64,000 nt of DNA from Planctomycetota bacterium (GTDB taxonomy: Bacteria > Planctomycetota > SZUA-567 > H5-PLA8), in assembly GCA_027493525.1 (NCBI GenBank), contig JAOSKN010000002.1, forward strand, positions 1,769,326-1,833,325, given 5' to 3'. A model generated the notes under the pieces. It had not been told where the DNA came from. It ran no database searches and saw only the letters and a list, made by a program, of their open reading frames with translations. Shown one piece after another: positions 1 to 64,000 of this stretch; position 1 is the first letter of the stretch; each line of letters begins with the position of its first letter. The position numbers were made by a program, and so were the translations under genes.

Positions 1-22
1 CGCCCTCCCGCGCGCACGGCCG

Positions 23-60
23 ACGGGGCGGGTCCTTCGCGGGATCCGCCCCGTTTTCTT
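23..60 (+). terminator. Rho-independent terminator of an upstream gene
   Basis: A 9-bp GC stem (ACGGGGCGG at 23-31 with CCGCCCCGT at 46-54) extends inward by four weaker pairs and is followed by TTTTCTT on the plus strand. The opposite strand has no U-run, so it most likely ends a plus-strand gene lying before the window and not the kinase gene that converges on it. Confidence 0.7.
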
Positions 61-88
61 GACGCGGTGGACGGGTACATGGCGGGGA

Positions 89-907
89 TCATGGTCCACT
101 CAACCCGCTTAGCCTGCGGGCGATGGCGCCGGCGTCGCGCGGGCGGCGGGACGGGTCGCGCTCCAGGAGCGCCTCCACCAGCTCGCGCAGTTCGAGGGGT
201 AGGTCAAGCAGCAGCGGCGGCAAGGGCGCGCGGCGCACGGCCTCCAGGATCGCGGGGGGCGCGTCGGTGTTCAGGCCGAAGGGGCGCGTCCCCGTGAGCA
301 TCTCGAAGAGCACCACGCCCAGCGACCAGAGGTCGGCCGAGCGCGAGATGGGCGCGCCGCGCAGGAGTTCCGGCGCGATGTAGGAAGGCGTGCCGAGCAC
401 GATCCCGCCTGGCCGGGTCGCGCCTTCGCCCACGACCGAACCGAGGTCGCAGAGGACCGCGCGGCTCGGACAGAGCATCACGTTCGGCGGCTTCAGGTCG
501 GCGTGAACGAGGTCTCGTGCGTGCAGGCAGCCCAAGGCGCCGGCCACTTCGGAGCCGATGCGCGCGGCCTCGGCCGGCGGCAGGCCCGCCCCAGGCGTCT
601 CTCGGAGCCGGTGATGCAAGGGCCGCCCGTCGAGGAACTCCTGGACGACGTAACAGCCTTCCTCCAGTTCCCCGCTGGCCAGGATCCGGACCAGATTGGG
701 GTGGCGCGTTTGCAGGCCGAGTGTGGCTTCGCCCAACAGCCGCTGGCGTAGTTCCGGATAGCGGGGATCGCCGCGGGGCACGAACTTCACCGCGATCTGT
801 GTGCCGTCCGGCTCCTGTATCCCCCGGTATACCTGCGTCTCCCCGCCTCGACCGATCCGCTCGACCAGGGCGTAAAGGCCTATCCTTTTAGGCGTAGCTG
901 AATCCAT
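89..907 (-). CDS. Serine/threonine protein kinase (Hanks type, kinase domain only)
   Basis: The 272-residue protein is essentially one protein-kinase domain without a membrane helix or sensory tail, so it is probably cytosolic. The glycine-rich loop is at about 18-29 (IGRGGETQVYRG), the ATP-binding Lys is K41 (IAVK) and the helix-C Glu is probably E60. The catalytic loop reads HADLKPPN (135-142), which keeps the catalytic Asp137, Lys139 and Asn142 but replaces the Arg of HRD by Ala. The metal-binding motif is DLG (154-156), not DFG, and GTPSYIAPE (172-180) is the end of the activation segment. A GAAGGAAGG ribosome site sits 5 nt before the ATG. It is divergent from the porin gene; its targets are unknown. 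Confident on family and probably active, although the HAD and DLG variants need testing. Confidence 0.93.
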   Translation of the reverse strand: MDSATPKRIGLYALVERIGRGGETQVYRGIQEPDGTQIAVKFVPRGDPRYPELRQRLLGEATLGLQTRHPNLVRILASGELEEGCYVVQEFLDGRPLHHRLRETPGAGLPPAEAARIGSEVAGALGCLHARDLVHADLKPPNVMLCPSRAVLCDLGSVVGEGATRPGGIVLGTPSYIAPELLRGAPISRSADLWSLGVVLFEMLTGTRPFGLNTDAPPAILEAVRRAPLPPLLLDLPLELRELVEALLERDPSRRPRDAGAIARRLSGLSGP

Positions 908-1044
908 AAGCGCCTTCCTTCAAAAAGGATACGCGGGCGAATTTCGGCCGGCAGCTCAGATTGCACCACGAGCTTTCCAATGTGTCTCTGTTAAGGCTTA
1001 GTATGTAACAGGTTGTGAGTTCTGAAGTTTGAAGAGGTTAGCTC

Positions 1045-1072
1045 TTGACGGGTAGGGCAATATCGATAGCCT
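1045..1072 (+). promoter_or_regulatory. Possible promoter of the porin gene
   Basis: TTGACG (1045-1050) and TAGCCT (1067-1072) are separated by 16 nt in the 251-nt gap between the divergent kinase and porin genes. The -35 is good and the -10 is poor, so this is a weak prediction from sequence alone. Confidence 0.25.
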
Positions 1073-1158
1073 ATTACGGCTTAAACCTGTGCAGATCGCT
1101 TGCGGCGGCACTTGAATGAGTGCTCAGGTGCATGTTGCAAGCCTGGGAGGGATTGAGA

Positions 1159-2790
1159 ATGCGGTTGGCCTCTTTGCGGGTCATGGTGCTGGCAATCGTT
1201 TGCACGCTGGCGCTTGGCGCACTGCGCGCCGGGGAAGGCGGGGACGTGACGCAGGCGGAGTACGACCAGCTTAAGAAGGAGCTGGCGGACCTGCAGCGGA
1301 TGCTCGATTCCACGACCCCCGTGGGTCCCCGGTCGAGCGCGGTGGACGAAGCGCTGGACAACAAGTACGGCCCCGACGCGCGGGTCTCGACGCGCGCCGG
1401 CAAGCTGACCATCGGCGGGCTGCTCCAGGTCTGGTACTACAGCATCCAGAACGACAACCGCGGCTGGGTGGATGCCGATCAGCTCGGGAGCGTGCCGGGC
1501 GGCGGGGCCTCCTGGGGTTCGAACGAGGTCAACGACAACGATTCGTTCCGCGTGCGCCGCTCGCAATTGCGCTTCACGATGGACATCACCGAGAACATCA
1601 CGGGCGTGGTGATGATCGACCCGGCGCGCGAGGCGACGAGCTTCCCGACCTTCCCGGCGAACGTCGGCACGAGCGGCAGCACGGCGCCCGGCGGGACGCT
1701 CTCCGGGGACGGGGTGGCGTTCACCAATCCCGGCGTCTCGGCCGTGGGCGGCCCCGGCGGCGAAGGCGTGTTGGGCCACGTGCGCAATCCCGACGTCCGC
1801 TCGGGCGGAGGCCTGGCCAACCGCGCGCTGGAAGACGCGTACATCAACTACCACGGCGTGATCCCGCACCACGACTTCACGGTCGGGCAGTTCCGCCGGC
1901 GGCTGGGCGAGGAAGGCACGCGCGACGACGCGCAGCTCGATTTCACCGAACGGGCGATGATCACGCAGCTCGCCAGCCTCCGCGATCTGGGCATCCAAGC
2001 GCACGGCTCGTGGTGGGACGAACGCTTCCAGTACTGGATCGGCGGCTTCAATGGGGCCGGGACGGCCTTCCAGCAGCGCCAGAACCGCTCCAACGACAAC
2101 GACGCGCTGGATTTCGTCGGCACGATCCTGGTCCGCCCGCTCTGGCTTGACGAGGACTGGGGCAGCATCGAACTCGGTTACAGCTACCTGGGCGGCCTGG
2201 GCGGCGAAGGGAGCACGCCGGGCCGCAGCGTCGCCTCGACCGCCGACGGCCTGAACCGGCGCGAGGTCTGGCACAGCATGCAGTACGCGTGGCTCTCCTG
2301 GCAGGCCGGCGGCCCGGCGCGGGGGCTCTGGATTCGCGGCGAATGGGGCCAGTACCGCGACCGCTTCGCTCCGAACGAACTGGCCTACATCCCCTCGGTG
2401 GCCGGCGGCGGGCTGACGGTGCTCGATCCGGCGCCCTTCACGGTGCAGGGCTGGACGGTCAGCGCGGGCTTCAAGCTCTCCGAGAGCGTCTGGGAAGACG
2501 ACGTGCCGGGCTGGGTCCGCCCGATGGAGTTCGTCTTCCGCTACGACCACATGAACAACCTCTTCTACCCGGACGATTTCAACTCGCTGCGCGAGATCGA
2601 CGTCATGGGCACGACGGTGGTCACGGCGGGGATCAACTACTACATCAAGAACCACAACGCGAAGATCCAGCTCAACTACAACTGGGTCAACGAAGAGGAC
2701 AAGAAAGATCTGGGCGTCGGCCCGCCGACGCGGCAGATCCGCGAGGTCCGCAACGACAATCTGGTGGTGAACTTCCAGGTCGGCTGGTAA
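1159..2790 (+). CDS. Outer-membrane porin, Porin_O_P-like
   Basis: A protein of about 543 residues with a signal peptide (MRLASLRVMVLAIVCTLALGALRA), then a short coiled coil (QAEYDQLKKELADLQRML), then a long region rich in aromatic residues and alternating polar/hydrophobic strands, ending in a Trp (FQVGW), as expected for an outer-membrane beta barrel. Repeated strand pairs with DFVGTILVRPLW-like and FVFRYDHMNNL-like segments recall the phosphate-selective porin O/P group. The start is set at 1159 because GGGAGGG lies 7 nt before it; an in-frame ATG at 1120 lacks a ribosome site. The likely role is passive uptake of anionic or other small solutes. The gene is monocistronic with a terminator after it. 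The substrate cannot be read from the sequence. Confidence 0.8.
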   Translation: MRLASLRVMVLAIVCTLALGALRAGEGGDVTQAEYDQLKKELADLQRMLDSTTPVGPRSSAVDEALDNKYGPDARVSTRAGKLTIGGLLQVWYYSIQNDNRGWVDADQLGSVPGGGASWGSNEVNDNDSFRVRRSQLRFTMDITENITGVVMIDPAREATSFPTFPANVGTSGSTAPGGTLSGDGVAFTNPGVSAVGGPGGEGVLGHVRNPDVRSGGGLANRALEDAYINYHGVIPHHDFTVGQFRRRLGEEGTRDDAQLDFTERAMITQLASLRDLGIQAHGSWWDERFQYWIGGFNGAGTAFQQRQNRSNDNDALDFVGTILVRPLWLDEDWGSIELGYSYLGGLGGEGSTPGRSVASTADGLNRREVWHSMQYAWLSWQAGGPARGLWIRGEWGQYRDRFAPNELAYIPSVAGGGLTVLDPAPFTVQGWTVSAGFKLSESVWEDDVPGWVRPMEFVFRYDHMNNLFYPDDFNSLREIDVMGTTVVTAGINYYIKNHNAKIQLNYNWVNEEDKKDLGVGPPTRQIREVRNDNLVVNFQVGW

Positions 2791-2814
2791 GCGCATACCT
2801 TCAAAAGCCGTTGG

Positions 2815-2850
2815 AAACGGACGGGCGGCGACGCCCGTCCGTTTTTTTTT
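2815..2850 (+). terminator. Rho-independent terminator after the porin gene
   Basis: A 13-bp stem (AAACGGACGGGCG at 2815-2827 with CGCCCGTCCGTTT at 2832-2844) with a 4-nt loop runs into nine consecutive T residues. It begins 25 nt after the porin stop codon. Confidence 0.92.
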
Positions 2851-2883
2851 GTCCCCAGCGCGCGGCGCAGGCTCGATGCGTAA

Positions 2884-2898
2884 ACTTATAAGATAAGT
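2884..2898. promoter_or_regulatory. Distal operator of the GntR-LacI regulator (ACTTATAAGATAAGT)
   Basis: ACTTAT-AAG-ATAAGT is a perfect 6-bp inverted repeat around three central bases. The identical 15-mer recurs at 3036-3050, immediately before the regulator start. Palindromes of this size are typical targets of GntR winged-helix dimers. Two identical copies 152 bp apart in one short intergenic region suggest cooperative or loop-forming autoregulation. The binding protein is inferred from position. Confidence 0.75.
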
Positions 2899-3035
2899 TA
2901 TGGCGTCTGGATACGACTTGAAGCCGGCCCGGCTCGGGTTTCGGACCGAGAAATTCCTCTTAACCTGAGTTGCCTTCGGTGTATGAGGCTTTTACAGGGC
3001 GGCCTGAAGGTCTGGCGTTCCGCACCTGGCGAGAC

Positions 3036-3050
3036 ACTTATAAGATAAGT
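3036..3050. promoter_or_regulatory. Proximal operator of the GntR-LacI regulator (ACTTATAAGATAAGT)
   Basis: This is the second exact copy of the 15-bp palindrome. It ends 14 nt before the TTG start codon and abuts the ribosome-binding GGAG (3053-3056), so protein bound here would block transcription of the regulator and of the overlapping secreted-protein gene. Confidence 0.78.
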
Positions 3051-3064
3051 ATGGAGATCGAGTC

Positions 3065-4192
3065 TTGGCCCTGAAGGTCCCGCGCGCTCCGCTGCATCGC
3101 CGCATCGCCGATCGGATGCGGGACGAGTTCCTGCGGGGCTTTCAGCCCGGGGCGAAGCTGCCTTCCCAGAACGAGCTGGCCGGAAGGCTTGGCGTGAGCG
3201 TGCTGACGGTCCGGGAGGCGCTTTCGGCCCTGGCCGAAGAAGGGCTGATCCAGCGCCGTCAGGGCAGCGGGACGTACCTGGCCGACCTGGCTCCCGGCCG
3301 GGACGTGGGCGTGCTGATCGAACTGGACATCGCGCATCCGCGGACCTCCTTTTTCTTCCTGCGGGTGGTCCAGCAGACGCGGCTGGCGTTGCGGCGGCGG
3401 GGCTATCGCGCGCGGCTGTACGCGGGGCACCTGCCTCCGGACGCGCCGTGGTCGGGCCGGATCGGCTGCGAGGAGTTCTGGGAAGACCTGGAGCGGAAGC
3501 GGCTCCGCGGGGTCGCGGCGGTGGGCCTCAACGCCGACGGGCCGTGGTGGACGCGCTTCCAGGGATACGGGATTCCGGCGGTGGGCGGCGGCCTCGGATT
3601 CGCCCGCCGGGTGCGGCTGGAGGACGGGCGGATGATCCAGATGGGCGTGGATTATCTGGTAAGCCAGGGACGCCGCCGGATCGCCTGCATGTCCTGGGGG
3701 CGCCCAGCGCCCTTCGTCGAGGCGCTGAAGGCGCATGGCCTCGCCGCGCGCCCCGAGTGGATCCGCTGCGACCTGCATCCGGCCTCGGCGGGCGCGGGCT
3801 GGGAGGAGCTTCGGGAACTCTGGGCGGGCGCGGGCGAGAAGCCCGACGGGCTGGTGATCGGCGACGACATGCTCTTTCTCGACGCGCGTTCGGCGCTCCT
3901 GGAACTGCGCCTGGCCGTGCCCGCGGAACTGACGATCGTGACGCACGCCAACCGAGGCGCCACGTATCCGGCGTCGTTCCCGGTGGCGAAGCTGGAAGTC
4001 GACCCCGATGCCTACGCCCAGGCGCTGGGGGACCTGCTCGCGGACGCGGTCGAACGCCGCCCGCGGACGCCGGAGGAACTCGTCGTGCCGGTCCGGCTGG
4101 TCGCCGACGACGCGACGGACACGCTGAAGCCGCGGACCCCGGTCGAGGCGGCCGCGGCGCGGCTCGCACCAAGGAGCGCAGGGCATGCGTAA
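3065..4192 (+). CDS. GntR/LacI-type transcriptional regulator
   Basis: A 375-residue regulator. The N-terminal winged helix-turn-helix (about 8-72) carries the GntR pattern PSQNELAGRLGVSVLTVREA followed by LIQRRQGSGTYL. The rest (about 80-355) looks like a LacI-type periplasmic-binding-protein fold for a small ligand, with the typical MGVDYLVSQGRRRIACMSW segment and a C-terminal half ending in LVVPVRLV. The start is a TTG 8 nt after GGAG; an ATG at 3051 is in another frame. It is probably a sugar-responsive repressor acting at the two flanking ACTTATAAGATAAGT sites. The last 8 bp overlap the next gene, so the two are co-expressed and probably translationally coupled. Confidence 0.9.
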   Translation: MALKVPRAPLHRRIADRMRDEFLRGFQPGAKLPSQNELAGRLGVSVLTVREALSALAEEGLIQRRQGSGTYLADLAPGRDVGVLIELDIAHPRTSFFFLRVVQQTRLALRRRGYRARLYAGHLPPDAPWSGRIGCEEFWEDLERKRLRGVAAVGLNADGPWWTRFQGYGIPAVGGGLGFARRVRLEDGRMIQMGVDYLVSQGRRRIACMSWGRPAPFVEALKAHGLAARPEWIRCDLHPASAGAGWEELRELWAGAGEKPDGLVIGDDMLFLDARSALLELRLAVPAELTIVTHANRGATYPASFPVAKLEVDPDAYAQALGDLLADAVERRPRTPEELVVPVRLVADDATDTLKPRTPVEAAAARLAPRSAGHA

Positions 4193-6014
4193 CGCAACGA
4201 AGCTCATCTGGCGCGGGCTGGTCTTGGCGGTCCTGGCCGCTGGCGGGGCCGGCGCGCGCGCCGGCGAGCCGGGCGTCGCATGCCGCTTCGGCGCGCAGGG
4301 GCTGGAGGGGCTGGACGTCGGCGGGCAGGCCTGGCTTTCCGTGGGCCAGCCCAAGGTCGTGCGCGCGGTCTTCGAGACGACTTCGCACGACGAGAACGGG
4401 TATCTGAAGTACGAATTCGAGACCAAGGCCGAGGAGGCCTCGGCGTCGGGCTTCGACGCGGCGAAAAAGGCCGCGCGCGCGGAGTATCCGTGGGGTTCCC
4501 TGGAGGTCGTCTACGCGCCGGCGCCGGGCCGGCTGGACCTGACGGTCACGCTGCGCAACGGCAGCGCGAAGCTGCTGGCGGACTTCGAGGTCGAGCTGCT
4601 GGGGCTGAAGCTCCCCGCCGTCCCGGCGAACTGGAAGAAGGGCAAGGTGCGCCCGGCCAGCGGGCTCGACAACCTGGCCGCGACGTGGATCGAGGATGAG
4701 GCCTTCAAGGCGGTCTTCTGCGCGCTGACCATGGACCCGCCCTCGCGCTTCGGGCTGAAGCCCGGCGCCGACGCCGAGGTTCCCCAGTACACGCTGATCT
4801 GGGCGGGCGGGGTGAACAAGGCCGAGCCGGGCGCCTACGAACTGAAGCCGCGCGGCGTGCCGCGGATCGCGCCCGGGGCGAGCTTCACCTTCGAGTGCAC
4901 GCTGCGGGCGATGCCGGCCGGCGCCGACCGGCACGCCTTGATGGAGGACGTTTACGAGCGCTTTCGCAAGGCCTACGGCCCAGTGGCGGAGTGGAAGGAC
5001 CGGCGCCCGATCGGGATGCTGATGCGTTCGAGCAGCTACAAGGGGCACAAGTCGGAGACGAACCCGCGGGGCTGGTTCTCGAACCCCAAGCTCGACATCG
5101 CGGACAAGGCCGCGTTCAAGGCCGCGGCGCTGGCCGACGCGGAGCGCTGCGTAAAGACGCTGCAGGCGATGGACGCGCAGGGTTTCGTTTTTTGGGACGT
5201 GGAAGGAAGCGAGAACCCGCATCCGATCACCTACATCGGCGATCCGCGCCTGGCGGAGAAGCTGGCGCCGGAGTTCGACGAGGTCGCCGACGCCTACTTC
5301 CAGGCGTTCCGCGACGCCGGGCTGGCCACGGGCATCTGCATCCGGCCTACGCAGGTCTACTTCAACGCAGAGAAGAAGAAGTGGGATCACGGGACGTGCA
5401 GCGACGGCGGCCCCGGGCGCGGCGACTACTTCCCCCAGCTCCGCCCGAAGGAAGTGCCCTGGTGGCGCTTCTACCCGATCGTGGAGCGGCTCTGCGCCAA
5501 GATCGAGTACGCGCAGCAGCGCTGGGGCTGCACGATCTTCTACATCGACACCAACGGGTCCTTCCGGCAGTTCGGCGAGGAGCAGAAGTTCGAGTGGATG
5601 CTGCTGGACCAGTCGGTGTGGAAGGCGGTGAAAGAGAAGCACCCCGAGGTGCTGCTGATCCCCGAACTCGTCGGCGAGAACTTCGCCTGGCACGCGGCGA
5701 ACTGGAGCTGCACGGCGGCCTACATGGAACTGGACCTCAACGGATTCGGGACGCACGAAGGCGTCCGCAGGCTGCTGCCCGGGGCGTTCAGCATCGTCAA
5801 CGTCTGCGACGGGGACTTCGCCAAGCACCGCGAGAAGCTCGCCGCGGCGGTGAAGGCCGGCGACATCCTGCTCTCGCACGGCTGGTTCGGCTCCCAGCGG
5901 AACAAGGAGGTGAAGGAACTGTACGACGAAGTCGTCCGGGGCATCAAGCCCGTGGTGGTCGAGCCGCCCAAGAAGTCGGAGGCGGACCTGATCCAGGAAG
6001 AGCTGTCCAAGTAG
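4185..6014 (+). CDS. Secreted protein with glycoside-hydrolase-like C-terminal half
   Basis: A 609-residue exported protein with a signal peptide (about 1-26, cleavage near ARA-GE). Residues about 30-260 look like a beta-sandwich. Residues about 270-590 have the pattern of a TIM barrel: acidic residues at strand ends in FVFWDVEG, TIFYIDTNGSF and LLIPELVGENF, which could supply catalytic and substrate-binding carboxylates. This resembles clan members related to GH31/GH36, but I cannot assign a family and the reaction is inferred. It overlaps the GntR-LacI gene by 8 bp, so expression is probably induced when the regulator binds its ligand, which may be a product of this enzyme. The C-terminus ends in a charged tail (KKSEADLIQEELSK). 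Confidence 0.72.
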   Translation: MRNATKLIWRGLVLAVLAAGGAGARAGEPGVACRFGAQGLEGLDVGGQAWLSVGQPKVVRAVFETTSHDENGYLKYEFETKAEEASASGFDAAKKAARAEYPWGSLEVVYAPAPGRLDLTVTLRNGSAKLLADFEVELLGLKLPAVPANWKKGKVRPASGLDNLAATWIEDEAFKAVFCALTMDPPSRFGLKPGADAEVPQYTLIWAGGVNKAEPGAYELKPRGVPRIAPGASFTFECTLRAMPAGADRHALMEDVYERFRKAYGPVAEWKDRRPIGMLMRSSSYKGHKSETNPRGWFSNPKLDIADKAAFKAAALADAERCVKTLQAMDAQGFVFWDVEGSENPHPITYIGDPRLAEKLAPEFDEVADAYFQAFRDAGLATGICIRPTQVYFNAEKKKWDHGTCSDGGPGRGDYFPQLRPKEVPWWRFYPIVERLCAKIEYAQQRWGCTIFYIDTNGSFRQFGEEQKFEWMLLDQSVWKAVKEKHPEVLLIPELVGENFAWHAANWSCTAAYMELDLNGFGTHEGVRRLLPGAFSIVNVCDGDFAKHREKLAAAVKAGDILLSHGWFGSQRNKEVKELYDEVVRGIKPVVVEPPKKSEADLIQEELSK

Positions 6015-6148
6015 CCGCGCGCGCCGTGGTCCTGCTGCGCCGGCCGCGGATGGTCTTGATGTCCGCGGGCGCATCGCACATACTTCGACTTCCCCCTATC
6101 CCGCAGGCGGCCGGGCGCAGGCTCCCGGCCGCGTGAGGAGTCGCAGGC

Positions 6149-7321
6149 ATGAGCGTAGCGCCCGGCGTACCGCTCCTGGATCTGAAAGCCCAGTACGCGC
6201 AGCTCAAGCCCGAACTCGACGCGGCCCTGGCGCGGGTCGTGGAGAGCCAATACTTCATCCTGGGCGAGGAAGTCGACGCGCTGGAACGCGAACTCGGCGA
6301 GTACCTGGGCGTTCCGCACGCGATCGGGTGCGCGTCGGGTTCCGACGCGATCCTGCTGGCCTTGATGGCGCTGGATCTCGGGCGCGGCGACGAGGTGCTC
6401 TGCCCGACGTACACCTTCTTCGCGACCGCCGGCTACGTCGTCCGCGCCGGGGCCAAGCCGGTCTTCGCCGACATCGACCCGGTCACGTACAACCTCGATC
6501 CGGTCTCCGCGCGCGAGGCCGCGGGGCGCGCGGCGAAGTTGAAGGCGCTCCTGCCGGTGCACCTCTACGGGCAATGCGCGGACCTGGCGGCGCTGGAGGC
6601 CCTTGCCGCCTCGCGCGGCGTGCCGCTGATCGAGGATGCCGCGCAGGCCATCGGGAGCCGCGACGCGAAAGGGCGCAGCGCCGGTGCCGTCGGGGCGCTT
6701 GGGTGCTTCAGCTTTTTTCCGACCAAGAACCTTGGGGGATTCGGCGACGGCGGGCTGGTGACGACCGCCGACGCCGGGCTGGCGGAGAAGCTCCGCGTGC
6801 TGCGCGTGCACGGGAGCAAGCCCAAGTATTACCATCACGTCGTGGGGGTGAACTCGCGGCTGGACGCGCTCCAGGCGGCGGTGCTGCGCGTGAAGCTGAA
6901 GTACCTCGAGGCGTGGCACGCCGCGCGCGCGCGGAACGCGGCGGCCTACGACCGGCGCTTCAAGGCGGCCGGGGCGCGGAGCAGCGCCGAGCCGCTAGAG
7001 GGCGGAGGGTTTCCGCTGCGCTTCCCGCACGCGCCGGCCGCGCCCGCGCGGCATATCTACAATCAGTACGTGATCCGGGTGCCGGCCGAGCGCCGCGACG
7101 CCCTGCGCGCGAGCCTGACCGAGCGGCGCATCGGCACGGAGATCTACTATCCGGTTCCGCTCCATTTGCAGCAGTGCTTCGCCGGGTTGGGCTACAAGGA
7201 AGGCCGGTTCCCGCAGGCCGAGCGCGCGGCCCGCGAGACGCTGGCCCTGCCGATCTATCCCGAATTGAGCGCCGCGCAGATCGAACAGGTGGCGACGGCG
7301 ATCGTGGAGTTCCTCAAGTAG
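6149..7321 (+). CDS. DegT/DnrJ/EryC1/StrS-family aminotransferase
   Basis: A 390-residue PLP-dependent enzyme of the sugar aminotransferase family, which makes amino sugars from keto-sugar nucleotides for surface glycans or glycoconjugates. Visible signatures are LDLKAQYAQLKPELDAAL at the N-terminus, the cofactor-binding GCASGSDAILLAL, the LIEDAAQAIGS segment with the PLP-contacting Asp, and SFFPTKNLGGFGDGG with the Schiff-base Lys. GAGGAG lies 8 nt before the ATG. It stands alone, 134 nt after the secreted hydrolase-like gene and before the VIT/VWA gene, so its sugar substrate is not indicated by context. Length is normal for the family. Confidence 0.92.
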   Translation: MSVAPGVPLLDLKAQYAQLKPELDAALARVVESQYFILGEEVDALERELGEYLGVPHAIGCASGSDAILLALMALDLGRGDEVLCPTYTFFATAGYVVRAGAKPVFADIDPVTYNLDPVSAREAAGRAAKLKALLPVHLYGQCADLAALEALAASRGVPLIEDAAQAIGSRDAKGRSAGAVGALGCFSFFPTKNLGGFGDGGLVTTADAGLAEKLRVLRVHGSKPKYYHHVVGVNSRLDALQAAVLRVKLKYLEAWHAARARNAAAYDRRFKAAGARSSAEPLEGGGFPLRFPHAPAAPARHIYNQYVIRVPAERRDALRASLTERRIGTEIYYPVPLHLQQCFAGLGYKEGRFPQAERAARETLALPIYPELSAAQIEQVATAIVEFLK

Positions 7322-7449
7322 CCCCTCGGCCCGCCGGGCGCAGGTTCTTAGAGCCTCTTTCCAAGAATCTTTCGAATTCCTGTCCCGCGCCCGCGCGCGC
7401 GCCGTCCGAAGCCTTGGGTCGAACTCTATCTCCGAGCGGAGGAACGCGC

Positions 7450-7593
7450 ATGACACGCCGCCTGCCGATCGCGGTACTTCTTGCCATGTCGTCGGTTGCG
7501 ATTGTCGCGGAAGAACTGCAACCCGCGCCCGAGCAGGCCCCCAGGCGGGGCTGGTGGGCCGGAAGATGGTCGAGAATCAGCGGAACCGGGCCC
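7450..7593 (+). other. Signal-peptide leader of the VIT/VWA gene in a different frame
   Basis: An ATG at 7450 with an excellent ribosome site (GGAGG at 7438-7442, 7-nt spacer) opens 47 codons starting MTRRLPIAVLLAMSSVAIVA, a convincing export signal, then stops at 7593. The large VIT/VWA reading frame continues in a frame that a single added base would join, for example in the C5 run at 7538-7542 or the G4 run at 7547-7550. I read this as the true start of the downstream gene, broken by a one-base loss in the genome or in the assembly. Confidence 0.65.
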
Positions 7594-10500
7594 TGAACAA
7601 CGGCTGGGCGATGATGGCCGACGGCGAGGTGCCGGTCGGGCGGCTGAAGGCCTACGGCGAAAAGGGCGCTCCGGCCAAAGTCCTGGGGCTGCGCGACCTG
7701 CGGGTCACTACGCAGATCGAGGGGCTGATCGCGCGTACGACGATCCAGCACGTCTTCCAGAACGATACCGACAGCGTGCTGGAAGGCGTCTTCACCTTCC
7801 ACCTGCCCGGCGACGTGGCGGTGGACCGCTTCGCGATGACGATCTACAGCGAGTCCGACCTGATGGAAGCGAGCCTCGTGGACCGCCAGACCGCGCGGAG
7901 CGTCTACGAGCGCGTGGTGTACGGGCAGTCGCTGGATCCCGGATACCTGGAGTGGCTCGACGCGCACACCTTCCGCGCGACGATCTTCCCCATTCCCCCG
8001 CGCGGCACGAAGACGATCGTGCTTTCGTACCTGCAAACGCTCACGCGGATCATGACGGCGGACGGGGCGAGCGAGGTGACGTACGTCTATCCGATGCGGA
8101 CGCCCGACGGCGCGGAGAGCCCGCTGCCGGCGGCCGCGCACGTGAGCCTCTTCGCCAGCGTGCACGGCTTCCCGGCCGGCTCGGTGGTCGAACCCACGCT
8201 GGATGCGCAGGCCAAGCAGGGCGTCTGGGACGACGTGGTGCTGAACGCGAGCCTCGGGAACGGCGAGGCCCCGAAGGACGACTGGGTTGTGACGATTCGC
8301 ACGCCGGCGACGGGCGCGCAGGCCGCGCAAGCCGCCGAGTGCCAGCTCCAGGCATACCGTCCGGTTTCGGGGAAGCCGGGCCGCTTCGCGCTGACCCTGA
8401 CGCCGCAGGCCGAACTGGCTTCGATCGCCGATCCGGTGGACGTGCTCTTCGTCGTGGACACGAGCGCCAACCGGCGCGGGAGCGAATACACCGCGGCCAA
8501 GCGCATCGTGTACGAGGCGCTGAGGCGGCTGCGCGCGGAGGATCGCTTCGCGCTGGTGGCCTTCGACATTCTGGCGCGGACGCTGGACGGGGGCTGGCAG
8601 TCGCCGAGCGACGACAACCTGGAGAAGGCCGGCGCGTTCCTCGAGAAGCTCCAGCCCATGGGCGCCACGGACGTGGCCGGGGCGTTCCGGACCATCGAGA
8701 TGGACCTTGCGCAGGGCGTGCGCGAGCGTGCGCGGGTGGTCTTCCTCGGCGACGCCGAGGCGACCTACGGGGCGCGGAACGCCGGGGAGCTGAAGACGGC
8801 CGTCGAGCGGACCCTGGAGAAGCTCAACGCCGAGATGTACGCGGTCTGGACGGGCGAGGGCCTGAACGCGCCGGCGCTGCCGGGCGAGCCGCTCGCGAAG
8901 CTCGCGCGCCTCTCCGCCGGGCCGGTGCTGCGGCTCGGGCGCGACGTGGACCCGCGGCTGATCGGGGAACGCCTGGGTTCACGCCTGGGCATGCCGGTCC
9001 TGCGCGACGTCAAGGTGAAGCTGGAACTGGCCAACGGTTCGGAATGCGAATTCGTGGAGCCGGTCGCCGGCGGGATCGCGGCGAACGTGAGCACCACGCT
9101 CTTCGGCGTCTACAAGCTGGCCGGCGAGGCCACGGTGAAGCTCGACGCGATGCTCGGCGGCAAACCCTACTCCCGCGCGTGGAAGGTGAAGCTTCCCGCG
9201 GTGGAAGCTCGGAACGTCGCGGTCGGGCGGCTCTGGGCGCGCGCGAAGATTGGCGCGCTGGAAGGCCAGCCGGAGGAGGCAAGCGCCGTGGCGCTGGAGC
9301 ATAAAGTGCTGAGCCGAAATACCAGCTTCCTGGTGCTCGAAAGCGAGCGGATGTACCAGGACTTCAACATCTCGCGGCCGAACAAGGAACAGCAGCGCTA
9401 CGACCTGGCCTCGCGGACGATCGGCGGCGGGATCGAGTCCACCGGGCCGGCGGAAGCCCGCGCCCCGCGCGAACGGCGCATGGAGCTGCTCGAACTGCGC
9501 GCCTTCAACGGCCGCGGCTTCGGCGCCCCGCTGAGCGGCCCCGTGGACGTCGGCGGCGTGCGGGTGAACCTGAGCCTTCAGGGCGCGGAGGTCACGGCGA
9601 TTCAGGAAGCCGGCGGCAAGCGGCTCAGCACGGCGGAATTGATGGAGCGGCGATTGGGCATCAGCCGCCAATTGGCCTCGGCGCGCGGCCTGCCCTTCGA
9701 GGCCGAGACGGCGTTCCCGCAGCTCTGGCTGAGCGTACTCGACGAGAGCGCCGACGGGCGGGCGGAGGAGTTCCGCGCGCGCTTCGGTTCCGACGAGGCG
9801 GCGTGGAAGGCCGTGGCCGTCCAGCCGGCCGCGAGCCCCAAGGAGTGGCGCCCGTCCTTCGAAGCGCCGCCCGCGCGCGAGCAGCAGCTTGCGCGGTTGA
9901 TGAGCCCGCTGCGGCGCAGCTACGCCGACGTCTCCGCGGACGGCGTGAAGGTAAGCCTCGACTCCCACCTGGTGGCGCACCAGATCCTGAGCGCGTTGCT
10001 GAAGGGTCCCGGCGCGCACCAGCTCCACGCCAACCGCGGCGATAGCGAGGTGATGCGCCTGATCAAGACGCAGAACGCCTGCACCTACCGCCTTGAAGGC
10101 GTCGCGGCGGAAAGCCGGATCGCGGCGTGGAACTTCCTGTCCCAACTGCTCCTGGCGGAAGGGCAGTCCAAGCCGGCGCTGGAACTGGCCGAACGCGCCC
10201 TGGCGGAAGAGGACGCGCTGCGCACGGCCAGCGACCCGCGGCCCGCGCGCCTTTCGCGGCTCCTCGCCGGGCTCGCCTGCCAACAGCGCGCGCGGTACGA
10301 AGAGGCCGCCATGCACTACCGGCGGATGCTCGAGACGAGCCTTCCGCTCGAGGACGCCGGCCGGGACATGGTCTACTGGTCGCTGGTCACGACGATGGTC
10401 GAGGCCGGGGATCGGGATGGCGCGATCCTGGTCCTGGAGCGCTGGTGCTACGAGACCCAGTACCGGCTCGACCTGTGCGAGGAGCTCGGGAAGTTCTACC

Positions 10501-10616
10501 GGCAGGTCAATCGTTTCGACGACGCGATCCGGGCCTGTTCGACGCCGTGCGAGTTCAATCCCGACCTGGGGCTGGGCATCGTGGCCCCGCAGGACTTCGT
10601 GCCGGCCGCGCCGTGA
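7554..10616 (+). CDS. VIT and VWA domain protein with helical-repeat C-terminus
   Basis: A 1020-residue protein as read from GTG 7554. A VIT domain spans about 43-165 (LRVTTQIEGLIARTTIQHVFQN, then FTFHLPGDVAVDRF). A VWA domain spans about 295-450 with a degenerate metal site: DTSANR replaces DxSxS, though GATD and LGDAE are present. The last 150 residues contain TPR-like helical pairs (SKPALELAERALAEE and RYEEAAMHYRRML). VIT/VWA proteins of this layout are usually exported and mediate protein-protein or protease-inhibitor-like interactions; here the role is unknown. GTG 7554 is only the first start in this frame: the real start is probably ATG 7450 in another frame. A strong terminator follows. 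Confidence 0.85.
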   Translation: MGRKMVENQRNRALNNGWAMMADGEVPVGRLKAYGEKGAPAKVLGLRDLRVTTQIEGLIARTTIQHVFQNDTDSVLEGVFTFHLPGDVAVDRFAMTIYSESDLMEASLVDRQTARSVYERVVYGQSLDPGYLEWLDAHTFRATIFPIPPRGTKTIVLSYLQTLTRIMTADGASEVTYVYPMRTPDGAESPLPAAAHVSLFASVHGFPAGSVVEPTLDAQAKQGVWDDVVLNASLGNGEAPKDDWVVTIRTPATGAQAAQAAECQLQAYRPVSGKPGRFALTLTPQAELASIADPVDVLFVVDTSANRRGSEYTAAKRIVYEALRRLRAEDRFALVAFDILARTLDGGWQSPSDDNLEKAGAFLEKLQPMGATDVAGAFRTIEMDLAQGVRERARVVFLGDAEATYGARNAGELKTAVERTLEKLNAEMYAVWTGEGLNAPALPGEPLAKLARLSAGPVLRLGRDVDPRLIGERLGSRLGMPVLRDVKVKLELANGSECEFVEPVAGGIAANVSTTLFGVYKLAGEATVKLDAMLGGKPYSRAWKVKLPAVEARNVAVGRLWARAKIGALEGQPEEASAVALEHKVLSRNTSFLVLESERMYQDFNISRPNKEQQRYDLASRTIGGGIESTGPAEARAPRERRMELLELRAFNGRGFGAPLSGPVDVGGVRVNLSLQGAEVTAIQEAGGKRLSTAELMERRLGISRQLASARGLPFEAETAFPQLWLSVLDESADGRAEEFRARFGSDEAAWKAVAVQPAASPKEWRPSFEAPPAREQQLARLMSPLRRSYADVSADGVKVSLDSHLVAHQILSALLKGPGAHQLHANRGDSEVMRLIKTQNACTYRLEGVAAESRIAAWNFLSQLLLAEGQSKPALELAERALAEEDALRTASDPRPARLSRLLAGLACQQRARYEEAAMHYRRMLETSLPLEDAGRDMVYWSLVTTMVEAGDRDGAILVLERWCYETQYRLDLCEELGKFYRQVNRFDDAIRACSTPCEFNPDLGLGIVAPQDFVPAAP

Positions 10617-10641
10617 GCGCGCGCCGTTCGCCGGCGCAGTG

Positions 10642-10676
10642 AAACCCCCGGTCCTGGACCGGGGGTTTTCATTTTA
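10642..10676 (+). terminator. Rho-independent terminator after the VIT/VWA gene
   Basis: An 11-bp stem (AAACCCCCGGT at 10642-10652 with ACCGGGGGTTT at 10658-10668) closes a 5-nt loop and is followed by TTCATTTT. Confidence 0.88.
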
Positions 10677-10868
10677 GGGCTCGTAACGAAATAACCGACG
10701 CTGTTGCTCGCTCGTTACAGAGTTCCTCTGGAGCTGCTCCTCGCTTGCGCCTCGACCACGGCCCAAGATCCTCAGCCCCAAAGCATCATTAATTCCGTTA
10801 CAAGTCTTTACCGCTCGCGGCGGCGGTTCCCGCGTTGAGTTTCCGGCCTCAGCCGATACCTTCCTGCC

Positions 10869-11537
10869 ATGCCCGAACCCTGCGGCGTCCTCTTCGATCT
10901 CGATGGCGTGCTGCTCGACAGCGCGGAATGCCACTTTCTCGGCTGGGAGCGGCTCGCGAAGGAGCTGAGCGTCGCGCACGACCGGGCGTTTTTCCGCGCG
11001 CACTTCGGGAAGAAGAACCATCAGATCCTGCCGCTGCTGCTGGGGCGTACGCCGGGCGCCGCCGAGATGGACCGGCTGAGCGAGCGCAAGGAGGAGCACT
11101 TCCGGGAGGCCGCGCGCGGCGCGCTAAGCCTCTACGACGGCATCCCGGACTTGCTGCGGCGCCTGCGCGCGGAAGGCTTGCGGCTCGCGCTGGGCACCTC
11201 GACGCCGCGGAGCAACGTGGAGTTCCTGTTCCGGGAGCTGGGCCTCGGCGTCCAGCTTGAGGCCTTTGTCTGCGCCAACGACGTGAGCCAGGGTAAACCG
11301 CATCCGGAGGTATTCCTGAAGGGCGCGGAGCGGCTCGGACTGGCGCCGGCGCGCTGCGTGGTGGTCGAGGACGCCTTTCCGGGCATCGAAGCGGCCAAAG
11401 CCGGGGGCATGCGGTGCGTGGCCGTGGCGACGACCAACTCGGCCGCGGACCTGCGATCAAATTCCAAGGCCGACGCGGTGCTGGCGAAGACCACGGACCT
11501 GACATCGGCGCTGGTGGCGCGGCTGCTCGAAGCCTGA
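10869..11537 (+). CDS. HAD-superfamily phosphatase / beta-phosphoglucomutase-like
   Basis: A 222-residue haloacid-dehalogenase-fold hydrolase of subfamily IA. Motif I is FDLDGVLLDS with nucleophile Asp10 and acid/base Asp12; the helical cap follows (about 17-85). Motif II is ALGTSTP, motif III is the Lys of QGKPHPEVFL and motif IV is VVEDAFPGIEAA. This set matches beta-phosphoglucomutase and phosphoglycolate-phosphatase-like enzymes that act on sugar phosphates; which one cannot be decided by eye. There is no obvious ribosome site before the ATG, and the preceding 190 nt after the terminator hold nothing recognisable. It lies 64 nt before a cell-envelope gene pair. Confidence 0.9.
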   Translation: MPEPCGVLFDLDGVLLDSAECHFLGWERLAKELSVAHDRAFFRAHFGKKNHQILPLLLGRTPGAAEMDRLSERKEEHFREAARGALSLYDGIPDLLRRLRAEGLRLALGTSTPRSNVEFLFRELGLGVQLEAFVCANDVSQGKPHPEVFLKGAERLGLAPARCVVVEDAFPGIEAAKAGGMRCVAVATTNSAADLRSNSKADAVLAKTTDLTSALVARLLEA

Positions 11538-11601
11538 ATGCGGCGCCGGCGGATTCATTCCGGCTTGTGACGCTCACCCTTTCGGCTAACCTCTAGCAGC
11601 C

Positions 11602-13386
11602 ATGACGATGGGCCCGCGATTCGCATCGCGCTCGATTCTCGCCGCGTGCGCGCTCTCCGCGCTCTGCGCCATCCAGCCCGCTGGAGCAGGCGAGGGCGAA
11701 GGCTCTCCCGCGCCTCTGGCCAAGCTGCTGGCGAACGTGGAGCGCGAACCGCTCCTTTTTTTCGGCGTGCCCGACATCCACAAGCTGCCGGCCCGGCTGG
11801 CGCAAGCGCACCTGGGACAGTTCCTGCTCGACGAACGCTACGCCGAAGGGCGCGCGCGGCTGGCGAAGGAATTGGGCGACGCGGCGGGCGCGGACCTGGA
11901 TTCGCTCTGGGTCAACCTGCGCGCGCACCTGGAAGGACCGGTGGCGCTGGTGCTGACGCGCGCCGCGCCGCTGGATGAGGGCGACGTGCCGGGGTTCAAA
12001 CTGCGGCTGCTGGCGAGCGTACCGAACGCGAAGTCGATGGAGGCGGTGGAAGCGGCGTGGCCGAGGCTGCCGCCGCAGTCGGGGAGCCTGTTGTCGCTGT
12101 TGCGCCCGCAGCTCGTGGCCGGCGACGCGGCGGCCGCGCCGCCTTCGCCGCCGGCCTGGGTGAAGGAGTACGCGGAGACGCCCGGGCTGGCGCGTTTCCG
12201 CGCGCGCCCCGAAGCCCTGGGCGTGGCGCTTCACGAATGGACTCAGGCGCTGCCCGAATCGGGAGCGCTGGGCTGGATGCAGGCGGTGCGGTATCTCGCC
12301 GCGCTGAAGCTCGAAACCGTCGCGCTGGACCTGCGCTTGGAAGGCGGGCAATTCGAGGAGCGCCTGGCGCTGAAGCCGCTGGCCGGCGCGGAAGGCGGCT
12401 TCGTGCGGCTGCTCGACGCCCTGCGCCAGCGCCCGCGGGGCTGGGACGGCCTGACCACGGCGCTGCCGTCGGGCTCGGCGCTGGGCGTGCTGTTTCAACT
12501 CGAACCGCGGAAGCTCGGCGCGGACCTCGCGATCCACCTGCAACTCTTCGAGCGGATGCTGCGGGGGAAGAAGTGGACGGAGCAGCAGGGCGTCTCCGAA
12601 GACGCGCTCCGCGGAGACCGTTTCGACTTCCTGATGGCGCACGCGACGGGCATGGGCGGGATCGTGGCGCGGCCGTCGCCGACGGGCAAGGTGGACCTCG
12701 TGCTGGCCCTGGCCTCGCGCGAGCGCGACGTGACGGTGCTGCGCGCAAAGCTCGTGGAGGGGCTCGGGCGTCTGGAAGCGCCGTTCCAGACCTTGCAGCA
12801 GGCGCCGCGAATCGGGGAGAACGCGCCGTTGGCCGCGCAGTTCAAGGGGCGGGGCGTGCTGCCGGCGCCGGTGCTCGGGCTCAGCGCGGGCTGGATCTGG
12901 CTCTGCTCCACGACCGGCGCGTACCACGACCTGACCGCGGCCTTCGGCGGCGGCAAGACGCTGAAGGAGGCCCCGCCGCCGGCGCAGCCGGATCCGCTCG
13001 CCGCGCCTTTCACGCGTCCGGAGTCCTCGACGCTGCGGCTCGACATGAACCTGGAGGCGCTGGCGCCGCTGGCCTATACGGCGTGGCTGCTCTCGGAGGA
13101 CGGGCCCAGGCTCGGCGACTGGAGGGTGCCCGGCGAGGTGTTGCCGCAGCCGGGGCTCTTCGCCGGCCGGCTGGGCTGGCTGCAGGCCGATCTCGCGCCG
13201 CGCGCCGACGGGACGTTCCTGGGCTACGCGCGCGGGCCGCTGCCGTTCGGCTCGCTGCTAAGCGTCGGCGTGCTGGGGCGAGCCGGCGAGGCCGTGGACC
13301 AGGTGAAGCGCGGCCGCGAGGCATTGAAGGACGAACTGCGCCGGCTGAACGAACAGGACGAGACCTCGAAGGCGCAGGCGCCATGA
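11602..13386 (+). CDS. Secreted DUF3352-like protein of unknown function
   Basis: A 594-residue protein with an N-terminal signal peptide ending near IQPAGAGEGEG. The rest alternates KLLANVEREPLLFFGVPDIHKLP-like and EGPVALVLTR-like segments, a pattern I associate with the planctomycetal DUF3352-type exported proteins; that assignment is by resemblance. The C-terminal third includes SSTLRLDMNLEAL and ends in a charged helix (KDELRRLNEQDETSKAQ). No catalytic motif is visible. Its stop codon overlaps the start of the RDD lipoprotein gene (ATGA), so the two are an operon and probably work together in the envelope. Confidence 0.7.
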   Translation: MTMGPRFASRSILAACALSALCAIQPAGAGEGEGSPAPLAKLLANVEREPLLFFGVPDIHKLPARLAQAHLGQFLLDERYAEGRARLAKELGDAAGADLDSLWVNLRAHLEGPVALVLTRAAPLDEGDVPGFKLRLLASVPNAKSMEAVEAAWPRLPPQSGSLLSLLRPQLVAGDAAAAPPSPPAWVKEYAETPGLARFRARPEALGVALHEWTQALPESGALGWMQAVRYLAALKLETVALDLRLEGGQFEERLALKPLAGAEGGFVRLLDALRQRPRGWDGLTTALPSGSALGVLFQLEPRKLGADLAIHLQLFERMLRGKKWTEQQGVSEDALRGDRFDFLMAHATGMGGIVARPSPTGKVDLVLALASRERDVTVLRAKLVEGLGRLEAPFQTLQQAPRIGENAPLAAQFKGRGVLPAPVLGLSAGWIWLCSTTGAYHDLTAAFGGGKTLKEAPPPAQPDPLAAPFTRPESSTLRLDMNLEALAPLAYTAWLLSEDGPRLGDWRVPGEVLPQPGLFAGRLGWLQADLAPRADGTFLGYARGPLPFGSLLSVGVLGRAGEAVDQVKRGREALKDELRRLNEQDETSKAQAP

Positions 13387-15077
13387 GCGGAACGCGCACG
13401 AACCTTGCGCGCCGGGCGCGGCTGCCGGGCGCCTGCGCGCTGCTCCTGATGCTCTCCGGCTGCGGCGAGGACCTGAACCGCTACAGCATGCTCATGATGG
13501 AGCGGGTCAACGGGCAGGTGTACCTCGTCCTGCAGCACAACCCGCTGGCCTCCGAGACCGGGCAATCCTATTTCGGCGTGTACGAGCGGCGGGAGGACGA
13601 TCCGGCGTCCTTTCGGACCGTGCTCGGCGACCGCAGCGGGCCGGTCTTCGGCAGCTTCGCGTACCGCGATGCCGAGGGCCGGGAGCGGCTGGGCCTGCTG
13701 CACGAGAAGCAGGCCACGCTGTACGAATTCACGCCCGAGGCCCCGGGCGTCAAGGTGGACCTCAAGATCCTGCCGTACGACTGGATTCCCGAGACCGGCG
13801 CGCAGATCGGCTCGACGCTGTACGTCTTTGGGGGCACGCGAACGGGCATGCTGCGCAAGGAGGGCCGCGCGTACCTGAAGATCGCGGCCGGATCCTTCGA
13901 AGGCGGCGAGTTCGAGGACGTGAAGCTGGAGTCGGCGCCGGACATCCTGTACGGCCCGTTCTGGATCAAGGCGCTGGAACTGGGCGGCACCATTCACGTC
14001 TTCTGGCGAGAAGCGCAGGTGTACGGCTCGCCCTTCGAGTCGATCGACTTCGAGCCGCCGCTGCGCTTCGTCGGACCGCTGCGCCGCGCGGTCTTCGACG
14101 GCAAGGCCTTCGGAGAAACGGTCAGCGAATTCGACCTCCCGCAGGGCTACACGGCGGTCTGGAACGAGGGCACGAAGCTCTTCGCCGCGGTACAGCCGCA
14201 GAGCAGCGAATTCGGGCGCTGCCTGCCGCCGCGGGTCTATGCGCTGGGCGAGGCGAATGGCGTCGAAGAGCAGGCGCTGCCGGAACGGGTCGAAGAAAAA
14301 GAAATCCGCTTCAAGTTTTTCCTGCTCGAGCGCGTGCCCGGCGAGGCGGACTGGGCGTTCCTGCGCAGCAACTCGCAGGACTTCCAGCTCTGGCGCGCGA
14401 CGCCCGAAGGCTGGACGGTGCGCCAGCCGGTGGCGGGGCTGCCGGTCTTCGGGCTGGCGAACATGCTGCTGGGGGTGCTGGCCGGGTGCGTGGTGACGGT
14501 GGCGGCGGGCGTGGGCCTGGCGCTGCGGCGGCGGCGGCAGGTGCGGCACGTGCTGGAGCAGCTCAAGCCCGCGGACGTGCTCGCGCCGTTTTCTCTGCGC
14601 CTGAGCGCGCTGATCGCGGACCTTGCGGTGCTGGTGCTGGCGACGGAGATGCTCACGCGCGCGGCGGGCTGGGAGGCCCCGCGCTGGACGTCGGTGGCCT
14701 TCGATCCGCTCTTTATCCTGCCGCCGTTCTTCGTGCTGTACGTGATTTACCTGGGCTTCTGCGAGTGGGCCACGGGCATGACGATCGGGAAGTGGCTGCT
14801 GGGGCTGCGCGTGATCGACGACCGGGGCGAGCGGCCGACGCTGTACTCCTGCTTCGTGCGGAACCTGGTGGGGTACTACGAGCGGCACCCGCTGCTCGCG
14901 CCGTTCGCTGCGCTGCCGACGATGCTCCTGACGCCGCGGCAGCAGCGGCTGGGCGACCTGCTGGCGCATACGATGGTCGTGCAGAAGGCGGCGCTCGACC
15001 GCTACAAGGATCAGCGCGCGAAGGCGCAGGACGAGGCCGCCGCGCAGCCCAAGCCCGCGGAGTCGAAACCGGAATAG
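13383..15077 (+). CDS. Lipoprotein with C-terminal RDD membrane domain
   Basis: A 564-residue protein. A lipobox-like stretch (LLMLSGC, Cys27) follows a short basic N-terminus, so it is probably lipidated. Residues about 30-340 form a beta-rich soluble region resembling a propeller-type domain (YFGVYERRED, TLYVFGGTRT, IHVFWRE). A membrane helix at about 350-375 is followed by an RDD domain (about 395-545) with the typical FSLRLSALIADLAVLVL first helix and GMTIGKWLLGLRVID segment. RDD domains occur in transport- and membrane-stress-related proteins of unclear biochemistry. It is translationally coupled to the DUF3352-like gene through a 4-nt overlap and converges with the jelly-roll gene 21 nt downstream. 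Confidence 0.8.
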   Translation: MSGTRTNLARRARLPGACALLLMLSGCGEDLNRYSMLMMERVNGQVYLVLQHNPLASETGQSYFGVYERREDDPASFRTVLGDRSGPVFGSFAYRDAEGRERLGLLHEKQATLYEFTPEAPGVKVDLKILPYDWIPETGAQIGSTLYVFGGTRTGMLRKEGRAYLKIAAGSFEGGEFEDVKLESAPDILYGPFWIKALELGGTIHVFWREAQVYGSPFESIDFEPPLRFVGPLRRAVFDGKAFGETVSEFDLPQGYTAVWNEGTKLFAAVQPQSSEFGRCLPPRVYALGEANGVEEQALPERVEEKEIRFKFFLLERVPGEADWAFLRSNSQDFQLWRATPEGWTVRQPVAGLPVFGLANMLLGVLAGCVVTVAAGVGLALRRRRQVRHVLEQLKPADVLAPFSLRLSALIADLAVLVLATEMLTRAAGWEAPRWTSVAFDPLFILPPFFVLYVIYLGFCEWATGMTIGKWLLGLRVIDDRGERPTLYSCFVRNLVGYYERHPLLAPFAALPTMLLTPRQQRLGDLLAHTMVVQKAALDRYKDQRAKAQDEAAAQPKPAESKPE

Positions 15078-15098
15078 CTCAGCGTCCGGAACGGCACG

Positions 15099-16511
15099 TC
15101 AACGCAACAGGGCAAGTTCGGCCTCGCGCCGCAAACCCATGCCCAAGCAGTACTCGTAAAGCGCGACCTTGTCGGCGCCGTAGCAGCGCGCGATGCCGGC
15201 GAATTGGGACGGCGGCATCTGGTCCCATGGCAGCGGGAAGCGGTTGCCCTGCACGTCCACGTCGAGGGACTTCGCATCGGCGCCGGCGACCCTGATCTTG
15301 CTCGGCTTGCCCAGCAGTTCAACGAAAACCAACTCGCGTCGCCCCTTGGCGATCTCGGCGATCACTCCGGCCTTCAACTCGGCGTAGCGTTCCAGCGCGC
15401 GAGCCTGCTGCTCGGGATTGGGTTGGGCGGGCTGCACGGCGGCCGTAGGCGCCGGGCCGGCAGGTTGGGCGGCCTGGCCAGTCTGAGCGGGCGCCGAGGC
15501 ATTTTCGGGCGCGCCAGAGCGAGCATCGGCCATCGGCCTGGCCGGCGCTTCGGACAGCGGGCCGATGTACGAAGTTGCCGCGACGATGTCGTCGTACCAC
15601 ATCAGGCAGGGCTTGTTGGCCAGCCTATTCATGGAGTAGAGCTGGAACCGGAGCCGGTTGATCTTCAGCTTGTCGGTGGCGCGGAAGATCAGGTTGGGAA
15701 AGTCCCCCGCCAGCTTGCCATCCACCCAGAAGGCCGCGCGGCCGTCGCGTTTCCCGGGCGTGTTTGTCTGGAGCATGAGCTCGAAGCAGATCCACTTGCC
15801 GCGCTGGGGGATGAGGTCGGGACGCTTCTGAAAGAACGGCCCAAAGAGCCCGCCGTCGCCTTCGGGGTTCCCGGACTTGGGCTGGCGCCGCCCGCTGGGA
15901 AACCATTGCTCGCCGAAACGGTGCCGTTGTTCGGGGTGGTAGGCGTACAGGCAGAGTTCGCCGGGCGACGCCATCGACTCGGCATGGCGGTAGGTGTCCA
16001 ACTGCGCCTGAAAGTGATTGCTCCCGTTTGCGGCGATGCCCGAGGAGGCGCCCAAGGGCCCGGCGTCGATGCTCGCGCCGTTGTGCGCGCCGCCATGGAA
16101 CAGTTCGGTCTCTTCGCCGAACATCTGGTAATAGCGCAGGAAGAGCTTGTCGTAACCGGGATCGAAATGGACATGCACGGCGGCGCCATCGGCCTTTTCG
16201 GGGTTGGCGCGGGCGATGCGCAACTGGACGGCCCTGCTGCCGGAGTGGACGCGCGCGGCCTCCCGAGTGACGGTGGCGTCGCCGTAGGCGTTGTCAAAGA
16301 CCCCCCGCAGCCCGCCGGTCTCGACGGTTTCGAGGCCGTTGGCGAAGACGACCGCCGAATCCTTCTCGAGCCCCTGATCCTTCAGGTACTTCGCGGCAAG
16401 CCCGGTCGCGCCTTCGGGCAGGGGAGGGGGGGCCGAGGACTCTCCACCCCATGTGCTGGCTGCCAGGAGACACGACAGGCCCAGGAGACAGGAAAGCAAG
16501 GTTGAACTCAT
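15099..16511 (-). CDS. Secreted jelly-roll protein, polysaccharide-lyase-like
   Basis: About 470 residues with a signal peptide (SSTLLSCLLGLSCLLAAS). The central part (about 55-325) has the alternation of a concanavalin-A-like sandwich, with HVHFDPGYDKLFLRYYQMF, KWICFELMLQTN and GRAAFWVDGKLAGDF segments, as in polysaccharide-lyase and laminin-G-like folds. A Pro/Ala linker (about 330-375) joins a small C-terminal domain (ELVFVELLGKPSKIRV) ending in YGADKVALYEYCLGMGL. The start is put at 16511, not 16517, because GAGGG lies 8 nt from the former and only 2 nt from the latter. It follows an AraC regulator on the same strand, which suggests substrate-controlled use of a polymer. The substrate is unknown. 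Confidence 0.7.
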   Translation of the reverse strand: MSSTLLSCLLGLSCLLAASTWGGESSAPPPLPEGATGLAAKYLKDQGLEKDSAVVFANGLETVETGGLRGVFDNAYGDATVTREAARVHSGSRAVQLRIARANPEKADGAAVHVHFDPGYDKLFLRYYQMFGEETELFHGGAHNGASIDAGPLGASSGIAANGSNHFQAQLDTYRHAESMASPGELCLYAYHPEQRHRFGEQWFPSGRRQPKSGNPEGDGGLFGPFFQKRPDLIPQRGKWICFELMLQTNTPGKRDGRAAFWVDGKLAGDFPNLIFRATDKLKINRLRFQLYSMNRLANKPCLMWYDDIVAATSYIGPLSEAPARPMADARSGAPENASAPAQTGQAAQPAGPAPTAAVQPAQPNPEQQARALERYAELKAGVIAEIAKGRRELVFVELLGKPSKIRVAGADAKSLDVDVQGNRFPLPWDQMPPSQFAGIARCYGADKVALYEYCLGMGLRREAELALLR

Positions 16512-16626
16512 GTGCATGGCCCTCGACGCGCGCCGGCGGATTGCCGAAGTCCGCGCCAGCGCCTCGATTAGCTACAAGCCGCGTTCTGGCATGAGTTGCG
16601 ATTTAGAGGCTTGATTGGGGCATTTC

Positions 16627-17571
16627 TTACGATTTGGGCCTGGCTCGTTTGCGGAATGCCAGGGGTGCGGTCCCCGTGCGCTTCTTGAAGATACGCGAAA
16701 AATTGTGCACGGTCGCGAAGCCCGATTGCCGCGCGACCTCATGCACCGGGAGCTTCGATTCGGCGAGCAGGGTCTTGGCCTCGGTAAGGCGGACCTCCTG
16801 AAGGTATTGAGATACCGTCGCGCCCACGGTCTTGGCAAAGAGCGCGCTGAAGTAATTGGGGCTGAGGTAGACCGAGGCGGCGATTTTCTTGAGCGTGATG
16901 GGCTCGGCGAAGTGCGCCTGGATGTAATTTTTGGCCAGGTTCACGACGCTGTCCCGGTTCTCGTCGCTCGTGAAGGCGTGCCCTTCGTCTTCCAGATGCC
17001 GCACGCAGCGCACGAGGGTTTCGATGAAGGTCGCGCGGAGCAGGGCCTCCCAGCCGCGCCGCCGCTCGCGCGCCTCTTCGGCCGAGCGCTTAAAGAGGCG
17101 GCACAGGTCGGGGCGATGCGGAAAGTTGGCGCCGCGGACGAGTTGGAAGCGGTTGCCGCCATGGTAGGAACTGGAGTGGATGCCCACCCAGTTGTTCTTC
17201 AGGTAGCCGCAGAACCAGATCAGGTGGTAGCCCTGCGCCGGATGCCGGATCCGCTCCAGATGCAGCGCGTGTTGCGGGATCACGGCCATCTCGCCGGCGG
17301 AGAGTTCGTAGCGGCGGCCGTCGAGCGCCAGTTCGGCCTTCCCGGTGTGCGCGAAGACCCATTCCACGTTCTGGGGATGGGCGACGTAGTTCCGGACCGA
17401 CTTATGGTTCAGATCCAGCCCTTCTCCGACCGCAGGCGAATTCGGATCCGGCGGATAGGGACCGAAGGACTTCTTGCCGTGTTCGCCAGGAATCACGAGT
17501 TGCCCACGCCCCACCTGCTCCAGGGCGGGCAGGCAGACATTCGACAGCAGGTCGATCAGTTCCTCGGGCAT
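16627..17571 (-). CDS. AraC-family transcriptional regulator
   Basis: A 314-residue regulator. The N-terminal half (about 30-150) is a cupin-like sensor (VEWVFAHTGKAELALDGRRYELSAGEMAVIPQ). The C-terminal half (about 210-305) has the two helix-turn-helix motifs of AraC/XylS proteins: PITLKKIAASVYLSPNYFSALFAKTVG and LPVHEVARQSGFATVHNFSRIFKKRTG. It most likely activates the adjacent secreted jelly-roll gene 115 nt downstream on the same strand in response to a sugar. It is divergent from the sigma-factor gene, and the shared 211-nt region carries two inverted repeats (17681-17725). Length and motif order are typical of the family. Confidence 0.93.
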   Translation of the reverse strand: MPEELIDLLSNVCLPALEQVGRGQLVIPGEHGKKSFGPYPPDPNSPAVGEGLDLNHKSVRNYVAHPQNVEWVFAHTGKAELALDGRRYELSAGEMAVIPQHALHLERIRHPAQGYHLIWFCGYLKNNWVGIHSSSYHGGNRFQLVRGANFPHRPDLCRLFKRSAEEARERRRGWEALLRATFIETLVRCVRHLEDEGHAFTSDENRDSVVNLAKNYIQAHFAEPITLKKIAASVYLSPNYFSALFAKTVGATVSQYLQEVRLTEAKTLLAESKLPVHEVARQSGFATVHNFSRIFKKRTGTAPLAFRKRARPKS

Positions 17572-17680
17572 GGGCGTCCAGGGATTGAGGTCCCTTATTC
17601 ATAAACCAGATGCCGCCTTGTCAAACCCTTGAGGACCAAGGGGTCGCTGTTTTTTGTACGGGAAGGCGTGGATACGCACG

Positions 17681-17725
17681 GTGCAATGGGAGATTGCACA
17701 GATTTCTGGCCCTGAATCCAGAAAT
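17681..17725. promoter_or_regulatory. Two adjacent inverted repeats in the AraC/sigma divergent region
   Basis: GTGCAAT-GGGAG-ATTGCAC (17681-17699) is a perfect 7-bp inverted repeat. ATTTCTGG at 17702-17709 pairs with CCAGAAAT at 17718-17725, an 8-bp stem with an 8-nt centre. They sit 58-102 nt before the sigma-factor start. They could be operators for one or both divergent genes or a stem-loop in the sigma mRNA leader; neither has a U-run, so they are not terminators. Confidence 0.5.
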
Positions 17726-17782
17726 TCATTGCGCGCCGCCCGAATTGACGGGACGCACAGGGTAGAAAGGGGCATGGACCCC

Positions 17783-18382
17783 ATGTCAACCACCGCCGTC
17801 CAGACCTTGCTGATGAGCGCCGAACAGCACGCCTCGAACGAACTGCCCGAAGCGTACGGCAAGCTCATTGAACGCTATCGCAGCGTGCTGATCAACCAGG
17901 CGCTGGCGATCGTCGGCAAACTCGAGGACGCGGAGGATGTGGTCCAGGAGACGTTCTGTGAGGCCTTTCGCGGCATGGACCGGCTGGCCGAAGTCCGTTC
18001 CGTTTCGGCTTGGCTGCGCACGATCAACCGCCGCAACGCGCTTAACCGGTTGCGGGACCGCGGCACGCTTAAGCGCAACGAGAGCCGGCGCCTGATCGAG
18101 GCTCCGCAGCGCTTCGCGACGACCGGCGGAATCGGCAAAGTCGAGGTCCAGGAGTACATCGCCAAGGCCATCGAGCGTCTCCCCGAGAAACAGCGCCACG
18201 TTATCATCATGCGTTTCTGGGAGCACCTTTCGACGCAGGAGATCGCCGCACGCCAGGGACTCTCCCCCCGGATGGTCCAGTGGCTGGTCGGCGATGCCAT
18301 GGAGCGCCTGCACCGCATGCTGGGCGAGACGCTCTCGCTGGGCGCGCAGGACGCCGACTCCGCCGAGACTCCCAGGGAATAA
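17783..18382 (+). CDS. ECF-type RNA polymerase sigma factor
   Basis: A sigma-70-family factor of about 199 residues. Region 2 is seen at about 30-95 (QALAIVGKLEDAEDVVQETFCEAFRGM, then SVSAWLRTINRRNALNRLRDR) and region 4 at about 125-185 (RLPEKQRHVIIMRFWEHLSTQEIAARQGLSPRMVQWLV). No region 1 or 3 is visible, as expected for the extracytoplasmic-function class. ATG 17774 and ATG 17783 are both possible; I prefer 17783 because AAAGGGG (17766-17772) is 1 nt from the former and 10 nt from the latter. The next gene, 5 nt downstream, starts with an anti-sigma zinc finger, so activity is presumably held in check by it. The regulon is unknown. Confidence 0.93.
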   Translation: MSTTAVQTLLMSAEQHASNELPEAYGKLIERYRSVLINQALAIVGKLEDAEDVVQETFCEAFRGMDRLAEVRSVSAWLRTINRRNALNRLRDRGTLKRNESRRLIEAPQRFATTGGIGKVEVQEYIAKAIERLPEKQRHVIIMRFWEHLSTQEIAARQGLSPRMVQWLVGDAMERLHRMLGETLSLGAQDADSAETPRE

Positions 18383-18387
18383 CGCCG

Positions 18388-19164
18388 ATGCTTACCGTTC
18401 AGGAATGCTCCACCGTCGCCACACTCCTGCCCGACCATCTGGAAGGGGTCTTGAGCGAAGGCGAGTTGATGCAAGTCAAAGGACACCTGATTGCTTGCGA
18501 GGCCTGTCGTGCCCGCCTGAAACGAATGGAGACGATGCACCAGCTTCTGCGCGGCTTCCTGGGCCCCGACCAGGTCAGCGGGAACATGGTCCACGAAACC
18601 AGCAAGAAGCTCTCGGCGATTACGGGCGGCGTGCTGCCCGCGCTGCCGGCCTTCGACCCGTCAGCGCTGGCAGACCGCCGGCCCGCGCGCCAGGCCACGT
18701 TGGGCGACATGCTGCGGCGCGCGCCCTGGTGGGCGATCTCCGGCGCTTTCCATGCCCTCCTTCTGCTCCTGATGACCTTAATAGGCGCCGCCATGCTGCG
18801 CGCGAACGACGAGGTGGTCATCGTCACGGACCTGCAGCGGCTGCCGCCGCCCGAAGAGAAGATCGAGCCGGTCAAACGCGATTTGTTCAAGAAGCCCGAG
18901 ATTACCCAGACCGCGGACGTGACGGTGGACCAGCCGGTGGTCGAGCATCACGAAGAGGTCCAGATTGCCGATCACGAGGAGACCGTGAACGACAGCGACC
19001 TGAAATCGGCGCAAGGCGACGAGCATGCGCTCTCGGACGTGCCTTTGAGTGGAAGCGGGCTGGCCGCGAGCCTCGGCCTGGGCGGCGGCGGAGGAGGAGT
19101 TTTGGGACACCGGGTGGGCGGCGGAAGGACGCGCCTGGCGTTGAAGAACGGTGGAAGCGAAAAA
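18388..19164 (+). CDS. Anti-sigma zinc finger with TonB-like linker (first part of a broken gene)
   Basis: The first 259 codons of a gene that continues in the next frame at 19151-20206. Residues 33-40 are H-x3-C-x2-C (HLIACEAC), the zf-HC2 anti-sigma zinc site. A membrane helix follows at about 114-137 (WWAISGAFHALLLLLMTL). Beyond it comes a Pro/Lys/Glu-rich stretch (LPPPEEKIEPVKRDLFKKPEI) like a TonB periplasmic linker, then a Gly-rich run and RLALKNGGSEK. The likely role is to bind and inhibit the sigma factor encoded 5 nt upstream. Reading the A5 run at 19160-19164 as A4 gives GGSEKTESAVNAGLAWLARVQ, an uninterrupted join to the toroid domain. This is a real indel or an assembly error. Confidence 0.82.
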
Positions 19165-20206
19165 GACCGAGTCGGCGGTGAACGCTGGGCTGGCCTGGCT
19201 GGCACGGGTGCAGGAAGCGGACGGGCATTGGGACAGCAAGAAGTTCGGCGGCGGCAACTTTCACAATCCCAACAAGGCCGCCGCCTCGAGCGTCGACGTG
19301 GCGGCTACGGGAATGGCGCTGCTGGCCTTCCTGGGCGCAGGTCACACAGAGAAGGTGGGCCGATACAAGGACAACGTTCAGCGCGGCGTGGCCTGGCTGC
19401 TCAAGTCCCAGCAGGCCAACGGAGAGCTCGGCCCGAGCACGGACATCACCGGGTACGCGCACGCGATCGCGGGGATGGCGCTGTCCGAAGCGGCGGCCAT
19501 GGGGCGGGTGCAGGCCACCCGCGAGGCCGCGCAGAAAGCCGTGGACCGCACCTGCGGCGCGGGCGCCAAATGGGAGGAAGACAGCGAACGGGCTGGATGG
19601 AGCTATGCCGCGTACCAGTACCAGGAACTGTACGGCGACATCAGCAACAGCGGCTGGCACATGATGTTTGTCAAGAGCGCGAAGGTGGCGGGGCTGCACA
19701 TCAATCCTTCGAGCATCGAGGGCATCACCCGCTTCCTCGACAGCGTGGAACGCGGGAAGAAGGAAGGCGAACCCTACAGCGGGCATCGATATACCTACCA
19801 GCCGCGGACGCCCAACGAAGGCACCGAGAGGCAGACGGCCATCGGCTGCCTCTGCCGGCTCTTTTTCGGCACGCCGCCTGAAGAGCTGAAGGGCGGGGTC
19901 GAGTACATGCTGCACGGTTGGCCGGGAGGCTACCCCAAGGCGCATCCGGTGAACGGAGGCGTCGAGCTCTACTATGTCTACTACGGCACGCTGGTTACTT
20001 TCCAGATGGGCGGCGAGATGTGGGCGAAGTGGAACGAGGCGATGCAGCAGGCGCTTCTGCCGCACCAGATCAAGGACGGCGGCGCGAACGATGGGAGCTG
20101 GAACCCCGAAGGCCAATTCGCCCCGGTCTGGGGCCGCGTCGGGCAGACCGCGATGGCCCTGCTTTGCCTTGAGGTCTACTACCGCTACCTGCCGATGTAC
20201 CGCTGA
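19151..20206 (+). CDS. Prenyltransferase/squalene-cyclase-type toroid domain (second part of a broken gene)
   Basis: As read from GTG 19151 this is 351 residues, but it is almost certainly the continuation of the anti-sigma gene. It is built of repeated helical pairs with the QW-like signature of squalene cyclases and prenyltransferases: AGLAWLARVQEADGHWDSK, GVAWLLKSQQANGELG, SGWHMMFVKSAK and QIKDGGANDGSWNPEG. No DxDD cyclase acid motif is visible, so it is more likely a binding or sensing toroid than an enzyme. In the joined protein it would lie outside the cytoplasmic membrane after one helix, placing a ligand-binding domain on an anti-sigma factor. It is followed 11 nt later by an esterase gene. 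Confidence 0.85.
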   Translation: MEAKKTESAVNAGLAWLARVQEADGHWDSKKFGGGNFHNPNKAAASSVDVAATGMALLAFLGAGHTEKVGRYKDNVQRGVAWLLKSQQANGELGPSTDITGYAHAIAGMALSEAAAMGRVQATREAAQKAVDRTCGAGAKWEEDSERAGWSYAAYQYQELYGDISNSGWHMMFVKSAKVAGLHINPSSIEGITRFLDSVERGKKEGEPYSGHRYTYQPRTPNEGTERQTAIGCLCRLFFGTPPEELKGGVEYMLHGWPGGYPKAHPVNGGVELYYVYYGTLVTFQMGGEMWAKWNEAMQQALLPHQIKDGGANDGSWNPEGQFAPVWGRVGQTAMALLCLEVYYRYLPMYR

Positions 20207-20217
20207 CGAGGCCCGCC

Positions 20218-21159
20218 ATGTCTTCAGACGCGTGGCGTGGGCCTGAACCTGCCACACGGCCCGTCGAGCAGAACCCCGAGCCGTATGCGCGCGGCATCCG
20301 CTACGGACCGCACCCGCGGCACGTTCTGGACCTGTGGCAGGCCGAAGGTTCCGGGCTTCGGCCCTGGGTGGTCTTCTTCCACGGCGGTGGCTTTCGAAAG
20401 GGCGACAAGGCGAGTATCGAAGCTCCGTTGCTCAAATGCTGCCTCGAGGCGGGCCTTTCGGTAGCGTCCGCGAACTACCGATTCTCGGAGCACGCGCCCT
20501 TTCCCGCGCCGATGCTCGACGGCGGCCGAGCCGTGCAGTTTCTTCGTGAGCACGCCCGCGCCTGGAACCTCGATCCGCTTCGGGCGGCCGGAGCAGGGGC
20601 TTCCGCCGGCGCGGATATCGCGCTCTGGCTGGCGTATCACGCCGACCTCGCGCAACCGGATTCGACCGATCCCATCGCGCGTCAATCGACGCGCCTGGCC
20701 TGCGTGGCCGTAATGGGCGCGCAGTCAACGCTGGACTGGCGCGAAGTTAAGCGCGTCGTCGGTGGCCGCGTGCACGAAGAACGGGTCTTCCGAGAGTTCT
20801 ACGGGCTGGCGCATGATGAAATCGACCAGCCGCACGCGCATCGGGCCTACGCGGAGGCCTCGGCGCTCACGCACGTCACTCCTGCCGCGCCGCCGACGTA
20901 TCTGTATTACGGTGAGCCGGACGGAGACCTGCCGTCCGACGCCGAACCTGGAGTGGGCATTCATCATCCCCGCTTTGGCGCGCTCCTTAAACCCCGCCTG
21001 GATGCGCTGTCCGTCCCCTGCGTGCTGCGGCACCGTGACGATTTCACGGGAGAAACTTCGACCTGGGCGCGGCGCCGTGTGAACCTGCCCAAGCCTGATG
21101 CGTTATACGTCGAGATGGCCGCGTTCCTTGGCAAGTACCTCAAAGCCTCCGGCGCGTAA
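20218..21159 (+). CDS. Alpha/beta-hydrolase, hormone-sensitive-lipase-like esterase
   Basis: A 313-residue alpha/beta hydrolase. The oxyanion-hole motif HGGG is at 55-58 and the nucleophile elbow GASAG puts the catalytic Ser at 129. The acid Asp and the His are probably in YYGEPDGDLP and IHHPRFG or LRHRDDF, but I cannot fix them by eye. The HGGG plus GxSxG pair places it with the hormone-sensitive-lipase/acetyl-esterase branch, acting on ester bonds of small or acetylated substrates. There is no signal peptide. It starts 11 nt after the toroid gene with GAGG 7 nt before the ATG, so it is probably in the sigma/anti-sigma operon. Confidence 0.85.
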   Translation: MSSDAWRGPEPATRPVEQNPEPYARGIRYGPHPRHVLDLWQAEGSGLRPWVVFFHGGGFRKGDKASIEAPLLKCCLEAGLSVASANYRFSEHAPFPAPMLDGGRAVQFLREHARAWNLDPLRAAGAGASAGADIALWLAYHADLAQPDSTDPIARQSTRLACVAVMGAQSTLDWREVKRVVGGRVHEERVFREFYGLAHDEIDQPHAHRAYAEASALTHVTPAAPPTYLYYGEPDGDLPSDAEPGVGIHHPRFGALLKPRLDALSVPCVLRHRDDFTGETSTWARRRVNLPKPDALYVEMAAFLGKYLKASGA

Positions 21160-21280
21160 TGGGAGCGCCAAACCGGCTTCCTGAAGCGTGCCTAAAGACC
21201 CGATTGGCGCTCCGCCCCTTAGCCGGCGCGTGGTAGGCTCGATCCTCTTGTTGTCAGCTAACGAATCGGAGCGTCGCGGG

Positions 21281-21913
21281 ATGGGCCTCGCCGAATTGGC
21301 GCCTGGTGTTTCGCTGATCCTCGCCAGCGCCTCCGAGCGCCGCCGCAAGATTCTCTCCGACGCCGGGTACGCGTATGAAGCGGCCGACCCGGGCGAGGTC
21401 GAGTACGCGGTAGCCGCGGCGCCTACGCCCGAGGCGCTGGCCTGCGCCAAGGCGCGGAGCAAGGCCCAAGCCGTGGCTGCCGCCCTGGCGCCGCGCCGGG
21501 CCGTGGTGATCGGCGCCGATACGCTCGTGGCGCTGGATGCGGACGTGCTGGGAAAACCGTTGGACCGTTTCGACGCGGCGCGTATCCTGGAACGGCTTTC
21601 CGGTACCCGACATAAGGTCATCACGGGGCTCTGCCTCTGGCCGGCGACGAACGACCGGCAGCCGGTGCTGGAGGCCGTGACGAGCTGGGTCACGATGCGC
21701 AAGCTGAGCGCGTCCGAGATCCAGGCCTACGTGGATAGCGGCGAGGCCGATGGGAAGGCCGGCGCTTACGCGATTCAGGAGACCGGCGACCGCTTCGTAG
21801 CCTCTGTCGAAGGCAGTTATCTCAACGTCGTCGGATTTCCGCTGGAGCGCTTTCAGGAGCTGTTGCCCGAGGCGCTGGCACTTTGGGCGTGGCAGGGCAG
21901 GGCGCAGACCTAG
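21281..21913 (+). CDS. maf: Maf-type nucleoside triphosphate pyrophosphatase
   Basis: About 210 residues of a Maf/YhdE-like nucleotide pyrophosphatase, which hydrolyses modified or non-canonical NTPs such as dTTP/UTP or methylated forms. Signatures are LILASASERRRKIL at the N-terminus, GADTLVALD, GKPLDRFDA, LSGTRHKVITGL and the C-terminal GKAGAYAIQETGDRFVASVEGS followed by NVVGFPLE. The start is at ATG 21281, with GGAG 9 nt before it; an upstream GTG in frame would add a tail not seen in the family. It is a single-domain version of normal length, sitting between the esterase and the membrane/spermidine-synthase genes. Confidence 0.93.
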   Translation: MGLAELAPGVSLILASASERRRKILSDAGYAYEAADPGEVEYAVAAAPTPEALACAKARSKAQAVAAALAPRRAVVIGADTLVALDADVLGKPLDRFDAARILERLSGTRHKVITGLCLWPATNDRQPVLEAVTSWVTMRKLSASEIQAYVDSGEADGKAGAYAIQETGDRFVASVEGSYLNVVGFPLERFQELLPEALALWAWQGRAQT

Positions 21914-21952
21914 GGACGCCGGGATCCGTACGCCGGGCAGCCGAATTGGGAA

Positions 21953-22612
21953 ATGGACTTCACGATGGCAAACGCAGGCCAGACGGTCGATGCAAGCGTG
22001 CTGCGTTCGGTGCGCGCGCTGTACCTGACGGCGTTTACGTCGGGGGCGGTGCTGATGGGCGTGCAGATCGCGGGCAGCCGCATCCTGGCGCCGCGCTTCG
22101 GTACGGCCATCTACGTCTGGGGCAGCCTGATCGGGCTCTTCCTGGTCGCGATGACGCTGGGGTACGAACTTGGCGGCAAGTGGGCGGACAAGAAGCCCAG
22201 CTACAAGCTGCTGGCCGGGATCCTCACGGCGGCGGGGTTGTACGTCGCGCTGGTGATCTTCCCGCTGGGAGGCCGGATCTGCGTGGCGGTGGCCGGGGCC
22301 GGACTGGGCAAGCTTGGCGGGCCGCTGGCGGCCGCGGCGCTGATCTTTTTCGTGCCCTGCTTCCTGATGGCGATGACGAGCCCCTTCGCGATCCGGCTTC
22401 TGGCGCGCAACCGTGAGGGCCTGGGCGGCGTGGCGGGGCGGCTCTCGGCCTTCTCCACCTTCGGATCCATTGTCGGCACGCTGGCGACCACATTTTTCCT
22501 GATCCCCTACGTGCGCGTCTCGCTGACGCTGGGCCTGCTGGGCGTGGGCTTGGTGGCCGCCTGCGTGGCCGGCATGCTGCTGTTCAAGGAACCGGCGCCG
22601 CGCGAGAGCTGA
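21953..22612 (+). CDS. Membrane protein, N-terminal half of fused spermidine-synthase family
   Basis: A 219-residue polytopic protein whose sequence closely parallels the N-terminal half of the next gene: GAVLMGVQIAGSRILAPRFG and FVWGSLIGL-like segments and GGLAGRLSAFSTFGSIVGTLATTFF recur in both. It therefore looks like a tandem paralogue that lacks the soluble synthase domain. About six hydrophobic segments are visible. Members of this membrane family are seen fused to polyamine-synthase-like domains and are often labelled MFS-like or spermidine-synthase-associated. The start at ATG 21953 or 21965 is uncertain. It ends exactly where the next start codon begins. Confidence 0.85.
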   Translation: MDFTMANAGQTVDASVLRSVRALYLTAFTSGAVLMGVQIAGSRILAPRFGTAIYVWGSLIGLFLVAMTLGYELGGKWADKKPSYKLLAGILTAAGLYVALVIFPLGGRICVAVAGAGLGKLGGPLAAAALIFFVPCFLMAMTSPFAIRLLARNREGLGGVAGRLSAFSTFGSIVGTLATTFFLIPYVRVSLTLGLLGVGLVAACVAGMLLFKEPAPRES

Positions 22613-24442
22613 ATGGAGCGCGCCCGCCACCCCGGAATCCAGGCGATGACCACGACGACGCAGGAACTCAGGAAGGACGAGGCCGTGAGCGAGCCCGAAC
22701 GCGCGGAAGCGGAAGGCGGCGCGGGGGCGCAGGCCCAGCGGCAGGCCGCGTGGGCCTTGTACCTGATGGTCTTCGCGGCGGGCGCGATCCTGATGGGCGT
22801 GGAGATCGCCGGGAGCCGGGTGCTGGCGCCAAGCTTCGGGACCTCGATCTTCGTCTGGGGCAGCCTGATCGGGTTGGTGATGGGTTCGATGGCGCTGGGC
22901 TTCTGGCTCGGCGGGATGCTCGCCGACGTGCGCCCCTCGGTGACGGTGGTGGCGAGCCTGCTGAGCTTGGCGGGTCTGTACGTCTTCGGGATGATCCCGT
23001 ACCTCGGGCCGTACATCTGCGAGCACATCGGGCGGCAGTTGACCAGCCAGATGGGCGGCCCCTTGACGGCCTGCATCGTGCTCTTTGCCGTGCCGGGGCT
23101 GCTGATGGCCACGGTGACGCCCTTCGCGGTGAAGATGGTGACGCGCCGGTTGGCGGGAGTGGGCGGGGTGACGGGGCGGCTCTTCGCGCTGAACACGATC
23201 GGCTCCATCGCCGGCACGCTGGCGACGACGTTCTTTTTCATCCCCACCTTCACGTTCACGCGCACGCTGCAAGGGCTGGGCGTGGCGCTGGTCGCCACGG
23301 GGGTGCTGAGCCTCGTGCTGTGGCGGCGCGCGCTGGGGGGCTTCACGCGGGAAGACCGGCACGGCGTCTCCTTCATGGCGCTCTTGCTGCTGGCGCTCCT
23401 CGCGGTCTGGCTGAATTATCCCGTCAAACCCTGGATCGCCAACGGGCAGCGGTTGCTCCACTACGTGGAGTCCGAGTACCACGACATCGCGGTGACCGAA
23501 GAGATCATCTACGAGGGCAACGGCTACCTGTACGCGCCGAACCAGGTCGTGCGCTACCTCAAGTTCAACGAGAACATCGAAAGCGCGATCTACCCGTACA
23601 AGGGCAAGTACCAGAACGCGGTCGGGTACACGGACCTGCTGCACCTGCCGCTGATCTGGAATGCGCAGCCCAAGCGGATGCTGGTGGTCGGCGGCGGCGG
23701 CGGGATCGTCCCCACGCAGTACCTGGACCACTACCCGAGCATGGAACAAGTGGATGTGCTGGAACTCGACGACGTGGTGCGGCAGACCGCGCAGGACCAC
23801 TTCATGATGACGCGGGACGAGCGGCTGCGCTTCCATATCGGCGACGCGCGCGCGAATCTGTCGCTGGTCGAGGGCCCCTACGACGTGATCGTTCTCGACG
23901 CCTACAGTTCGGGCGGGCAAATCCCCTTCCACCTGATGACCTGGGAGTTCCTGAAGGAGGTCAAGGCCAAGCTGGCGCCCGGCGGGGTGCTGGCGAGCAA
24001 CATCATCGCGGCGATCGAGAACGACAACAGCTCGGACGACCGCAACGCGGACCTGCTGCACGCGGAGTTCAAGACCCTGCGGCATCCGCCCGAGGCCCCG
24101 CTCTTCAAGCAGGTCTACGTCTTCCCGCGCGTCTACGACCGCGAAGGCAACCTGCGCGGGTACGAGTCCGAGACCCGTAACGTGGTCCTGCTGGCCACCG
24201 ACGAGGAGGCGCCGAAGAGCCTGCGCGAGATCGTCGACGCCGCGAAGAAACTCACCGCCGGCAAGACCCCGCACGTTCAGGTGGACGGCAAGGATTTCGT
24301 CTGGCACGCCGAGCATCATTACGACAAGGGGTTCAGCGCCGACGACCTGAAGGAAGTCGAGCCCTTTACCGACGACTATGCGCCGGTCGAGACCATGTAC
24401 CGGCCGGTGAAGAAGAACGAGTATACGCAGCGGCAGTATTAG
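22613..24442 (+). CDS. Fused membrane/spermidine-synthase-like protein
   Basis: 609 residues: a disordered N-terminus (1-40), about seven membrane helices (about 45-240), then a Rossmann-type aminopropyltransferase-like domain (about 260-560). The S-adenosyl-donor site is recognisable as RMLVVGGGGGIVPTQYL and VDVLELDDVV, followed by GDARANLSL and YDVIVLDAYSSG. The usual gatekeeper loop D-[ST]-[ST]-D-P of spermidine synthase reads DAYSSG here, so ordinary polyamine synthesis is doubtful and the acceptor may differ. The gene starts directly at the stop of its membrane-only paralogue. It may act on a membrane-associated or exported acceptor; that is inference. Downstream, it converges with galE after 119 nt. 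Confidence 0.85.
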   Translation: MERARHPGIQAMTTTTQELRKDEAVSEPERAEAEGGAGAQAQRQAAWALYLMVFAAGAILMGVEIAGSRVLAPSFGTSIFVWGSLIGLVMGSMALGFWLGGMLADVRPSVTVVASLLSLAGLYVFGMIPYLGPYICEHIGRQLTSQMGGPLTACIVLFAVPGLLMATVTPFAVKMVTRRLAGVGGVTGRLFALNTIGSIAGTLATTFFFIPTFTFTRTLQGLGVALVATGVLSLVLWRRALGGFTREDRHGVSFMALLLLALLAVWLNYPVKPWIANGQRLLHYVESEYHDIAVTEEIIYEGNGYLYAPNQVVRYLKFNENIESAIYPYKGKYQNAVGYTDLLHLPLIWNAQPKRMLVVGGGGGIVPTQYLDHYPSMEQVDVLELDDVVRQTAQDHFMMTRDERLRFHIGDARANLSLVEGPYDVIVLDAYSSGGQIPFHLMTWEFLKEVKAKLAPGGVLASNIIAAIENDNSSDDRNADLLHAEFKTLRHPPEAPLFKQVYVFPRVYDREGNLRGYESETRNVVLLATDEEAPKSLREIVDAAKKLTAGKTPHVQVDGKDFVWHAEHHYDKGFSADDLKEVEPFTDDYAPVETMYRPVKKNEYTQRQY

Positions 24443-24561
24443 AGCGCGGCCTTTCGGTGCGGTTCGAGTATCGGCTTGGCCCTTTTGACCGCACACTTCG
24501 TCGTTCGTTCGTTACGGACGCACTCTTGGGTTCCTGCCGCTCGAAATTCAACGCGCGTGAG

Positions 24562-25623
24562 TTACCGGTACGCCCCGGGGTGCGCCTGGTGCCAGCGCCA
24601 GGCGTCTTCGCAGATGGTCTTGAGGTCGCTGCGCTCGGGGCGGAAACCGAGGATCCTGCGGACGCGCTCGGCGTCGGCGACGAGGCGCGGGGGATCGCCG
24701 GGCCGGCGCGGGCCGATCTCGTGCGGGATCGTGCGCCCGCTGACCTGCTCGCACATGCGGATGACCTCGAGCACGGAGTGCCCCGCGCCCGTGCCGAGGT
24801 TGAATGCGCCGCATTCTCCGCCTGCGGCAAGGTGTTCCAGCGAGGCGACGTGGGCCAGCGCGAGGTCCCAGACGTGGATGTAGTCCCGAATGGCCGTGCC
24901 GTCGGGCGTTTCGTAGTCGCGGCCGTGGACGATGAGCTTATCCTTCTGGCCCAGCGCGACGCGGAAGGCGTTTGGGATCAGGTGGGTCTCGGGATCGTGG
25001 GCCTCGCCGGTCGTCCCCGACGGATGCGCGCCGGCGGCGTTGAAGTAGCGCAGGGCGACGTACTCCAGGTCGTGCGCGACGCGGTAGCTCTCCAGCGCGT
25101 GCTCAAAGGCGAGCTTCGTCCGGCCGTAGGGGTTGATCGGACGCAGCGCGTGGTCCTCGGCGATCGGCACGCGCTGCGGTTCGCCGTAGACGGCCGCGGT
25201 GGAGCTGAAGACGAAGCGCGGCACGGCATGGCGCTTGCATGCGGCCAGCAGGTTCAGTCCGCCGATGACGTTCGCGCCGTAGTAGGTCTCGGGATCGCGG
25301 ACGGACTCGCCAACCAGCGTCAGTCCGGCGAAGTGAATCACCCCCTGGAAGCGGTGTTGCGCGAAGACGGCCTCCACGGCCTTCAGGTCCTGCAGATCGC
25401 CCTGGTAGAGCTTGAAATCGCAGGAGCCCATCACGGACTCCAGATGCCCCGTCGCCAAGCTGTCGAAGATGACGACGTGGTACCCGGCTTCGCAGAGCGC
25501 GCGGACCGCGTGGCTCCCGATGTATCCGCAGCCGCCCGTGACGAGCACTTCGCCGGCCGGTTTCAGCGACGGAAGGCGCGAGGTGGTCTCGTGGGTCGGT
25601 GAACCGGGCAGGCGGTCGCTCAC
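24562..25623 (-). CDS. galE: UDP-glucose 4-epimerase
   Basis: A 353-residue extended short-chain dehydrogenase. NAD-binding GGCGYIGSH (30-38), the catalytic segment VFSSTAAVYGEP with Ser/Thr near 140-142, and Tyr166-x3-Lys170 (PYGRTK) are all present, as are ALRYFNAAGAHP and RDYIHVWDLALAH, which distinguish GalE from other NDP-sugar epimerases. It interconverts UDP-glucose and UDP-galactose for galactose use and glycan precursors. The start is GTG with GAGGATG 9 nt upstream. It is about 10 residues longer than usual at the N-terminus. It is the last gene before a convergent border and is not clearly in an operon. Confidence 0.96.
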   Translation of the reverse strand: MSDRLPGSPTHETTSRLPSLKPAGEVLVTGGCGYIGSHAVRALCEAGYHVVIFDSLATGHLESVMGSCDFKLYQGDLQDLKAVEAVFAQHRFQGVIHFAGLTLVGESVRDPETYYGANVIGGLNLLAACKRHAVPRFVFSSTAAVYGEPQRVPIAEDHALRPINPYGRTKLAFEHALESYRVAHDLEYVALRYFNAAGAHPSGTTGEAHDPETHLIPNAFRVALGQKDKLIVHGRDYETPDGTAIRDYIHVWDLALAHVASLEHLAAGGECGAFNLGTGAGHSVLEVIRMCEQVSGRTIPHEIGPRRPGDPPRLVADAERVRRILGFRPERSDLKTICEDAWRWHQAHPGAYR

Positions 25624-25774
25624 GGCGCGGCATCCTCATGAAAAGCCATCGAGAATCTAATCCGAACGCGGCGTGGAGGCTACCGATGATCGGAGCGGAG
25701 GCGTGGCATCCGGCGCGGGCGTGAAGGCGGCGTGAAGGCCCCCGCGGCCGCAAGGCGCGCGATTCCGGGCGCCG

Positions 25775-26782
25775 CTACTGGTCCACGCGCATCGCGACGA
25801 CGGGCTCCATGCGCGCGGCCACGATGGCGGGAAAGACGGCGCCGGCCAGCGCGATCATGGTGCCGGCGAACATGGCCCAGCCGATCGCGGCGAAGAGCTC
25901 GACCCAGGGCACGAAGCCGAAGAGCAGCGGGCCGAATTCCATGTAGAGCTTGACGAAGCTGAGCACCAACCCGAGCAACACGCCCAGCAGCGTGCCCATG
26001 AAGCCCTGCATCGCCGATTCGATGAGGAAGAGGCGAACGATGAAGCCGTTGAGCGCGCCGAGGCATTTCATGGTGCCGATCTCGCGGAATCGTTCGGTGA
26101 CGCTCATCAGCATGGCATTGGTGATGCCGACCAGCGCGACGAGAAGCGCCAGGGCGATGAGCCACTTGTCGCGCGCCTTGGCTTCGACCAGATCCTTGTT
26201 CTCGACGATCGCGGCCCCTTCGGAGGCGGCCTCGAGTTCCTCGTCGCTGAGCACCTTTTCGCCGCCCTTGATCAGCGAGAGGCGCAGTTTCTCGAGGTCG
26301 CCGAAATGGTCGGAGGCCGCGCGGAGTTCGGCCAGCGCCGTGTCGATCTCGGCAAAGAGCGCGTGAGCGGCCAGCTTGGGCTCCTGCTCCTGGGCCTCGG
26401 TCCAGAGTTCCTGCGCGCGCTTGTAGTCGCCGTCTTTCAATTGCGCGGCCATGGGGCCGACCGGAAGGCCCGCCTTCTTGAGCGTGTCCAGGCGTTCCAT
26501 GAGTGTGCGGCGCTGGACGGAGAGCCCGCCGCGGGTTTCGCGGATCGTGTGGGGCAGGCCGTGCTTGAGGCCCTCGGTGACCTGTCCGCGCGCGAGCGTC
26601 GCGACGAGGAACATGATCGCCAGCACCACGCCACCGGCGGTGATCATGGAGCGCCAGAAGCGGATCATCACCGAGTTCCAACTGATCTCGAAGGCCTTGG
26701 AGAGAGGAAGTTGGATTTGTCTCGCGATGACGGCGCCCGATTGCTCGAGCCCCAGGGATGAGACGTTGGAGTCCGCTGCCAC
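25775..26782 (-). CDS. FtsX-like permease without partner ATPase
   Basis: A 335-residue membrane protein. One helix at about 45-65 precedes an extracytoplasmic region of about 145 residues that is mostly helical and charged (ERLDTLKKAGLP, KLAAHALFAEIDTALAEL). Three helices follow, with the FtsX/MacB C-terminal signature SVTERFREIGTMKCLGALNGFI at the first and PAIVAARMEPVVAMR at the end. It belongs to the MacB/LolC permease group, which moves substrates or mechanical signals across the envelope with an ABC ATPase. No ATPase is encoded nearby; the closest is at 54777-55490. The start codon appears to be GTG. Confidence 0.85.
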   Translation of the reverse strand: MAADSNVSSLGLEQSGAVIARQIQLPLSKAFEISWNSVMIRFWRSMITAGGVVLAIMFLVATLARGQVTEGLKHGLPHTIRETRGGLSVQRRTLMERLDTLKKAGLPVGPMAAQLKDGDYKRAQELWTEAQEQEPKLAAHALFAEIDTALAELRAASDHFGDLEKLRLSLIKGGEKVLSDEELEAASEGAAIVENKDLVEAKARDKWLIALALLVALVGITNAMLMSVTERFREIGTMKCLGALNGFIVRLFLIESAMQGFMGTLLGVLLGLVLSFVKLYMEFGPLLFGFVPWVELFAAIGWAMFAGTMIALAGAVFPAIVAARMEPVVAMRVDQ

Positions 26783-26873
26783 GCCGGAGGCCGCCTTTCA
26801 GCTCATGCGCAAGAGAGGTACGAGTTTCCGCGCCCGCGCCGATCTCGCAAGCCAAAACCCGACTCAGGATTGA

Positions 26874-27188
26874 TTACACCGGACCTGCCTCGCCGGGCGG
26901 TGGAGGCGCGGACAACTTGCGCCCCTTGGGCGCTCCTGGGGGAAGCTGGGCCGAAGGAGGCAGTTCGTGGTCGGGGACGAGCCGGCGGGCCCGCAAAAGT
27001 TTCCGGACCAGCAGCACGGCCAGGGCCGCGCCGCAGGCGAGCGCCAGCAGCCACCACCACCAGCCGGCGGCGCCGATCATCAGCGCCCAGCAGGAAACCA
27101 GCGCGGCCAGGGCAAGCAGCGTTTCCAGCAGGACGGCGAGGCGGCTGGGCGGCGCGTCGTTGGGCAACGGCTGGGGAAAAGGCAGCAT
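26874..27188 (-). CDS. Small two-helix membrane protein, unknown
   Basis: 104 residues with two hydrophobic stretches (about 18-40 LLETLLALAALVSCWALMIG, and about 43-62 WWWWLLALACGAALAVLLV) followed by a basic/proline-rich tail (KLLRARRLVPDHELPPSAQLP). I do not recognise a family. It lies 107 nt downstream of rplS on the same strand and 91 nt before the FtsX permease gene, so it may be co-transcribed with either. The start at 27188 is not supported by a strong ribosome site, and the reading frame could be spurious, although two clean helices argue for a real gene. Confidence 0.5.
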   Translation of the reverse strand: MLPFPQPLPNDAPPSRLAVLLETLLALAALVSCWALMIGAAGWWWWLLALACGAALAVLLVRKLLRARRLVPDHELPPSAQLPPGAPKGRKLSAPPPPGEAGPV

Positions 27189-27295
27189 GCCCGGGGATAG
27201 TGCGGGCCTTGGCGCGGAGCGCGATCCGGAGCCACGGTCAAACCTCGAGACCGGCGATAAGAGGCGGGGCCGATTCCGGCCGCGCGCCGCCGTGG

Positions 27296-27742
27296 TCAGC
27301 CTTCCTTCTTGGGGCTCTTCGCCGCCGCCTGGCGCGGCTTGACCGCCTCTTCCTGCTGGGGTTCGGCGGCGTCCCCGCTGCTGGCGAGAGCCAGGCCGCG
27401 CTTTTCCGTCACGCGGGTGGCCTTGCCGATGCGGTCGCGGAGGTAATAGAGCTTCGAACGGCGCACGCGCCCGCGGCGCCGGACCTCGATCTTGTCGAGG
27501 TTCGGGCTGTGCAGCGGAAAGGTGCGCTCCACGCCCTGCGCGCCGACGAGGCGCCGGACGGTGAACGCGGCATTGACGCCTTGATTGCCCTTGGCAATCA
27601 CGGTGCCGGTGAAGATCTGAATGCGCTCTTTCTCGCCTTCGACGATCTTGACGTGCACGTCCACCGTATCGCCGATGCGGAAGATGTCACGGCCCTTCGT
27701 GACGTGTGCGTTCTCAACGAGCGTAAGGATCGCGTTCTTCAT
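27296..27742 (-). CDS. rplS: 50S ribosomal protein L19
   Basis: About 148 residues. The first 115 are a standard L19: [26 protein letters not shown], then [35 protein letters not shown]19 sits at the 30S/50S interface. A non-conserved acidic/basic tail of about 30 residues follows ([22 protein letters not shown]). The start at 27742 has GGAGAGG just upstream; a longer in-frame start at 27850 would add residues not found in L19. It is the last gene of rpsP-trmD-rplS, 108 nt after trmD. Confidence 0.96.
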
Positions 27743-27850
27743 GGCCCCTCTCCTGCCTAAAGTCCAAGGTCGAAAGTCAAAAGTCGCACGGTCAAGCCCT
27801 GAGTCAGGGATGCCAAGGGCCAGCGTGCAATCACAATTCCTCGAACCCAA

Positions 27851-28540
27851 TCACTCCAGCAGGTCGGGCCGGAAGTCGGCGGTGCGCTTGCGCGCCTGCT
27901 CCCGCCGCCAGGCTTCGACCTTCGCGTGATCCCCGCTCAGCAGCACCTCGGGGACCGCGCGGCCTTCGAACTCCGCCGGGCGCGTGTACTGCGGGTATTC
28001 CAGCAGCCCCTGGCCGGCGGGGCTGAACGACTCCCACTCGGCGCTCTGCTCGTCGCCCAGCACCCCCGGCAGCAACCGCGCGACGGCGTCGATCACGACC
28101 ATCGCGGGCAGTTCGCCGCCGGTGAGCACGTAATCGCCGATCGAGACCCGTTCCGGCTTCAGGATCTCGACGATCCGCTCGTCGTAGCCCTCATACCGCG
28201 GGGCGACGAGGAGCAGGCGCGGCTCGGCGGCCAACTCGCGCGCGAAGGCCTGGTCGAAGACGCGCCCCTGGGGGCACATCAGGAGCAGCCTTCCCGGCGC
28301 GCCGGGCTTGCGGACGCGGACTTCGCGTACCGCTTTCGCGACCGGTTCGACCTTCAGCACCATCCCGGGCCCGCCGCCGAAGGGGCGGTCGTCCACGGAG
28401 CGGTGGCGGTCGGTCGTGAAGTCCCGCAGGTCGGTCAATTCGACCTGCAACTTGTTCTTCTCGCGGGCGATGCGAAGGATCGACGTGGAAAGCACCCCGG
28501 CGAACATCTCGGGGAAGATCGTGATGACGTCGATGCGCAT
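27851..28540 (-). CDS. trmD: tRNA (guanine-N1-)-methyltransferase
   Basis: A 229-residue SPOUT-fold methyltransferase that makes m1G37 in tRNAs reading codons beginning with C, and so protects against +1 frameshifting. Visible are [13 protein letters not shown] at the N-terminus, the conserved [17 protein letters not shown], the trefoil-knot S-adenosylmethionine site [13 protein letters not shown], and [29 protein letters not shown]. It has the normal family length. It is co-directional with rpsP (45 nt upstream) and rplS; no rimM lies in the gap, unlike the common rpsP-rimM-trmD-rplS arrangement. Confidence 0.97.
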
Positions 28541-28585
28541 GGTCCCGCCGCCCGTCCCGGCCGCGGGCGATACCTCCCAGCGGCG

Positions 28586-28900
28586 CTACGCGCTCTTCTT
28601 AGGCTTCGCCTTCTGGCTCGCGCGGCGCTTTTCTTTCGCCGCCAACTCGCTTGTGCGAACGTTTACGCCGCGCTGCCGGAGCAACTGCGCCGCGGACTCC
28701 GTCGGCTGGGCGCCATGCTCCAGCCAATACTTGACCCGCTCCAGATTCAGGTCGATCTTGGTCTCATCCTTGCCCGCGGGGTCGTAGTGGCCCAAGCGCT
28801 CCAGGTAGCGGCCCTGCCGCTTGACGCGCGCATCGGTCAGGACCAAGCGAAACTGAGCCGAATTGCGCCGGCCGGTGCGCTGAAGACGAATCTTGACCAC
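28586..28900 (-). CDS. rpsP: 30S ribosomal protein S16
   Basis: A 104-residue S16: VKIRLQRTGRRNSAQFRLVLTDARVKRQGRYLERLGHYDP, with the C-terminal half QPTESAAQLLRQRGVNV. The last 20 residues are a Lys/Arg-rich tail. S16 stabilises the 30S body. The start is GTG 28900 with GGGAGGTGG 5 nt upstream; the longer frame beginning at 28975 adds unrelated residues. It is the first gene of rpsP-trmD-rplS. A long hairpin lies 117-161 nt before it. Confidence 0.96.
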   Translation of the reverse strand: MVKIRLQRTGRRNSAQFRLVLTDARVKRQGRYLERLGHYDPAGKDETKIDLNLERVKYWLEHGAQPTESAAQLLRQRGVNVRTSELAAKEKRRASQKAKPKKSA

Positions 28901-29016
28901 CTTGCCACCTCCCGGAACAGACGTTCTGGACCCGTACGCACAAGAGCAGCGAAGTCTAATCGGGAGCCAGGGCAAGTCAAACCCCGATCCTCCCCGATCG
29001 AAGGGCCGTCCAAGGG

Positions 29017-29061
29017 CTTCCGAAAGTCCCGCATCCCTTTGCGGAATAGGGACTACGGAAG
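29017..29061. other. Extended hairpin upstream of rpsP
   Basis: CTTCCG at 29017-29022 pairs with CGGAAG at 29056-29061, and AGTCCC at 29025-29030 pairs with GGGACT at 29049-29054, with a short GCA/TGC helix inside. The 12 outer base pairs are interrupted only by a small internal loop. No U-run follows on either strand, so it is not a terminator. It lies in the 231-nt gap between divergent rpsP and the small membrane-protein gene and may be part of an rpsP leader RNA. Confidence 0.4.
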
Positions 29062-29131
29062 GCCTCTCGCGATTGGATTCTCGCCGTTCGAGCCGCTAGT
29101 GTCCTTCTGGGGCCGGAAGCGGAAGCCTGCG

Positions 29132-29443
29132 ATGCCTTGTGGATGCCTGCTTGCCTTGCTGGGGATGCCGCGTGCGGCGATCTTCATCACCTGGCTGATC
29201 GGCTGGTACGGGATCGCTTTCCAGACCGGCCTGTTCGCGCTGCTCGGCTTCCTCTTCATGCCCTGGACGGGGCTGTGCTACGCCGCGGCATGGCATGCTG
29301 CCAACGGGGGGCCGTTCCCCGTAGTCTGGAAGATCCTGATGGTCGTCGCGATCTTGGCGGACTTGGGCGGGACCAGCGGCAGCGCCGAGTACAGCCGGCG
29401 GCACGGGAACCGCCGCCGGGACGCAGGCCCGGAAGGCCCTTGA
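29132..29443 (+). CDS. Small two-helix membrane protein
   Basis: 103 residues: MPCGCLLALLGMPR, then two helices (about 15-45, IFITWLIGWYGIAFQTGLFALLGFLF, and about 68-85, VVWKILMVVAILADLGG) and a charged tail. I think small membrane proteins with a final VVW-x-ILMV-x-AILADLGG-like motif are widespread in bacteria, but their function is not known to me. GGAAG lies upstream. It precedes manA by 34 nt on the same strand and may be in its operon. Short, with a clear membrane pattern, so likely real. Confidence 0.6.
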   Translation: MPCGCLLALLGMPRAAIFITWLIGWYGIAFQTGLFALLGFLFMPWTGLCYAAAWHAANGGPFPVVWKILMVVAILADLGGTSGSAEYSRRHGNRRRDAGPEGP

Positions 29444-29477
29444 GCGCCGCCGCTACGGCAATCGACAGGTGGGACGC

Positions 29478-30494
29478 ATGCCCCTTCAAGAGCCCTTGCA
29501 CCTCAAACCCGTACTGATGGAGAAAGTCTGGGGCGGCAACCGGCTCGGGACGCTCTACGGCAAACCTTGCCCGCCAGGAGGAAAGATCGGGGAGAGTTGG
29601 GAACTGACCGACCGGGCCGAGGCGCAGAGCCGGGTCGCCGGCGGGCGCTTCGACGGGCGGACGCTTCAGGACCTGCGCGAGGCCGAGGGCGCGGCGCTGT
29701 TGGGGCCGGCGCTGTTCGCGCGCAGGCCGCCGCGCTTCCCCCTGCTGGTGAAGTTCGTGGACGCCGGCGACGATCTTTCCGTGCAGGTCCACCCGGATGA
29801 CGCCGGCGCGAAGCGCTTCGGGATTCCCGACCGCGGCAAGACCGAGTGCTGGGTGGTCGTCCACGCCGATCCCGGCGCGCGCATCCAGCGGGGCCTCCAG
29901 CCGGGCGTGACGCGCGAAGGATTCGAGCGCGCGCTGGCCTCGGGCAAGTTGGAGGAGGTACTGCATTACTTCGCGCCGCGCGCGGGAGACGTGATCGCCA
30001 TCCCGCCCGGGAGCATCCACGCGATCTGCGCGGGCGTGGTCGTCGCCGAGATCCAGCAGAACAGCGACGTAACCCTGCGCGTCTTCGACTACAACCGCTT
30101 GGGGCTCGACGGCAAGCCGCGCGCGCTGCACGTGCGGGAGTCCCTGGAGACGATCGCGTTCGGCGGGGACTTCGGGTCGTACTTCGAGGGCGAGATGCGG
30201 ACCGAGACCGTCCGCGCTACGCCGGCCGCGCGCGGCGCGCTGAAGACCGAGGCGCTCTTGAAGGGCAAATACTTCGACCTCGTGCGCGTCGCGGCGCCCG
30301 CCGGTTCGCGCGGCACGATCGAGACCGCCGCGGCGCCGAAGGTGCTGCTGTTCCTGGATGGAAGAGGCGCGTTGAACGGCAGGGAGGTGGCCGCCGGCCA
30401 GACGGTCCTGCTACCGGCGGACCTGCCGCGCGTGGACGTGTCGGCCGAGCTCAAGTTGGTTTGGCTGGAAAGCACGCCGACGCCGGATGCCTGA
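29478..30494 (+). CDS. manA: Mannose-6-phosphate isomerase
   Basis: A 338-residue cupin-type phosphomannose isomerase of the short (Bacillus-type) class, interconverting mannose-6-phosphate and fructose-6-phosphate for mannose use and GDP-mannose synthesis. Zinc ligands are visible as Gln103 and His105 (SVQVHPDD), Glu123 (GKTECWVV) and His181 (IPPGSIHAI). The N-terminal KVWGGNRLG and FPLLVKFVDAGDDLSVQVHPDD are family signatures. The start is ATG 29478, with GGTGGG about 4 nt before it; a GTG three codons earlier is less likely. It lies after a small membrane-protein gene, with nothing else sugar-related in the operon. Confidence 0.93.
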   Translation: MPLQEPLHLKPVLMEKVWGGNRLGTLYGKPCPPGGKIGESWELTDRAEAQSRVAGGRFDGRTLQDLREAEGAALLGPALFARRPPRFPLLVKFVDAGDDLSVQVHPDDAGAKRFGIPDRGKTECWVVVHADPGARIQRGLQPGVTREGFERALASGKLEEVLHYFAPRAGDVIAIPPGSIHAICAGVVVAEIQQNSDVTLRVFDYNRLGLDGKPRALHVRESLETIAFGGDFGSYFEGEMRTETVRATPAARGALKTEALLKGKYFDLVRVAAPAGSRGTIETAAAPKVLLFLDGRGALNGREVAAGQTVLLPADLPRVDVSAELKLVWLESTPTPDA

Positions 30495-30563
30495 GCCCGC
30501 ATCCGGATGGAAACAAGAGCGGCGGTTTACAGGTACACGCGGCTCCCAGGCCGTCCTGACGAT

Positions 30564-31415
30564 TTACGCCCAAGCCTTCAATTCGCACGGATCGAAGACC
30601 GGCCCGTCCTGGCAGATCGCTCGGCGCTTCAAGCCGCTGTGCGCGTGCGGCGTCAAGGCGTCCACGACGCAGGCGCGGCAGACGCCGACCCCGCAGGCCA
30701 TGCGCGCCTCGAGGGAGACCCGGCAGGGCAGCCCGCGCGCGCGGGCGAGCTTCGCGGCGGCTTCCATCATCGGCTCGGGGCCGGCCACGTAGAGCGCGGC
30801 GCGCTTACCGCGCAATTCGCCCTCGAGGAGCGCCTCCAAGGCCGCGACCGCGTGCCCGCGAAACCCGCGGCTGCCGTCGTCGGTGGCTTCGTGAAGTCGC
30901 GTCGAAGGCGCGGAGACGGCCTCCGCGCGCGCGAGTTGATCGGCTGAGCGCGCGGCGAGGATCAGGCAGCGCGAGCCGGGAAGCTCGGCCGGCATGCGGC
31001 GGAAGAAGAAGACCAGCGGCGCCACGCCGCTGCCGCCGCCCACGCCGACGTGCGCCTCCGCGCCGGGCAGCGCCTCGAAGCCGCGCCCGAGCGGCCCGAT
31101 GATCCGCAGCGCCCCGCGGCCCGCGCCGCTTGCGGCGAAGGCGCGCAGGATGCCCGTCCCGCGGCCGGCCACGAAGTACAGCAAGCGGATGTTGCCGGCG
31201 CCGGGGTCCGCGTCGAGCACCGCCAGGGGGCGCGGAAGCAGCGGGTCGAGGCCGGAGGCGTCGGGCTGGCAGGCGAGCATCACGAACTGCCCGGGTTGCG
31301 CGCGCCGTGCGATTTCGGGCGCGCGAAGCGTCAGCAGGAAGTAGCGGGACGAGACGGCCTCATGGGCGACCGGTTCGGCGAGCGTCTGTACGAACGGAGA
31401 CTCGGCGGCGCGCAT
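30564..31415 (-). CDS. PyrK-like FAD/NAD/[2Fe-2S] electron-transfer subunit
   Basis: A 283-residue protein with three parts: an FAD-binding barrel (about 8-100; SRYFLLTLRAPEIARRAQPGQFVML), an NAD-binding domain (about 105-220; VGVGGGSGVAPLVFFF), and a C-terminal [2Fe-2S] site of type C-x4-C-x2-C-xn-C (CGVGVCRAC, then CQDGPVF). This is the layout of the dihydroorotate dehydrogenase electron-transfer subunit, which passes electrons from dihydroorotate to NAD+. No PyrD gene adjoins it here, so a related ferredoxin:NAD(P)H partner function is possible. The start is at ATG 31415; upstream in-frame codons give an Arg-rich tail not expected in the family. Confidence 0.82.
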   Translation of the reverse strand: MRAAESPFVQTLAEPVAHEAVSSRYFLLTLRAPEIARRAQPGQFVMLACQPDASGLDPLLPRPLAVLDADPGAGNIRLLYFVAGRGTGILRAFAASGAGRGALRIIGPLGRGFEALPGAEAHVGVGGGSGVAPLVFFFRRMPAELPGSRCLILAARSADQLARAEAVSAPSTRLHEATDDGSRGFRGHAVAALEALLEGELRGKRAALYVAGPEPMMEAAAKLARARGLPCRVSLEARMACGVGVCRACVVDALTPHAHSGLKRRAICQDGPVFDPCELKAWA

Positions 31416-31553
31416 CCGTGAAAGTGTACGTGCCCTGCGCGCTTTCGTCCATGGGGGGCGTAGGCGTACGCGGAATGCGGGACATGCGCTCGAAAGCCGG
31501 CTGCGGATAAGGCGGGCTGACGCCCTGCCCAACTCCGGTATTTCGCATTCAGG

Positions 31554-31874
31554 TCAGCTTCGGAAGAGGTTGTTCAACGCGTCTCTGGCCTTGGATTCCT
31601 TCATTTTCTCTTCCGCGCGCGGGGACATTTTCTTGTTGGGTTTGTCGTCCTGCAACGGCTTGATCTTGAAGCGGAAGTACGCGCACTCGTTCTTGCCCTG
31701 CCTGTCGAAGACGAACGGCGCGCGGGCCTCGCGGCACTTGTTCTTGGCGTACTCGTCGTAATGCAGGCAGTTGGCGCAGGCATGAAGCCAGGAGGAGCAC
31801 TTCTGACAGACGGCGTCGACGGGGACCGCCGCGTCGCTGAGGAAGGGTTCCCCGCATTTGTAACACGCACCCAT
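31554..31874 (-). CDS. Cys-rich zinc-binding protein, unknown
   Basis: 106 residues with Cys pairs at 4/7 (CYKC), 23/26 (CQKC) and 33/36 (CANC), and single Cys at 47 and 64, enough for two zinc sites. The middle reads HYDEYAKNKCREARAPFVFD and KNECAYFRFK, and the C-terminus is charged and disordered-looking. GAGGT lies 7 nt before the ATG, which supports a real gene. I recognise no family; the pattern suggests a metal-stabilised small protein in RNA/protein handling, but that is a guess. It is followed by the PyrK-like gene after 138 nt on the same strand. Confidence 0.6.
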   Translation of the reverse strand: MGACYKCGEPFLSDAAVPVDAVCQKCSSWLHACANCLHYDEYAKNKCREARAPFVFDRQGKNECAYFRFKIKPLQDDKPNKKMSPRAEEKMKESKARDALNNLFRS

Positions 31875-32269
31875 GATCGTGACCTCATTCCCTGATTAAG
31901 CTGGTAAAAACCCGCGGCAAACCGGGCCCAGTAGCCGGGTTCGGGCGTGTGCAAGGCCTGGAGATCGAAGGGCAAAGGCCATCGCCCGGCGGGCGCGGCG
32001 TCTGGCATTCGATCGGTAGTCCGCTTGGAACCGGAGGAGCGAATCGAGCGCGGCATAGGCCACGCGGGAACTCGCTTACGCGCGAATGCTGCAACCTCCG
32101 GCCAAAACTCGAATCGTACGGATCACTACCATGCCGTGCAGAAGAGGATGAACCGAATCTTGGTACTTAGGAAGATCGGTATGTGGAAGTCGACTTCTGA
32201 ACCCATTTAATCTTATTTTCATCCCTTGTCAAGGCGAATATAAAGGGGGCAACCCGGTTCATTTCATCC
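31875..32269. other. 395-nt intergenic region before the phosphodiesterase gene
   Basis: No gene is visible. The last 70 nt are AT-rich, unlike the surroundings, and include a perfect 12-bp palindrome GAAGTCGACTTC (32186-32197), TTGTCA (32226-32231) and an ATATAAA stretch. This looks like a promoter region for the downstream gene, but I cannot assign a good -35/-10 pair. Confidence 0.4.
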
Positions 32270-34540
32270 ATGTCCACGAATGCCAGTATTCCGTTCTCTC
32301 TTTCTCGACGCGCCAGCTTGGTCCTGGCCTGCGTCCTACTGGTGCTGCTCGGAGCAGCCCTGTCCGCCGGCCGCTCCCTGCGCCAGGCCGACCCGCCTTC
32401 CGCGGCTCCGGACGCCAAGCCCCCGCGGCGTAAGCTCATCGTCCTGGGGTTCGATGGAGCGGATCCCAGGCTCTGCGAGCGCTGGATGGAGCAGCGCACA
32501 GCAGGGGACTCGGAGCCGGTCCTGCCGCATCTGGCCGAACTGCGGCAGGGCGGCGGCTTTGCCCGGATGCGGACTTCGGTGCCGGCCCAGACGCCCGTCG
32601 CCTGGGCCAGCGTGGCCTGTTCGGCCAATCCGGGGGTGACCGGCATCGCCGATTTCGTGGGGCGGGATCCGGCGACGATGCAGCCTTACCTGACGCTCGT
32701 CGAGCCGACCACGCGCCCGTTCGGCTGGGGGCGCCCGTGGCGCTGGCTGGCGGCATTCGGGGCGGGCTGTCTCTCGCTGCCCCTGTGGATCGGGCTGCTG
32801 CGCCTGGCGTGGCGCGGCACGCGGCATGCGCGCATGCGCGGCGTGCTGGCAGGCCTGGCCGGGCTGGCCCTCGCGGCATCCCTTGGCCACGCGCTGACCG
32901 CATGGCTGCCCTACCGCGTGCGCGCGGGGCGAAACCTGAGGCAGGGCGTGACGCTCTGGCAGGCCGCGGGCGAACGCGGCGCGCGGACGGTCTTCCTGAA
33001 CTTCCCGCTGACCTTTCCCGCCGAACCCGCGCCCGGCCTGAACCTGCTCGCGGGATTCGGCACGCCGGATCTGCTCGGCACGCCCTACTCCTGGACCTTC
33101 TTCGCGCCGGAACTGCAAGAACTCGCCGCCACCGAGACCTTCGGGACGCTCAAGCCTTGGTCTCAAACCGGCCCGGAATTGCGCGGAACGCTCGAAGGCC
33201 CGGAAAGCCCGCTGCGGCCGGGCGAGCGCCCTCTGGTGGAGGTGGCGCTGCGCCCCGCCGAGGGCACGCTGCGGTTGGGGGACGCGCCGGTTCAGGCGCT
33301 GGAGCCCGGCGCGTGGTCGGAGCCGTTCGGCGTCACGCTGCGCTACTCGCCGATCCTCGCGCTGCGCGCCCAGATTCGCGCGATCTGGTGGCGCGACGAG
33401 GCCGACCCCGCGCGCGCGCGACTCCTTGTGGGTCCCCTGATGTTCGACCCGCGGCGCGTTCCGCCGACCGTGCCGCTTTCGTACCCGCGGGGCTACGCGA
33501 GCGAGTTGGCCGAAGCTGTGGGCACGTTCCCCACCGCGGGCTGGGCCATCGCCACCCATCCGGCCAAGGACGGCTACCTCGACGACGCGGGTTTCCTGAA
33601 AGACCTGCATTACGCCTTCGACCGGCACGAGGCGCTGCTGCGGCACGAACTCGCGCGCGACGACTGGGACCTGCTCGCGGCGGTCTTCATGGAGCCCGAT
33701 CGCGCCGGGCATATTCTCTGGAAGCACCTCTCGGACCGGCACCCGCTGCACGATCCGGCGCGGGCCGAGGCCGGCGTGGAGGCGCTGCGCGAAGTATATC
33801 GGCGCATGGACGGCATCGTGGGCGAGGCGCTGGCCCGCGCCAAGGCGCTGGATGCGGACGTGCTGATCCTGAGCGACCACGGCTTCGCGGCCTTCGACCG
33901 GCAGGTGCACCTGAACTCGCTCCTGCGCCAGGCAGGACTGTTGCGCCTGCGGCAGGAGAGCCTGCCCGCGGCCGGCACGCAGGCGATGAGCGGCGAGAAC
34001 CTCAATCGCATCGACTTCGCCCGCACCCAGGCGTACGCGCTGGGCCTTGGCGGGATCTATCTGAACCTGAAAGGCCGCGAGAAGTGGGGCGCCGTGAATG
34101 AAGCCGAGCGTTCGCTCGTCCTGGATGCGGTGGAAGGGACCCTCCTGAAGCTGAAGGATCCCGAGACCGGCAAGCCGATCGTGCGGCGCGTGCTGCGTGG
34201 AGAACGGCTCTATCGCGGCGCCTTAGCCGAGCGATTGCCCGACCTCCAGGTGTGTTTCGAACCGGGTTACCGGGTCAGTTGGGCAACGGTGGTCGGCGGG
34301 GCGCCCGAAGGAGAGCTGGTCGTGCCGAACCGGTCGGACTGGTCCGGCGATCATTGTTCGATCGACCCGGATGAGGTGCCCGGGATTCTCTTCAGCACCA
34401 GGCGGCTGCCCGAGGGGCTCCAGCCGAACCTGACCGACTTAGCGCCCAGCGTCTTGGCGCTGATGGGCTATGAAATAGCGCAGGAATGGAACTGGGAAGG
34501 CACGCCATGGTGGAAGGCGAGCGAGATCCAGGAGCCCTGA
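32270..34540 (+). CDS. Membrane-anchored type I phosphodiesterase/nucleotide pyrophosphatase
   Basis: A 756-residue alkaline-phosphatase-superfamily enzyme with an N-terminal membrane helix (about 15-33). Metal and nucleophile motifs are recognisable: LIVLGFDGADP (Asp62), QTPVAWASVACSANPG with the probable nucleophile Thr108, MEPDRAGHILW (Asp/His), LILSDHGFAAF (Asp-His) and a final WSGDHCSIDPDE (His). Two further hydrophobic stretches at about 155-220 interrupt the domain, an uncommon insertion. The family hydrolyses phosphodiesters or pyrophosphates of nucleotides or lipids; the substrate is not readable. It has its own AT-rich promoter region and no operon partner. Confidence 0.85.
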   Translation: MSTNASIPFSLSRRASLVLACVLLVLLGAALSAGRSLRQADPPSAAPDAKPPRRKLIVLGFDGADPRLCERWMEQRTAGDSEPVLPHLAELRQGGGFARMRTSVPAQTPVAWASVACSANPGVTGIADFVGRDPATMQPYLTLVEPTTRPFGWGRPWRWLAAFGAGCLSLPLWIGLLRLAWRGTRHARMRGVLAGLAGLALAASLGHALTAWLPYRVRAGRNLRQGVTLWQAAGERGARTVFLNFPLTFPAEPAPGLNLLAGFGTPDLLGTPYSWTFFAPELQELAATETFGTLKPWSQTGPELRGTLEGPESPLRPGERPLVEVALRPAEGTLRLGDAPVQALEPGAWSEPFGVTLRYSPILALRAQIRAIWWRDEADPARARLLVGPLMFDPRRVPPTVPLSYPRGYASELAEAVGTFPTAGWAIATHPAKDGYLDDAGFLKDLHYAFDRHEALLRHELARDDWDLLAAVFMEPDRAGHILWKHLSDRHPLHDPARAEAGVEALREVYRRMDGIVGEALARAKALDADVLILSDHGFAAFDRQVHLNSLLRQAGLLRLRQESLPAAGTQAMSGENLNRIDFARTQAYALGLGGIYLNLKGREKWGAVNEAERSLVLDAVEGTLLKLKDPETGKPIVRRVLRGERLYRGALAERLPDLQVCFEPGYRVSWATVVGGAPEGELVVPNRSDWSGDHCSIDPDEVPGILFSTRRLPEGLQPNLTDLAPSVLALMGYEIAQEWNWEGTPWWKASEIQEP

Positions 34541-34573
34541 TAAAATCCGAAGTTGATCCGGAGTCATCTATTG

Positions 34574-34587
34574 TTGCACGAGTGCAA
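34574..34587. promoter_or_regulatory. Inverted repeat TTGCAC-GA-GTGCAA
   Basis: A perfect 6-bp inverted repeat with a 2-nt centre lies 34 nt after the phosphodiesterase stop and 238 nt before the small hypothetical gene. It has no poly-U tail. It could be an operator, but a repeat this short may be chance. The rest of 34541-34824 shows nothing recognisable. Confidence 0.25.
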
Positions 34588-34824
34588 AACTCTGGAATTT
34601 ATGGAGTTGTGAGGTCGCAAAACTACCAACTTAACCCTTGCCCCGCGCGAAAGCTCCGGTATGAACGTTGCTTCGCCATAAGCGGATTGCAGCTTGAGCT
34701 GGAACGAGCCGGGGGGCGGCTGCGGGGTGTTGTTTGGCCCGCCTGCCACGGACGTGTTCAGCCGTTGCCGGTAGTCCGGAATCGAGGGGGGCATTCGATG
34801 CTCTGTCGTGAAGAGGAGGCCACC

Positions 34825-35127
34825 ATGGTCATGACCTCGACTCCATTCTCCGTGGATTACGCGGTCCAGAATATTCCCGCCGTCTCGCGGGTGCTGCGCG
34901 GGATGCCGGAGTTCGCGCGCGGGGTATGGCGCGGCGGCCTGGAAGAGTTCATCTGGATGGTGCCGCAGGGCGGCGGCGTAAGCCAGCCGGTGGCGACGGT
35001 GCGCCTGAGCGACGGCAATTTGCGGCTCGAATGCCAGAGCCGCCATGCGTTGCGCGCGATGCAGGTGCTGATCGACAGTCTGGTCGGCGCGCACCTGATT
35101 CCCAAGGAAGCGGCCAGGGCCCGCTAA
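34825..35127 (+). CDS. Small hypothetical protein
   Basis: 100 residues without a membrane segment or cysteine motif: MVMTSTPFSVDYAVQ, then RVLRGMPEFARGVWRGGLEEF, then SRHALRAMQVLIDSLVGAHL. A strong GAGGAGG (34813-34819) 5 nt before the ATG makes a real start likely, and a clear terminator follows 31 nt after the stop. It has no recognisable family and no operon partner, since the next gene is on the other strand. The short helical C-terminus could be a protein-interaction surface, but no function is claimed. Confidence 0.6.
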   Translation: MVMTSTPFSVDYAVQNIPAVSRVLRGMPEFARGVWRGGLEEFIWMVPQGGGVSQPVATVRLSDGNLRLECQSRHALRAMQVLIDSLVGAHLIPKEAARAR

Positions 35128-35158
35128 CACCCATCGAAGCGAAGCCGGATTCAGATGC

Positions 35159-35200
35159 AAGCGCCCGCCGGAGGAACCCCCTCGGCGGGCGCTTTCGTTT
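35159..35200 (+). terminator. Rho-independent terminator after the small hypothetical gene
   Basis: A 12-bp stem (AAGCGCCCGCCG at 35159-35170 with CGGCGGGCGCTT at 35183-35194) is followed by TCGTTT. It also faces the end of the PhyH gene on the minus strand, but the U-run favours the plus strand. Confidence 0.85.
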
Positions 35201-35223
35201 CCGGGTGCATGAATTCGCGGAGC

Positions 35224-36030
35224 TTACATCTTGTCTGCGCCGCCACAGGGTCCGCCTCCGATGGCCGCTTCGCGCTGTACCACGTTGCCGTTCATGTCCA
35301 GCAGCGGGAAGTAGCCCTTGCTGACCTCGTGGCAGGAAGCCGGCGCGTAGTGGCAGATGTAGCTGCGCCGCCAGCGCGTCTTGCTCTCGTTGGGCGTGGA
35401 GCCGTGCAGCAGGCTGCCATTGAAGAAGAGCACGTCGCCGGGCTCAAGAATCGCCGGAATGGGCGTCATGCCCGGCGGCGGGGGCACGTAGTCCTGGCTG
35501 AAGTTGTACTTGGGGTCGGCCTTCTGCGGGCAGGCGATCTCCATGGTGTGCGTGCCGGGGACGACTTGCAGGCCGCCATTCTCGAGGTCGCTGCGGTCCA
35601 GGGCCAGCCAGGAGGCGATACAGGAGTGCGGCCGGACGCGCAGGTAGTAGTTGTCCTGGTGGAAGGTCTGGCCCTTCGAGCCCGGCGGCTTGTAGTAGAA
35701 CATGCTCTGCGTCGCGATCGGTTCCTCGTTCAGCAGCGCACGCAGCATCTCCGCCACGCGCGGTTCGAGGAGCATCTTCAGCGAGAGGTCGTCCCAGCGG
35801 TGCGGCTGCATCACGCGCGTATAGACCTTCAGGATGTCGCCCTGCGCCTCCTCCCAGCCGTGAAAGGGGTAATGCTTGAGCGCGCGCGTGGCGTGCAGGC
35901 GCATGAAGTGGTCGGTCAGCGCCCAGACTTCGTTGGGCGTGAAGAGCCCGCGGGCGATGTGGTAGCCGTCGCGGTGGAACGCTTCGGTCTCGGCCGGGCT
36001 GAGGACGGTTTCGCACAGGCTGGCGGGCAT
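35224..36030 (-). CDS. Phytanoyl-CoA dioxygenase (PhyH) family protein
   Basis: A 268-residue Fe(II)/2-oxoglutarate oxygenase. The metal triad is seen as His124 and Asp126 (FHQDNY) plus a distal His209 (SLLHGS); Arg219 or Arg221 (TRWRRSY) would bind 2-oxoglutarate. The fold also shows HYLR-like and GGLQVVPGTHTM strands. Planctomycetal PhyH enzymes hydroxylate varied substrates, for example in ectoine, sugar or natural-product metabolism; I cannot say which. The start is at 36030 with GAGGAG 9 nt upstream. It is divergent from an AraC regulator 98 nt away, and the shared region contains repeated TGTAC(A/G)AT motifs, so the AraC protein probably controls it. Confidence 0.9.
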   Translation of the reverse strand: MPASLCETVLSPAETEAFHRDGYHIARGLFTPNEVWALTDHFMRLHATRALKHYPFHGWEEAQGDILKVYTRVMQPHRWDDLSLKMLLEPRVAEMLRALLNEEPIATQSMFYYKPPGSKGQTFHQDNYYLRVRPHSCIASWLALDRSDLENGGLQVVPGTHTMEIACPQKADPKYNFSQDYVPPPPGMTPIPAILEPGDVLFFNGSLLHGSTPNESKTRWRRSYICHYAPASCHEVSKGYFPLLDMNGNVVQREAAIGGGPCGGADKM

Positions 36031-36072
36031 GGTTCGCGCTCCTCGGGATGGGGTGGCTCGGGGGCTTCCATT

Positions 36073-36158
36073 CCTGTACAATCTGACTGTCTGATAAGAA
36101 AGAATACCCCAGGGGCGTAGGGTGATCCATGGATCGTACGGCCATAGACATGTACGAT
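36073..36158. promoter_or_regulatory. TGTAC(A/G)AT repeats in the PhyH/AraC divergent region
   Basis: TGTACAAT begins at about 36075 and TGTACGAT at 36151, and an inverted ATCGTAC lies at 36133-36139, forming with GTACGAT (36152-36158) a perfect 7-bp inverted repeat 12 nt apart. The latter falls in the first codons of the AraC gene, where it could be an autoregulatory site. AraC proteins usually bind direct repeats, so the assignment is tentative. Confidence 0.4.
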
Positions 36159-37064
36159 TCTGCTATTCGGGCGGACGGCCGGCTCCAGGAAACGGGCGCC
36201 GGGCCGCCGGGCCTGCTGGCCACGGGGCATTTCCACGCGCGCTGGCCCTACCGGGTGCTCCGTTCGCGCGGGACGCAGGACTGGCTGTTGACCTATACCT
36301 TGGCCGGGCAGGGGCGGTACCGGCAGCGCGGGGCGGACTTCCGGGCCCGCGCCGGCGACCTGGTGCTCCTGGAGCCCGGGGCGGCGCACGATTACGGATG
36401 CCTGGAGCGCGGCGTATGGGACTTCGTCTGGGCGCACTTCCTGCCGCGCCCGCACTGGCTCGACGCGCTGCGCTGGCCCGCGGAAGGGAAGGGGCTCTAC
36501 CGCCTCCGCGTGGCCGATGCGGGGTCGCGCAAGCGCCTGCGCGCCGCCTTCCTGCGTTGCGACGGCGACGCGCGGCAGGCGCGCTCGGCGCGCGGGGCAT
36601 GGCAGGCCGAGCTGGCGCTCAACGGCCTGGAAGAGACGCTGTTCCTGGCGGCGCGGGAGCACGAACTGGCGCACGGCGCGCGCCGGCTTTCGCCGCCCAT
36701 CCGCCGCGTGGTCGAGCACCTCGCCGGCGCGCTGGCGAAGGACCACGCCGTGGCGGAGCTGGCGCGGCTGGCGCGGCTTTCGCCTTCGCGCTTCGCGCAC
36801 CGCTTCAAGCAGGAGACCGGCGACGCGGCGATCGCGTTCCTGCTGAAACTGCGCCTGCGCGAGGCCGCGCGCATGCTCGCCGTGACCGGCCGCAGCGTCA
36901 AAGAAGCCGCGGCGGAGGTTGGCTTTCACAGCCCGTTTTACTTCAGCCGCTGCTTCTCCCGGCACTTCGGGGTGAGCCCGCGCGAGTACCAGCGCCGCGG
37001 GGGCGGGGGCGGGCGCGGCCAGGGCGAGGGGCCCGGTCCCGCCAAGGCCTCACCCGCGCCGTGA
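36129..37064 (+). CDS. AraC-family transcriptional regulator
   Basis: A 311-residue regulator. Residues about 30-110 form a cupin-like sensor (WLLTYTLAGQGRYRQRGADFRARAGDLVLLEPGA). The C-terminal two-HTH domain (about 195-290) carries DHAVAELARLARLSPSRFAHRFKQETG and SVKEAAAEVGFHSPFYFSRCFSRHFGVSPREYQ. A Gly/Arg/Pro-rich tail of about 20 residues follows. It is divergent from the PhyH gene. GGGTG lies just before ATG 36129; the in-frame ATG 36150 has no ribosome site. It likely activates PhyH in response to its substrate. Confidence 0.93.
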   Translation: MDRTAIDMYDSAIRADGRLQETGAGPPGLLATGHFHARWPYRVLRSRGTQDWLLTYTLAGQGRYRQRGADFRARAGDLVLLEPGAAHDYGCLERGVWDFVWAHFLPRPHWLDALRWPAEGKGLYRLRVADAGSRKRLRAAFLRCDGDARQARSARGAWQAELALNGLEETLFLAAREHELAHGARRLSPPIRRVVEHLAGALAKDHAVAELARLARLSPSRFAHRFKQETGDAAIAFLLKLRLREAARMLAVTGRSVKEAAAEVGFHSPFYFSRCFSRHFGVSPREYQRRGGGGGRGQGEGPGPAKASPAP

Positions 37065-37173
37065 CCCGCGGGTTGCGAGTTGCCGCGCGCCGAATACGGT
37101 GGATCGATCGGCGCCGGCCCGGCGCAGCGGGCGGGAGCAGGGATCGCGAAGCGCCAAGCGGGGAACGCCGCGC

Positions 37174-38616
37174 ATGAATTCAGCCGCCTGGGCCGCGCTG
37201 CTCGCGGCCAGCCGCCAGGGTTCGGGCGCCCCAAGCGATCCGGCCGGCGTCTTTCTGATGCTGGCGGGGATGATCGTCTTCCTCATGCTCCTGGCGGTGG
37301 CGGCGATCGCGGCGCTGAAGAAACGCCCGCGCTACGACGCGGCGCCGGCCCTGCCGCCCTTGGACATGCTCCGTGACGAGCTGGCGCTGCCGGCGCCGGA
37401 ACCGCCCGAGGACCGGGGCGCGCGCCATCGTCATGAGACCGCGCTGGCCGGGCGCGCGCGCTTTGAAGCCTGCCGGATCGCCGCGGATTTGGGCCTGCGC
37501 GGGCGCGGCGAAGGGCGGCCCGCCGGCCCCGTGCGCGTGTTGGCCGGCCCGGGCCCGACGGGCGCCTTGGCGCTTGCCGTCGCGCGGCATTTGGAAGCCT
37601 TCGGCGTCGAGGTCTCCGCGCAGCTCGTGCTGCCCGCGGCGAAGCTGGGAGCGGAGGCGCGGCGCGAGCGGCTGACGCTGGAGCGCGCGCGCGTGAAGAT
37701 CCTGGACGGGCTGGCGCAGCGCGAGCTGGGCCCGCTGGCGCGGCTGGTCATGGGAGTCGAGGACGCGTATCTGCCGCGCATGCGCCGCGAGGACGTTTCG
37801 GCGCTGGCGCTCGAAGCGCGCAAGCTGCATGTCGCCGTGGACCGCCTGGAGGCCTTCGACGCCGTCTTCGTGCCGCCTCCGCCGGACCTCGACGACCTCG
37901 TGATCCCCGTCCCGGAAACGCCGCTTACGCGGGAAGAGACGCGGCTCCTGGATTCGACGGCGCAGGAGCATTACGGCATCCCGGGCGAGGCGCTGATGGA
38001 GCACGCGGGGTACTGGGCGGCGCGGGAGACGTTCCTGGCCGCGCGCGACCTGGCGGCCCGCGCCGGCGAGGAGCCCCGCGTGACCGTGCTCTGCGGGCGC
38101 GGCAACAACGGCGGCGACGGGATGGTGATCGCCCGGCACCTGTTCTGGTGGGGCGTCGTGCCGCGCGTGATCCTGCTCGGCGCGCGCGAGCGCTGCAGCG
38201 AGGACTGCCGCAACAACCTCGACCTGCTGGCGGAAGAAGGCGTGAAGACCGCGCCGCTGCTCGACGCCTCGCAATGGCCCGCATTCGCCGAGGACCTTAA
38301 CGGCAGCCACTTGATCGTCGACGCCCTGCTGGGCACCGGCATGAGCGGCGCGGTGCGCGGGGAAACCGTGGAGGCCATCGCGCGGATCGACGCCGCTCGC
38401 GAGCACGGCGCATGGGTGCTCGCGGTGGACGGACCTTCGGGCCTGGACGTCAACACGGGCGAACCGCTTGGCGCCTGCGTCCGCGCGGACCTCACCGTGA
38501 CCTTCGCCGCGCCGAAGGTGGGGTTCCTCAAGGGCCAGGGCCCGGAGTTGTGCGGCCAGGTGATCCTCGCGGACATCGGGCTGCCGAGGGATTTGTACCT
38601 TAGAAAGTCGCCATGA
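37174..38616 (+). CDS. nnrE: NAD(P)H-hydrate epimerase with degenerate duplicated domain and membrane anchor
   Basis: 480 residues. A membrane helix at about 26-48 is followed by two YjeF_N-like modules. The first (about 85-235) reads VRVLAGPGPTGALALAVARHLEAFG where an active module would have GRGNNGGDG, so it has lost the substrate/K+ site. The second (about 250-475) is intact: VTVLCGRGNNGGDGMVIARHL at about 305, VDALLGTG, and LAVDGPSGLDVNTGEPLG with the catalytic Asp near 418. NnrE repairs the hydrated NAD(P)H S/R epimers; its usual kinase partner domain (NnrD) is absent. Typical bacterial stand-alone NnrE has about 220 residues, so this is a tandem-duplicated, probably membrane-tethered variant. 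GGGGAA precedes the ATG by about 10 nt. Confidence 0.85.
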   Translation: MNSAAWAALLAASRQGSGAPSDPAGVFLMLAGMIVFLMLLAVAAIAALKKRPRYDAAPALPPLDMLRDELALPAPEPPEDRGARHRHETALAGRARFEACRIAADLGLRGRGEGRPAGPVRVLAGPGPTGALALAVARHLEAFGVEVSAQLVLPAAKLGAEARRERLTLERARVKILDGLAQRELGPLARLVMGVEDAYLPRMRREDVSALALEARKLHVAVDRLEAFDAVFVPPPPDLDDLVIPVPETPLTREETRLLDSTAQEHYGIPGEALMEHAGYWAARETFLAARDLAARAGEEPRVTVLCGRGNNGGDGMVIARHLFWWGVVPRVILLGARERCSEDCRNNLDLLAEEGVKTAPLLDASQWPAFAEDLNGSHLIVDALLGTGMSGAVRGETVEAIARIDAAREHGAWVLAVDGPSGLDVNTGEPLGACVRADLTVTFAAPKVGFLKGQGPELCGQVILADIGLPRDLYLRKSP

Positions 38617-38695
38617 ATCCGCATTCTGGTTTTGAGTTTTGAGGCGGGTTTTGGAAACTGGGTGAATCGGGGAAACAGGTCCAGGGAAGAATCGG

Positions 38696-39487
38696 TTGCC
38701 ATCGCTCTCGCTCGAATTCCTCGGCAGCGGCACCTCCACCGGCGTGCCGGCGATCGGCTGCGCGTGCGCGGTCTGCACGTCCGACGATCCGCGTAACCGG
38801 CGGCTGCGGCCCTCCGTGCTGCTGCGCGGGGGCGGGACGGCGGTCGTCGTGGACACCGGCCCGGATTTCCGCGAACAGATGCTGCGCAGCAAGGTCGCGC
38901 GGCTCGACGCGGTCCTGATCACGCACTACCACGCCGACCACGTCGTCGGGATCGACGACCTGCGGCGTTTCAACATGCTGCAGAAGCAGGTGCTGCCCTG
39001 CTGGGCCACCGAGAAGACCCTGGCCAGCCTGCGGCACTCCTTCGGGTACGTCTTCAGCGAGACCCTGCGCCCCGGCCTGCCGAATCTCACCCCCCAGACC
39101 ATCGTGCCGGGACAGCCGTTCGAGATCGGCGAGCTGCGGCTCGAACCGTACGAGATCGACCACCACGTGTTGCCCAACATCGCGTTGAGAATCGCGCGCA
39201 AGGGCACGCAAGGCCCGGTGCTCGTCTACTGCATGGACTGCAAGCGCATCCCCGAGGCCAGTTACGAGGCGCTCGCCGGCGCCGACCTCCTGGTGCTGGA
39301 CATGCTGCGGGAGCAGCCGCATCCGACGCATTTCAACCTCGAGGAAGCGCTTGCCGCCGTCGCGCGCCTGCGCCCGCGAAAGACCTGGTTCGCGCACATG
39401 GCCCACGAGGTCGATCACGCCGCCATCGAGGCCAAGCTCCCGCCGGGGATCCGGCTGGCCTACGACGGTCTGGTCGTGGAGCCGTGA
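38696..39487 (+). CDS. Metallo-beta-lactamase-fold hydrolase, PhnP-like
   Basis: A 263-residue MBL-fold enzyme. The zinc motif HYHADHVVGIDDLRRF, an N-terminal Cys pair (CACAVC), IDHHVLPNIALRIARK and WFAHMAHEVDHAAIEAKLP match the PhnP-type phosphodiesterases, which cleave cyclic phosphodiesters such as cyclic ribose phosphates or other small phosphodiesters. It starts at TTG with AGGGAAG about 6 nt upstream. It is monocistronic with respect to the NnrE gene (79 nt gap) and 25 nt before the glycosyltransferase gene, with which it may be co-transcribed. Substrate not assignable. Confidence 0.82.
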   Translation: MPSLSLEFLGSGTSTGVPAIGCACAVCTSDDPRNRRLRPSVLLRGGGTAVVVDTGPDFREQMLRSKVARLDAVLITHYHADHVVGIDDLRRFNMLQKQVLPCWATEKTLASLRHSFGYVFSETLRPGLPNLTPQTIVPGQPFEIGELRLEPYEIDHHVLPNIALRIARKGTQGPVLVYCMDCKRIPEASYEALAGADLLVLDMLREQPHPTHFNLEEALAAVARLRPRKTWFAHMAHEVDHAAIEAKLPPGIRLAYDGLVVEP

Positions 39488-39512
39488 ACCGCGCGAGGGC
39501 GGACGCCGAACC

Positions 39513-41393
39513 ATGACCGACGCATCCGGCGCGCGGCCCGGCTGGCCGGACCTCCTGCTGGCCGCCGCATGCCTGTACCTCCTGGCCTCGGGCCTCGGGC
39601 GCTACGGCCTGTACGAGCCCCACGAAGGCCACTTCGCCGGCGTCGTGCGCGAGATGGTCCTCACCGGCGATTACGTCACGCCGCACCTGAACGGCAGCCC
39701 GTACCTGAACAAGCCGCCGCTGCTGTACTGGTCGCTGGCGCTGAGCTGCCGTCTTTTGGGCCTCAACGAATTCGCCGCGCGCCTGCCGCTGGCGTTCTAC
39801 GGCTGGCTGGGCCTGCTGATGGCTTGGCGCTGGGCGCGCGAACTGTGGGGCGCCGACGCCGGGCGCCTGGCCGCGATGATGCTCGCGACCTGCACCGGTT
39901 GGTTCCTCTTCACGCACCAGTTGCTCATCGACGTGCTGCTTTCGACGCTGATCCTCGCGTCGCTCTACGCGCTCTGGCGCGCGGTGAGCGAGCCCGAGCG
40001 CAAACGCTGGTGGATCGCGCTGTACCTGCTGCTCGCGCTGAGTTGGATGGCCAAGGGGCCGATGGGCGCGCTCTTCGTCGGCTCCGCCGGCCTGGGCTGG
40101 ACCATCGTGCGCGGGCGCTGGGACTTGCTCAGGCGCTGCCGCCTGGGGTGGGGGCTGCCCGCGATGCTCGCGCCGGTCCTGATCTGGGGTTCCTACGTCG
40201 AACGCGACAACCCCGGCTTCGCGCGGCACGCGCTGATCAACGAGCTCGTCGACCGGCTCTTCAACGAACGCTGGCCGCCGGACTACCAGGTTTCGCAGGT
40301 CAGCGTCGCCGGCTACCTGATCGTCTCGGCCGTGTGGTGCGCGCCATGGACGTTGCTGCTGCCCTGGGTTGCGCGCTTCGCCTGGACGCGGGGGCGCGTG
40401 GCGGAGGACCACGAGACCGAGGAAGGCGACGACCGCGCGGACCGGCGGCGGCGGGACGCGGTCCTGCTGCTGGCCTTGGGTGCGCTGGGGCCCGTCGTAT
40501 TCTTCATCCCCGTGCCGTCGCGGCTGGTTTACTACTGTCTCCCGGCTGCGCCGCCCTTCGCCCTGCTGGTTGCCGGCTGGTGGGCGACATTCCTCGGCGG
40601 CCGGGAAAGCGCTCGCTCGCGGCTCCTTCCCGGCGGCGCGCTTGCCGCGGCCGGGCTGCTCGTCTTCAGCGCGGGCTTCTGGGTGCGCCCGCTGGTGGAG
40701 CGGATTCCGGACCTGCAGCGCGCGCCGGGCACGCTGGAGCTGATCCCTTCTATGGCGTGGCTGCTGGGTGCGGCGCTCTTGGCGGCCGGCGGGGGGCTGC
40801 TCCTGAAGTTTCCGCGCGCGGCGGTGCTGGCGGCGTTCCTTTTCTTCAGCCTCGCGGGCGAGGCGGCCGACAACGGTTTTCGGGCTTACGAGGATATCCG
40901 CTCGAGCCGGCGCCTGTGCGCGGAACTCGACCCGCGCCTGGGCCCGGACTGCATCTGGGTCAGCGAGGGCAGCTTCGAACTCGGCGTGGCCGGCGGGCTG
41001 TCCTATTACCTCTCTCGCGACGCCGGCGGCGGCCCGCGCTTCGTGCGCGTGATGGTCGACGACCCGCGCCGGCCGCAGCCGGTATTCGGGGAGGTCTCGC
41101 GGGACTACGAGCTGACGCGCGAGGAGCTGCGCGAGCTGTGGAGCGGAGCCGCGCCGGTCGTCTTCGTCACCGACCCCATGCGCCGCGATTGGACCTCGCC
41201 CGAGGAACGGCCGCTGGCGTATGTGATGGATCCCGAAGCCGAGCGCCTGCGCAAGCTGATCCTGAAGCCTTCCGAGTGGGGCGTGGAGATCCTGGGCGAA
41301 CCGCTGCCGGAGGAGTACGGCTTCCGGCGCGTCTACGCGAATGCGGCGGCGAAGGCGCGCCTGGCGCGGGATGCGGGCCGGCCGTCGCCCTGA
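39513..41393 (+). CDS. GT39-like polyprenyl-sugar glycosyltransferase (ArnT/PMT-like)
   Basis: A 626-residue polytopic membrane protein. The first helix (LLAAACLYLLASGL) is followed by YGLYEPHEGHFAGVVREM and then a loop with the DE/E-type catalytic region typical of PMT_2 proteins; more helices include LPLAFYGWLGLLMAWRW and LWRAVSEPERKRWWIALYLLLAL. Such enzymes transfer a sugar from polyprenyl phosphate to a protein, lipid A or another envelope acceptor. The C-terminal half is soluble-looking and alternates with helices. GAGGGCGGA lies 9 nt before the ATG. It ends 1 nt from the end of the convergent cytochrome gene. Confidence 0.8.
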   Translation: MTDASGARPGWPDLLLAAACLYLLASGLGRYGLYEPHEGHFAGVVREMVLTGDYVTPHLNGSPYLNKPPLLYWSLALSCRLLGLNEFAARLPLAFYGWLGLLMAWRWARELWGADAGRLAAMMLATCTGWFLFTHQLLIDVLLSTLILASLYALWRAVSEPERKRWWIALYLLLALSWMAKGPMGALFVGSAGLGWTIVRGRWDLLRRCRLGWGLPAMLAPVLIWGSYVERDNPGFARHALINELVDRLFNERWPPDYQVSQVSVAGYLIVSAVWCAPWTLLLPWVARFAWTRGRVAEDHETEEGDDRADRRRRDAVLLLALGALGPVVFFIPVPSRLVYYCLPAAPPFALLVAGWWATFLGGRESARSRLLPGGALAAAGLLVFSAGFWVRPLVERIPDLQRAPGTLELIPSMAWLLGAALLAAGGGLLLKFPRAAVLAAFLFFSLAGEAADNGFRAYEDIRSSRRLCAELDPRLGPDCIWVSEGSFELGVAGGLSYYLSRDAGGGPRFVRVMVDDPRRPQPVFGEVSRDYELTREELRELWSGAAPVVFVTDPMRRDWTSPEERPLAYVMDPEAERLRKLILKPSEWGVEILGEPLPEEYGFRRVYANAAAKARLARDAGRPSP

Positions 41394-41394
41394 G

Positions 41395-42201
41395 CTACTC
41401 CGCCGCCGGTTTCTTCCACGTGTCGAGGAGCGTCAGGACGGTCCCCGCCGCGAAGACGACGCCCATCAGCATGCCGCCGAACATGACCAGCCACGCCCAC
41501 CCGCCGCCGCCGTACTTCACCGCCCACCAGCCCCCGATATCGCAGAGCACGGAGAGGAATCCAGCGACGATCAGCGCGGAACGCAGGCGCGCGGAGTAGC
41601 TCGTCAGCGCGATGCCCGCGCCCAGGCCCAGGAACATCAGGCCCATCCCGAGCAGATGGACGTGGCTGAGCATCAGCAGCGTGTCCACGTCCATGCCGGT
41701 ATCCGGTTGCGTGAACTTCGCGATGCCCTCGTAGGTATCGAGCGGGGACTTGGGTTTGGCCTTCTTGCCGGTCGCGTCGGGTACGTGGCAGTCGAAGCAG
41801 CCGGTGTTCATCAGGATCTCGCCAATTCGGGCGTACTCCTCGGTCTTGGGGTTCCAGTACTCGGCCTCGGGGGCGCCGCGCGCATCCCAATCCCTTACCG
41901 CGTCGTGGTTGGCGCGTTCCTCCGGAGCGAGCGTGTCCAGCGTCGTATCTTCGTCCTCGCTGGCGCTGAAATACTTGAGCATGCTGCCGTCGATCTTGGC
42001 GCGCAGGCGCGTGGCGTTCGGGCTGCCGTGGAAGTGAAGCGTGATGTCCTTGAAGGTCGGGACGAGGTCCTCGCGCCCGTCGGCGGAGTCCACGGTGTGA
42101 TGCAGGTAGACATGGGCGGTGCCGAAGCCCGCGCCGAGGACGATCAGGAACATCGTCGCGAGCAGCTTGAAGGGCCGGTCCAGGTCGCGCAGGCGGATCA
42201 T
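41395..42201 (-). CDS. Membrane-anchored c-type cytochrome
   Basis: A 268-residue protein. A first helix (about 13-30) leads into a soluble region with a single heme-binding motif CFDCH (Cys135, Cys138, His139; TGCFDCHVPDATG), then about four helices (LLMLSHVHLLGMGLMFLGLGAGIAL, ALIVAGFLSVLCDIGGWWAV, WAWLVMFGGMLMGVVFAAGT). A covalently attached heme beside a membrane bundle suggests an electron-transfer or quinol-linked role, but I do not recognise the family. The start at 42201 lies 7 nt after the aldo/keto reductase stop and lacks a strong ribosome site, so it is probably coupled to that gene. It converges with the GT39-like gene. Confidence 0.75.
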   Translation of the reverse strand: MIRLRDLDRPFKLLATMFLIVLGAGFGTAHVYLHHTVDSADGREDLVPTFKDITLHFHGSPNATRLRAKIDGSMLKYFSASEDEDTTLDTLAPEERANHDAVRDWDARGAPEAEYWNPKTEEYARIGEILMNTGCFDCHVPDATGKKAKPKSPLDTYEGIAKFTQPDTGMDVDTLLMLSHVHLLGMGLMFLGLGAGIALTSYSARLRSALIVAGFLSVLCDIGGWWAVKYGGGGWAWLVMFGGMLMGVVFAAGTVLTLLDTWKKPAAE

Positions 42202-42208
42202 GGCGTGC

Positions 42209-43171
42209 TCAAGCGGCCGGGAAGATGCCGTCGAGTTTCTTCGCGACGGCGGGGGTGATTTCGAGATCCAGCGCCTCCAGGTTCTCCTGGAGCTGTTCCA
42301 CCTTGGTGGCCCCGGTGATGACGCTGCTGATGCCGGGCTGCGCGGCGGCCCAGGCCAGCGCCAGCTTGGCGCGCGAGCAGCCCAGTTCGCCGGCGACGGC
42401 TTTGAAGCGCCGGACCTTCTCGAGGTTCGCCTCGGTACGCACCGCGTCGCGGAGCCAGGCGATCTGTTCGAGCCGGCTGCCCTTCGGCAGGCCGTCGTCG
42501 TATTTGCCAGTGAGCAAGCCCGAGGCCAGGGGGCTCCAGACCACCAGCCCCATCCCGCGCTCCTCGGCGGCCGGCCGCACGTCGCTCTCGACCTTCTTGC
42601 GGCAGAGCAGGTGGTACTGAGGCTGTTCGACCTGCGGCCCGTAGGCATTGCGGCGGTCGGCGATCTTCCAGCCTTCGCGGAGCTGCGCGCCCGTCCACTC
42701 GCTGGTGCCCCAGTAGAGCACCTTGCCCTGGCATACCAGGTCGTCCATCGCGCGCACGGTCTCTTCCAGCGGCGTCTGCTCGTCGTAGCGATGGCAGAAG
42801 TACAGGTCGAGGTACTCGGCGCCGATGCGTTTCAGGCTCTTCTCGGCGGATTCCATGATGTGCTTGCGCGAGAGGCCCTTGTCGTTCACGTCGTCGCTCA
42901 TGGGCCAGAAGACCTTGCTGGAGACGACGAGCGTATGGCGCGGAAAATCCTTCAGCACGCGGCCCATCGCGGTTTCGGTCTGGCCCTGCGCGTAGATGTC
43001 GGCGATGTCGAAGAAGTTCACGCCGGCATCGTAGGCGGCGTGGAGAATCCGCTTCACCGTGGTGCCGTCGGAGACGCTGTCGCCGTAGGTGGTCCAGCCG
43101 CCGAGGCTGAAGAGGCTGACGCGGGCGCCGCAGCGGCCCAGGGGGCGGTAGCGCATCTCGGATTGAGGCAT
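42209..43171 (-). CDS. Aldo/keto reductase
   Basis: A 320-residue AKR of the YghZ/voltage-channel-beta-like group. Visible are GWTTYGDSVSDGTTVKRI, the catalytic-region DIADIYAQGQTE with its Asp/Tyr, KVFWPM (catalytic Lys), HRYD (His) and the NAD(P)-contacting C-terminal ISSVITGATKVEQLQENLEAL. It reduces aldehydes or ketones with NADPH. The start at 43171 is set by CGGAGTT upstream, shortening a longer frame. It is co-directional with the membrane cytochrome gene 7 nt downstream, an unusual pairing. Substrate unknown. Confidence 0.9.
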   Translation of the reverse strand: MPQSEMRYRPLGRCGARVSLFSLGGWTTYGDSVSDGTTVKRILHAAYDAGVNFFDIADIYAQGQTETAMGRVLKDFPRHTLVVSSKVFWPMSDDVNDKGLSRKHIMESAEKSLKRIGAEYLDLYFCHRYDEQTPLEETVRAMDDLVCQGKVLYWGTSEWTGAQLREGWKIADRRNAYGPQVEQPQYHLLCRKKVESDVRPAAEERGMGLVVWSPLASGLLTGKYDDGLPKGSRLEQIAWLRDAVRTEANLEKVRRFKAVAGELGCSRAKLALAWAAAQPGISSVITGATKVEQLQENLEALDLEITPAVAKKLDGIFPAA

Positions 43172-43277
43172 GGTGAACTCCGGTTTCCGCGGGTTGCGCG
43201 CTCGATTCCGTTGACGGCCTTCCAGGGTCATTCCTTCCTACCACATTTCGCCGCGCGCGCCGCTGCATCCTGCCGGA

Positions 43278-44201
43278 TCACGCCGGCCCTGCGGCTTCGC
43301 GCAAGGCCGCGGCAAGGGCCCGGAACGAGGGGCTCTCCTCGAGGCCCGGGCGGTAGAGCAGGCCGAACGGCAGCGCGCCGCCCTGGATGCGCGCGGAGGC
43401 GTCGAAGGCCACGGTTCCGGGCTCGCGCGGCAATTCGACCGCGCCTTTCGCGCGCCGCAGGAAGGGAACGAAGGCCGGCGCGACCCCGGCGCGGGCAAGC
43501 GCGCGCATGGTCTGCGAGAAGGTTACCTCGGCGGCGATCGTCAGGCGCGAACCGGCCTCGCGGAAAATCCGCTCCAACAGCAGCCGTCCCGGCGACTGCG
43601 GTTCGTAGGCGATCAGCGGATGCCGGACCAGTTCGGCGGTCGTGGGCGGCCGCCCCAGTTTCGCCAGCGGATGACCTTCGGGAACCAGGAGCGCCGCGCC
43701 GATGTGTCCCAGCGGCTCCCACGCCAGCCCCGCGGGCGTGCGCAACACGTGGACCAGCCCCGCGTCGACCTGCCCGTTCCGGATGCGCGCCTCGATCTCG
43801 GGCGTGGCCAGTTCTTCGACGCGCACGCGGAAGGCCGGCCGTTGCTCGCGCATCCGGACCAGCGCCGCGGGGAGGGCCTCCATCGCAAGGAATTGGTCGG
43901 CGGCCAGGATCAGCGGCCCGCCGGCCTCGCCGCGCAGCCCTTCGATCACGCGCGGCAGGCCCTCGAAGAAGGGCGTGAGGAATTCGTACAGGGTGCGGCC
44001 CTCGGGCGTGAGTTCCGTGCGGCGCGGGCCGACCTGGCGCACCAGCGCAACGCCGAGCGTATCCTGCAGCCCCTTCACCTGCTGGTAAACCGCCGGCTGC
44101 CCGATGGGGTAGGGATAGGCCTGCGCGGCCTTCGTGTAACCCCCATGCCTCGCCACGAGATAGAAGCCTTCAAGCTGCTGGAGGCGGTAGTCGGTCATCA
44201 T
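43278..44201 (-). CDS. LysR-family transcriptional regulator
   Basis: A 307-residue LysR protein. The N-terminal HTH is at about 3-62 (LEGFYLVARHGGYTKAAQAY, with KGLQDTLGVALVRQVGPR). The C-terminal part (about 90-300) is the periplasmic-binding-type effector domain (GGPLILAADQFLAMEALPAAL, LAWEPLGHIGAALLVPEGHPLAK). The start is 44201 or the ATG just after (44198). It is divergent from the giant membrane-protein gene and 106 nt upstream of the aldo/keto reductase on the same strand; the latter operon and the divergent gene are both candidates for control. An AT-rich palindromic region lies in the divergent gap. Confidence 0.93.
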   Translation of the reverse strand: MMTDYRLQQLEGFYLVARHGGYTKAAQAYPYPIGQPAVYQQVKGLQDTLGVALVRQVGPRRTELTPEGRTLYEFLTPFFEGLPRVIEGLRGEAGGPLILAADQFLAMEALPAALVRMREQRPAFRVRVEELATPEIEARIRNGQVDAGLVHVLRTPAGLAWEPLGHIGAALLVPEGHPLAKLGRPPTTAELVRHPLIAYEPQSPGRLLLERIFREAGSRLTIAAEVTFSQTMRALARAGVAPAFVPFLRRAKGAVELPREPGTVAFDASARIQGGALPFGLLYRPGLEESPSFRALAAALREAAGPA

Positions 44202-44260
44202 GGACTCCGGTTCAACGTATCCGCCGGACGGGCGCCGGAAGCGTCCAGCTTATCCATCAA

Positions 44261-44288
44261 TATAAACAATAGAACTTAAATTTATAAT
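44261..44288 (+). promoter_or_regulatory. AT-rich palindrome and TATAAT box between LysR and the giant gene
   Basis: TATAAA (44261-44266) and TTTATA (44281-44286) form an inverted repeat with a 14-nt centre, containing the T-N11-A spacing expected of LysR boxes. TATAAT (44283-44288) is a perfect -10 hexamer for plus-strand transcription of the giant gene, but no good -35 is visible. The region is strikingly AT-rich compared with its surroundings. Confidence 0.45.
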
Positions 44289-44363
44289 CAATTCTGTTAC
44301 CCGAAACGGACGGTGCCGAAGAGGCAATAATCCCGCTAGGACACGAGACAAGCGGGGTGTGGC

Positions 44364-47300
44364 ATGTGGGAACTGGTCATCACCGCGGTTCTGTTCGTCT
44401 TCGTGGTGGGGCTGGTCGCCTGCTTCGTTTGGGGCCTGAAACTGCTCGCCTGGATCGTACAGGACCCCACGCGCAAGCCGGCGCGCGTCTTTCCCCCAAT
44501 TGATTTCCGGCCGGCGCCGCGCGCCTTGGCCCGGGATCCCGAACGCGAGGCGGTGCTCGAGTGGGTCCAGCGCGAGGTACAGCGCGCGCAGGCGGCGGGC
44601 GCGCTGAGCGACGGCGCGTGGCGTGAACTGCAAGCCTACCTCAACGCCGAACGCAGAAAGCTCCGGGAGCGCGGCGCGGCGCCGGCCGCCTCGACTTCGC
44701 GAAAGGAGGCCGACGACCACCCGCTGAGCACGGAACCAACAGGGGCGCTTGCGCCGGCCGCCGCGTCCGCTCCCGTGGAATCTCCAGCCAAGCCGCGCGA
44801 AGCCGAAGCATTGCGCACGCGCATCGCCGCCTTGCACCGGCACGCCGAGGAAGCCAAAGAAGCCGCGGCTCGGTCGCCGGCCGAGTGGACCGGCCAGGAG
44901 ATCGCACCCGCGGAGTTCGAGGCTTTGGCGCAGGACGAACCGCCCGCCGAGCCGGCCGCGCGGGTGGAGGTCTTCCCGCTCGCCGCGCCGCCCGCGAAAC
45001 CGCTCCCCGTCCCGGTCGAACCGCCGATGGTCGCCCCGCCTCCGCCGGAGCCCGTGCGCGCAACCGAACGAGGCGAGGAGCGCAGGCACTGGACCGAGCG
45101 GCTCTTCACGCCCGAGAACGTGCGCATCCTGCAGAGCCTGGGCATCGCGATCATCTTCTTTTCGGCGGTGGCGTACGTGCGCACGAGCATGTGGGACGCG
45201 GCGAGCGCCGACTCGCGCATGTCGTTGCTCTTCGCCGGAACCCTGGGGTGCATGGGGTTGGGCTTCGCGCTGCGGCGCTGGACCTCGCTGCGCATAACGG
45301 GCCTCGCGTTCATGCTGCTGGGGCACCTCGCGCTGGCGCTGGATGCGTATGCCGCGCTGGCCGCCGGAAGCCCCGGCGTCGCGCCGCTCTGGCCGTATTC
45401 GGGCGCGGCGCTCTGGAGCCTGACCTTGCTGCTCTTCGCCGGGAGTTCCTGCTGGCACGGCGCGCGGCTGGACGAGCCGCTCTTTCGCGCTTTCGGCGTC
45501 TTCGGCGGCCTGGGCGCGTGGGCCATGGCGCTGTGCTGGGCGGGACTGGACGGCTGGCTGATGCCCGCGGGCATGGCGCCGGCGGCGCTGGCGTGCGCGG
45601 GGCTCGGCCGAGGCCTCCGCGGCCCCGAAGCGTTCGCGCCGCGCTGGAGTTATTCCTGGTGGCTGGCTTCGCTCTGGCATGAAGGCGCGTGGCTGCTGAG
45701 CTTGGCGCTTCCGCTCGCGGCGCTGGGTTCCGGGCGCGCGGAACTGCACGCCAATCTGTATTGGCATCTGCTGGGCATGACCGCGCTGGCCGCCTGCCTC
45801 TTCTGGCCGCGGGAGAGGGTTGTGCGCGGTCAGGATCAAAGCGCCTGCTGGCTGGCGTTGGCGGCGCCGCCGTTGGCGGCCTACGCCCACGCCTGGGCGG
45901 CCGGGGCGTACGCGCCGGTTCTGGCGTGCTCCGGCGCGGCGCTGGCCAGCGCGGGGCTGTATCGGGGAGGCTCGCGCGTCAAACCGAACGCGCGAATCGT
46001 GCCGCTGCTGAGCTGGGGCGCTCTCGCGGCGGCGCTGGGCGTCGCGCTGGCGGTCTGCGATCGTGCGGCCTTCTTCCCGTTCACGCGCGGCGGCTTCCTG
46101 TCGTTTGGATTCCCGGTCTCGCGCACGCCGGTCCCCGCGCTGCTGGCGGCGCTGGCGAGTCTGGGCCTCGCCACGGTCTGGGTCTGGCGCGAACGCGACG
46201 CGTGGGCGGTCTGGGCGGCGATGGGCTTGGCGGCCTTCGCGACGGTCCTGACCTGCGGCCTCCATTCCATCGGGGCGTCCGCCTGGGCGCCGGCGTGGTT
46301 CATCCTGGCCGGTTGCGCGCAGGCGTTCCTGGCGCGAACCGAGTTCATGCGCCGCGAAGGAGAGGTGCAAGCCGCGCTGCGCGGATCCGCGGACACGCTG
46401 GCGCTGGCGGCCCTGCTGCATGCCTGTGCGGCAGCGCCGATTCCGCTCTGGCCTTCCGCCGTCATGGGCGCCACGTGGACGACGGCGCTCGCGTGGAGTC
46501 TGGCGGCGGGCTACGGGTTCCTGACGGCATGGTCTTCGGGCCAAGTCTGGCGCGGGCAACTCGGGCTGGCGCTCCTGAGCCCCGCGCTGGTGGCGAGCGC
46601 CTACGCGCTGGGGTTCGAATTCGCCGCGCCGGCGCCGGCGTTGGCCTTGCTTGCGGCGCTGGTCGTTGGGGCATCGTATCTGCCGGCCCTGGCGAGCGAG
46701 ACGGCGCTCAAACCGAACGGCGCGCGGTGGGGCGCGGCGCTGATCCTCGCGCACGGGCTGGGTCTCGCGCTGTACCAGGCCGCGCACGGAGGCTGCGGCG
46801 AGGCCGCCATCGCCTGCGCGGTCCTGGGTTTGTCGGCGGGCGTGCTCGCGTGGAGCGTGCGGCGCGAGGCCGCGCCGTGGCTGGCGGTCGTCGCGGAATT
46901 CGCGGCGGTTGGCCTGCTCTTGGGCGCGGGATTCCTTGCCCTGCGCGCGCATTTCGAATGGTATGTATGGAAGCCGGAAGTCTGGATCTTGCTCTCCGCG
47001 CTGAGCCTCGCGCTGGCGCTGGTGGGCGAGAGCCTCGCGCCGCGTCCGGCTTACGCGCCTGCGGCGTATCGCCTGGCTGGTTCGGGCTGGGCGGTAACGC
47101 TTACGTCTTTTGCGCTGGTCGTCCTGGCGTTCAACCTCTTCAATCTGACTGACGTTGCGGCCTGTGTGGCGGCGATTGAAGGCGGCTGGCTGGCGGCCCT
47201 CGTGCCTCTGCATTTGGCGTTGCGCGTGCGGTGGTCGAAGCAGGCCCCGGAAACCCATTCGCTCAAGACTGGGCTACCGCTTCTGGCCGGGGGCCTGGCG

Positions 47301-49784
47301 GGCGCGGGCGCGAGCCTCTCGGCGGCCGCGGCCCTGATGACCGCGTACTGGCAGCCGGCGTGCGCCGCGGAGGTCCGCCACGCGGCGGTGCTCTTCGCGG
47401 ATCTGTTGACGGGCGCTGCGATCCTCCTGGGCTGGCGCGCGCGCACGGCGCTGGCCCCGGCGCTGGGCGCGGTCGGGATGCTGGGCCTCCTTGGCGGCGC
47501 GTACGGAGGCTGGACGTGGCCCTCGGAGAGCTTCGGGTTTGCCTTAGCCGCGCTCTCGGCAGGGTTGCGCCTGGGCCGCCGCCTGTCCTTTTCGCGCGAG
47601 TCCGGCGCGCAGTCCAAGGAACTGGCTGCGGGGTATTCCTTTGCCTCGGCTTGTCTGGGCCTGCTGGCCACTCCCTTCCTGATGCACGGGCTGACGGCGT
47701 GGCCGCTGGGCGGTACGGAGCACGCCTGGGGCCTCGCCGCGTGGATGCTGCTCGCCGCAACGTGCTGGCGGGCGTCGTATGAGGTGCGCCCGCACAAGCC
47801 GCTGGCCGCGTTGGCCGCGCTCGCCTTCGGCGCCGCGCTGGCGCATGGATTGCGATGGTGGGGCGTCGCGTTCCCGCAGTTCGGCCCGCTGCTGGGCGCA
47901 TGGGCCCTGGCGCTGCTCGCCGCGCATGCGAGTCTCGCCGCGCGCGAACGCGCGGGCGATAAGGCTTCCGGCCGCGCCGCGGGGTTGCTGGCGACCGTGG
48001 CGTTGACCGGAATCGTGGCGCTGATCTTGGCGGGGTGGGGCGCCCTGCGCGGGGAAACTTGGCGGCTCAGTCTGACGCTGCTGGAGGCCGGCATCGGATG
48101 TGCGGGCTTCGCCCTCCTTTGCCGGCTGGGCGAAAAGACCGGATTCGCGCGCATGGTGGGCCTCGAAGTGGCCGCCTGGATGGCATGGGCCGGCGCGTTG
48201 TCGGCGGCGGGGCACGCGGCGGAACTGTGGTTCTGGCCCGGTGGGTTGCCCTGGATGCTGGCCGCCGCGGCGGTGCTGCCATTGGGGATGGCAGCCGAAG
48301 CGTGCTGCGGCGCGGCGCTGGGCGCCGAACGGCAACAGCGCCCTCCGACTCCGTTTCTCGAATCCCGGCACCTTGCGGCGTGCCTGATCGGGCTTTGGTC
48401 GCTGGTCCACGTGCTCTTTAGGGCGCATCCGTTCGCGGCGCCGCATCTCGAGACGACTTGGCGCGTGCTCATGGGCTTGGGGCTGCTATCCGTCTATGGG
48501 AGCTTCGCCGTATGGAGTCTCGAGGCGCGCTTCAATTCGGCCTTGCGCGTCCTGGCTTCCTACACCGCGTATGTGGTGCTGCTGCCCGGAGCGTACTTGG
48601 CGCACCTGGCGGCGCACTCGACGGGCAGCGGTTGGGGCGGACCGATCTTCCTCGCGCTCTGTCCGGCCCTCATGGTCGCTGCGCTGATGCACGAGCGGGA
48701 GCAGCGCCGCGGGCCCGCGACGGCGGCCTGGGTCGGCGCGGCCAGCGTGGCGCTCGCCGCGGTCGTCCTTTCATTCGTCGCGAACCCCGCGCGCGACCCG
48801 GCGGTGCTCTGCGTGACCTGTCTGGGCCTGTCGGCGCTCGCCTACTGGGCGCGCCGGTTCGCCGGCGCGCGTGAACTGAGTCTCGTCGCAAGCGCCCTGC
48901 TGAGCGCCGCGACGTTCTACTTCACGCGCGAGGCCGCGGGCCTGCCGGCGTGGGGCGTAGAGGATCCGTCCGCCTGGGAGCCGCTGGTCCTGGCTCTGCT
49001 GGGCTGGAGTTGGTTCGCGCTGGGCCACTGGCGTCTCTGGGAGCCGGGCGCAGACGGGCGAAGCCTGATCGCGCGCTTCGGCCTGGGCCTGAACTTCTTC
49101 GCGCTCGCCTGGAGCCTCCTCGCGGCGGCGCTGCATGGCGCGGGGTCCGGCGGCTTCGGCCGGATCGACGCGCTGAGCGCGTGCCTGCTCGTAAGCGCCG
49201 GGGCCTGCTGGCACGCGAAGCACGCGCTGCGCGACGGAGCGCTGGGCGTCTGCGCGCCGCTTTTGGGATTATGCGCGTACGGCATCCTCGCCTGGCGCCA
49301 GCATGCCGAGGCCTGGGAGTGGTACACGCTGCCCGCCGCGCTGCTGGCGCTCGAATGGAGCCGTCGCCTGGCGCAGGCCGAAGACGCCGGCCGCAAGGCT
49401 TCGCCGGCCAATCCGGCGCTCTTCGCCGGGTGCGTGCTCGCGACCCTGCCGTCCTTCCTCCAGGCCGTGCCGTATGGAAACGCGGCGCTGCCGCACTTCT
49501 TCATGTTGCTGGGGCTCGGGCTGGCGCTCGTGATGGGGGCGATGTGGACGCGCCGGAAGATCCCGCTGCTGGTGGGGAGTTCCGCGATGCTGCTGCTGAC
49601 GCTCGTCAAGGCGCTCCAGTGGGCGGCGCATCGGGATGTGGTGCTCCCGGTGGTGGGCGTGGCGATCGGGTTCGCGGTGCTGGCGGTGGGCTGCCTCTTC
49701 GAGTCCCGGATGAACCGCGCGATCCGCGAGGCCGTGGACCGCGCGCGCGCGGAGGCGCGAATGTTCTGGGTTTCGTGGCGGTGA
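44364..49784 (+). CDS. Giant polytopic membrane protein (1806 residues)
   Basis: 1806 residues. One helix (about 5-27) precedes a soluble region (about 28-250) with a charged segment (DPEREAVLEWVQREVQRAQ), a heptad-like stretch and a long Ala/Pro-rich linker (PPAKPLPVPVEPPMVAPPPPE). From about 255 to the end, hydrophobic helices follow one another almost without loops, roughly 50 by eye (FFSAVAYVRTSMW, LAFMLLGHLALALDAYAAL and so on). I associate proteins of this type with DUF2339- or SCO7613-like membrane proteins, but that is recollection and not a match. Function is unknown; the many helices without catalytic motifs argue for a scaffold, channel or sensor. It is divergent from LysR. Confidence 0.8.
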   Translation: MWELVITAVLFVFVVGLVACFVWGLKLLAWIVQDPTRKPARVFPPIDFRPAPRALARDPEREAVLEWVQREVQRAQAAGALSDGAWRELQAYLNAERRKLRERGAAPAASTSRKEADDHPLSTEPTGALAPAAASAPVESPAKPREAEALRTRIAALHRHAEEAKEAAARSPAEWTGQEIAPAEFEALAQDEPPAEPAARVEVFPLAAPPAKPLPVPVEPPMVAPPPPEPVRATERGEERRHWTERLFTPENVRILQSLGIAIIFFSAVAYVRTSMWDAASADSRMSLLFAGTLGCMGLGFALRRWTSLRITGLAFMLLGHLALALDAYAALAAGSPGVAPLWPYSGAALWSLTLLLFAGSSCWHGARLDEPLFRAFGVFGGLGAWAMALCWAGLDGWLMPAGMAPAALACAGLGRGLRGPEAFAPRWSYSWWLASLWHEGAWLLSLALPLAALGSGRAELHANLYWHLLGMTALAACLFWPRERVVRGQDQSACWLALAAPPLAAYAHAWAAGAYAPVLACSGAALASAGLYRGGSRVKPNARIVPLLSWGALAAALGVALAVCDRAAFFPFTRGGFLSFGFPVSRTPVPALLAALASLGLATVWVWRERDAWAVWAAMGLAAFATVLTCGLHSIGASAWAPAWFILAGCAQAFLARTEFMRREGEVQAALRGSADTLALAALLHACAAAPIPLWPSAVMGATWTTALAWSLAAGYGFLTAWSSGQVWRGQLGLALLSPALVASAYALGFEFAAPAPALALLAALVVGASYLPALASETALKPNGARWGAALILAHGLGLALYQAAHGGCGEAAIACAVLGLSAGVLAWSVRREAAPWLAVVAEFAAVGLLLGAGFLALRAHFEWYVWKPEVWILLSALSLALALVGESLAPRPAYAPAAYRLAGSGWAVTLTSFALVVLAFNLFNLTDVAACVAAIEGGWLAALVPLHLALRVRWSKQAPETHSLKTGLPLLAGGLAGAGASLSAAAALMTAYWQPACAAEVRHAAVLFADLLTGAAILLGWRARTALAPALGAVGMLGLLGGAYGGWTWPSESFGFALAALSAGLRLGRRLSFSRESGAQSKELAAGYSFASACLGLLATPFLMHGLTAWPLGGTEHAWGLAAWMLLAATCWRASYEVRPHKPLAALAALAFGAALAHGLRWWGVAFPQFGPLLGAWALALLAAHASLAARERAGDKASGRAAGLLATVALTGIVALILAGWGALRGETWRLSLTLLEAGIGCAGFALLCRLGEKTGFARMVGLEVAAWMAWAGALSAAGHAAELWFWPGGLPWMLAAAAVLPLGMAAEACCGAALGAERQQRPPTPFLESRHLAACLIGLWSLVHVLFRAHPFAAPHLETTWRVLMGLGLLSVYGSFAVWSLEARFNSALRVLASYTAYVVLLPGAYLAHLAAHSTGSGWGGPIFLALCPALMVAALMHEREQRRGPATAAWVGAASVALAAVVLSFVANPARDPAVLCVTCLGLSALAYWARRFAGARELSLVASALLSAATFYFTREAAGLPAWGVEDPSAWEPLVLALLGWSWFALGHWRLWEPGADGRSLIARFGLGLNFFALAWSLLAAALHGAGSGGFGRIDALSACLLVSAGACWHAKHALRDGALGVCAPLLGLCAYGILAWRQHAEAWEWYTLPAALLALEWSRRLAQAEDAGRKASPANPALFAGCVLATLPSFLQAVPYGNAALPHFFMLLGLGLALVMGAMWTRRKIPLLVGSSAMLLLTLVKALQWAAHRDVVLPVVGVAIGFAVLAVGCLFESRMNRAIREAVDRARAEARMFWVSWR

Positions 49785-49923
49785 ATGGCCTTGCCGGTAT
49801 CCAGTTTCTGCTTGAAGGTGTTGACGGAGACGAAGCGGGCTTGTGAACTACTGTTGTTCGGAAACGAGCCTGATGCACGATCTTCCTTGTTTCCGATCCC
49901 AGAACTCTGTACCCATTTGCCTT

Positions 49924-49949
49924 TCTCCGTGTTCTCCGTGACTCCGTAG
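49924..49949. repeat. Tandem 9-mer repeat (TCTCCGTGT-type)
   Basis: TCTCCGTGT, TCTCCGTGA and CTCCGTAG follow one another with a 9-nt period. I recall similar degenerate repeats of the form CTCCGTG-TTCTCCGTG scattered through intergenic DNA of environmental planctomycetes and other phyla. They lie just after the sulfatase stop (minus strand). Function unknown. The surrounding 49785-49953 shows no recognisable gene. Confidence 0.45.
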
Positions 49950-49953
49950 CGAC

Positions 49954-51420
49954 CTAGCATTTTACCCGCGCGCCGTCCCTGTAATCCGGCATCAGGTTCG
50001 TATGCGGCCGCCCGGCGACGAGCTGGCCGTTCGCGACGAAGCCTTCCGGGCGGCCCTTCAGGGTTTCGATCATGCGGCCGCGCCATAGCTCCACGCGGGC
50101 GCGGTGCGCGGCCGACTTGGAGCGTTCGCGGCACTCGTTCGGATCGTCGCGCAGGTCGAAGAAGTGTTCGATCCCGGTCTGCGTATGCCAGATGAATTTT
50201 TCCTTGCCGTCGGTGAGGTACTGCATGGCGTTGGCCTTGTCGTAGCACGGCGCGTGCTCGCCGTGGAGGAACTCGCGCCAGGGGGCGCTCTCGCCGCGCA
50301 GCAGGGGCAGGACGCTGCGCCCGTCGACGCGCTCGGGGATCGGCGCGCCCGCGGCGTCGAGCAGGGTGGGCAGGACGTCCTGCAAGCCGACGACCTGCTC
50401 CGGGCGCAGCCCGCGCTGGCATTCCATCCAGCCCGGGGCCTTGGCGAGGAACGGCACGCGCGCGGAGGCCTCGTAGGCGTAAGTCTTCCGGAACATGTGG
50501 TGGTCGCCGAGCATTTCCCCATGGTCTGAAGTGAAAAGCACAAAGGTGTCGTTCCAGAGACGCATGCGCTCCAGGGCTTCCTTGAGCCGGCCGAACTGGT
50601 CGTCCACGTGGTTGATCAGCCCGTAGTAGGCCGCGCGGCAGCGCTTCAGCGCGTCCGGCTGGATACGCACGCGCCAGGAATCCACCTTGGCGCCGTCGAG
50701 GCCCGTGCGCGGCGCGCTCTCGGCGTTCACCCAGTCCCCGACAACGGCCGGCGGGAGATCCAGGTTCATGTAACGGTCGTAATAGAAAGCCGGCGGCGCC
50801 AGCGGCGGGTGCGGCGCATGGAAGCTGACTTTCATGAAGAAGGGGCAAGTGGGGTCGCGGCGGCGCAGGAAGTTGACGGCCTCGTCCACGCACCAATTCG
50901 AGAAGCTGAGCTTCTCGTCGAAGTGCGAAGGCCGGCCGACCCAGCCGTTGGCGTCCACGCCGTGCATCGCGGTGCGGTCCCATTGGTCGAAGCCGTGCCG
51001 TTGCAGGAAGCGTTCGTAATCGTCCGGATCGCCGTCGTGAATGGGGTGGGGGGCGTCGGACCATGCCGACTCATGGAAGCCGAAGCGCCGGCGGTTGGGC
51101 TGCAGATGCAGCTTCCCGGCAAGAAAGGTCTGGTAGCCGGCCTTGGCCAGTTCGCCGGGGAGGGTTTGGGCAGGCCGCCAACTCGGATCGTTGGTCATGC
51201 CGACCATCCCGTTGCTGACCTGGCTCTGGCCGCTCATCAGGATGCGCCGCGCGGGAATGCAACTGGGGACTTCGGTGTAGCCGTGCCGGAAGAACGCGCC
51301 GTTCGCGCCGAGTTCGTCCAGGTTCGGCGTCGAAAGAACCGGGTGCCCGTCGAGGCCCAGGCAGTCGCCGCGCTGCTGGTCGGTCATGACGAGGAGGATA
51401 TGGGGGCGCTTCTCGGGCAT
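49954..51420 (-). CDS. Sulfatase (arylsulfatase type)
   Basis: A 488-residue formylglycine-dependent sulfatase. The modification site is Cys54-Ile-Pro-Ala-Arg58 (CIPAR), the C-x-P-x-R signature. Metal-binding Asp residues occur in LLVMTDQQRGD and in LFTSDHGEMLGDHHMF, and HAPHPPLAPP is typical of the family. No signal peptide is visible from the ATG at 51420; the ribosome site GGAGG is 4 nt upstream. It removes sulfate esters, probably from sulfated polysaccharides or aromatics, which is a hallmark of planctomycetes. It stands alone; an anaerobic or aerobic formylglycine-generating enzyme must be encoded elsewhere. Confidence 0.93.
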   Translation of the reverse strand: MPEKRPHILLVMTDQQRGDCLGLDGHPVLSTPNLDELGANGAFFRHGYTEVPSCIPARRILMSGQSQVSNGMVGMTNDPSWRPAQTLPGELAKAGYQTFLAGKLHLQPNRRRFGFHESAWSDAPHPIHDGDPDDYERFLQRHGFDQWDRTAMHGVDANGWVGRPSHFDEKLSFSNWCVDEAVNFLRRRDPTCPFFMKVSFHAPHPPLAPPAFYYDRYMNLDLPPAVVGDWVNAESAPRTGLDGAKVDSWRVRIQPDALKRCRAAYYGLINHVDDQFGRLKEALERMRLWNDTFVLFTSDHGEMLGDHHMFRKTYAYEASARVPFLAKAPGWMECQRGLRPEQVVGLQDVLPTLLDAAGAPIPERVDGRSVLPLLRGESAPWREFLHGEHAPCYDKANAMQYLTDGKEKFIWHTQTGIEHFFDLRDDPNECRERSKSAAHRARVELWRGRMIETLKGRPEGFVANGQLVAGRPHTNLMPDYRDGARVKC

Positions 51421-51742
51421 GGGAGCCTCCGGGGAGAAATGGATCAGGTTCAAGGTAGATCGAAACGCGCCGCCGCCAAGGGCGTTTTGGGCGGTAGTAG
51501 CCAGCCGTCACGCGACAGGCAAAAAGGTCGCCAGGTGCTGCAAAAGGAAACTGCCCATATAACGTAATAGGGGTGCGTCCTAAAACGTCTCGCGGTCGTC
51601 TTGGGGCATCGGGCTGCGCGATGCGTCGTTGGCCTGCTCACCGTAGGCGCGGTCCCGATACGGCTCGTGCGACCGCCTCGCCTCGCTTGCCCGGCGCTTC
51701 CAAGCCGCCTCGCGATCCGGTGTTAGGACGCACTCCAGGGAA
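51421..51742. other. 322-nt intergenic region, nothing recognised
   Basis: Between the sulfatase start and the four-helix membrane-protein gene. I see no gene, hairpin with U-run or repeat. Composition is less GC-rich at 51500-51600, so it may hold promoters for the divergent genes. Confidence 0.4.
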
Positions 51743-52402
51743 ATGGCGCAAGGGGTTCCGTTCGTGATTCTGTTGCTTCCATGTGTGCTGCTGTTGGTAT
51801 GGGGGCTCGCTTCCTGGGTCATGACACCGCTGCGCAAGGCGGCACAAACGCCCGCACCGCCAATTCAATTCCAACTGACCGACCTCTACCTGCTGCTGGT
51901 GCAACTCCTGGTATGGGGTGGTTTGATCGCTGGGTGGGGCGCCCCGGAAGAGGACGAAGCCGTGAGGCGAGCGGTTCTGGGTGTGAGTTGGTTGCTTTGG
52001 AGCGGGGCTTGGTGGCTAACGGTGCGCTGGCTGTCGCGCGCGGGGATTTCAAGCATGCGCCGTCGCGCGTTGGTCTTGGGCTTGGCCTCTCCATTGGCCT
52101 TCGTGGCGCTGCCGCTCTTGGTTGGCGTGCCGTTCGCGTCCTCAAGATGGCATTCCCATGCCTCGCACTCGACGCCGGAGGGACGGGTCGTGGTGGAAGA
52201 GACGGATCGGCTGGTGGTTTACGGCTTGGAGTTCGATACGCCGCCGGCGCTGAAAGAGCGGCTCGTTCTTCCCCTTGTCGTCGCTCCAGGCCTCCTGGCG
52301 TTCGGGGTTTTCATCGCGTGCCGCAAGCTGGTGCGCCGTGCGCTCGAAGGCCGGGACCTCGGCCTGGCAGGCAAGGACGCGGCCCAGGCATCCTCTGGCT
52401 GA
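51743..52402 (+). CDS. Four-helix membrane protein, unknown
   Basis: 219 residues with hydrophobic segments at about 7-27 (VILLLPCVLLLVWGLASWV), 45-65 (LYLLLVQLLVWGGLIAGW), 78-98 and 108-128 (LVLGLASPLAFVALPLLVGV), then a soluble part and a last helix near 180-195 (LPLVVAPGLLAFGVFIAC). No motif is recognised. GGG lies only 2 nt before the ATG, so initiation is unclear. It converges with the exporter operon, ending 1 nt from the permease stop. Confidence 0.6.
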   Translation: MAQGVPFVILLLPCVLLLVWGLASWVMTPLRKAAQTPAPPIQFQLTDLYLLLVQLLVWGGLIAGWGAPEEDEAVRRAVLGVSWLLWSGAWWLTVRWLSRAGISSMRRRALVLGLASPLAFVALPLLVGVPFASSRWHSHASHSTPEGRVVVEETDRLVVYGLEFDTPPALKERLVLPLVVAPGLLAFGVFIACRKLVRRALEGRDLGLAGKDAAQASSG

Positions 52403-52403
52403 C

Positions 52404-53582
52404 TCACGCGCGGCGCAGCGCCTCGACGACCTTTTGGCGCGAGGCGTTCAGCGCCGGCAGGAACCCGCCGATGAAACCCATCGCCAGCGCCAGGACCGAC
52501 GCGCCCGCCAGGATCGCCGGCGTGACGGTGAATTCGAAGGCCGTCTCGCTGAACGTCGCCCAGTTGGTCGTGCCGGTCTTGAGGCCGTCGAAGACCAGGC
52601 TCACGGCGCAGCCCAGGATCGCGCCGAGGCCGGCCAGGCAGAGCGATTCGAGGATGAACGCGAGCCAGAGCGACTCGGGCGAGAAGCCCATGCTCAGCAT
52701 GCAGCCGATCTCGCGCCTGCGCTGCGCGACGGCCGCGTACATCGTGTTCATCGCCCCTACCACCCCGCCGATGGCCATGATGAAGGTCAGGATCCCGCCC
52801 AGGATGGTGATGACGCTCGCCATCAGCTCCGACTGCTTGCGATAGTATTCCTTTTCGTTGAGCGCCTGGATCGACTGCAGACGCGGGTCGTCTTCGAGGA
52901 TCCGGTTCAGTTCCGCGCGCGCGGCCTCCGGATCCCCGCGGGCGCGGAAGATCGCGGACTGGTACACGTCGCCGCGGTTGAAGATCGCCATGAAGATCGT
53001 GGCGTCCATCCAGACCTCGGATTCGAAGGAGTTTCCGCCCGATTCGAAGATGCCGACGATTTCGAAGCGGTGCCGGCCCGAGACGAACGAGCCGCCGACC
53101 GTGAAATCCCGGATGCGCCGGGACAGGGCCGCGCCGACGACGACCTGGTTGGTGCCCCACTGGAACCAGCGTCCCTCGCGCAGGCGGACGCCTTCGTGAA
53201 CGTCGAGCGATTTCGGCGAAGCCCCGCGCAGGTTGACGTAGCCGTCGCCGCGCCCGTCCTTCTTGGGCAGGTTGACCAGCGTGAGCGCCTCGAGGCTGAA
53301 GAGCCGTTCGCCGGCGGCGTCGGCGGCCACCACGGGGAGGTCCTCGACGATCCGCGCGGCCTCGCGGCGAACCTGGCTTTGCAGCTCGGCGTCGGCGCCC
53401 TTGCGCAGGAGGATCAGGTTCCGCGGGCTCCCGGAGGTCGCGACGGCGCGCCGGAAGCCCTCCGCCAGCGCCAGCAGCACCACGAAGACCACCACGACCA
53501 GCGCGATGCCGAAGACGGCCATCGCCGAGGCGCCCTTGCGCACGGCGATGCTGCGGTAGCTGTAGGTGAAGGGGATGGCCAT
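52404..53582 (-). CDS. MacB/FtsX-like ABC permease (second of the pair)
   Basis: A 392-residue permease. An N-terminal helix (about 22-42, VFGIALVVVVFVVLLALAEGF) precedes a periplasmic MacB-like domain (about 45-260; QVVVGAALSRRIRD, VVGIFESGG) and three C-terminal helices with the FtsX signature RRREIGCMLSMGFSPESLW and ADVLGAILGC. It is the distal gene of a four-gene operon (HlyD-type adaptor, ATPase, permease, permease), 5 nt after the preceding permease. Two permeases probably pair as in LolCE; the second permease lacks no obvious part. Confidence 0.93.
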   Translation of the reverse strand: MAIPFTYSYRSIAVRKGASAMAVFGIALVVVVFVVLLALAEGFRRAVATSGSPRNLILLRKGADAELQSQVRREAARIVEDLPVVAADAAGERLFSLEALTLVNLPKKDGRGDGYVNLRGASPKSLDVHEGVRLREGRWFQWGTNQVVVGAALSRRIRDFTVGGSFVSGRHRFEIVGIFESGGNSFESEVWMDATIFMAIFNRGDVYQSAIFRARGDPEAARAELNRILEDDPRLQSIQALNEKEYYRKQSELMASVITILGGILTFIMAIGGVVGAMNTMYAAVAQRRREIGCMLSMGFSPESLWLAFILESLCLAGLGAILGCAVSLVFDGLKTGTTNWATFSETAFEFTVTPAILAGASVLALAMGFIGGFLPALNASRQKVVEALRRA

Positions 53583-53587
53583 GCCGC

Positions 53588-54760
53588 TCACACGCTCCGC
53601 AGTGCTTCGGTCGCCTTCAAGCGCATGCCCGCCAGCGCCGGGACGATCCCGCTGAGCACGCCCGTCAACGCGGCGATCCCCAGCGCGCCCAGCAGCGCCT
53701 CCCGGGGCATGGTGAAGATCGGAAAGAAATCCGGCTTGGGATTGACTTCGGCGAGATTGAAGAGGCCGTAGGCCAGCCCCGCGCCCAGCGCGTAGCCCAG
53801 CGCCGCGACGACGAGCGACTCGCCGATTAGCAGGCGGAAGACGTACGCGTCGGTGAAGCCGATCGATTTCAGGATGCCCATCTCGCGCGTCTTGTCCCGC
53901 GCGCTCATCATCATCGTGTTGGCGGCGACGAGGAGCATGGTGAGCACGATGGCCGAGCCGATCGAGCGCAGCAGGAGCTGCAGGTTGCCCATCATCTGGA
54001 CGAACTGCATGTTGAATGCCTTTTCGGTGACCGTCTTCGTCTCGAACGGGCTGTTCTCGAAGCGCCGGTCGATGGCCGTGGCGATTTCCTGGAAGCGGTC
54101 GGGGTTCTGGATGCTCATCAGGAAGATCCCGATCATGCCCTTGCCGAACTCGCGCCCCTCGTCGAAGTACTTGTAGTGAAAGAGCATCATGGTGCGGTCG
54201 AAGGACGGGCTGTCCGAGGTGTAGATCGCGCGGACGTTGAACGCCCAGGGCTTGTTGCCGGGCTGGTTCCAGATCTGGCTGCGCAGGACGATGCGGTCGC
54301 CGACGCGGATGTTCAGCCGCTCGGCCGTCTTGTCGCCCACGACGCAGCCGGCCTGGTCGGCCAGCAGCGCGCGGAGCTGCTCGCGGTCGCGTACGACGAC
54401 TTCGGGGACGATGGAAAGGTACTCCTGCATTTCGACCGCGAATTGCGCGAAGAATTCCTCGCGGACCTCCCCCGTCGCGTCCTTGGGCTTGTAGAGCCCG
54501 CCGAACCAGACCATGGGGACCGCCGCGCTGACGCCCTCGCATTGCCGGATGCTGCTCCGGTAGGAGATCGGAATCTGGAACGCCAGGGATTCCTTGTGCT
54601 GTACGACCAGCCGCGAGGCGCTGGACATCGAGACGCCCACGTTGAACGCGTAGAGCACCGATTCGAGGAAGCAGTAGAGGAACAGCGCCAGCGCGATGCT
54701 GACCACCGTCAGCAGGGTGCGCAGCGGCTTGCGCAGCAGGGCCGAAAGCAGCAGGCGCAT
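53588..54760 (-). CDS. MacB/FtsX-like ABC permease (first of the pair)
   Basis: A 390-residue permease with the same layout: helix at about 15-35 ([23 protein letters not shown]), periplasmic domain (about 40-270; [22 protein letters not shown]), then helices with the FtsX signature [22 protein letters not shown] and [15 protein letters not shown] at the end. It differs clearly from the second permease, so the transporter is likely a heterodimer. It is 16 nt downstream of the ATPase gene. Its likely role is export or lipoprotein-type release from the cytoplasmic membrane. Confidence 0.93.
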
Positions 54761-54776
54761 GCGGCTCCTCGCGGGC

Positions 54777-55490
54777 TCAGGCGCCGCCGCGGCGCGCGGG
54801 CTCGCTGGCGGTGTCCCGCGCCAGCACGCCCTTCTCCAGATGCAGTTGCCGCCGCGCGCACTGGGCGACCTTCGGATCGTGCGTGACGACGATGATCGTC
54901 TTGCCGTGCTCGCGGTTGAGCGCGGTCAGCAGGTCCATGACCTCCTGGGCCGACTGCGCGTCGAGGTCGCCGGTGGGCTCGTCGGCCAGCAGCAGCCGCG
55001 GGTCGCAGGCGAGGGCCCGCGCGATCGCCACGCGCTGTTCCTGGCCGCCGGAGAGTTCGTCGGGGCGGTGGTGCATGCGCGCGCCGAGCCCCACGATCCG
55101 CAGCGCCGTCTCCACGTGCCGCCGCCGTTCGGCTTTCGACAGCGGCATCAGCGTCAGCGGCAGCTCGACGTTCTGGAACGCGGTGAGCACCGGCAGCAGG
55201 TTGAAGGACTGAAACACGTACGCGACATGCCGCGAACGCCACCGCGCCAGCCCGCGCGGAGAGAGTTCCGCGAGATTCTGGCCGCAGACGATCAACCCGC
55301 CTTCATCGGGCGAATCGAGCCCGCCGATCAGGTTCAGCAGGGTCGTCTTGCCCGAGCCCGAGGGCCCCATCAGCGCGACGAAGTCTCCTTCCTCGATGTC
55401 CAGGCTGAGCCGGTCCAGCGGCAGGATCCGCTCGCCGCCCTTGTGGTAAACCTTGGTGCAGTCGCGAAGCTGAATGATGGGTTCGGGCAT
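54777..55490 (-). CDS. ABC transporter ATPase, MacB/LolD type
   Basis: A 237-residue ATPase. Walker [10 protein letters not shown] (about 42-50), the Q-loop [20 protein letters not shown], signature [15 protein letters not shown] (about 147) and Walker [13 protein letters not shown] (about 163) with the H-loop VVTHDPKVA are all intact. The E in LSGGQEQ replaces the common Q. The short form without extra domains is typical of LolD/MacB and FtsE-like partners. The start is set at 55490 (MPEPI) because the upstream MRA adds nothing. It lies between the adaptor (55500) and the permeases. Confidence 0.95.
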
Positions 55491-55499
55491 GGCGCGCAA

Positions 55500-56957
55500 T
55501 CACTTTTCGAGGACGACGACCTTCGCGCCGTCGGCCTTGAGCTTCTCGGCGCCCGACACGACGACCGCTTCGCCCACGTCCAGGCCCTCCAGGATCTCCA
55601 CCCAGTCGCCCGCGGCCGCGCCGGCTTTCACTGCGCGGCGCAGGGCCGTGTCGTCCTTCACCACCCAGACGAAGCCGCCGTCCCGCAGGGCCGTCTTCGG
55701 GGCGGCGAGGACGGGCGGCGCCTCGCCGGTGTCGGCGCCGGGCGGCGCGTCGTCGGGCAGGAACTTGGCGCGGATGCCCATGTCCGGCAGGAGCCGCTCG
55801 GCGGCGAAGACGTTGCGCCCGTCCGCGTTGGGCAGGAATTCAACGCGCACCTGAACCGTGGCCTTGCCCCGGTCGGCGCGCGGCAAAATGCGCTGCAACC
55901 GGCCGGCGAAGGTCTTGCCCGGCATCGCGTCCACGGTGATCGCGGCCCGCTGCCCGGGCTTGACCCGCCCCAGGTAGGTCTCGGCGACGTCCACCTCGGC
56001 CTGCAGCGAGGCCCAGTCGGCCACGGTCACGATCGAGCCGCGCGCCAACTGTCCGCCCACGCTCACCGGCGCGATGATCTCGCCCTGCTCGGCGGCTTTC
56101 TCCGTCACCACCCCGTCGAATGGCGCGCGGATAAAATACTCGACCCGCTGCGCTTCCAGCACGTTCAGGCGCGCGCGCGTCGTCGCGACGCCCGCCTCCG
56201 CGACCTCGATGGCCCGCTGGGCGACCTCGGCCTGCTTCCGGCGCACCGCGACGAGCTGCTCGGAAGCCTCGCGCCGGCGCGCGATGGTCCGCATCCTGGC
56301 CTCGGCCAGTTTGACTTCGGTCTCCCGGTCGTCCACCTCGGAGAAGCCCATGGCCTGCGCCTCGGCGAGCTTGCGGTCGCGTTCGAGCCGGCGCCTGGCG
56401 TCGTCCCACTGCACCTTCATCTCGGCGACCTCGGCGTCGAAGGTGGCGAGCACGATTCGCGCGGATTCGACTTCGGCCAGCGCCTGTTCGTGCGCGGTCC
56501 CGAGCCGCTTGACTTCGGCCCTCCGATTCTCGATCTCGGCCTTCAGCTCCTCGATCTGCGCGTCCAGTTCGTGGTGCTCGACTTCCGCGACGATCTCGCC
56601 GGCCTTGACCTCCTGCGCTTCCTTGACGTTCAGCTTGGCGAGGCGGCCGACGAATTTCGCCGCGAGGACGGCTTTGCGGTCGGCCACGATGTAACCGGCG
56701 GCGGTCAGCTCCTGATCCTGCCCGTTGCCGTCGGCGAGTTGCTTCAGCATCAGGACTTTCACGACCTGCGCGGTGACAACCTCCGCGCCGCGCATCTGCT
56801 GTTGGAGCGCCGGCAGGCCCACGAACGCGATCAGGATCGCGCCCAAGGCGATGAACGGCCAACTCGGGACGCGCCGCCGCCGCCCGCTGCGGTCGATCTT
56901 CAGCGCGGCCAGATCCTTAGCGGCGGAAAGGGAGGGTGCTTCGGTTTCCAGCGCCAT
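55500..56957 (-). CDS. HlyD/MacA-family periplasmic adaptor
   Basis: A 485-residue membrane-fusion protein. A helix at about 34-55 (WPFIALGAILIAFVGLPAL) anchors it; a lipoyl half-motif (LAAKFVGRLAKLNVKEAQEVKAGE) precedes a long helical hairpin (about 130-260; ELDAQIEELKAEIENRRAEVKRLG), then the second lipoyl half (FIRAPFDGVVTEKAAEQGEII) and barrel domains (GRLQRILPRADRGKATVQVRVEF). It should link the inner-membrane permeases to an outer-membrane exit duct. It is the first gene of the operon; the start at 56957 is not tested further. No TolC-like gene is in the window. Confidence 0.93.
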   Translation of the reverse strand: MALETEAPSLSAAKDLAALKIDRSGRRRRVPSWPFIALGAILIAFVGLPALQQQMRGAEVVTAQVVKVLMLKQLADGNGQDQELTAAGYIVADRKAVLAAKFVGRLAKLNVKEAQEVKAGEIVAEVEHHELDAQIEELKAEIENRRAEVKRLGTAHEQALAEVESARIVLATFDAEVAEMKVQWDDARRRLERDRKLAEAQAMGFSEVDDRETEVKLAEARMRTIARRREASEQLVAVRRKQAEVAQRAIEVAEAGVATTRARLNVLEAQRVEYFIRAPFDGVVTEKAAEQGEIIAPVSVGGQLARGSIVTVADWASLQAEVDVAETYLGRVKPGQRAAITVDAMPGKTFAGRLQRILPRADRGKATVQVRVEFLPNADGRNVFAAERLLPDMGIRAKFLPDDAPPGADTGEAPPVLAAPKTALRDGGFVWVVKDDTALRRAVKAGAAAGDWVEILEGLDVGEAVVVSGAEKLKADGAKVVVLEK

Positions 56958-57203
56958 GCCTTGCTCCGGGTTCGAGCGTCATCGAAGGCACATTACAAAC
57001 GCACGCAGGATTCGAATCAAAGGCCGATTCGTCCGGCGGCGTGTCGCCGCGGGCCTGTTCCGCGGCGCGGATCCCGGCCGGCAGCTCGCATGCGAGCCGG
57101 CATCCGGATTCAAGAGGCGGGCGGCTTGGAATGCGGTAGACTGCCTGCGCTATGGCCAGGGCCAGGCACGGCCAGGGCGGTAGGCGGCAAGGCCTGTATA
57201 TCC

Positions 57204-57294
57204 GGCGGGTTGGCCGAGTGGTCGAAGGCGGTTGCCTTGAAAGCAACTAGGCTCGCAAGGGCCTCGGGGGTTCGAATCCCTCACCCGCCGCCAA
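57204..57294 (+). tRNA. tRNA-Ser (anticodon UGA), CCA encoded
   Basis: 91 nt. The acceptor GGCGGGT (57204-57210) pairs with ACCCGCC (57284-57290), followed by the discriminator G and encoded CCA. The anticodon loop CTTGAAA carries TGA, reading UCA (and UCG) codons. A long variable arm follows the anticodon stem, and the T loop contains TTCGAAT, all typical of tRNA-Ser. Confidence 0.95.
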
Positions 57295-57736
57295 TTTATC
57301 GCGAGGTATTGCGATTGGAGTAGCGTCGCGATTCCGGCGGCAGGGCACGGAGCCCGGCAACACCTGTTCGTGCCGTATTGAAGCGGCGGGATTACTCGAA
57401 AATCGATGGCGCGCCGGCCGGCATAATTTGCTTTGGCATTCCGCATTTGGGCTTGCGGCGACTCGACCGCGCTCTGCGTTCAATGGGTCAACGGACGTTG
57501 CCGGCGCGAACACGGCATGTGGAGTATACCCACACCCCGCGAAGAGCGGGCGCGGCGTGGTTCGAATTTCGCTGGAAGAATTCCGCGAAAATGCCCGCAT
57601 TGGAGCCGTTGGGACGGGATTCCCGGCGCGTTCGGTTCGCGGCGCGCATTGGCATTGTCTTCGCTTGATCGATTCCGGCGAGAGGCCGCTCGCCCTGAAC
57701 GCGCCGGAGCCGGGAACGCATGCGGGAGATTTGACC
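57295..57736. other. 442-nt intergenic region between tRNA-Ser and a small gene
   Basis: I see no RNA gene, U-rich hairpin or recognisable coding potential. Composition varies between GC-rich and AT-richer stretches. Nothing is claimed. Confidence 0.4.
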
Positions 57737-58096
57737 ATGAAATTCCACCCCAAGCCGCAATCGATTCGGAGCGACGACATTTTCTGGCTGACTGCCGGGA
57801 TCTTCCTCACGGGCATGCTCGCCGTGGGGAGCCTCATGTTCGCGGCCTTGGCGTGGCGGCGCGCCATCTCGCCGGCGCCCGTGGCCTCCACGCCGGCGTC
57901 GCAGGACGACCTGGCGCGGATGGAGTCCGAGTTGAATCGGCATAAACTGCTGGTTCAGGAGCAGCAGGCGCGGATGACAAGCTTGGAGGAGCGTATCAAG
58001 GACCTGAGTCCCGAGAGCCTGGCCGTGGGCGACGGAGACGCCGTGGCCGTTCCGGTTCTTAACCCGCCGACGGTGGCCGAGGCGGCCGGCCACTGA
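57737..58096 (+). CDS. Small membrane-anchored coiled-coil protein
   Basis: 119 residues: a helix at about 15-38 (IFWLTAGIFLTGMLAVGSLMFAAL), a short linker and a coiled coil (about 58-95; LARMESELNRHKLLVQEQQARMTSLEERIKDL), then a Pro/Val-rich C-terminus. GGGAG lies 9 nt upstream and a strong terminator 74 nt after the stop, so it is probably a true monocistronic gene. No family recognised; the topology resembles small scaffolding proteins. Confidence 0.6.
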   Translation: MKFHPKPQSIRSDDIFWLTAGIFLTGMLAVGSLMFAALAWRRAISPAPVASTPASQDDLARMESELNRHKLLVQEQQARMTSLEERIKDLSPESLAVGDGDAVAVPVLNPPTVAEAAGH

Positions 58097-58169
58097 CGCC
58101 TGAGGGCGTGCGGCGGTGGATCGTTCGCGGTGGTTCGCACACGGTAGGCGATGGGATCGCTCGGGTCCG

Positions 58170-58208
58170 GGAGGCGCGTGGCTCTGGCCGCGCGCCTCCT
58201 TTTATTAT
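58170..58208 (+). terminator. Rho-independent terminator before the ribosomal operon
   Basis: GGAGGCGCG at 58170-58178 pairs with CGCGCCTCC at 58191-58199 in a 9-bp stem with a 12-nt loop, followed by TTTTATTAT. It separates the coiled-coil gene from the ribosomal operon. Confidence 0.85.
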
Positions 58209-58295
58209 GTCCAACTGCCGCGACCGTGGGGGTCTTGAGTTCACTAGGTGCAGGGCGGAATGAAGGTACGTGGTGCAAGCAGTGAAAAAATGAAG

Positions 58296-58323
58296 TTGAC
58301 CGTTCACATGTGCTCTGTATCTT
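58296..58323 (+). promoter_or_regulatory. Candidate promoter of the rplD ribosomal operon
   Basis: TTGACC (58296-58301) and TATCTT (58318-58323) are spaced by 16 nt. Transcription from here would give a leader of about 200 nt before rplD, room for a ribosomal-protein autoregulatory structure. It is the best -35/-10 pair in 58209-58535. Confidence 0.42.
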
Positions 58324-58535
58324 TCTAGTCCCTGCTGAGGAAGGCTGTTACCTCCAGGGCTTGAAGGCGGTGGGAAGACCGCAAACTCAAAGCCCGAGGC
58401 CGGTTGTCTTCAGGGAGTCGAAGGCTAGTGAGGTCCGCGCCGGCGTGTGCCGGTCGCAAGGGGGGACCTCCTTCGCCTTCGGCTCCCTTGTCTTTGGACG
58501 CCGGGGGCCGCGTCGAGCGGGTGGTGGAGCGGACG

Positions 58536-59162
58536 ATGGAACTCTCGATCTTCAACGAACAGGGCCAGGAAGTCGGCAAGGTCCAGTTCGACGAGAAGCT
58601 TCTCGGCGAGAAGGTGCGCCGGAAGCTGATGCACCAGGCCGTGGTTCGCTACGAGGCGAATCGCCGGCAGGGCACGCACAGCACGACCTCCAAGGCCGAG
58701 CGCGCGGGCACCGGCAAAAAGCCCTGGAAGCAGAAACATACCGGACGCGCGCGCGCGGGCATGCGCCGCTCGCCGCTCTGGCGTAAGGGCGGCGTAGCCT
58801 TCGGCCCGCGCCCGCGGGATCACCGGCAGGAGATGCCCGTCCGAATGCGCCGCGAAGCCCTCAAGTCCGCGATCCTCAGCAAACTCCTCGACCAGCAGCT
58901 CAAAGTCATCGACCTCCCCGAATACAACGAACCGAAGGCCAAGCGCATCGCGACGACGTTGAAGAAACTGGGGCTGGATCGGCAGTCGTGCCTGCTGGCC
59001 ACGCACAAGGCGGACGCCAACCTCATCAAGTCCGTCCGTAACCTGCCCCGCGCCCTGCTCCTGCCCGCCCGAAACCTGAACGCCTACGAAGTCCTCAAGC
59101 ACCGGAACCTGCTCCTCACCAAGGACACGGTGGAGCATCTGGGGGAGATCGTGAAGGCATGA
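58536..59162 (+). CDS. rplD: 50S ribosomal protein L4
   Basis: A 208-residue L4: MELSIFNEQGQEVGKVQF, GKKPWKQKHTGRARAGMRRSPLWRKGG (the extended loop reaching the exit tunnel) and ARNLNAYEVLKHRNLLL near the end. L4 is also a known autoregulator of the S10 operon in some bacteria. The start is ATG 58536, with GGAG 6 nt upstream. It is the first gene of the cluster here; rpsJ and rplC, which usually precede it, are absent. It overlaps rplW by 4 nt. Confidence 0.96.
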   Translation: MELSIFNEQGQEVGKVQFDEKLLGEKVRRKLMHQAVVRYEANRRQGTHSTTSKAERAGTGKKPWKQKHTGRARAGMRRSPLWRKGGVAFGPRPRDHRQEMPVRMRREALKSAILSKLLDQQLKVIDLPEYNEPKAKRIATTLKKLGLDRQSCLLATHKADANLIKSVRNLPRALLLPARNLNAYEVLKHRNLLLTKDTVEHLGEIVKA

Positions 59163-59509
59163 GCCGGCACCGCGCGAGCAAAATCATCAACGACGCCTAC
59201 GACGTCCTGCGCCGTCCGGTCCTGACCGAGAAGACGCACGACCTCCTGCCGATGCACCAGAAGACCGGCGAGGAGCACCGGGCGCGTTACACCTTCGACG
59301 TCCATCCGAAGGCCACCAAGGACCAGATCAAACGCGCCGTCGAAGACGCGTTCGGAGTCAAGGTCGCCAGCGTGAACACGATGATCGTCAAGCCCCGGCA
59401 GCGCAGCTTCCGCATGGCGCGCGGCGCCGGCGGCACCGGCTTCACGCGCGAGAAGAAGAAGGCCGTGATCCGGCTGACGAAGGACAGCAAGACCATCGAC
59501 CTGATCTGA
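59159..59509 (+). CDS. rplW: 50S ribosomal protein L23
   Basis: A 116-residue L23, an exit-site protein that contacts signal-recognition particle and trigger factor. DVLRRPVLTEKTHDL, YTFDVHPKATKDQIKRAVEDAFGVKVASVNTMIV and KKAVIRLTKDSKTIDL are characteristic. It starts within the L4 stop (ATGA) and is followed 23 nt later by the signal peptidase gene, an unusual neighbour. Confidence 0.95.
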   Translation: MSRHRASKIINDAYDVLRRPVLTEKTHDLLPMHQKTGEEHRARYTFDVHPKATKDQIKRAVEDAFGVKVASVNTMIVKPRQRSFRMARGAGGTGFTREKKKAVIRLTKDSKTIDLI

Positions 59510-59532
59510 GCCCGGGTCGGGGAGGCGCTGCG

Positions 59533-60210
59533 ATGGCCGAGGACGGGCCGGGCGAACTGGACGGCCGCTTGAGCGCCGAGCAGGTGCGCAAGGAACGGAA
59601 GGAACAGGAGGGACGAGCCGGCAAGGAAGGCGAATCAAAGGAGGAGCACGACGGCGGGGCGGCCGCGTTGAAGGAATGGATCGGCCTGCTGGTCCGCGCG
59701 GGATTCTGGGCGCTGTGCATCTACCTCTTCGTCTTTCAGGTCTCGGTGGTGAAGGGCGACAGCATGCAGCCGAACTATCAACCGGGGGACCGGCTGCTGA
59801 TCGACAAGCTGACCTTCATGATGCGGGATCCTCGGCCGGGCGACGTGGTGGTCTTCGAGGCGGTGATGGAAGACGGCGGGCGCTGGGTGCACCGGGACTA
59901 CATCAAGCGCGTCGTGGCCGGGCCGGACGACAAGGTGGAGATTTACGACGGCGCCGTCTTTGTCAACGGTTCGAAGGTCGAAGGCGAGTGGCTGGTGGAG
60001 GAGTTCCGGTCGAGCGACCGGGAGGCGCAGTCGAAAGGCCCGTTTACCCCCGTCTTTCGCGTGCCGCCGGGGCGCTACTTCGTGCTCGGCGACCGCAGGT
60101 GGAATTCGAGGGACAGCCGCTACAGCGAGATCGGCTACGTGCCGAAGCGGCGGATCAAAGGCAAGGTGCGCTGGCGTTTTTGGCCGGCCGAGCGCTGGGC
60201 CTGGTTCTGA
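59533..60210 (+). CDS. lepB: Signal peptidase I inside the ribosomal operon
   Basis: A 225-residue type I signal peptidase. A charged N-terminal cytosolic segment (about 1-45) precedes one helix (about 52-70). The catalytic Ser is S77 (KGDSMQPNYQPGD) and the general base Lys is K125 (RDYIKRVVAGPDDK); boxes near the C-terminus are VFRVPPGRYFVLGDRRWNSRDSRY and IGYVP. It removes export signal peptides in the membrane. GGGGAGG lies 7 nt before the ATG. It lies between rplW (23 nt) and rplB (27 nt), same strand, so it is almost certainly co-transcribed with ribosomal proteins. Confidence 0.95.
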   Translation: MAEDGPGELDGRLSAEQVRKERKEQEGRAGKEGESKEEHDGGAAALKEWIGLLVRAGFWALCIYLFVFQVSVVKGDSMQPNYQPGDRLLIDKLTFMMRDPRPGDVVVFEAVMEDGGRWVHRDYIKRVVAGPDDKVEIYDGAVFVNGSKVEGEWLVEEFRSSDREAQSKGPFTPVFRVPPGRYFVLGDRRWNSRDSRYSEIGYVPKRRIKGKVRWRFWPAERWAWF

Positions 60211-60237
60211 CGGCCCCGAGAGTCTGAGAGGCGAGCG

Positions 60238-61098
60238 ATGCCGATCCGACAGTACAAGCCGACGACCGCGGGCCGCCGCGGCGCCTCGGTCATCGACTAC
60301 AAGGCCGAACTGGCCGGCGATGCCCAGCGCGTGCGGGGGCTCCGCGAGTCCTACGCCAGCACCGGCGGGCGCAACCATCATGGCCGCGTGACGAATCGCG
60401 CCATGGCCGGCCATGGCCAGAAGCGCTACTACCGCAAGGTCGATTTCATGCGCGACAAGGACGGCGTCCCGGCCAGCGTGGCCGCGATCGAGTACGATCC
60501 TTTCCGCTCGGCCTTCATCGCCCGGCTCCACTACGCCGACGGCGAGAAGCGCTACATCATCGCCCCCAAGGGGCTGAAGGTTGGCGGCAAGGTGCTCAGC
60601 GGCGCGGCGGGCGTGGAGCCCGACGTCGGCAACGCGATGCCGCTCAGCACGATGCCCCTCGGCATGGTGATCCACAACATCGAACTCCAGCCCGGGAAGG
60701 GCGCGCAGTTGGCCCGCGCGGCGGGGGTCGAGGCCCGGCTGGTGGCCCGCGAAGGCGGCCACGCCCACGTGGTCCTGCCCTCCGGCGAGATGCGCAAGGT
60801 TCCCGAAGCCTGCCGCGCCACCATCGGGCAGGTCGGCAACGTGGACCACGAACTGGTGGTGTGGGGCAAGGCGGGCCGGCACTTCCTGGCCACGCGCAAG
60901 CGCCCGACCGGCCGCGGCATGGCCAAGAACCCCGTCGACCACCCCATGGGCGGCGGCGCGGCGCGGCGCAAGGGGCACATTCCGCAGTCGCCCAGCGGCG
61001 TGCTGGCCAAGGGCGGCAAGACGCGCAAGTCCAAGGCGCGCACGAACCGGCAGATCATCCGGCGGCGCAAGGGCGCCCCGGTGGAAGTGGTGTCGTAA
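60238..61098 (+). CDS. rplB: 50S ribosomal protein L2
   Basis: A 286-residue L2, needed for subunit joining and peptidyl-transferase function. GGRNHHGRVTNR, RKVDFMRDKDGVPASVAAIEYDPFRSA, GNAMPLSTMPLG and the catalytic-region NPVDHPMGGGAARRKG (with the conserved His) are present. A GAGGCGAG ribosome site is near the ATG. It follows lepB by 27 nt and precedes rpsS by 36 nt. Confidence 0.97.
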   Translation: MPIRQYKPTTAGRRGASVIDYKAELAGDAQRVRGLRESYASTGGRNHHGRVTNRAMAGHGQKRYYRKVDFMRDKDGVPASVAAIEYDPFRSAFIARLHYADGEKRYIIAPKGLKVGGKVLSGAAGVEPDVGNAMPLSTMPLGMVIHNIELQPGKGAQLARAAGVEARLVAREGGHAHVVLPSGEMRKVPEACRATIGQVGNVDHELVVWGKAGRHFLATRKRPTGRGMAKNPVDHPMGGGAARRKGHIPQSPSGVLAKGGKTRKSKARTNRQIIRRRKGAPVEVVS

Positions 61099-61134
61099 GC
61101 CCGAAGGCTCGTAAGGCAAGGAGCGTACAACGCG

Positions 61135-61455
61135 ATGTCCCGGTCGATGAAGAAGGGGCCTTTCGTGGATCCCAAGCTGGCCGAGAAGGTGCGGCGGCAG
61201 AAGGATCAGGGCGGGCGGGAGCCGATCAAGACGTGGGCGCGGGCCTGCACGATCGTCCCGGACTTCGTGGGCCACACCTTCCTGGTTCACAACGGGAAGG
61301 CGTTCCTTCGCGTGTACGTGACGGAAGAACTGGTGGGGCACAAGCTGGGCGAATTTTCGCCGACGCGGACTTTCCGCGGGCACTCCGGAGGCGCCGGGTC
61401 CGCCGCCAAGGCGGCCGCCGCGGCCAAAGCGCCCGCGCCGGCCAAGCAGCCCTGA
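61135..61455 (+). CDS. rpsS: 30S ribosomal protein S19
   Basis: A 106-residue S19: [48 protein letters not shown] and [17 protein letters not shown] tail of about 14 Ala/Lys residues exceeds the typical 92-residue length. It lies in the normal position between rplB and rplV. Confidence 0.96.
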
Positions 61456-61472
61456 TACGGGAACGAACGACG

Positions 61473-62006
61473 ATGGGACAGATTTTTCACGGCAAGGTCG
61501 TCAGCCCGAGCCGCATCGAGCAGGGGCACCCCAAGGCCACGCGCCGGGTCTACCCGGCCGGACGCTACGGCGCGACCCTGCGCAACATCCGCATCGCGCC
61601 GCGCAAGGTGCGGCTGGTGCTGGATCAGATTCGCGGGCTGCCGGTGGAACGCGCGCGCGAGGTGCTCCGCTACAGCAGCAAGCGCGCGGCGTACCTCGCC
61701 GACCGCGTGCTCCTGAGCGCCCTGGGCAACGCCGACGTCAAGTCCGGCGGGCGGGTGGGCGCGGCCGAGCTGGTCGTGGCCGACGCCTACTGCGGCGACG
61801 GGCCGCGGCTCTCGCGCTGGAAGGCCGGCCCCAAGGGCGGCGCGCGGCCGATCATCCGCCGCATGAGCCACATCTCGGTGGTCCTGGGCGAGGTCGCCGA
61901 GGACGAAGGCAAGGCCGGCGAGGCGCCCGGCAAGAAATCGAAAAAGTCCGGCGCCAAGGCCTCCAGCGGGAAAGCGGCCAAGGGCAAGAAAAAGAAGGCG
62001 GCCTGA
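61473..62006 (+). CDS. rplV: 50S ribosomal protein L22 with extended termini
   Basis: 177 residues against a usual 110-120. The L22 core lies at about 37-145: NIRIAPRKVRLVLDQIRGLPVERAREVL, then AELVVADAYCGDGPRLSRWK and PIIRRMSHISVVLGE. An N-terminal extension of about 30 residues (MGQIFHGKVVSPSRIEQGHP) and a Lys/Ala/Ser tail of about 30 (KKSKKSGAKASSGKAAKGKK) flank it. L22 lines the exit tunnel. Start ATG 61473. Confidence 0.95.
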   Translation: MGQIFHGKVVSPSRIEQGHPKATRRVYPAGRYGATLRNIRIAPRKVRLVLDQIRGLPVERAREVLRYSSKRAAYLADRVLLSALGNADVKSGGRVGAAELVVADAYCGDGPRLSRWKAGPKGGARPIIRRMSHISVVLGEVAEDEGKAGEAPGKKSKKSGAKASSGKAAKGKKKKAA

Positions 62007-62031
62007 ACCGAATCGGGCAAGGAGTGGACAC

Positions 62032-62694
62032 GTGGGCCAGAAGATTCATCCGTTCGGCTTCCGCGTCGGGATCACCCGGCCATGGGTCTCCCGCTGGTAC
62101 GCCCGCAAGCAGGACTACGGGCGCTGCCTCGTGGAGGACCAGAAGATCAAGCGCTTCATCGCCGGCCGCCTGACGGCGGCGGGCATCTCGAAGATCGAGA
62201 TCGAGCGCGGCGGGGAGGAAGTCAGCGTCTTCCTGCACACCTCCCGCCCCGGCGTGGTCATCGGCAAGAAGGGCTCCGAAATCGACAAGCTGCGCGAGGA
62301 CCTGCAGAAGTTCGCCAGCGGGGACACCAAGAAGATCCAGGTGAACATCCGCGAGATCGGGAAGCCCGAGCTGGAAGCGCAACTGGTCGCGCAGAGCGTC
62401 GCCGACCAGCTCCTCAAGCGCGCGAGCTTCCGCCGCACCATGAAGAAGGCCGTCGAGACGACCATGGGCGCGGGCGCGCGCGGCGTGAAGATCATGTGCG
62501 CGGGGCGCCTGGGCGGCGCGGAAATCGCCCGCACCGAGGACTACAAGCAGGGCTCGCTGCCGCTGCACACGCTGGACGCCGACGTGGACTACGGCCTGGC
62601 CGAGGCCAAGACGACCTACGGCGTGATCGGCGTGAAGGTGTGGATCTACAAGGGCCGGATCGAGAAGGAGCAGCCTCATGCCCTTGATGCCTAA
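62032..62694 (+). CDS. rpsC: 30S ribosomal protein S3
   Basis: A 220-residue S3 with the KH-type domain (ERGGEEVSVFLHTSRPGVVIGKKGSEIDKLREDL) and the C-terminal GARGVKIMCAGRLGGAEIARTE plus DVDYGLAEAKTTYGVIGVKVWI. It starts at GTG 62032, with AAGGAG 8 nt upstream. The last 17 nt overlap rplP, so the two are translationally coupled. Confidence 0.97.
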   Translation: MGQKIHPFGFRVGITRPWVSRWYARKQDYGRCLVEDQKIKRFIAGRLTAAGISKIEIERGGEEVSVFLHTSRPGVVIGKKGSEIDKLREDLQKFASGDTKKIQVNIREIGKPELEAQLVAQSVADQLLKRASFRRTMKKAVETTMGAGARGVKIMCAGRLGGAEIARTEDYKQGSLPLHTLDADVDYGLAEAKTTYGVIGVKVWIYKGRIEKEQPHALDA

Positions 62695-63097
62695 GCGGGT
62701 CAAATACCGCAAATCGCAGCGCGGGCGCGTGCGCGGCAGCGCGACGCGCGGCAATTACGTGGCCTACGGCGACTACGGCTGCATGGTCATGGAGCCGGGC
62801 TGGGTGACCGGGCAGCAGCTCGAAGCCTCCCGCGTCGTGCTCTCGCGCGGCCTGGGCACCGAGGGCCGCTACTGGATTCGCGTCTTTCCCCACAAGTCGG
62901 TGACCAAGACGGCCGCCGAGACGCGCATGGGCAAGGGGAAGGGCGAAGTGGACAAGTGGGTGGTGGTGGTGCGCCCCGGCACGATCCTCTTCGAGGTCGC
63001 CGGCGTGCCCCTGAACCTGGCGCGGGACTTGTTCCGCAAGCAGGCCGGGAAGCTGCCCGTGAAGATCAAGTTCGTGACGCGCCGCCCGACGCTCTAG
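62678..63097 (+). CDS. rplP: 50S ribosomal protein L16
   Basis: A 139-residue L16: MPLMPKRVKYRKSQRGRVRG, RGNYVAYGDYGCMVMEPGWVTGQQLEASR and VVVVRPGTILFEVAGVPLNLARDLFRKQAGKLPVKIKFV. It sits near the tRNA A-site. The first ATG overlaps the S3 gene; an alternative ATG is at 62687. Confidence 0.96.
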   Translation: MPLMPKRVKYRKSQRGRVRGSATRGNYVAYGDYGCMVMEPGWVTGQQLEASRVVLSRGLGTEGRYWIRVFPHKSVTKTAAETRMGKGKGEVDKWVVVVRPGTILFEVAGVPLNLARDLFRKQAGKLPVKIKFVTRRPTL

Positions 63098-63137
63098 CGG
63101 GCGCGGCGGAACGCACGGGCCGGGAAGGAACCGAGCG

Positions 63138-63617
63138 ATGCCGATCGTCAAGGCCGTGGACCTGCGCGAGAAGACCGACCAGGAACTCCTGGACCAGTTC
63201 GCGCTGGAGCGGAAGCGCATCTTCGACGCGACCGTGCGCGGCGCCAGCGGCGAAGCGATCAAGCCGCACGAGAAGCGCGAAGGCCGCCGGCTCCTGGCGC
63301 GGATCAAGACGGTCCTGCGCGAGCGGGGGCTGCGCGTCGCGCTCGACAAGCGCATCGCCGGCCTGCAAGGCCAGACCGCCGGGGCGCAGACGGAGGCCCG
63401 CAAGCTGGCCGAGGCCGATCCGCGCCCGCGGCGCCCGCGCGCCAAGGGGCAGCGGCTGGGCATCGAGACCTCCGCGCGCGGCGCGGCGGGGCTCCCGAAG
63501 GAAAAGCGCGTGGAACTCGAGCGGCGCGTCGCCGCCAACCGCGCGGCCCTGAACCTGGCCGAAGCGCGCCGCCTGCGCAAGGGCCTGGAACGGGCCGACG
63601 CGGGGCAGGGCAAGTAA
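63138..63617 (+). CDS. rpmC: 50S ribosomal protein L29 with long C-terminal extension
   Basis: 159 residues against about 65 normally. The L29 core lies at about 8-75: LREKTDQELLDQFALERKRIFD and REGRRLLARIKTVLRERGL. About 85 extra residues follow, rich in Arg/Lys/Ala (ARKLAEADPRPRRPRAKGQRLG, then PKEKRVELERRVAANRAALNLAEARRLRKGLE), much of it helical and charged. AAGGAA precedes the ATG. The position between rplP and rpsQ confirms identity. Confidence 0.93.
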   Translation: MPIVKAVDLREKTDQELLDQFALERKRIFDATVRGASGEAIKPHEKREGRRLLARIKTVLRERGLRVALDKRIAGLQGQTAGAQTEARKLAEADPRPRRPRAKGQRLGIETSARGAAGLPKEKRVELERRVAANRAALNLAEARRLRKGLERADAGQGK

Positions 63618-63662
63618 CGGCGCGGGCCGGGATGCCAAGGGAAGCGAGAGGACGATTCAACG

Positions 63663-63983
63663 ATGGCCGACCAAGCCCAGGGCGCGAACCAGGAAAAGCC
63701 CCGCAGCACCGAGATGGGGATCGTGATCTCCGACAAGCGGGATAAGACGATCACGGTCGAGGTCCGGCGCTTGCTCAAGCACGCCAAGTACGGGAAGTAC
63801 CTGTACAAGTCGACGAAGCTGCACGCGCACGACGAGAAGGACGAGGCGCGCACCGGCGACCGCGTGCTGCTCGAGGCGACCCGCCCGGTCTCCAAGCAGA
63901 AGCGCTGGCGGCTGCTCAAGATTCTGGAGAAGGCGCCCGAACTGGACATCGCGCCGGAGAAGTCCGAAACGAAGCCGTCCTGA
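63663..63983 (+). CDS. rpsQ: 30S ribosomal protein S17
   Basis: A 106-residue S17, longer than the usual 85 because of an N-terminal stretch and a C-terminal tail (ELDIAPEKSETKPS). The core reads GIVISDKRDKTITVEVRRLLKHAKYGKYLYKSTKLHAHDEKDEARTGDRVLLEATRPVSKQKRWRLLKIL. It is the last complete gene; the operon presumably continues with rplN beyond the window. Confidence 0.95.
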   Translation: MADQAQGANQEKPRSTEMGIVISDKRDKTITVEVRRLLKHAKYGKYLYKSTKLHAHDEKDEARTGDRVLLEATRPVSKQKRWRLLKILEKAPELDIAPEKSETKPS

Positions 63984-64000
63984 GCGCGCCAGGCGCGCCG

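Follow-up and report, generated by a model that had tools for sequence, protein, structure and literature searches.

Results

A gene for two fused YjeF_N domains

The window, which is the whole 64,000-nucleotide stretch of planctomycete DNA analysed here, carries on its forward strand a gene of the NnrE type whose product combines a predicted transmembrane anchor, a degenerate YjeF_N domain and a catalytic YjeF_N domain in a single chain (Table 1). Its start codon, an ATG, is supported because the first residues of the homologous protein in a sister genome (L005) align with those of the window's protein, and because the sister gene begins at that place with a GTG that overlaps the stop codon of the pyrK gene (GTGA).

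Table 1. Position of the tandem gene, its protein features and its neighbours in the window.
Feature	Position	Strand	Basis or remark
PyrK-like FAD / [2Fe-2S] / NAD(P)-binding subunit gene	30564..31532	-	precedes the epimerase gene directly in relatives
Small Cys-rich (zinc-ribbon-like) protein gene, 106 aa	31554..31874	-	upstream of pyrK in the window's family, conserved
NnrE-type CDS, 480 aa: TM anchor, pseudo-YjeF_N, catalytic YjeF_N	37174..38616	+	TIGR00197 150.1 bits, cut-off 88.6
Predicted transmembrane helix core, residues 27-45	37252..37308	+	hydropathy; AF2 helix 23-49
KKRPR, residues 49-53, positive-inside signal for a cytosolic C-terminal part	37318..37332	+	KRRP/KRRK in 4 other family members
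Degenerate YjeF_N domain, residues ~81-225	37414..37848	+	Pfam, hhalign, isolated fold, Foldseek, VIA-align
Intact YjeF_N / NAD(P)H-hydrate epimerase domain, residues ~251-472	37924..38589	+	Pfam, TIGR00197, AF2, TM0922 superposition
GRGNNGGDG motif, residues 308-316	38095..38121	+	core of the motif (nearly) invariant among 20 class proteins and 38 broader rows
D419 of VDGPSG, at the place of the invariant Asp of YjeF_N domains (AI-BP D188, hEdc3 D443)	38428..38430	+	equivalence by alignment
K448, position of the E. coli K192 lysine	38515..38517	+	equivalence inferred from TxTFxxxKxG context
MBL-fold hydrolase gene, downstream neighbour kept in part of the class	38696..39487	+	profile matches and neighbourhood comparison

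The first-pass annotation had described the protein as two fused YjeF_N modules, the first one deprived of the GRGNNGGDG loop and the second one intact, and this description holds. Pfam YjeF_N matches the ORF twice, at residues 272-450 and, with its N-terminal half alone, at residues 116-178. When the two halves are scored separately against PF03853 (cut-off 24.9 bits), the C-terminal half reaches 150.9 bits and the N-terminal half 28.7 bits (E 1.6e-6), which makes both of them members of the YjeF_N family. In addition, profiles of the two domains built from 20 members of the window's class align with each other by hhalign at P 3.3e-9 and a score of 62.0; the reversed C-domain profile scored 7.0 and none of 50 column shuffles exceeded 15.9. 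Because of these controls, and because the tandem is kept across the class, a chance likeness between the two halves is excluded. A frameshift or an assembly artefact as the source of the tandem was also considered and ruled out, since the tandem is present in 20 genomes. We regard it as virtually certain that this is a tandem YjeF_N protein with a dead first copy. Such an epimerase represents a fresh architecture of a known enzyme family and not a new type of system. A search of open-licence papers turned up no account of an NnrE that is tandem or membrane-anchored, and a similar search gave no match for a hydrate epimerase in planctomycetes.

The second domain is a predicted epimerase

The ORF exceeds the cut-off of the NAD(P)H-hydrate epimerase model TIGR00197 and belongs to the NnrE family, and its C-terminal domain superposes on TM0922 with a Z score of 30.6 over 208 residues at 1.8 Å. 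The residues by which an NnrE is recognised, namely the GxGNNGGDG loop (G308-G316), D419 and K448, are all kept in this domain. The invariant aspartate of YjeF_N domains corresponds to D188 in AI-BP and D443 in Edc3 (PMC4059234), and K192 of E. coli YjeF has been reported to be required for at least 95% of the epimerase activity (PMC5938422); D419 and K448 would be the counterparts of these catalytic residues. Judged by its conserved residues, the live C-terminal domain is very likely an epimerase.

No second YjeF_N gene was found elsewhere in the window's genome. The dehydratase (PF01256) is encoded there by a stand-alone ORF (G000:C2:2406819-2407655), 0.6 Mb from the epimerase gene, and the PF01256 (Carb_kinase) domain that would define a bifunctional Nnr is absent from the 480-residue protein, YjeF_N being its sole Pfam domain. 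A dehydratase match was obtained in 26 of the 29 class genomes. Two genomes of one genus, G009 (92% complete) and G014, have a dehydratase match and no epimerase match.

The first domain keeps the fold and has lost the active-site motifs

In the N-terminal domain, 'VRVLAGPGPTGALALAVARHLEAFG' occupies the place of 'VTVLCGRGNNGGDGMVIARHLFWWG' in the C-terminal domain. GNNGGD is absent from all 20 N-terminal domains of the class, none of which contains GxGNN.GD or D/E.PSG either, so that the first half carries no recognisable epimerase active site. According to the model, the domain ends ahead of the Lys-bearing strand and its C-terminal strands are missing.

Does the first half still adopt a YjeF_N fold by itself? 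Residues 76-250 were folded alone, with one ortholog as the sole companion row and no catalytic YjeF_N row, and hence a catalytic row could not impose the fold. The best model (pLDDT 67.1, pTM 0.65; the other four of five, pLDDT 43-55) has the order helix-strand-helix-strand-helix-strand-strand-helix-strand, which is the YjeF_N order with five strands. When this model was compared with the PDB by Foldseek, ranks 1 to 6 were all YjeF_N structures (E 1.7e-5 to 1.4e-3), with human Edc3 at the top and yeast YNL200c, mouse AI-BP and TM0922 among the others; a viral library gave no match at E <= 0.001. VIA-align likewise placed AI-BP (2dg2) first (Z 12.3, 144 residues, rmsd 3.9), but since unrelated Rossmann and oxidoreductase chains at Z 7-10 are intermixed with YjeF_N chains under rank 1, this ranking is insufficient by itself to settle the fold. 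In the full-length AF2 model, pLDDT is about 55-79 in the core of the N-terminal domain and below 50 at residues 161-183. The first-pass annotation had called for a structure prediction of both halves and named a fold other than YjeF_N in the first as a refuting outcome, which did not appear; such a fold is ruled out by the isolated model and the Foldseek search. Because the Foldseek and profile matches coincide with missing motifs and a missing Lys strand, we read the first half, from its sequence and predicted structure, as a dead YjeF_N domain.

The dead domain is under purifying selection

dN/dS ratios were calculated by the Nei-Gojobori method in four pairs with finite dS, a fifth pair (L051/L054) being saturated and left out. 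The values for the N-terminal and the C-terminal domain were, respectively, 0.27 and 0.21 (window/L005), 0.36 and 0.29 (L007/L008), 0.27 and 0.25 (L009/L010) and 0.20 and 0.17 (L043/L044). The dead domain is under purifying selection, with a constraint nearly that of the catalytic domain. Two of its residues, R96 and R138, are invariant in the 20 N-terminal domains. At position 280, which corresponds to R96 in the C-terminal domain, none of the 20 class members and 18 of 36 single-domain relatives have Arg, a pattern hinting that the two copies split residues between them, though it is drawn from one clade whose sequences are not independent. E92, which is nearly invariant in other members, has been lost in the window's own genus. 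In two families, f3 and f6, the N-terminal domain has shortened to 99-145 residues in most members (the exception, L034, has 165), and this shortening is as compatible with erosion as with specialisation. Since it is conserved across the whole class, the dead domain probably has a function of its own.

The tandem is widespread in the class

The sample of the window's Planctomycetota class comprised 29 genomes, 22 of which contain YjeF_N. An intact tandem was found in 20 of these 22, so the distribution that the first-pass annotation wished to see examined proved broad, and a tandem with a dead copy is more widespread than is evident from a single sequence. Of the two remaining genomes, G028 has both halves with a run of N between them followed by in-frame stops, probably an assembly fault, and was excluded from the intact count. 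The other, G003, belongs to the window's family and has one domain only, as if a single-domain gene had taken the tandem's place; around this epimerase gene (L176), the sequence read shows neither a pyrK-like nor an MBL gene. The seven class genomes without a YjeF_N match are mostly incomplete, although the 92% complete G009 is among them. One further tandem locus, L062 (JAKLKQ010000056.1), appears from its identical length of 46,803 to be the same contig as G004:C135 and is not an extra genome in the counts.

In the phylum sample of 392 genomes (including the 29 of the class), 320 matched, and the best 150 matches were listed, 22 from the class and 128 from outside it. Among the 128 listed matches from elsewhere in the phylum, none extended into the first domain's conserved core; their starts fall at profile positions from 86 onwards, mostly at 120-150, and the start of the catalytic domain is at about 140. 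The first domain was equally absent from 79 other loci (L063-L141, from the best 80 matches) and from nine loci of the rest of the phylum (L163-L171), and among the best matches beyond the phylum the tandem was confirmed nowhere. Within the matches listed, then, the tandem looks like a trait of this class.

A predicted membrane anchor restricted to one family

The hydrophobic segment near the N-terminus (residues ~27-45) has a mean Kyte-Doolittle hydropathy of 2.87 over 19 residues and is immediately followed by KKRPR. All five tandem members of the window's family possess this helix, versus none of the 15 tandem members of other families. In the five helix-bearing proteins there are 3-5 Lys/Arg in the 15 residues past the helix and 0-1 ahead of it. 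By the positive-inside rule, the Lys/Arg-rich flank of a helix faces the cytosol and, because these residues lie on the catalytic side, an N-out/C-in topology is expected. A cytosol-facing membrane anchor is accordingly a highly probable prediction for the window's family, and placement at the membrane is what the first-pass annotation had proposed. That annotation had also named a cleaved signal peptide as the case that would speak against a tether; the sequences, with a helix followed by KKRPR or KRRP and no conserved AxA cleavage site common to the five members, do not have the features of one. What did not stand is its treatment of pseudo-enzyme and tether as one unit: the tether occurs in one family, and the pseudo-domain is class-wide, with five other families that carry it untethered. 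On this distribution the two features arose separately and the pseudo-domain is independent of the tether.

Gene neighbourhood and a local inversion

The protein encoded by the neighbouring pyrK-like gene matches NAD_binding_1 and, above the Pfam cut-off, DHODB_Fe-S_bind (45.3 bits), though its scores against the NCBIfam equivalogs are 94.7-109.0 bits for cut-offs of 219-314, and it is for this reason named only PyrK-like here. Of 21 other class genomes, 10 have this gene close to the tandem gene: in nine it is the immediate upstream neighbour, and in L178 it stands about 2 kb away. Among 79 loci of other taxa, some with short flanks, it is nowhere close to the epimerase gene. In the sister genome L172 the stop codon of the pyrK-like gene overlaps the start of the epimerase gene (GTGA). 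In the window it is found 5.6 kb away and inverted, within a 6.5-kb block (30564-37064) that is turned around relative to L172 and has one breakpoint exactly at the pyrK-like/epimerase junction. The block contains the pyrK-like gene, the Cys-rich protein, a phosphodiesterase-like gene, a small ORF, PhyH and an AraC regulator. As a consequence of this inversion, the window's epimerase gene is no longer preceded by its usual neighbour and comes after the AraC-type regulator instead. An invertible promoter for the displaced pyrK-like gene was considered and rejected, the inverted repeats being short, imperfect and off the two edges of the block, and the rearrangement is treated as an ordinary inversion.

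The Cys-rich protein has no Pfam or NCBIfam match. The MBL-fold hydrolase gene follows the tandem gene in seven of 21 other class genomes; among the NCBIfam models its product matches that of the GPMC-system MBL hydrolase best, at 286.7 bits and under the cut-off of 360. A link with vitamin B6 has been proposed for epimerases (PMC5938422), and no vitamin B6 gene is present among the typed neighbours.

Discussion

What could a dead YjeF_N domain do in front of a live one? The reading that we place first, with about even confidence, is that of a cytosolic NnrE in which the dead domain acts as a built-in structural pseudo-subunit, supplemented by an anchor in the window's family; for the pseudo-subunit function taken by itself, our confidence stays slightly under even. 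In this scenario, one YjeF_N partner would have been duplicated and then fused in tandem, and the duplicated copy would have lost the K+/phosphate loop, the catalytic Asp and the Lys strand. The dead copy may have been retained to offer the catalytic half a partner surface that it requires, so that an intramolecular pseudo-dimer would replace the homodimer partner. This chain would, in the window's family, also have gained an N-out/C-in anchor bringing the enzyme to the cytosolic face of the membrane, with the dehydratase (NnrD) remaining a separate cytosolic protein. AI-BP is a dimer, and a dead partner fused to a live one should retain its fold and interface while giving up catalysis, in agreement with the kept fold and lost motifs seen here. 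YjeF_N has also been described as needed for the dimerisation of Edc3 (PMC4059234). The internal pseudo-dimer is suggested by this analogy, and the membrane placement presumably brings a benefit. Regulation or scaffolding had been suggested in the first-pass annotation; the built-in pseudo-subunit is the simpler reading.

An unlikely alternative is that dead domain and tether form a docking module on a membrane or PyrK-like partner, creating a local site of NADH oxidation and repair. The proximity of the pyrK-like gene in ten class genomes, its GTGA overlap in L172 and its absence near the 79 loci from other taxa would fit such a module. However, no such gene is nearby in 11 of the 21 class genomes (several on short contigs), most of which keep the tandem, the pair is separated in the window's own genome, and the neighbour is not firmly a PyrK, with 109-119 bits that are all under the NCBIfam cut-offs.

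Somewhat less likely, the dead domain could be a regulatory sensor of NAD(H) or another ligand that tunes the attached epimerase, similarly to the YjeF_N domain of human Edc3, which is reported to bind NADH with a Kd of about 163 uM and in which pocket mutants alter function (PMC4059234). Human Edc3 is the top Foldseek match of the isolated domain, and the neighbouring pyrK-like gene codes for a flavoprotein that uses NAD(P)H. Yet the GNNGGD and Asp that line the pocket have been lost in 20 of 20 N-terminal domains, the C-terminal strands are missing and the loop sequence varies freely among families.

We consider it quite unlikely that the domain is a neutral leftover of tandem duplication, kept through its in-frame fusion to a needed enzyme. 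In each pair the N-terminal domain evolves somewhat faster than the C-terminal domain, and in f3 and f6 it is shorter, as a leftover might be, but dN/dS ratios of 0.20-0.36 in four pairs, the invariance of R96 and R138 and the retention of the domain by six families argue against this possibility. A more elaborate proposal, in which the dead domain is an obligate allosteric or docking half that, with the anchor and the PyrK-like flavoprotein, makes up a membrane-bound station for NADH oxidation and repair, appears improbable. If it were true, damaged NADH would be repaired at its place of use, and the Arg lost at position 280 of the live domains and kept as R96 in the dead domains would stem from a sharing of residues over an internal interface. 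Finally, a cleaved signal peptide leading to a secreted or periplasmic enzyme is very improbable: the N-terminal hydrophobic stretch is long and AIA (window) or ASA (L006) can be read as cleavage motifs, but Lys/Arg come right after the 19-residue core in five of five proteins with none or one before it, no AxA is conserved, and both the helix-less relatives and the cytosolic dehydratase point to a cytosolic role.

Compared with known systems, the C-terminal domain resembles classical NnrE proteins (mouse AI-BP/NAXE 2dg2, yeast 1jzt, TIGR00197) in fold, GNNGGD, Asp and Lys positions and length, and here too a dehydratase partner is found in the genome; the window's protein differs by the extra dead YjeF_N in front and, in one family, the anchor. 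In the bifunctional Nnr proteins (E. coli YjeF, T. maritima TM0922), the epimerase is fused to the dehydratase, whereas here it is fused to a dead copy of itself and the dehydratase is a separate gene; in structural alignments the epimerase domain is 35-38% identical to that of TM0922. Among 1,248 genomes with both epimerase and dehydratase genes, 97% were reported to have them fused (PMC5938422). The same source states that the NAD(P)HX epimers interconvert spontaneously, that the need of cells for an epimerase is an open question, and that an E. coli mutant without at least 95% of its epimerase activity shows almost no NAD(P)HX accumulation (PMC5938422). A lineage in which epimerase and dehydratase are split, the dead partner is conserved and one family has a predicted anchor gives a natural way into the study of a non-catalytic or localised role. 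The tandem chain would also serve as a single-chain system for probing the role of the second subunit in YjeF_N dimers.

Dead relatives of enzymes are known in other settings. Edc3 carries Lsm and FDF domains. Human Edc3 (3d3k/3d3j) is described as a pseudo-enzyme scaffold whose YjeF_N has no epimerase role and serves dimerisation and binding; in contrast, the window's protein is devoid of Lsm and FDF (no Pfam match at E 1) and has its dead copy fused to an active one. The AdoMetDC-prozyme of Trypanosoma likewise pairs a dead paralog with a live partner, which the dead one activates (PMC5201418), with an unrelated fold and as separate polypeptides, whereas in the planctomycete protein both are found in one chain.
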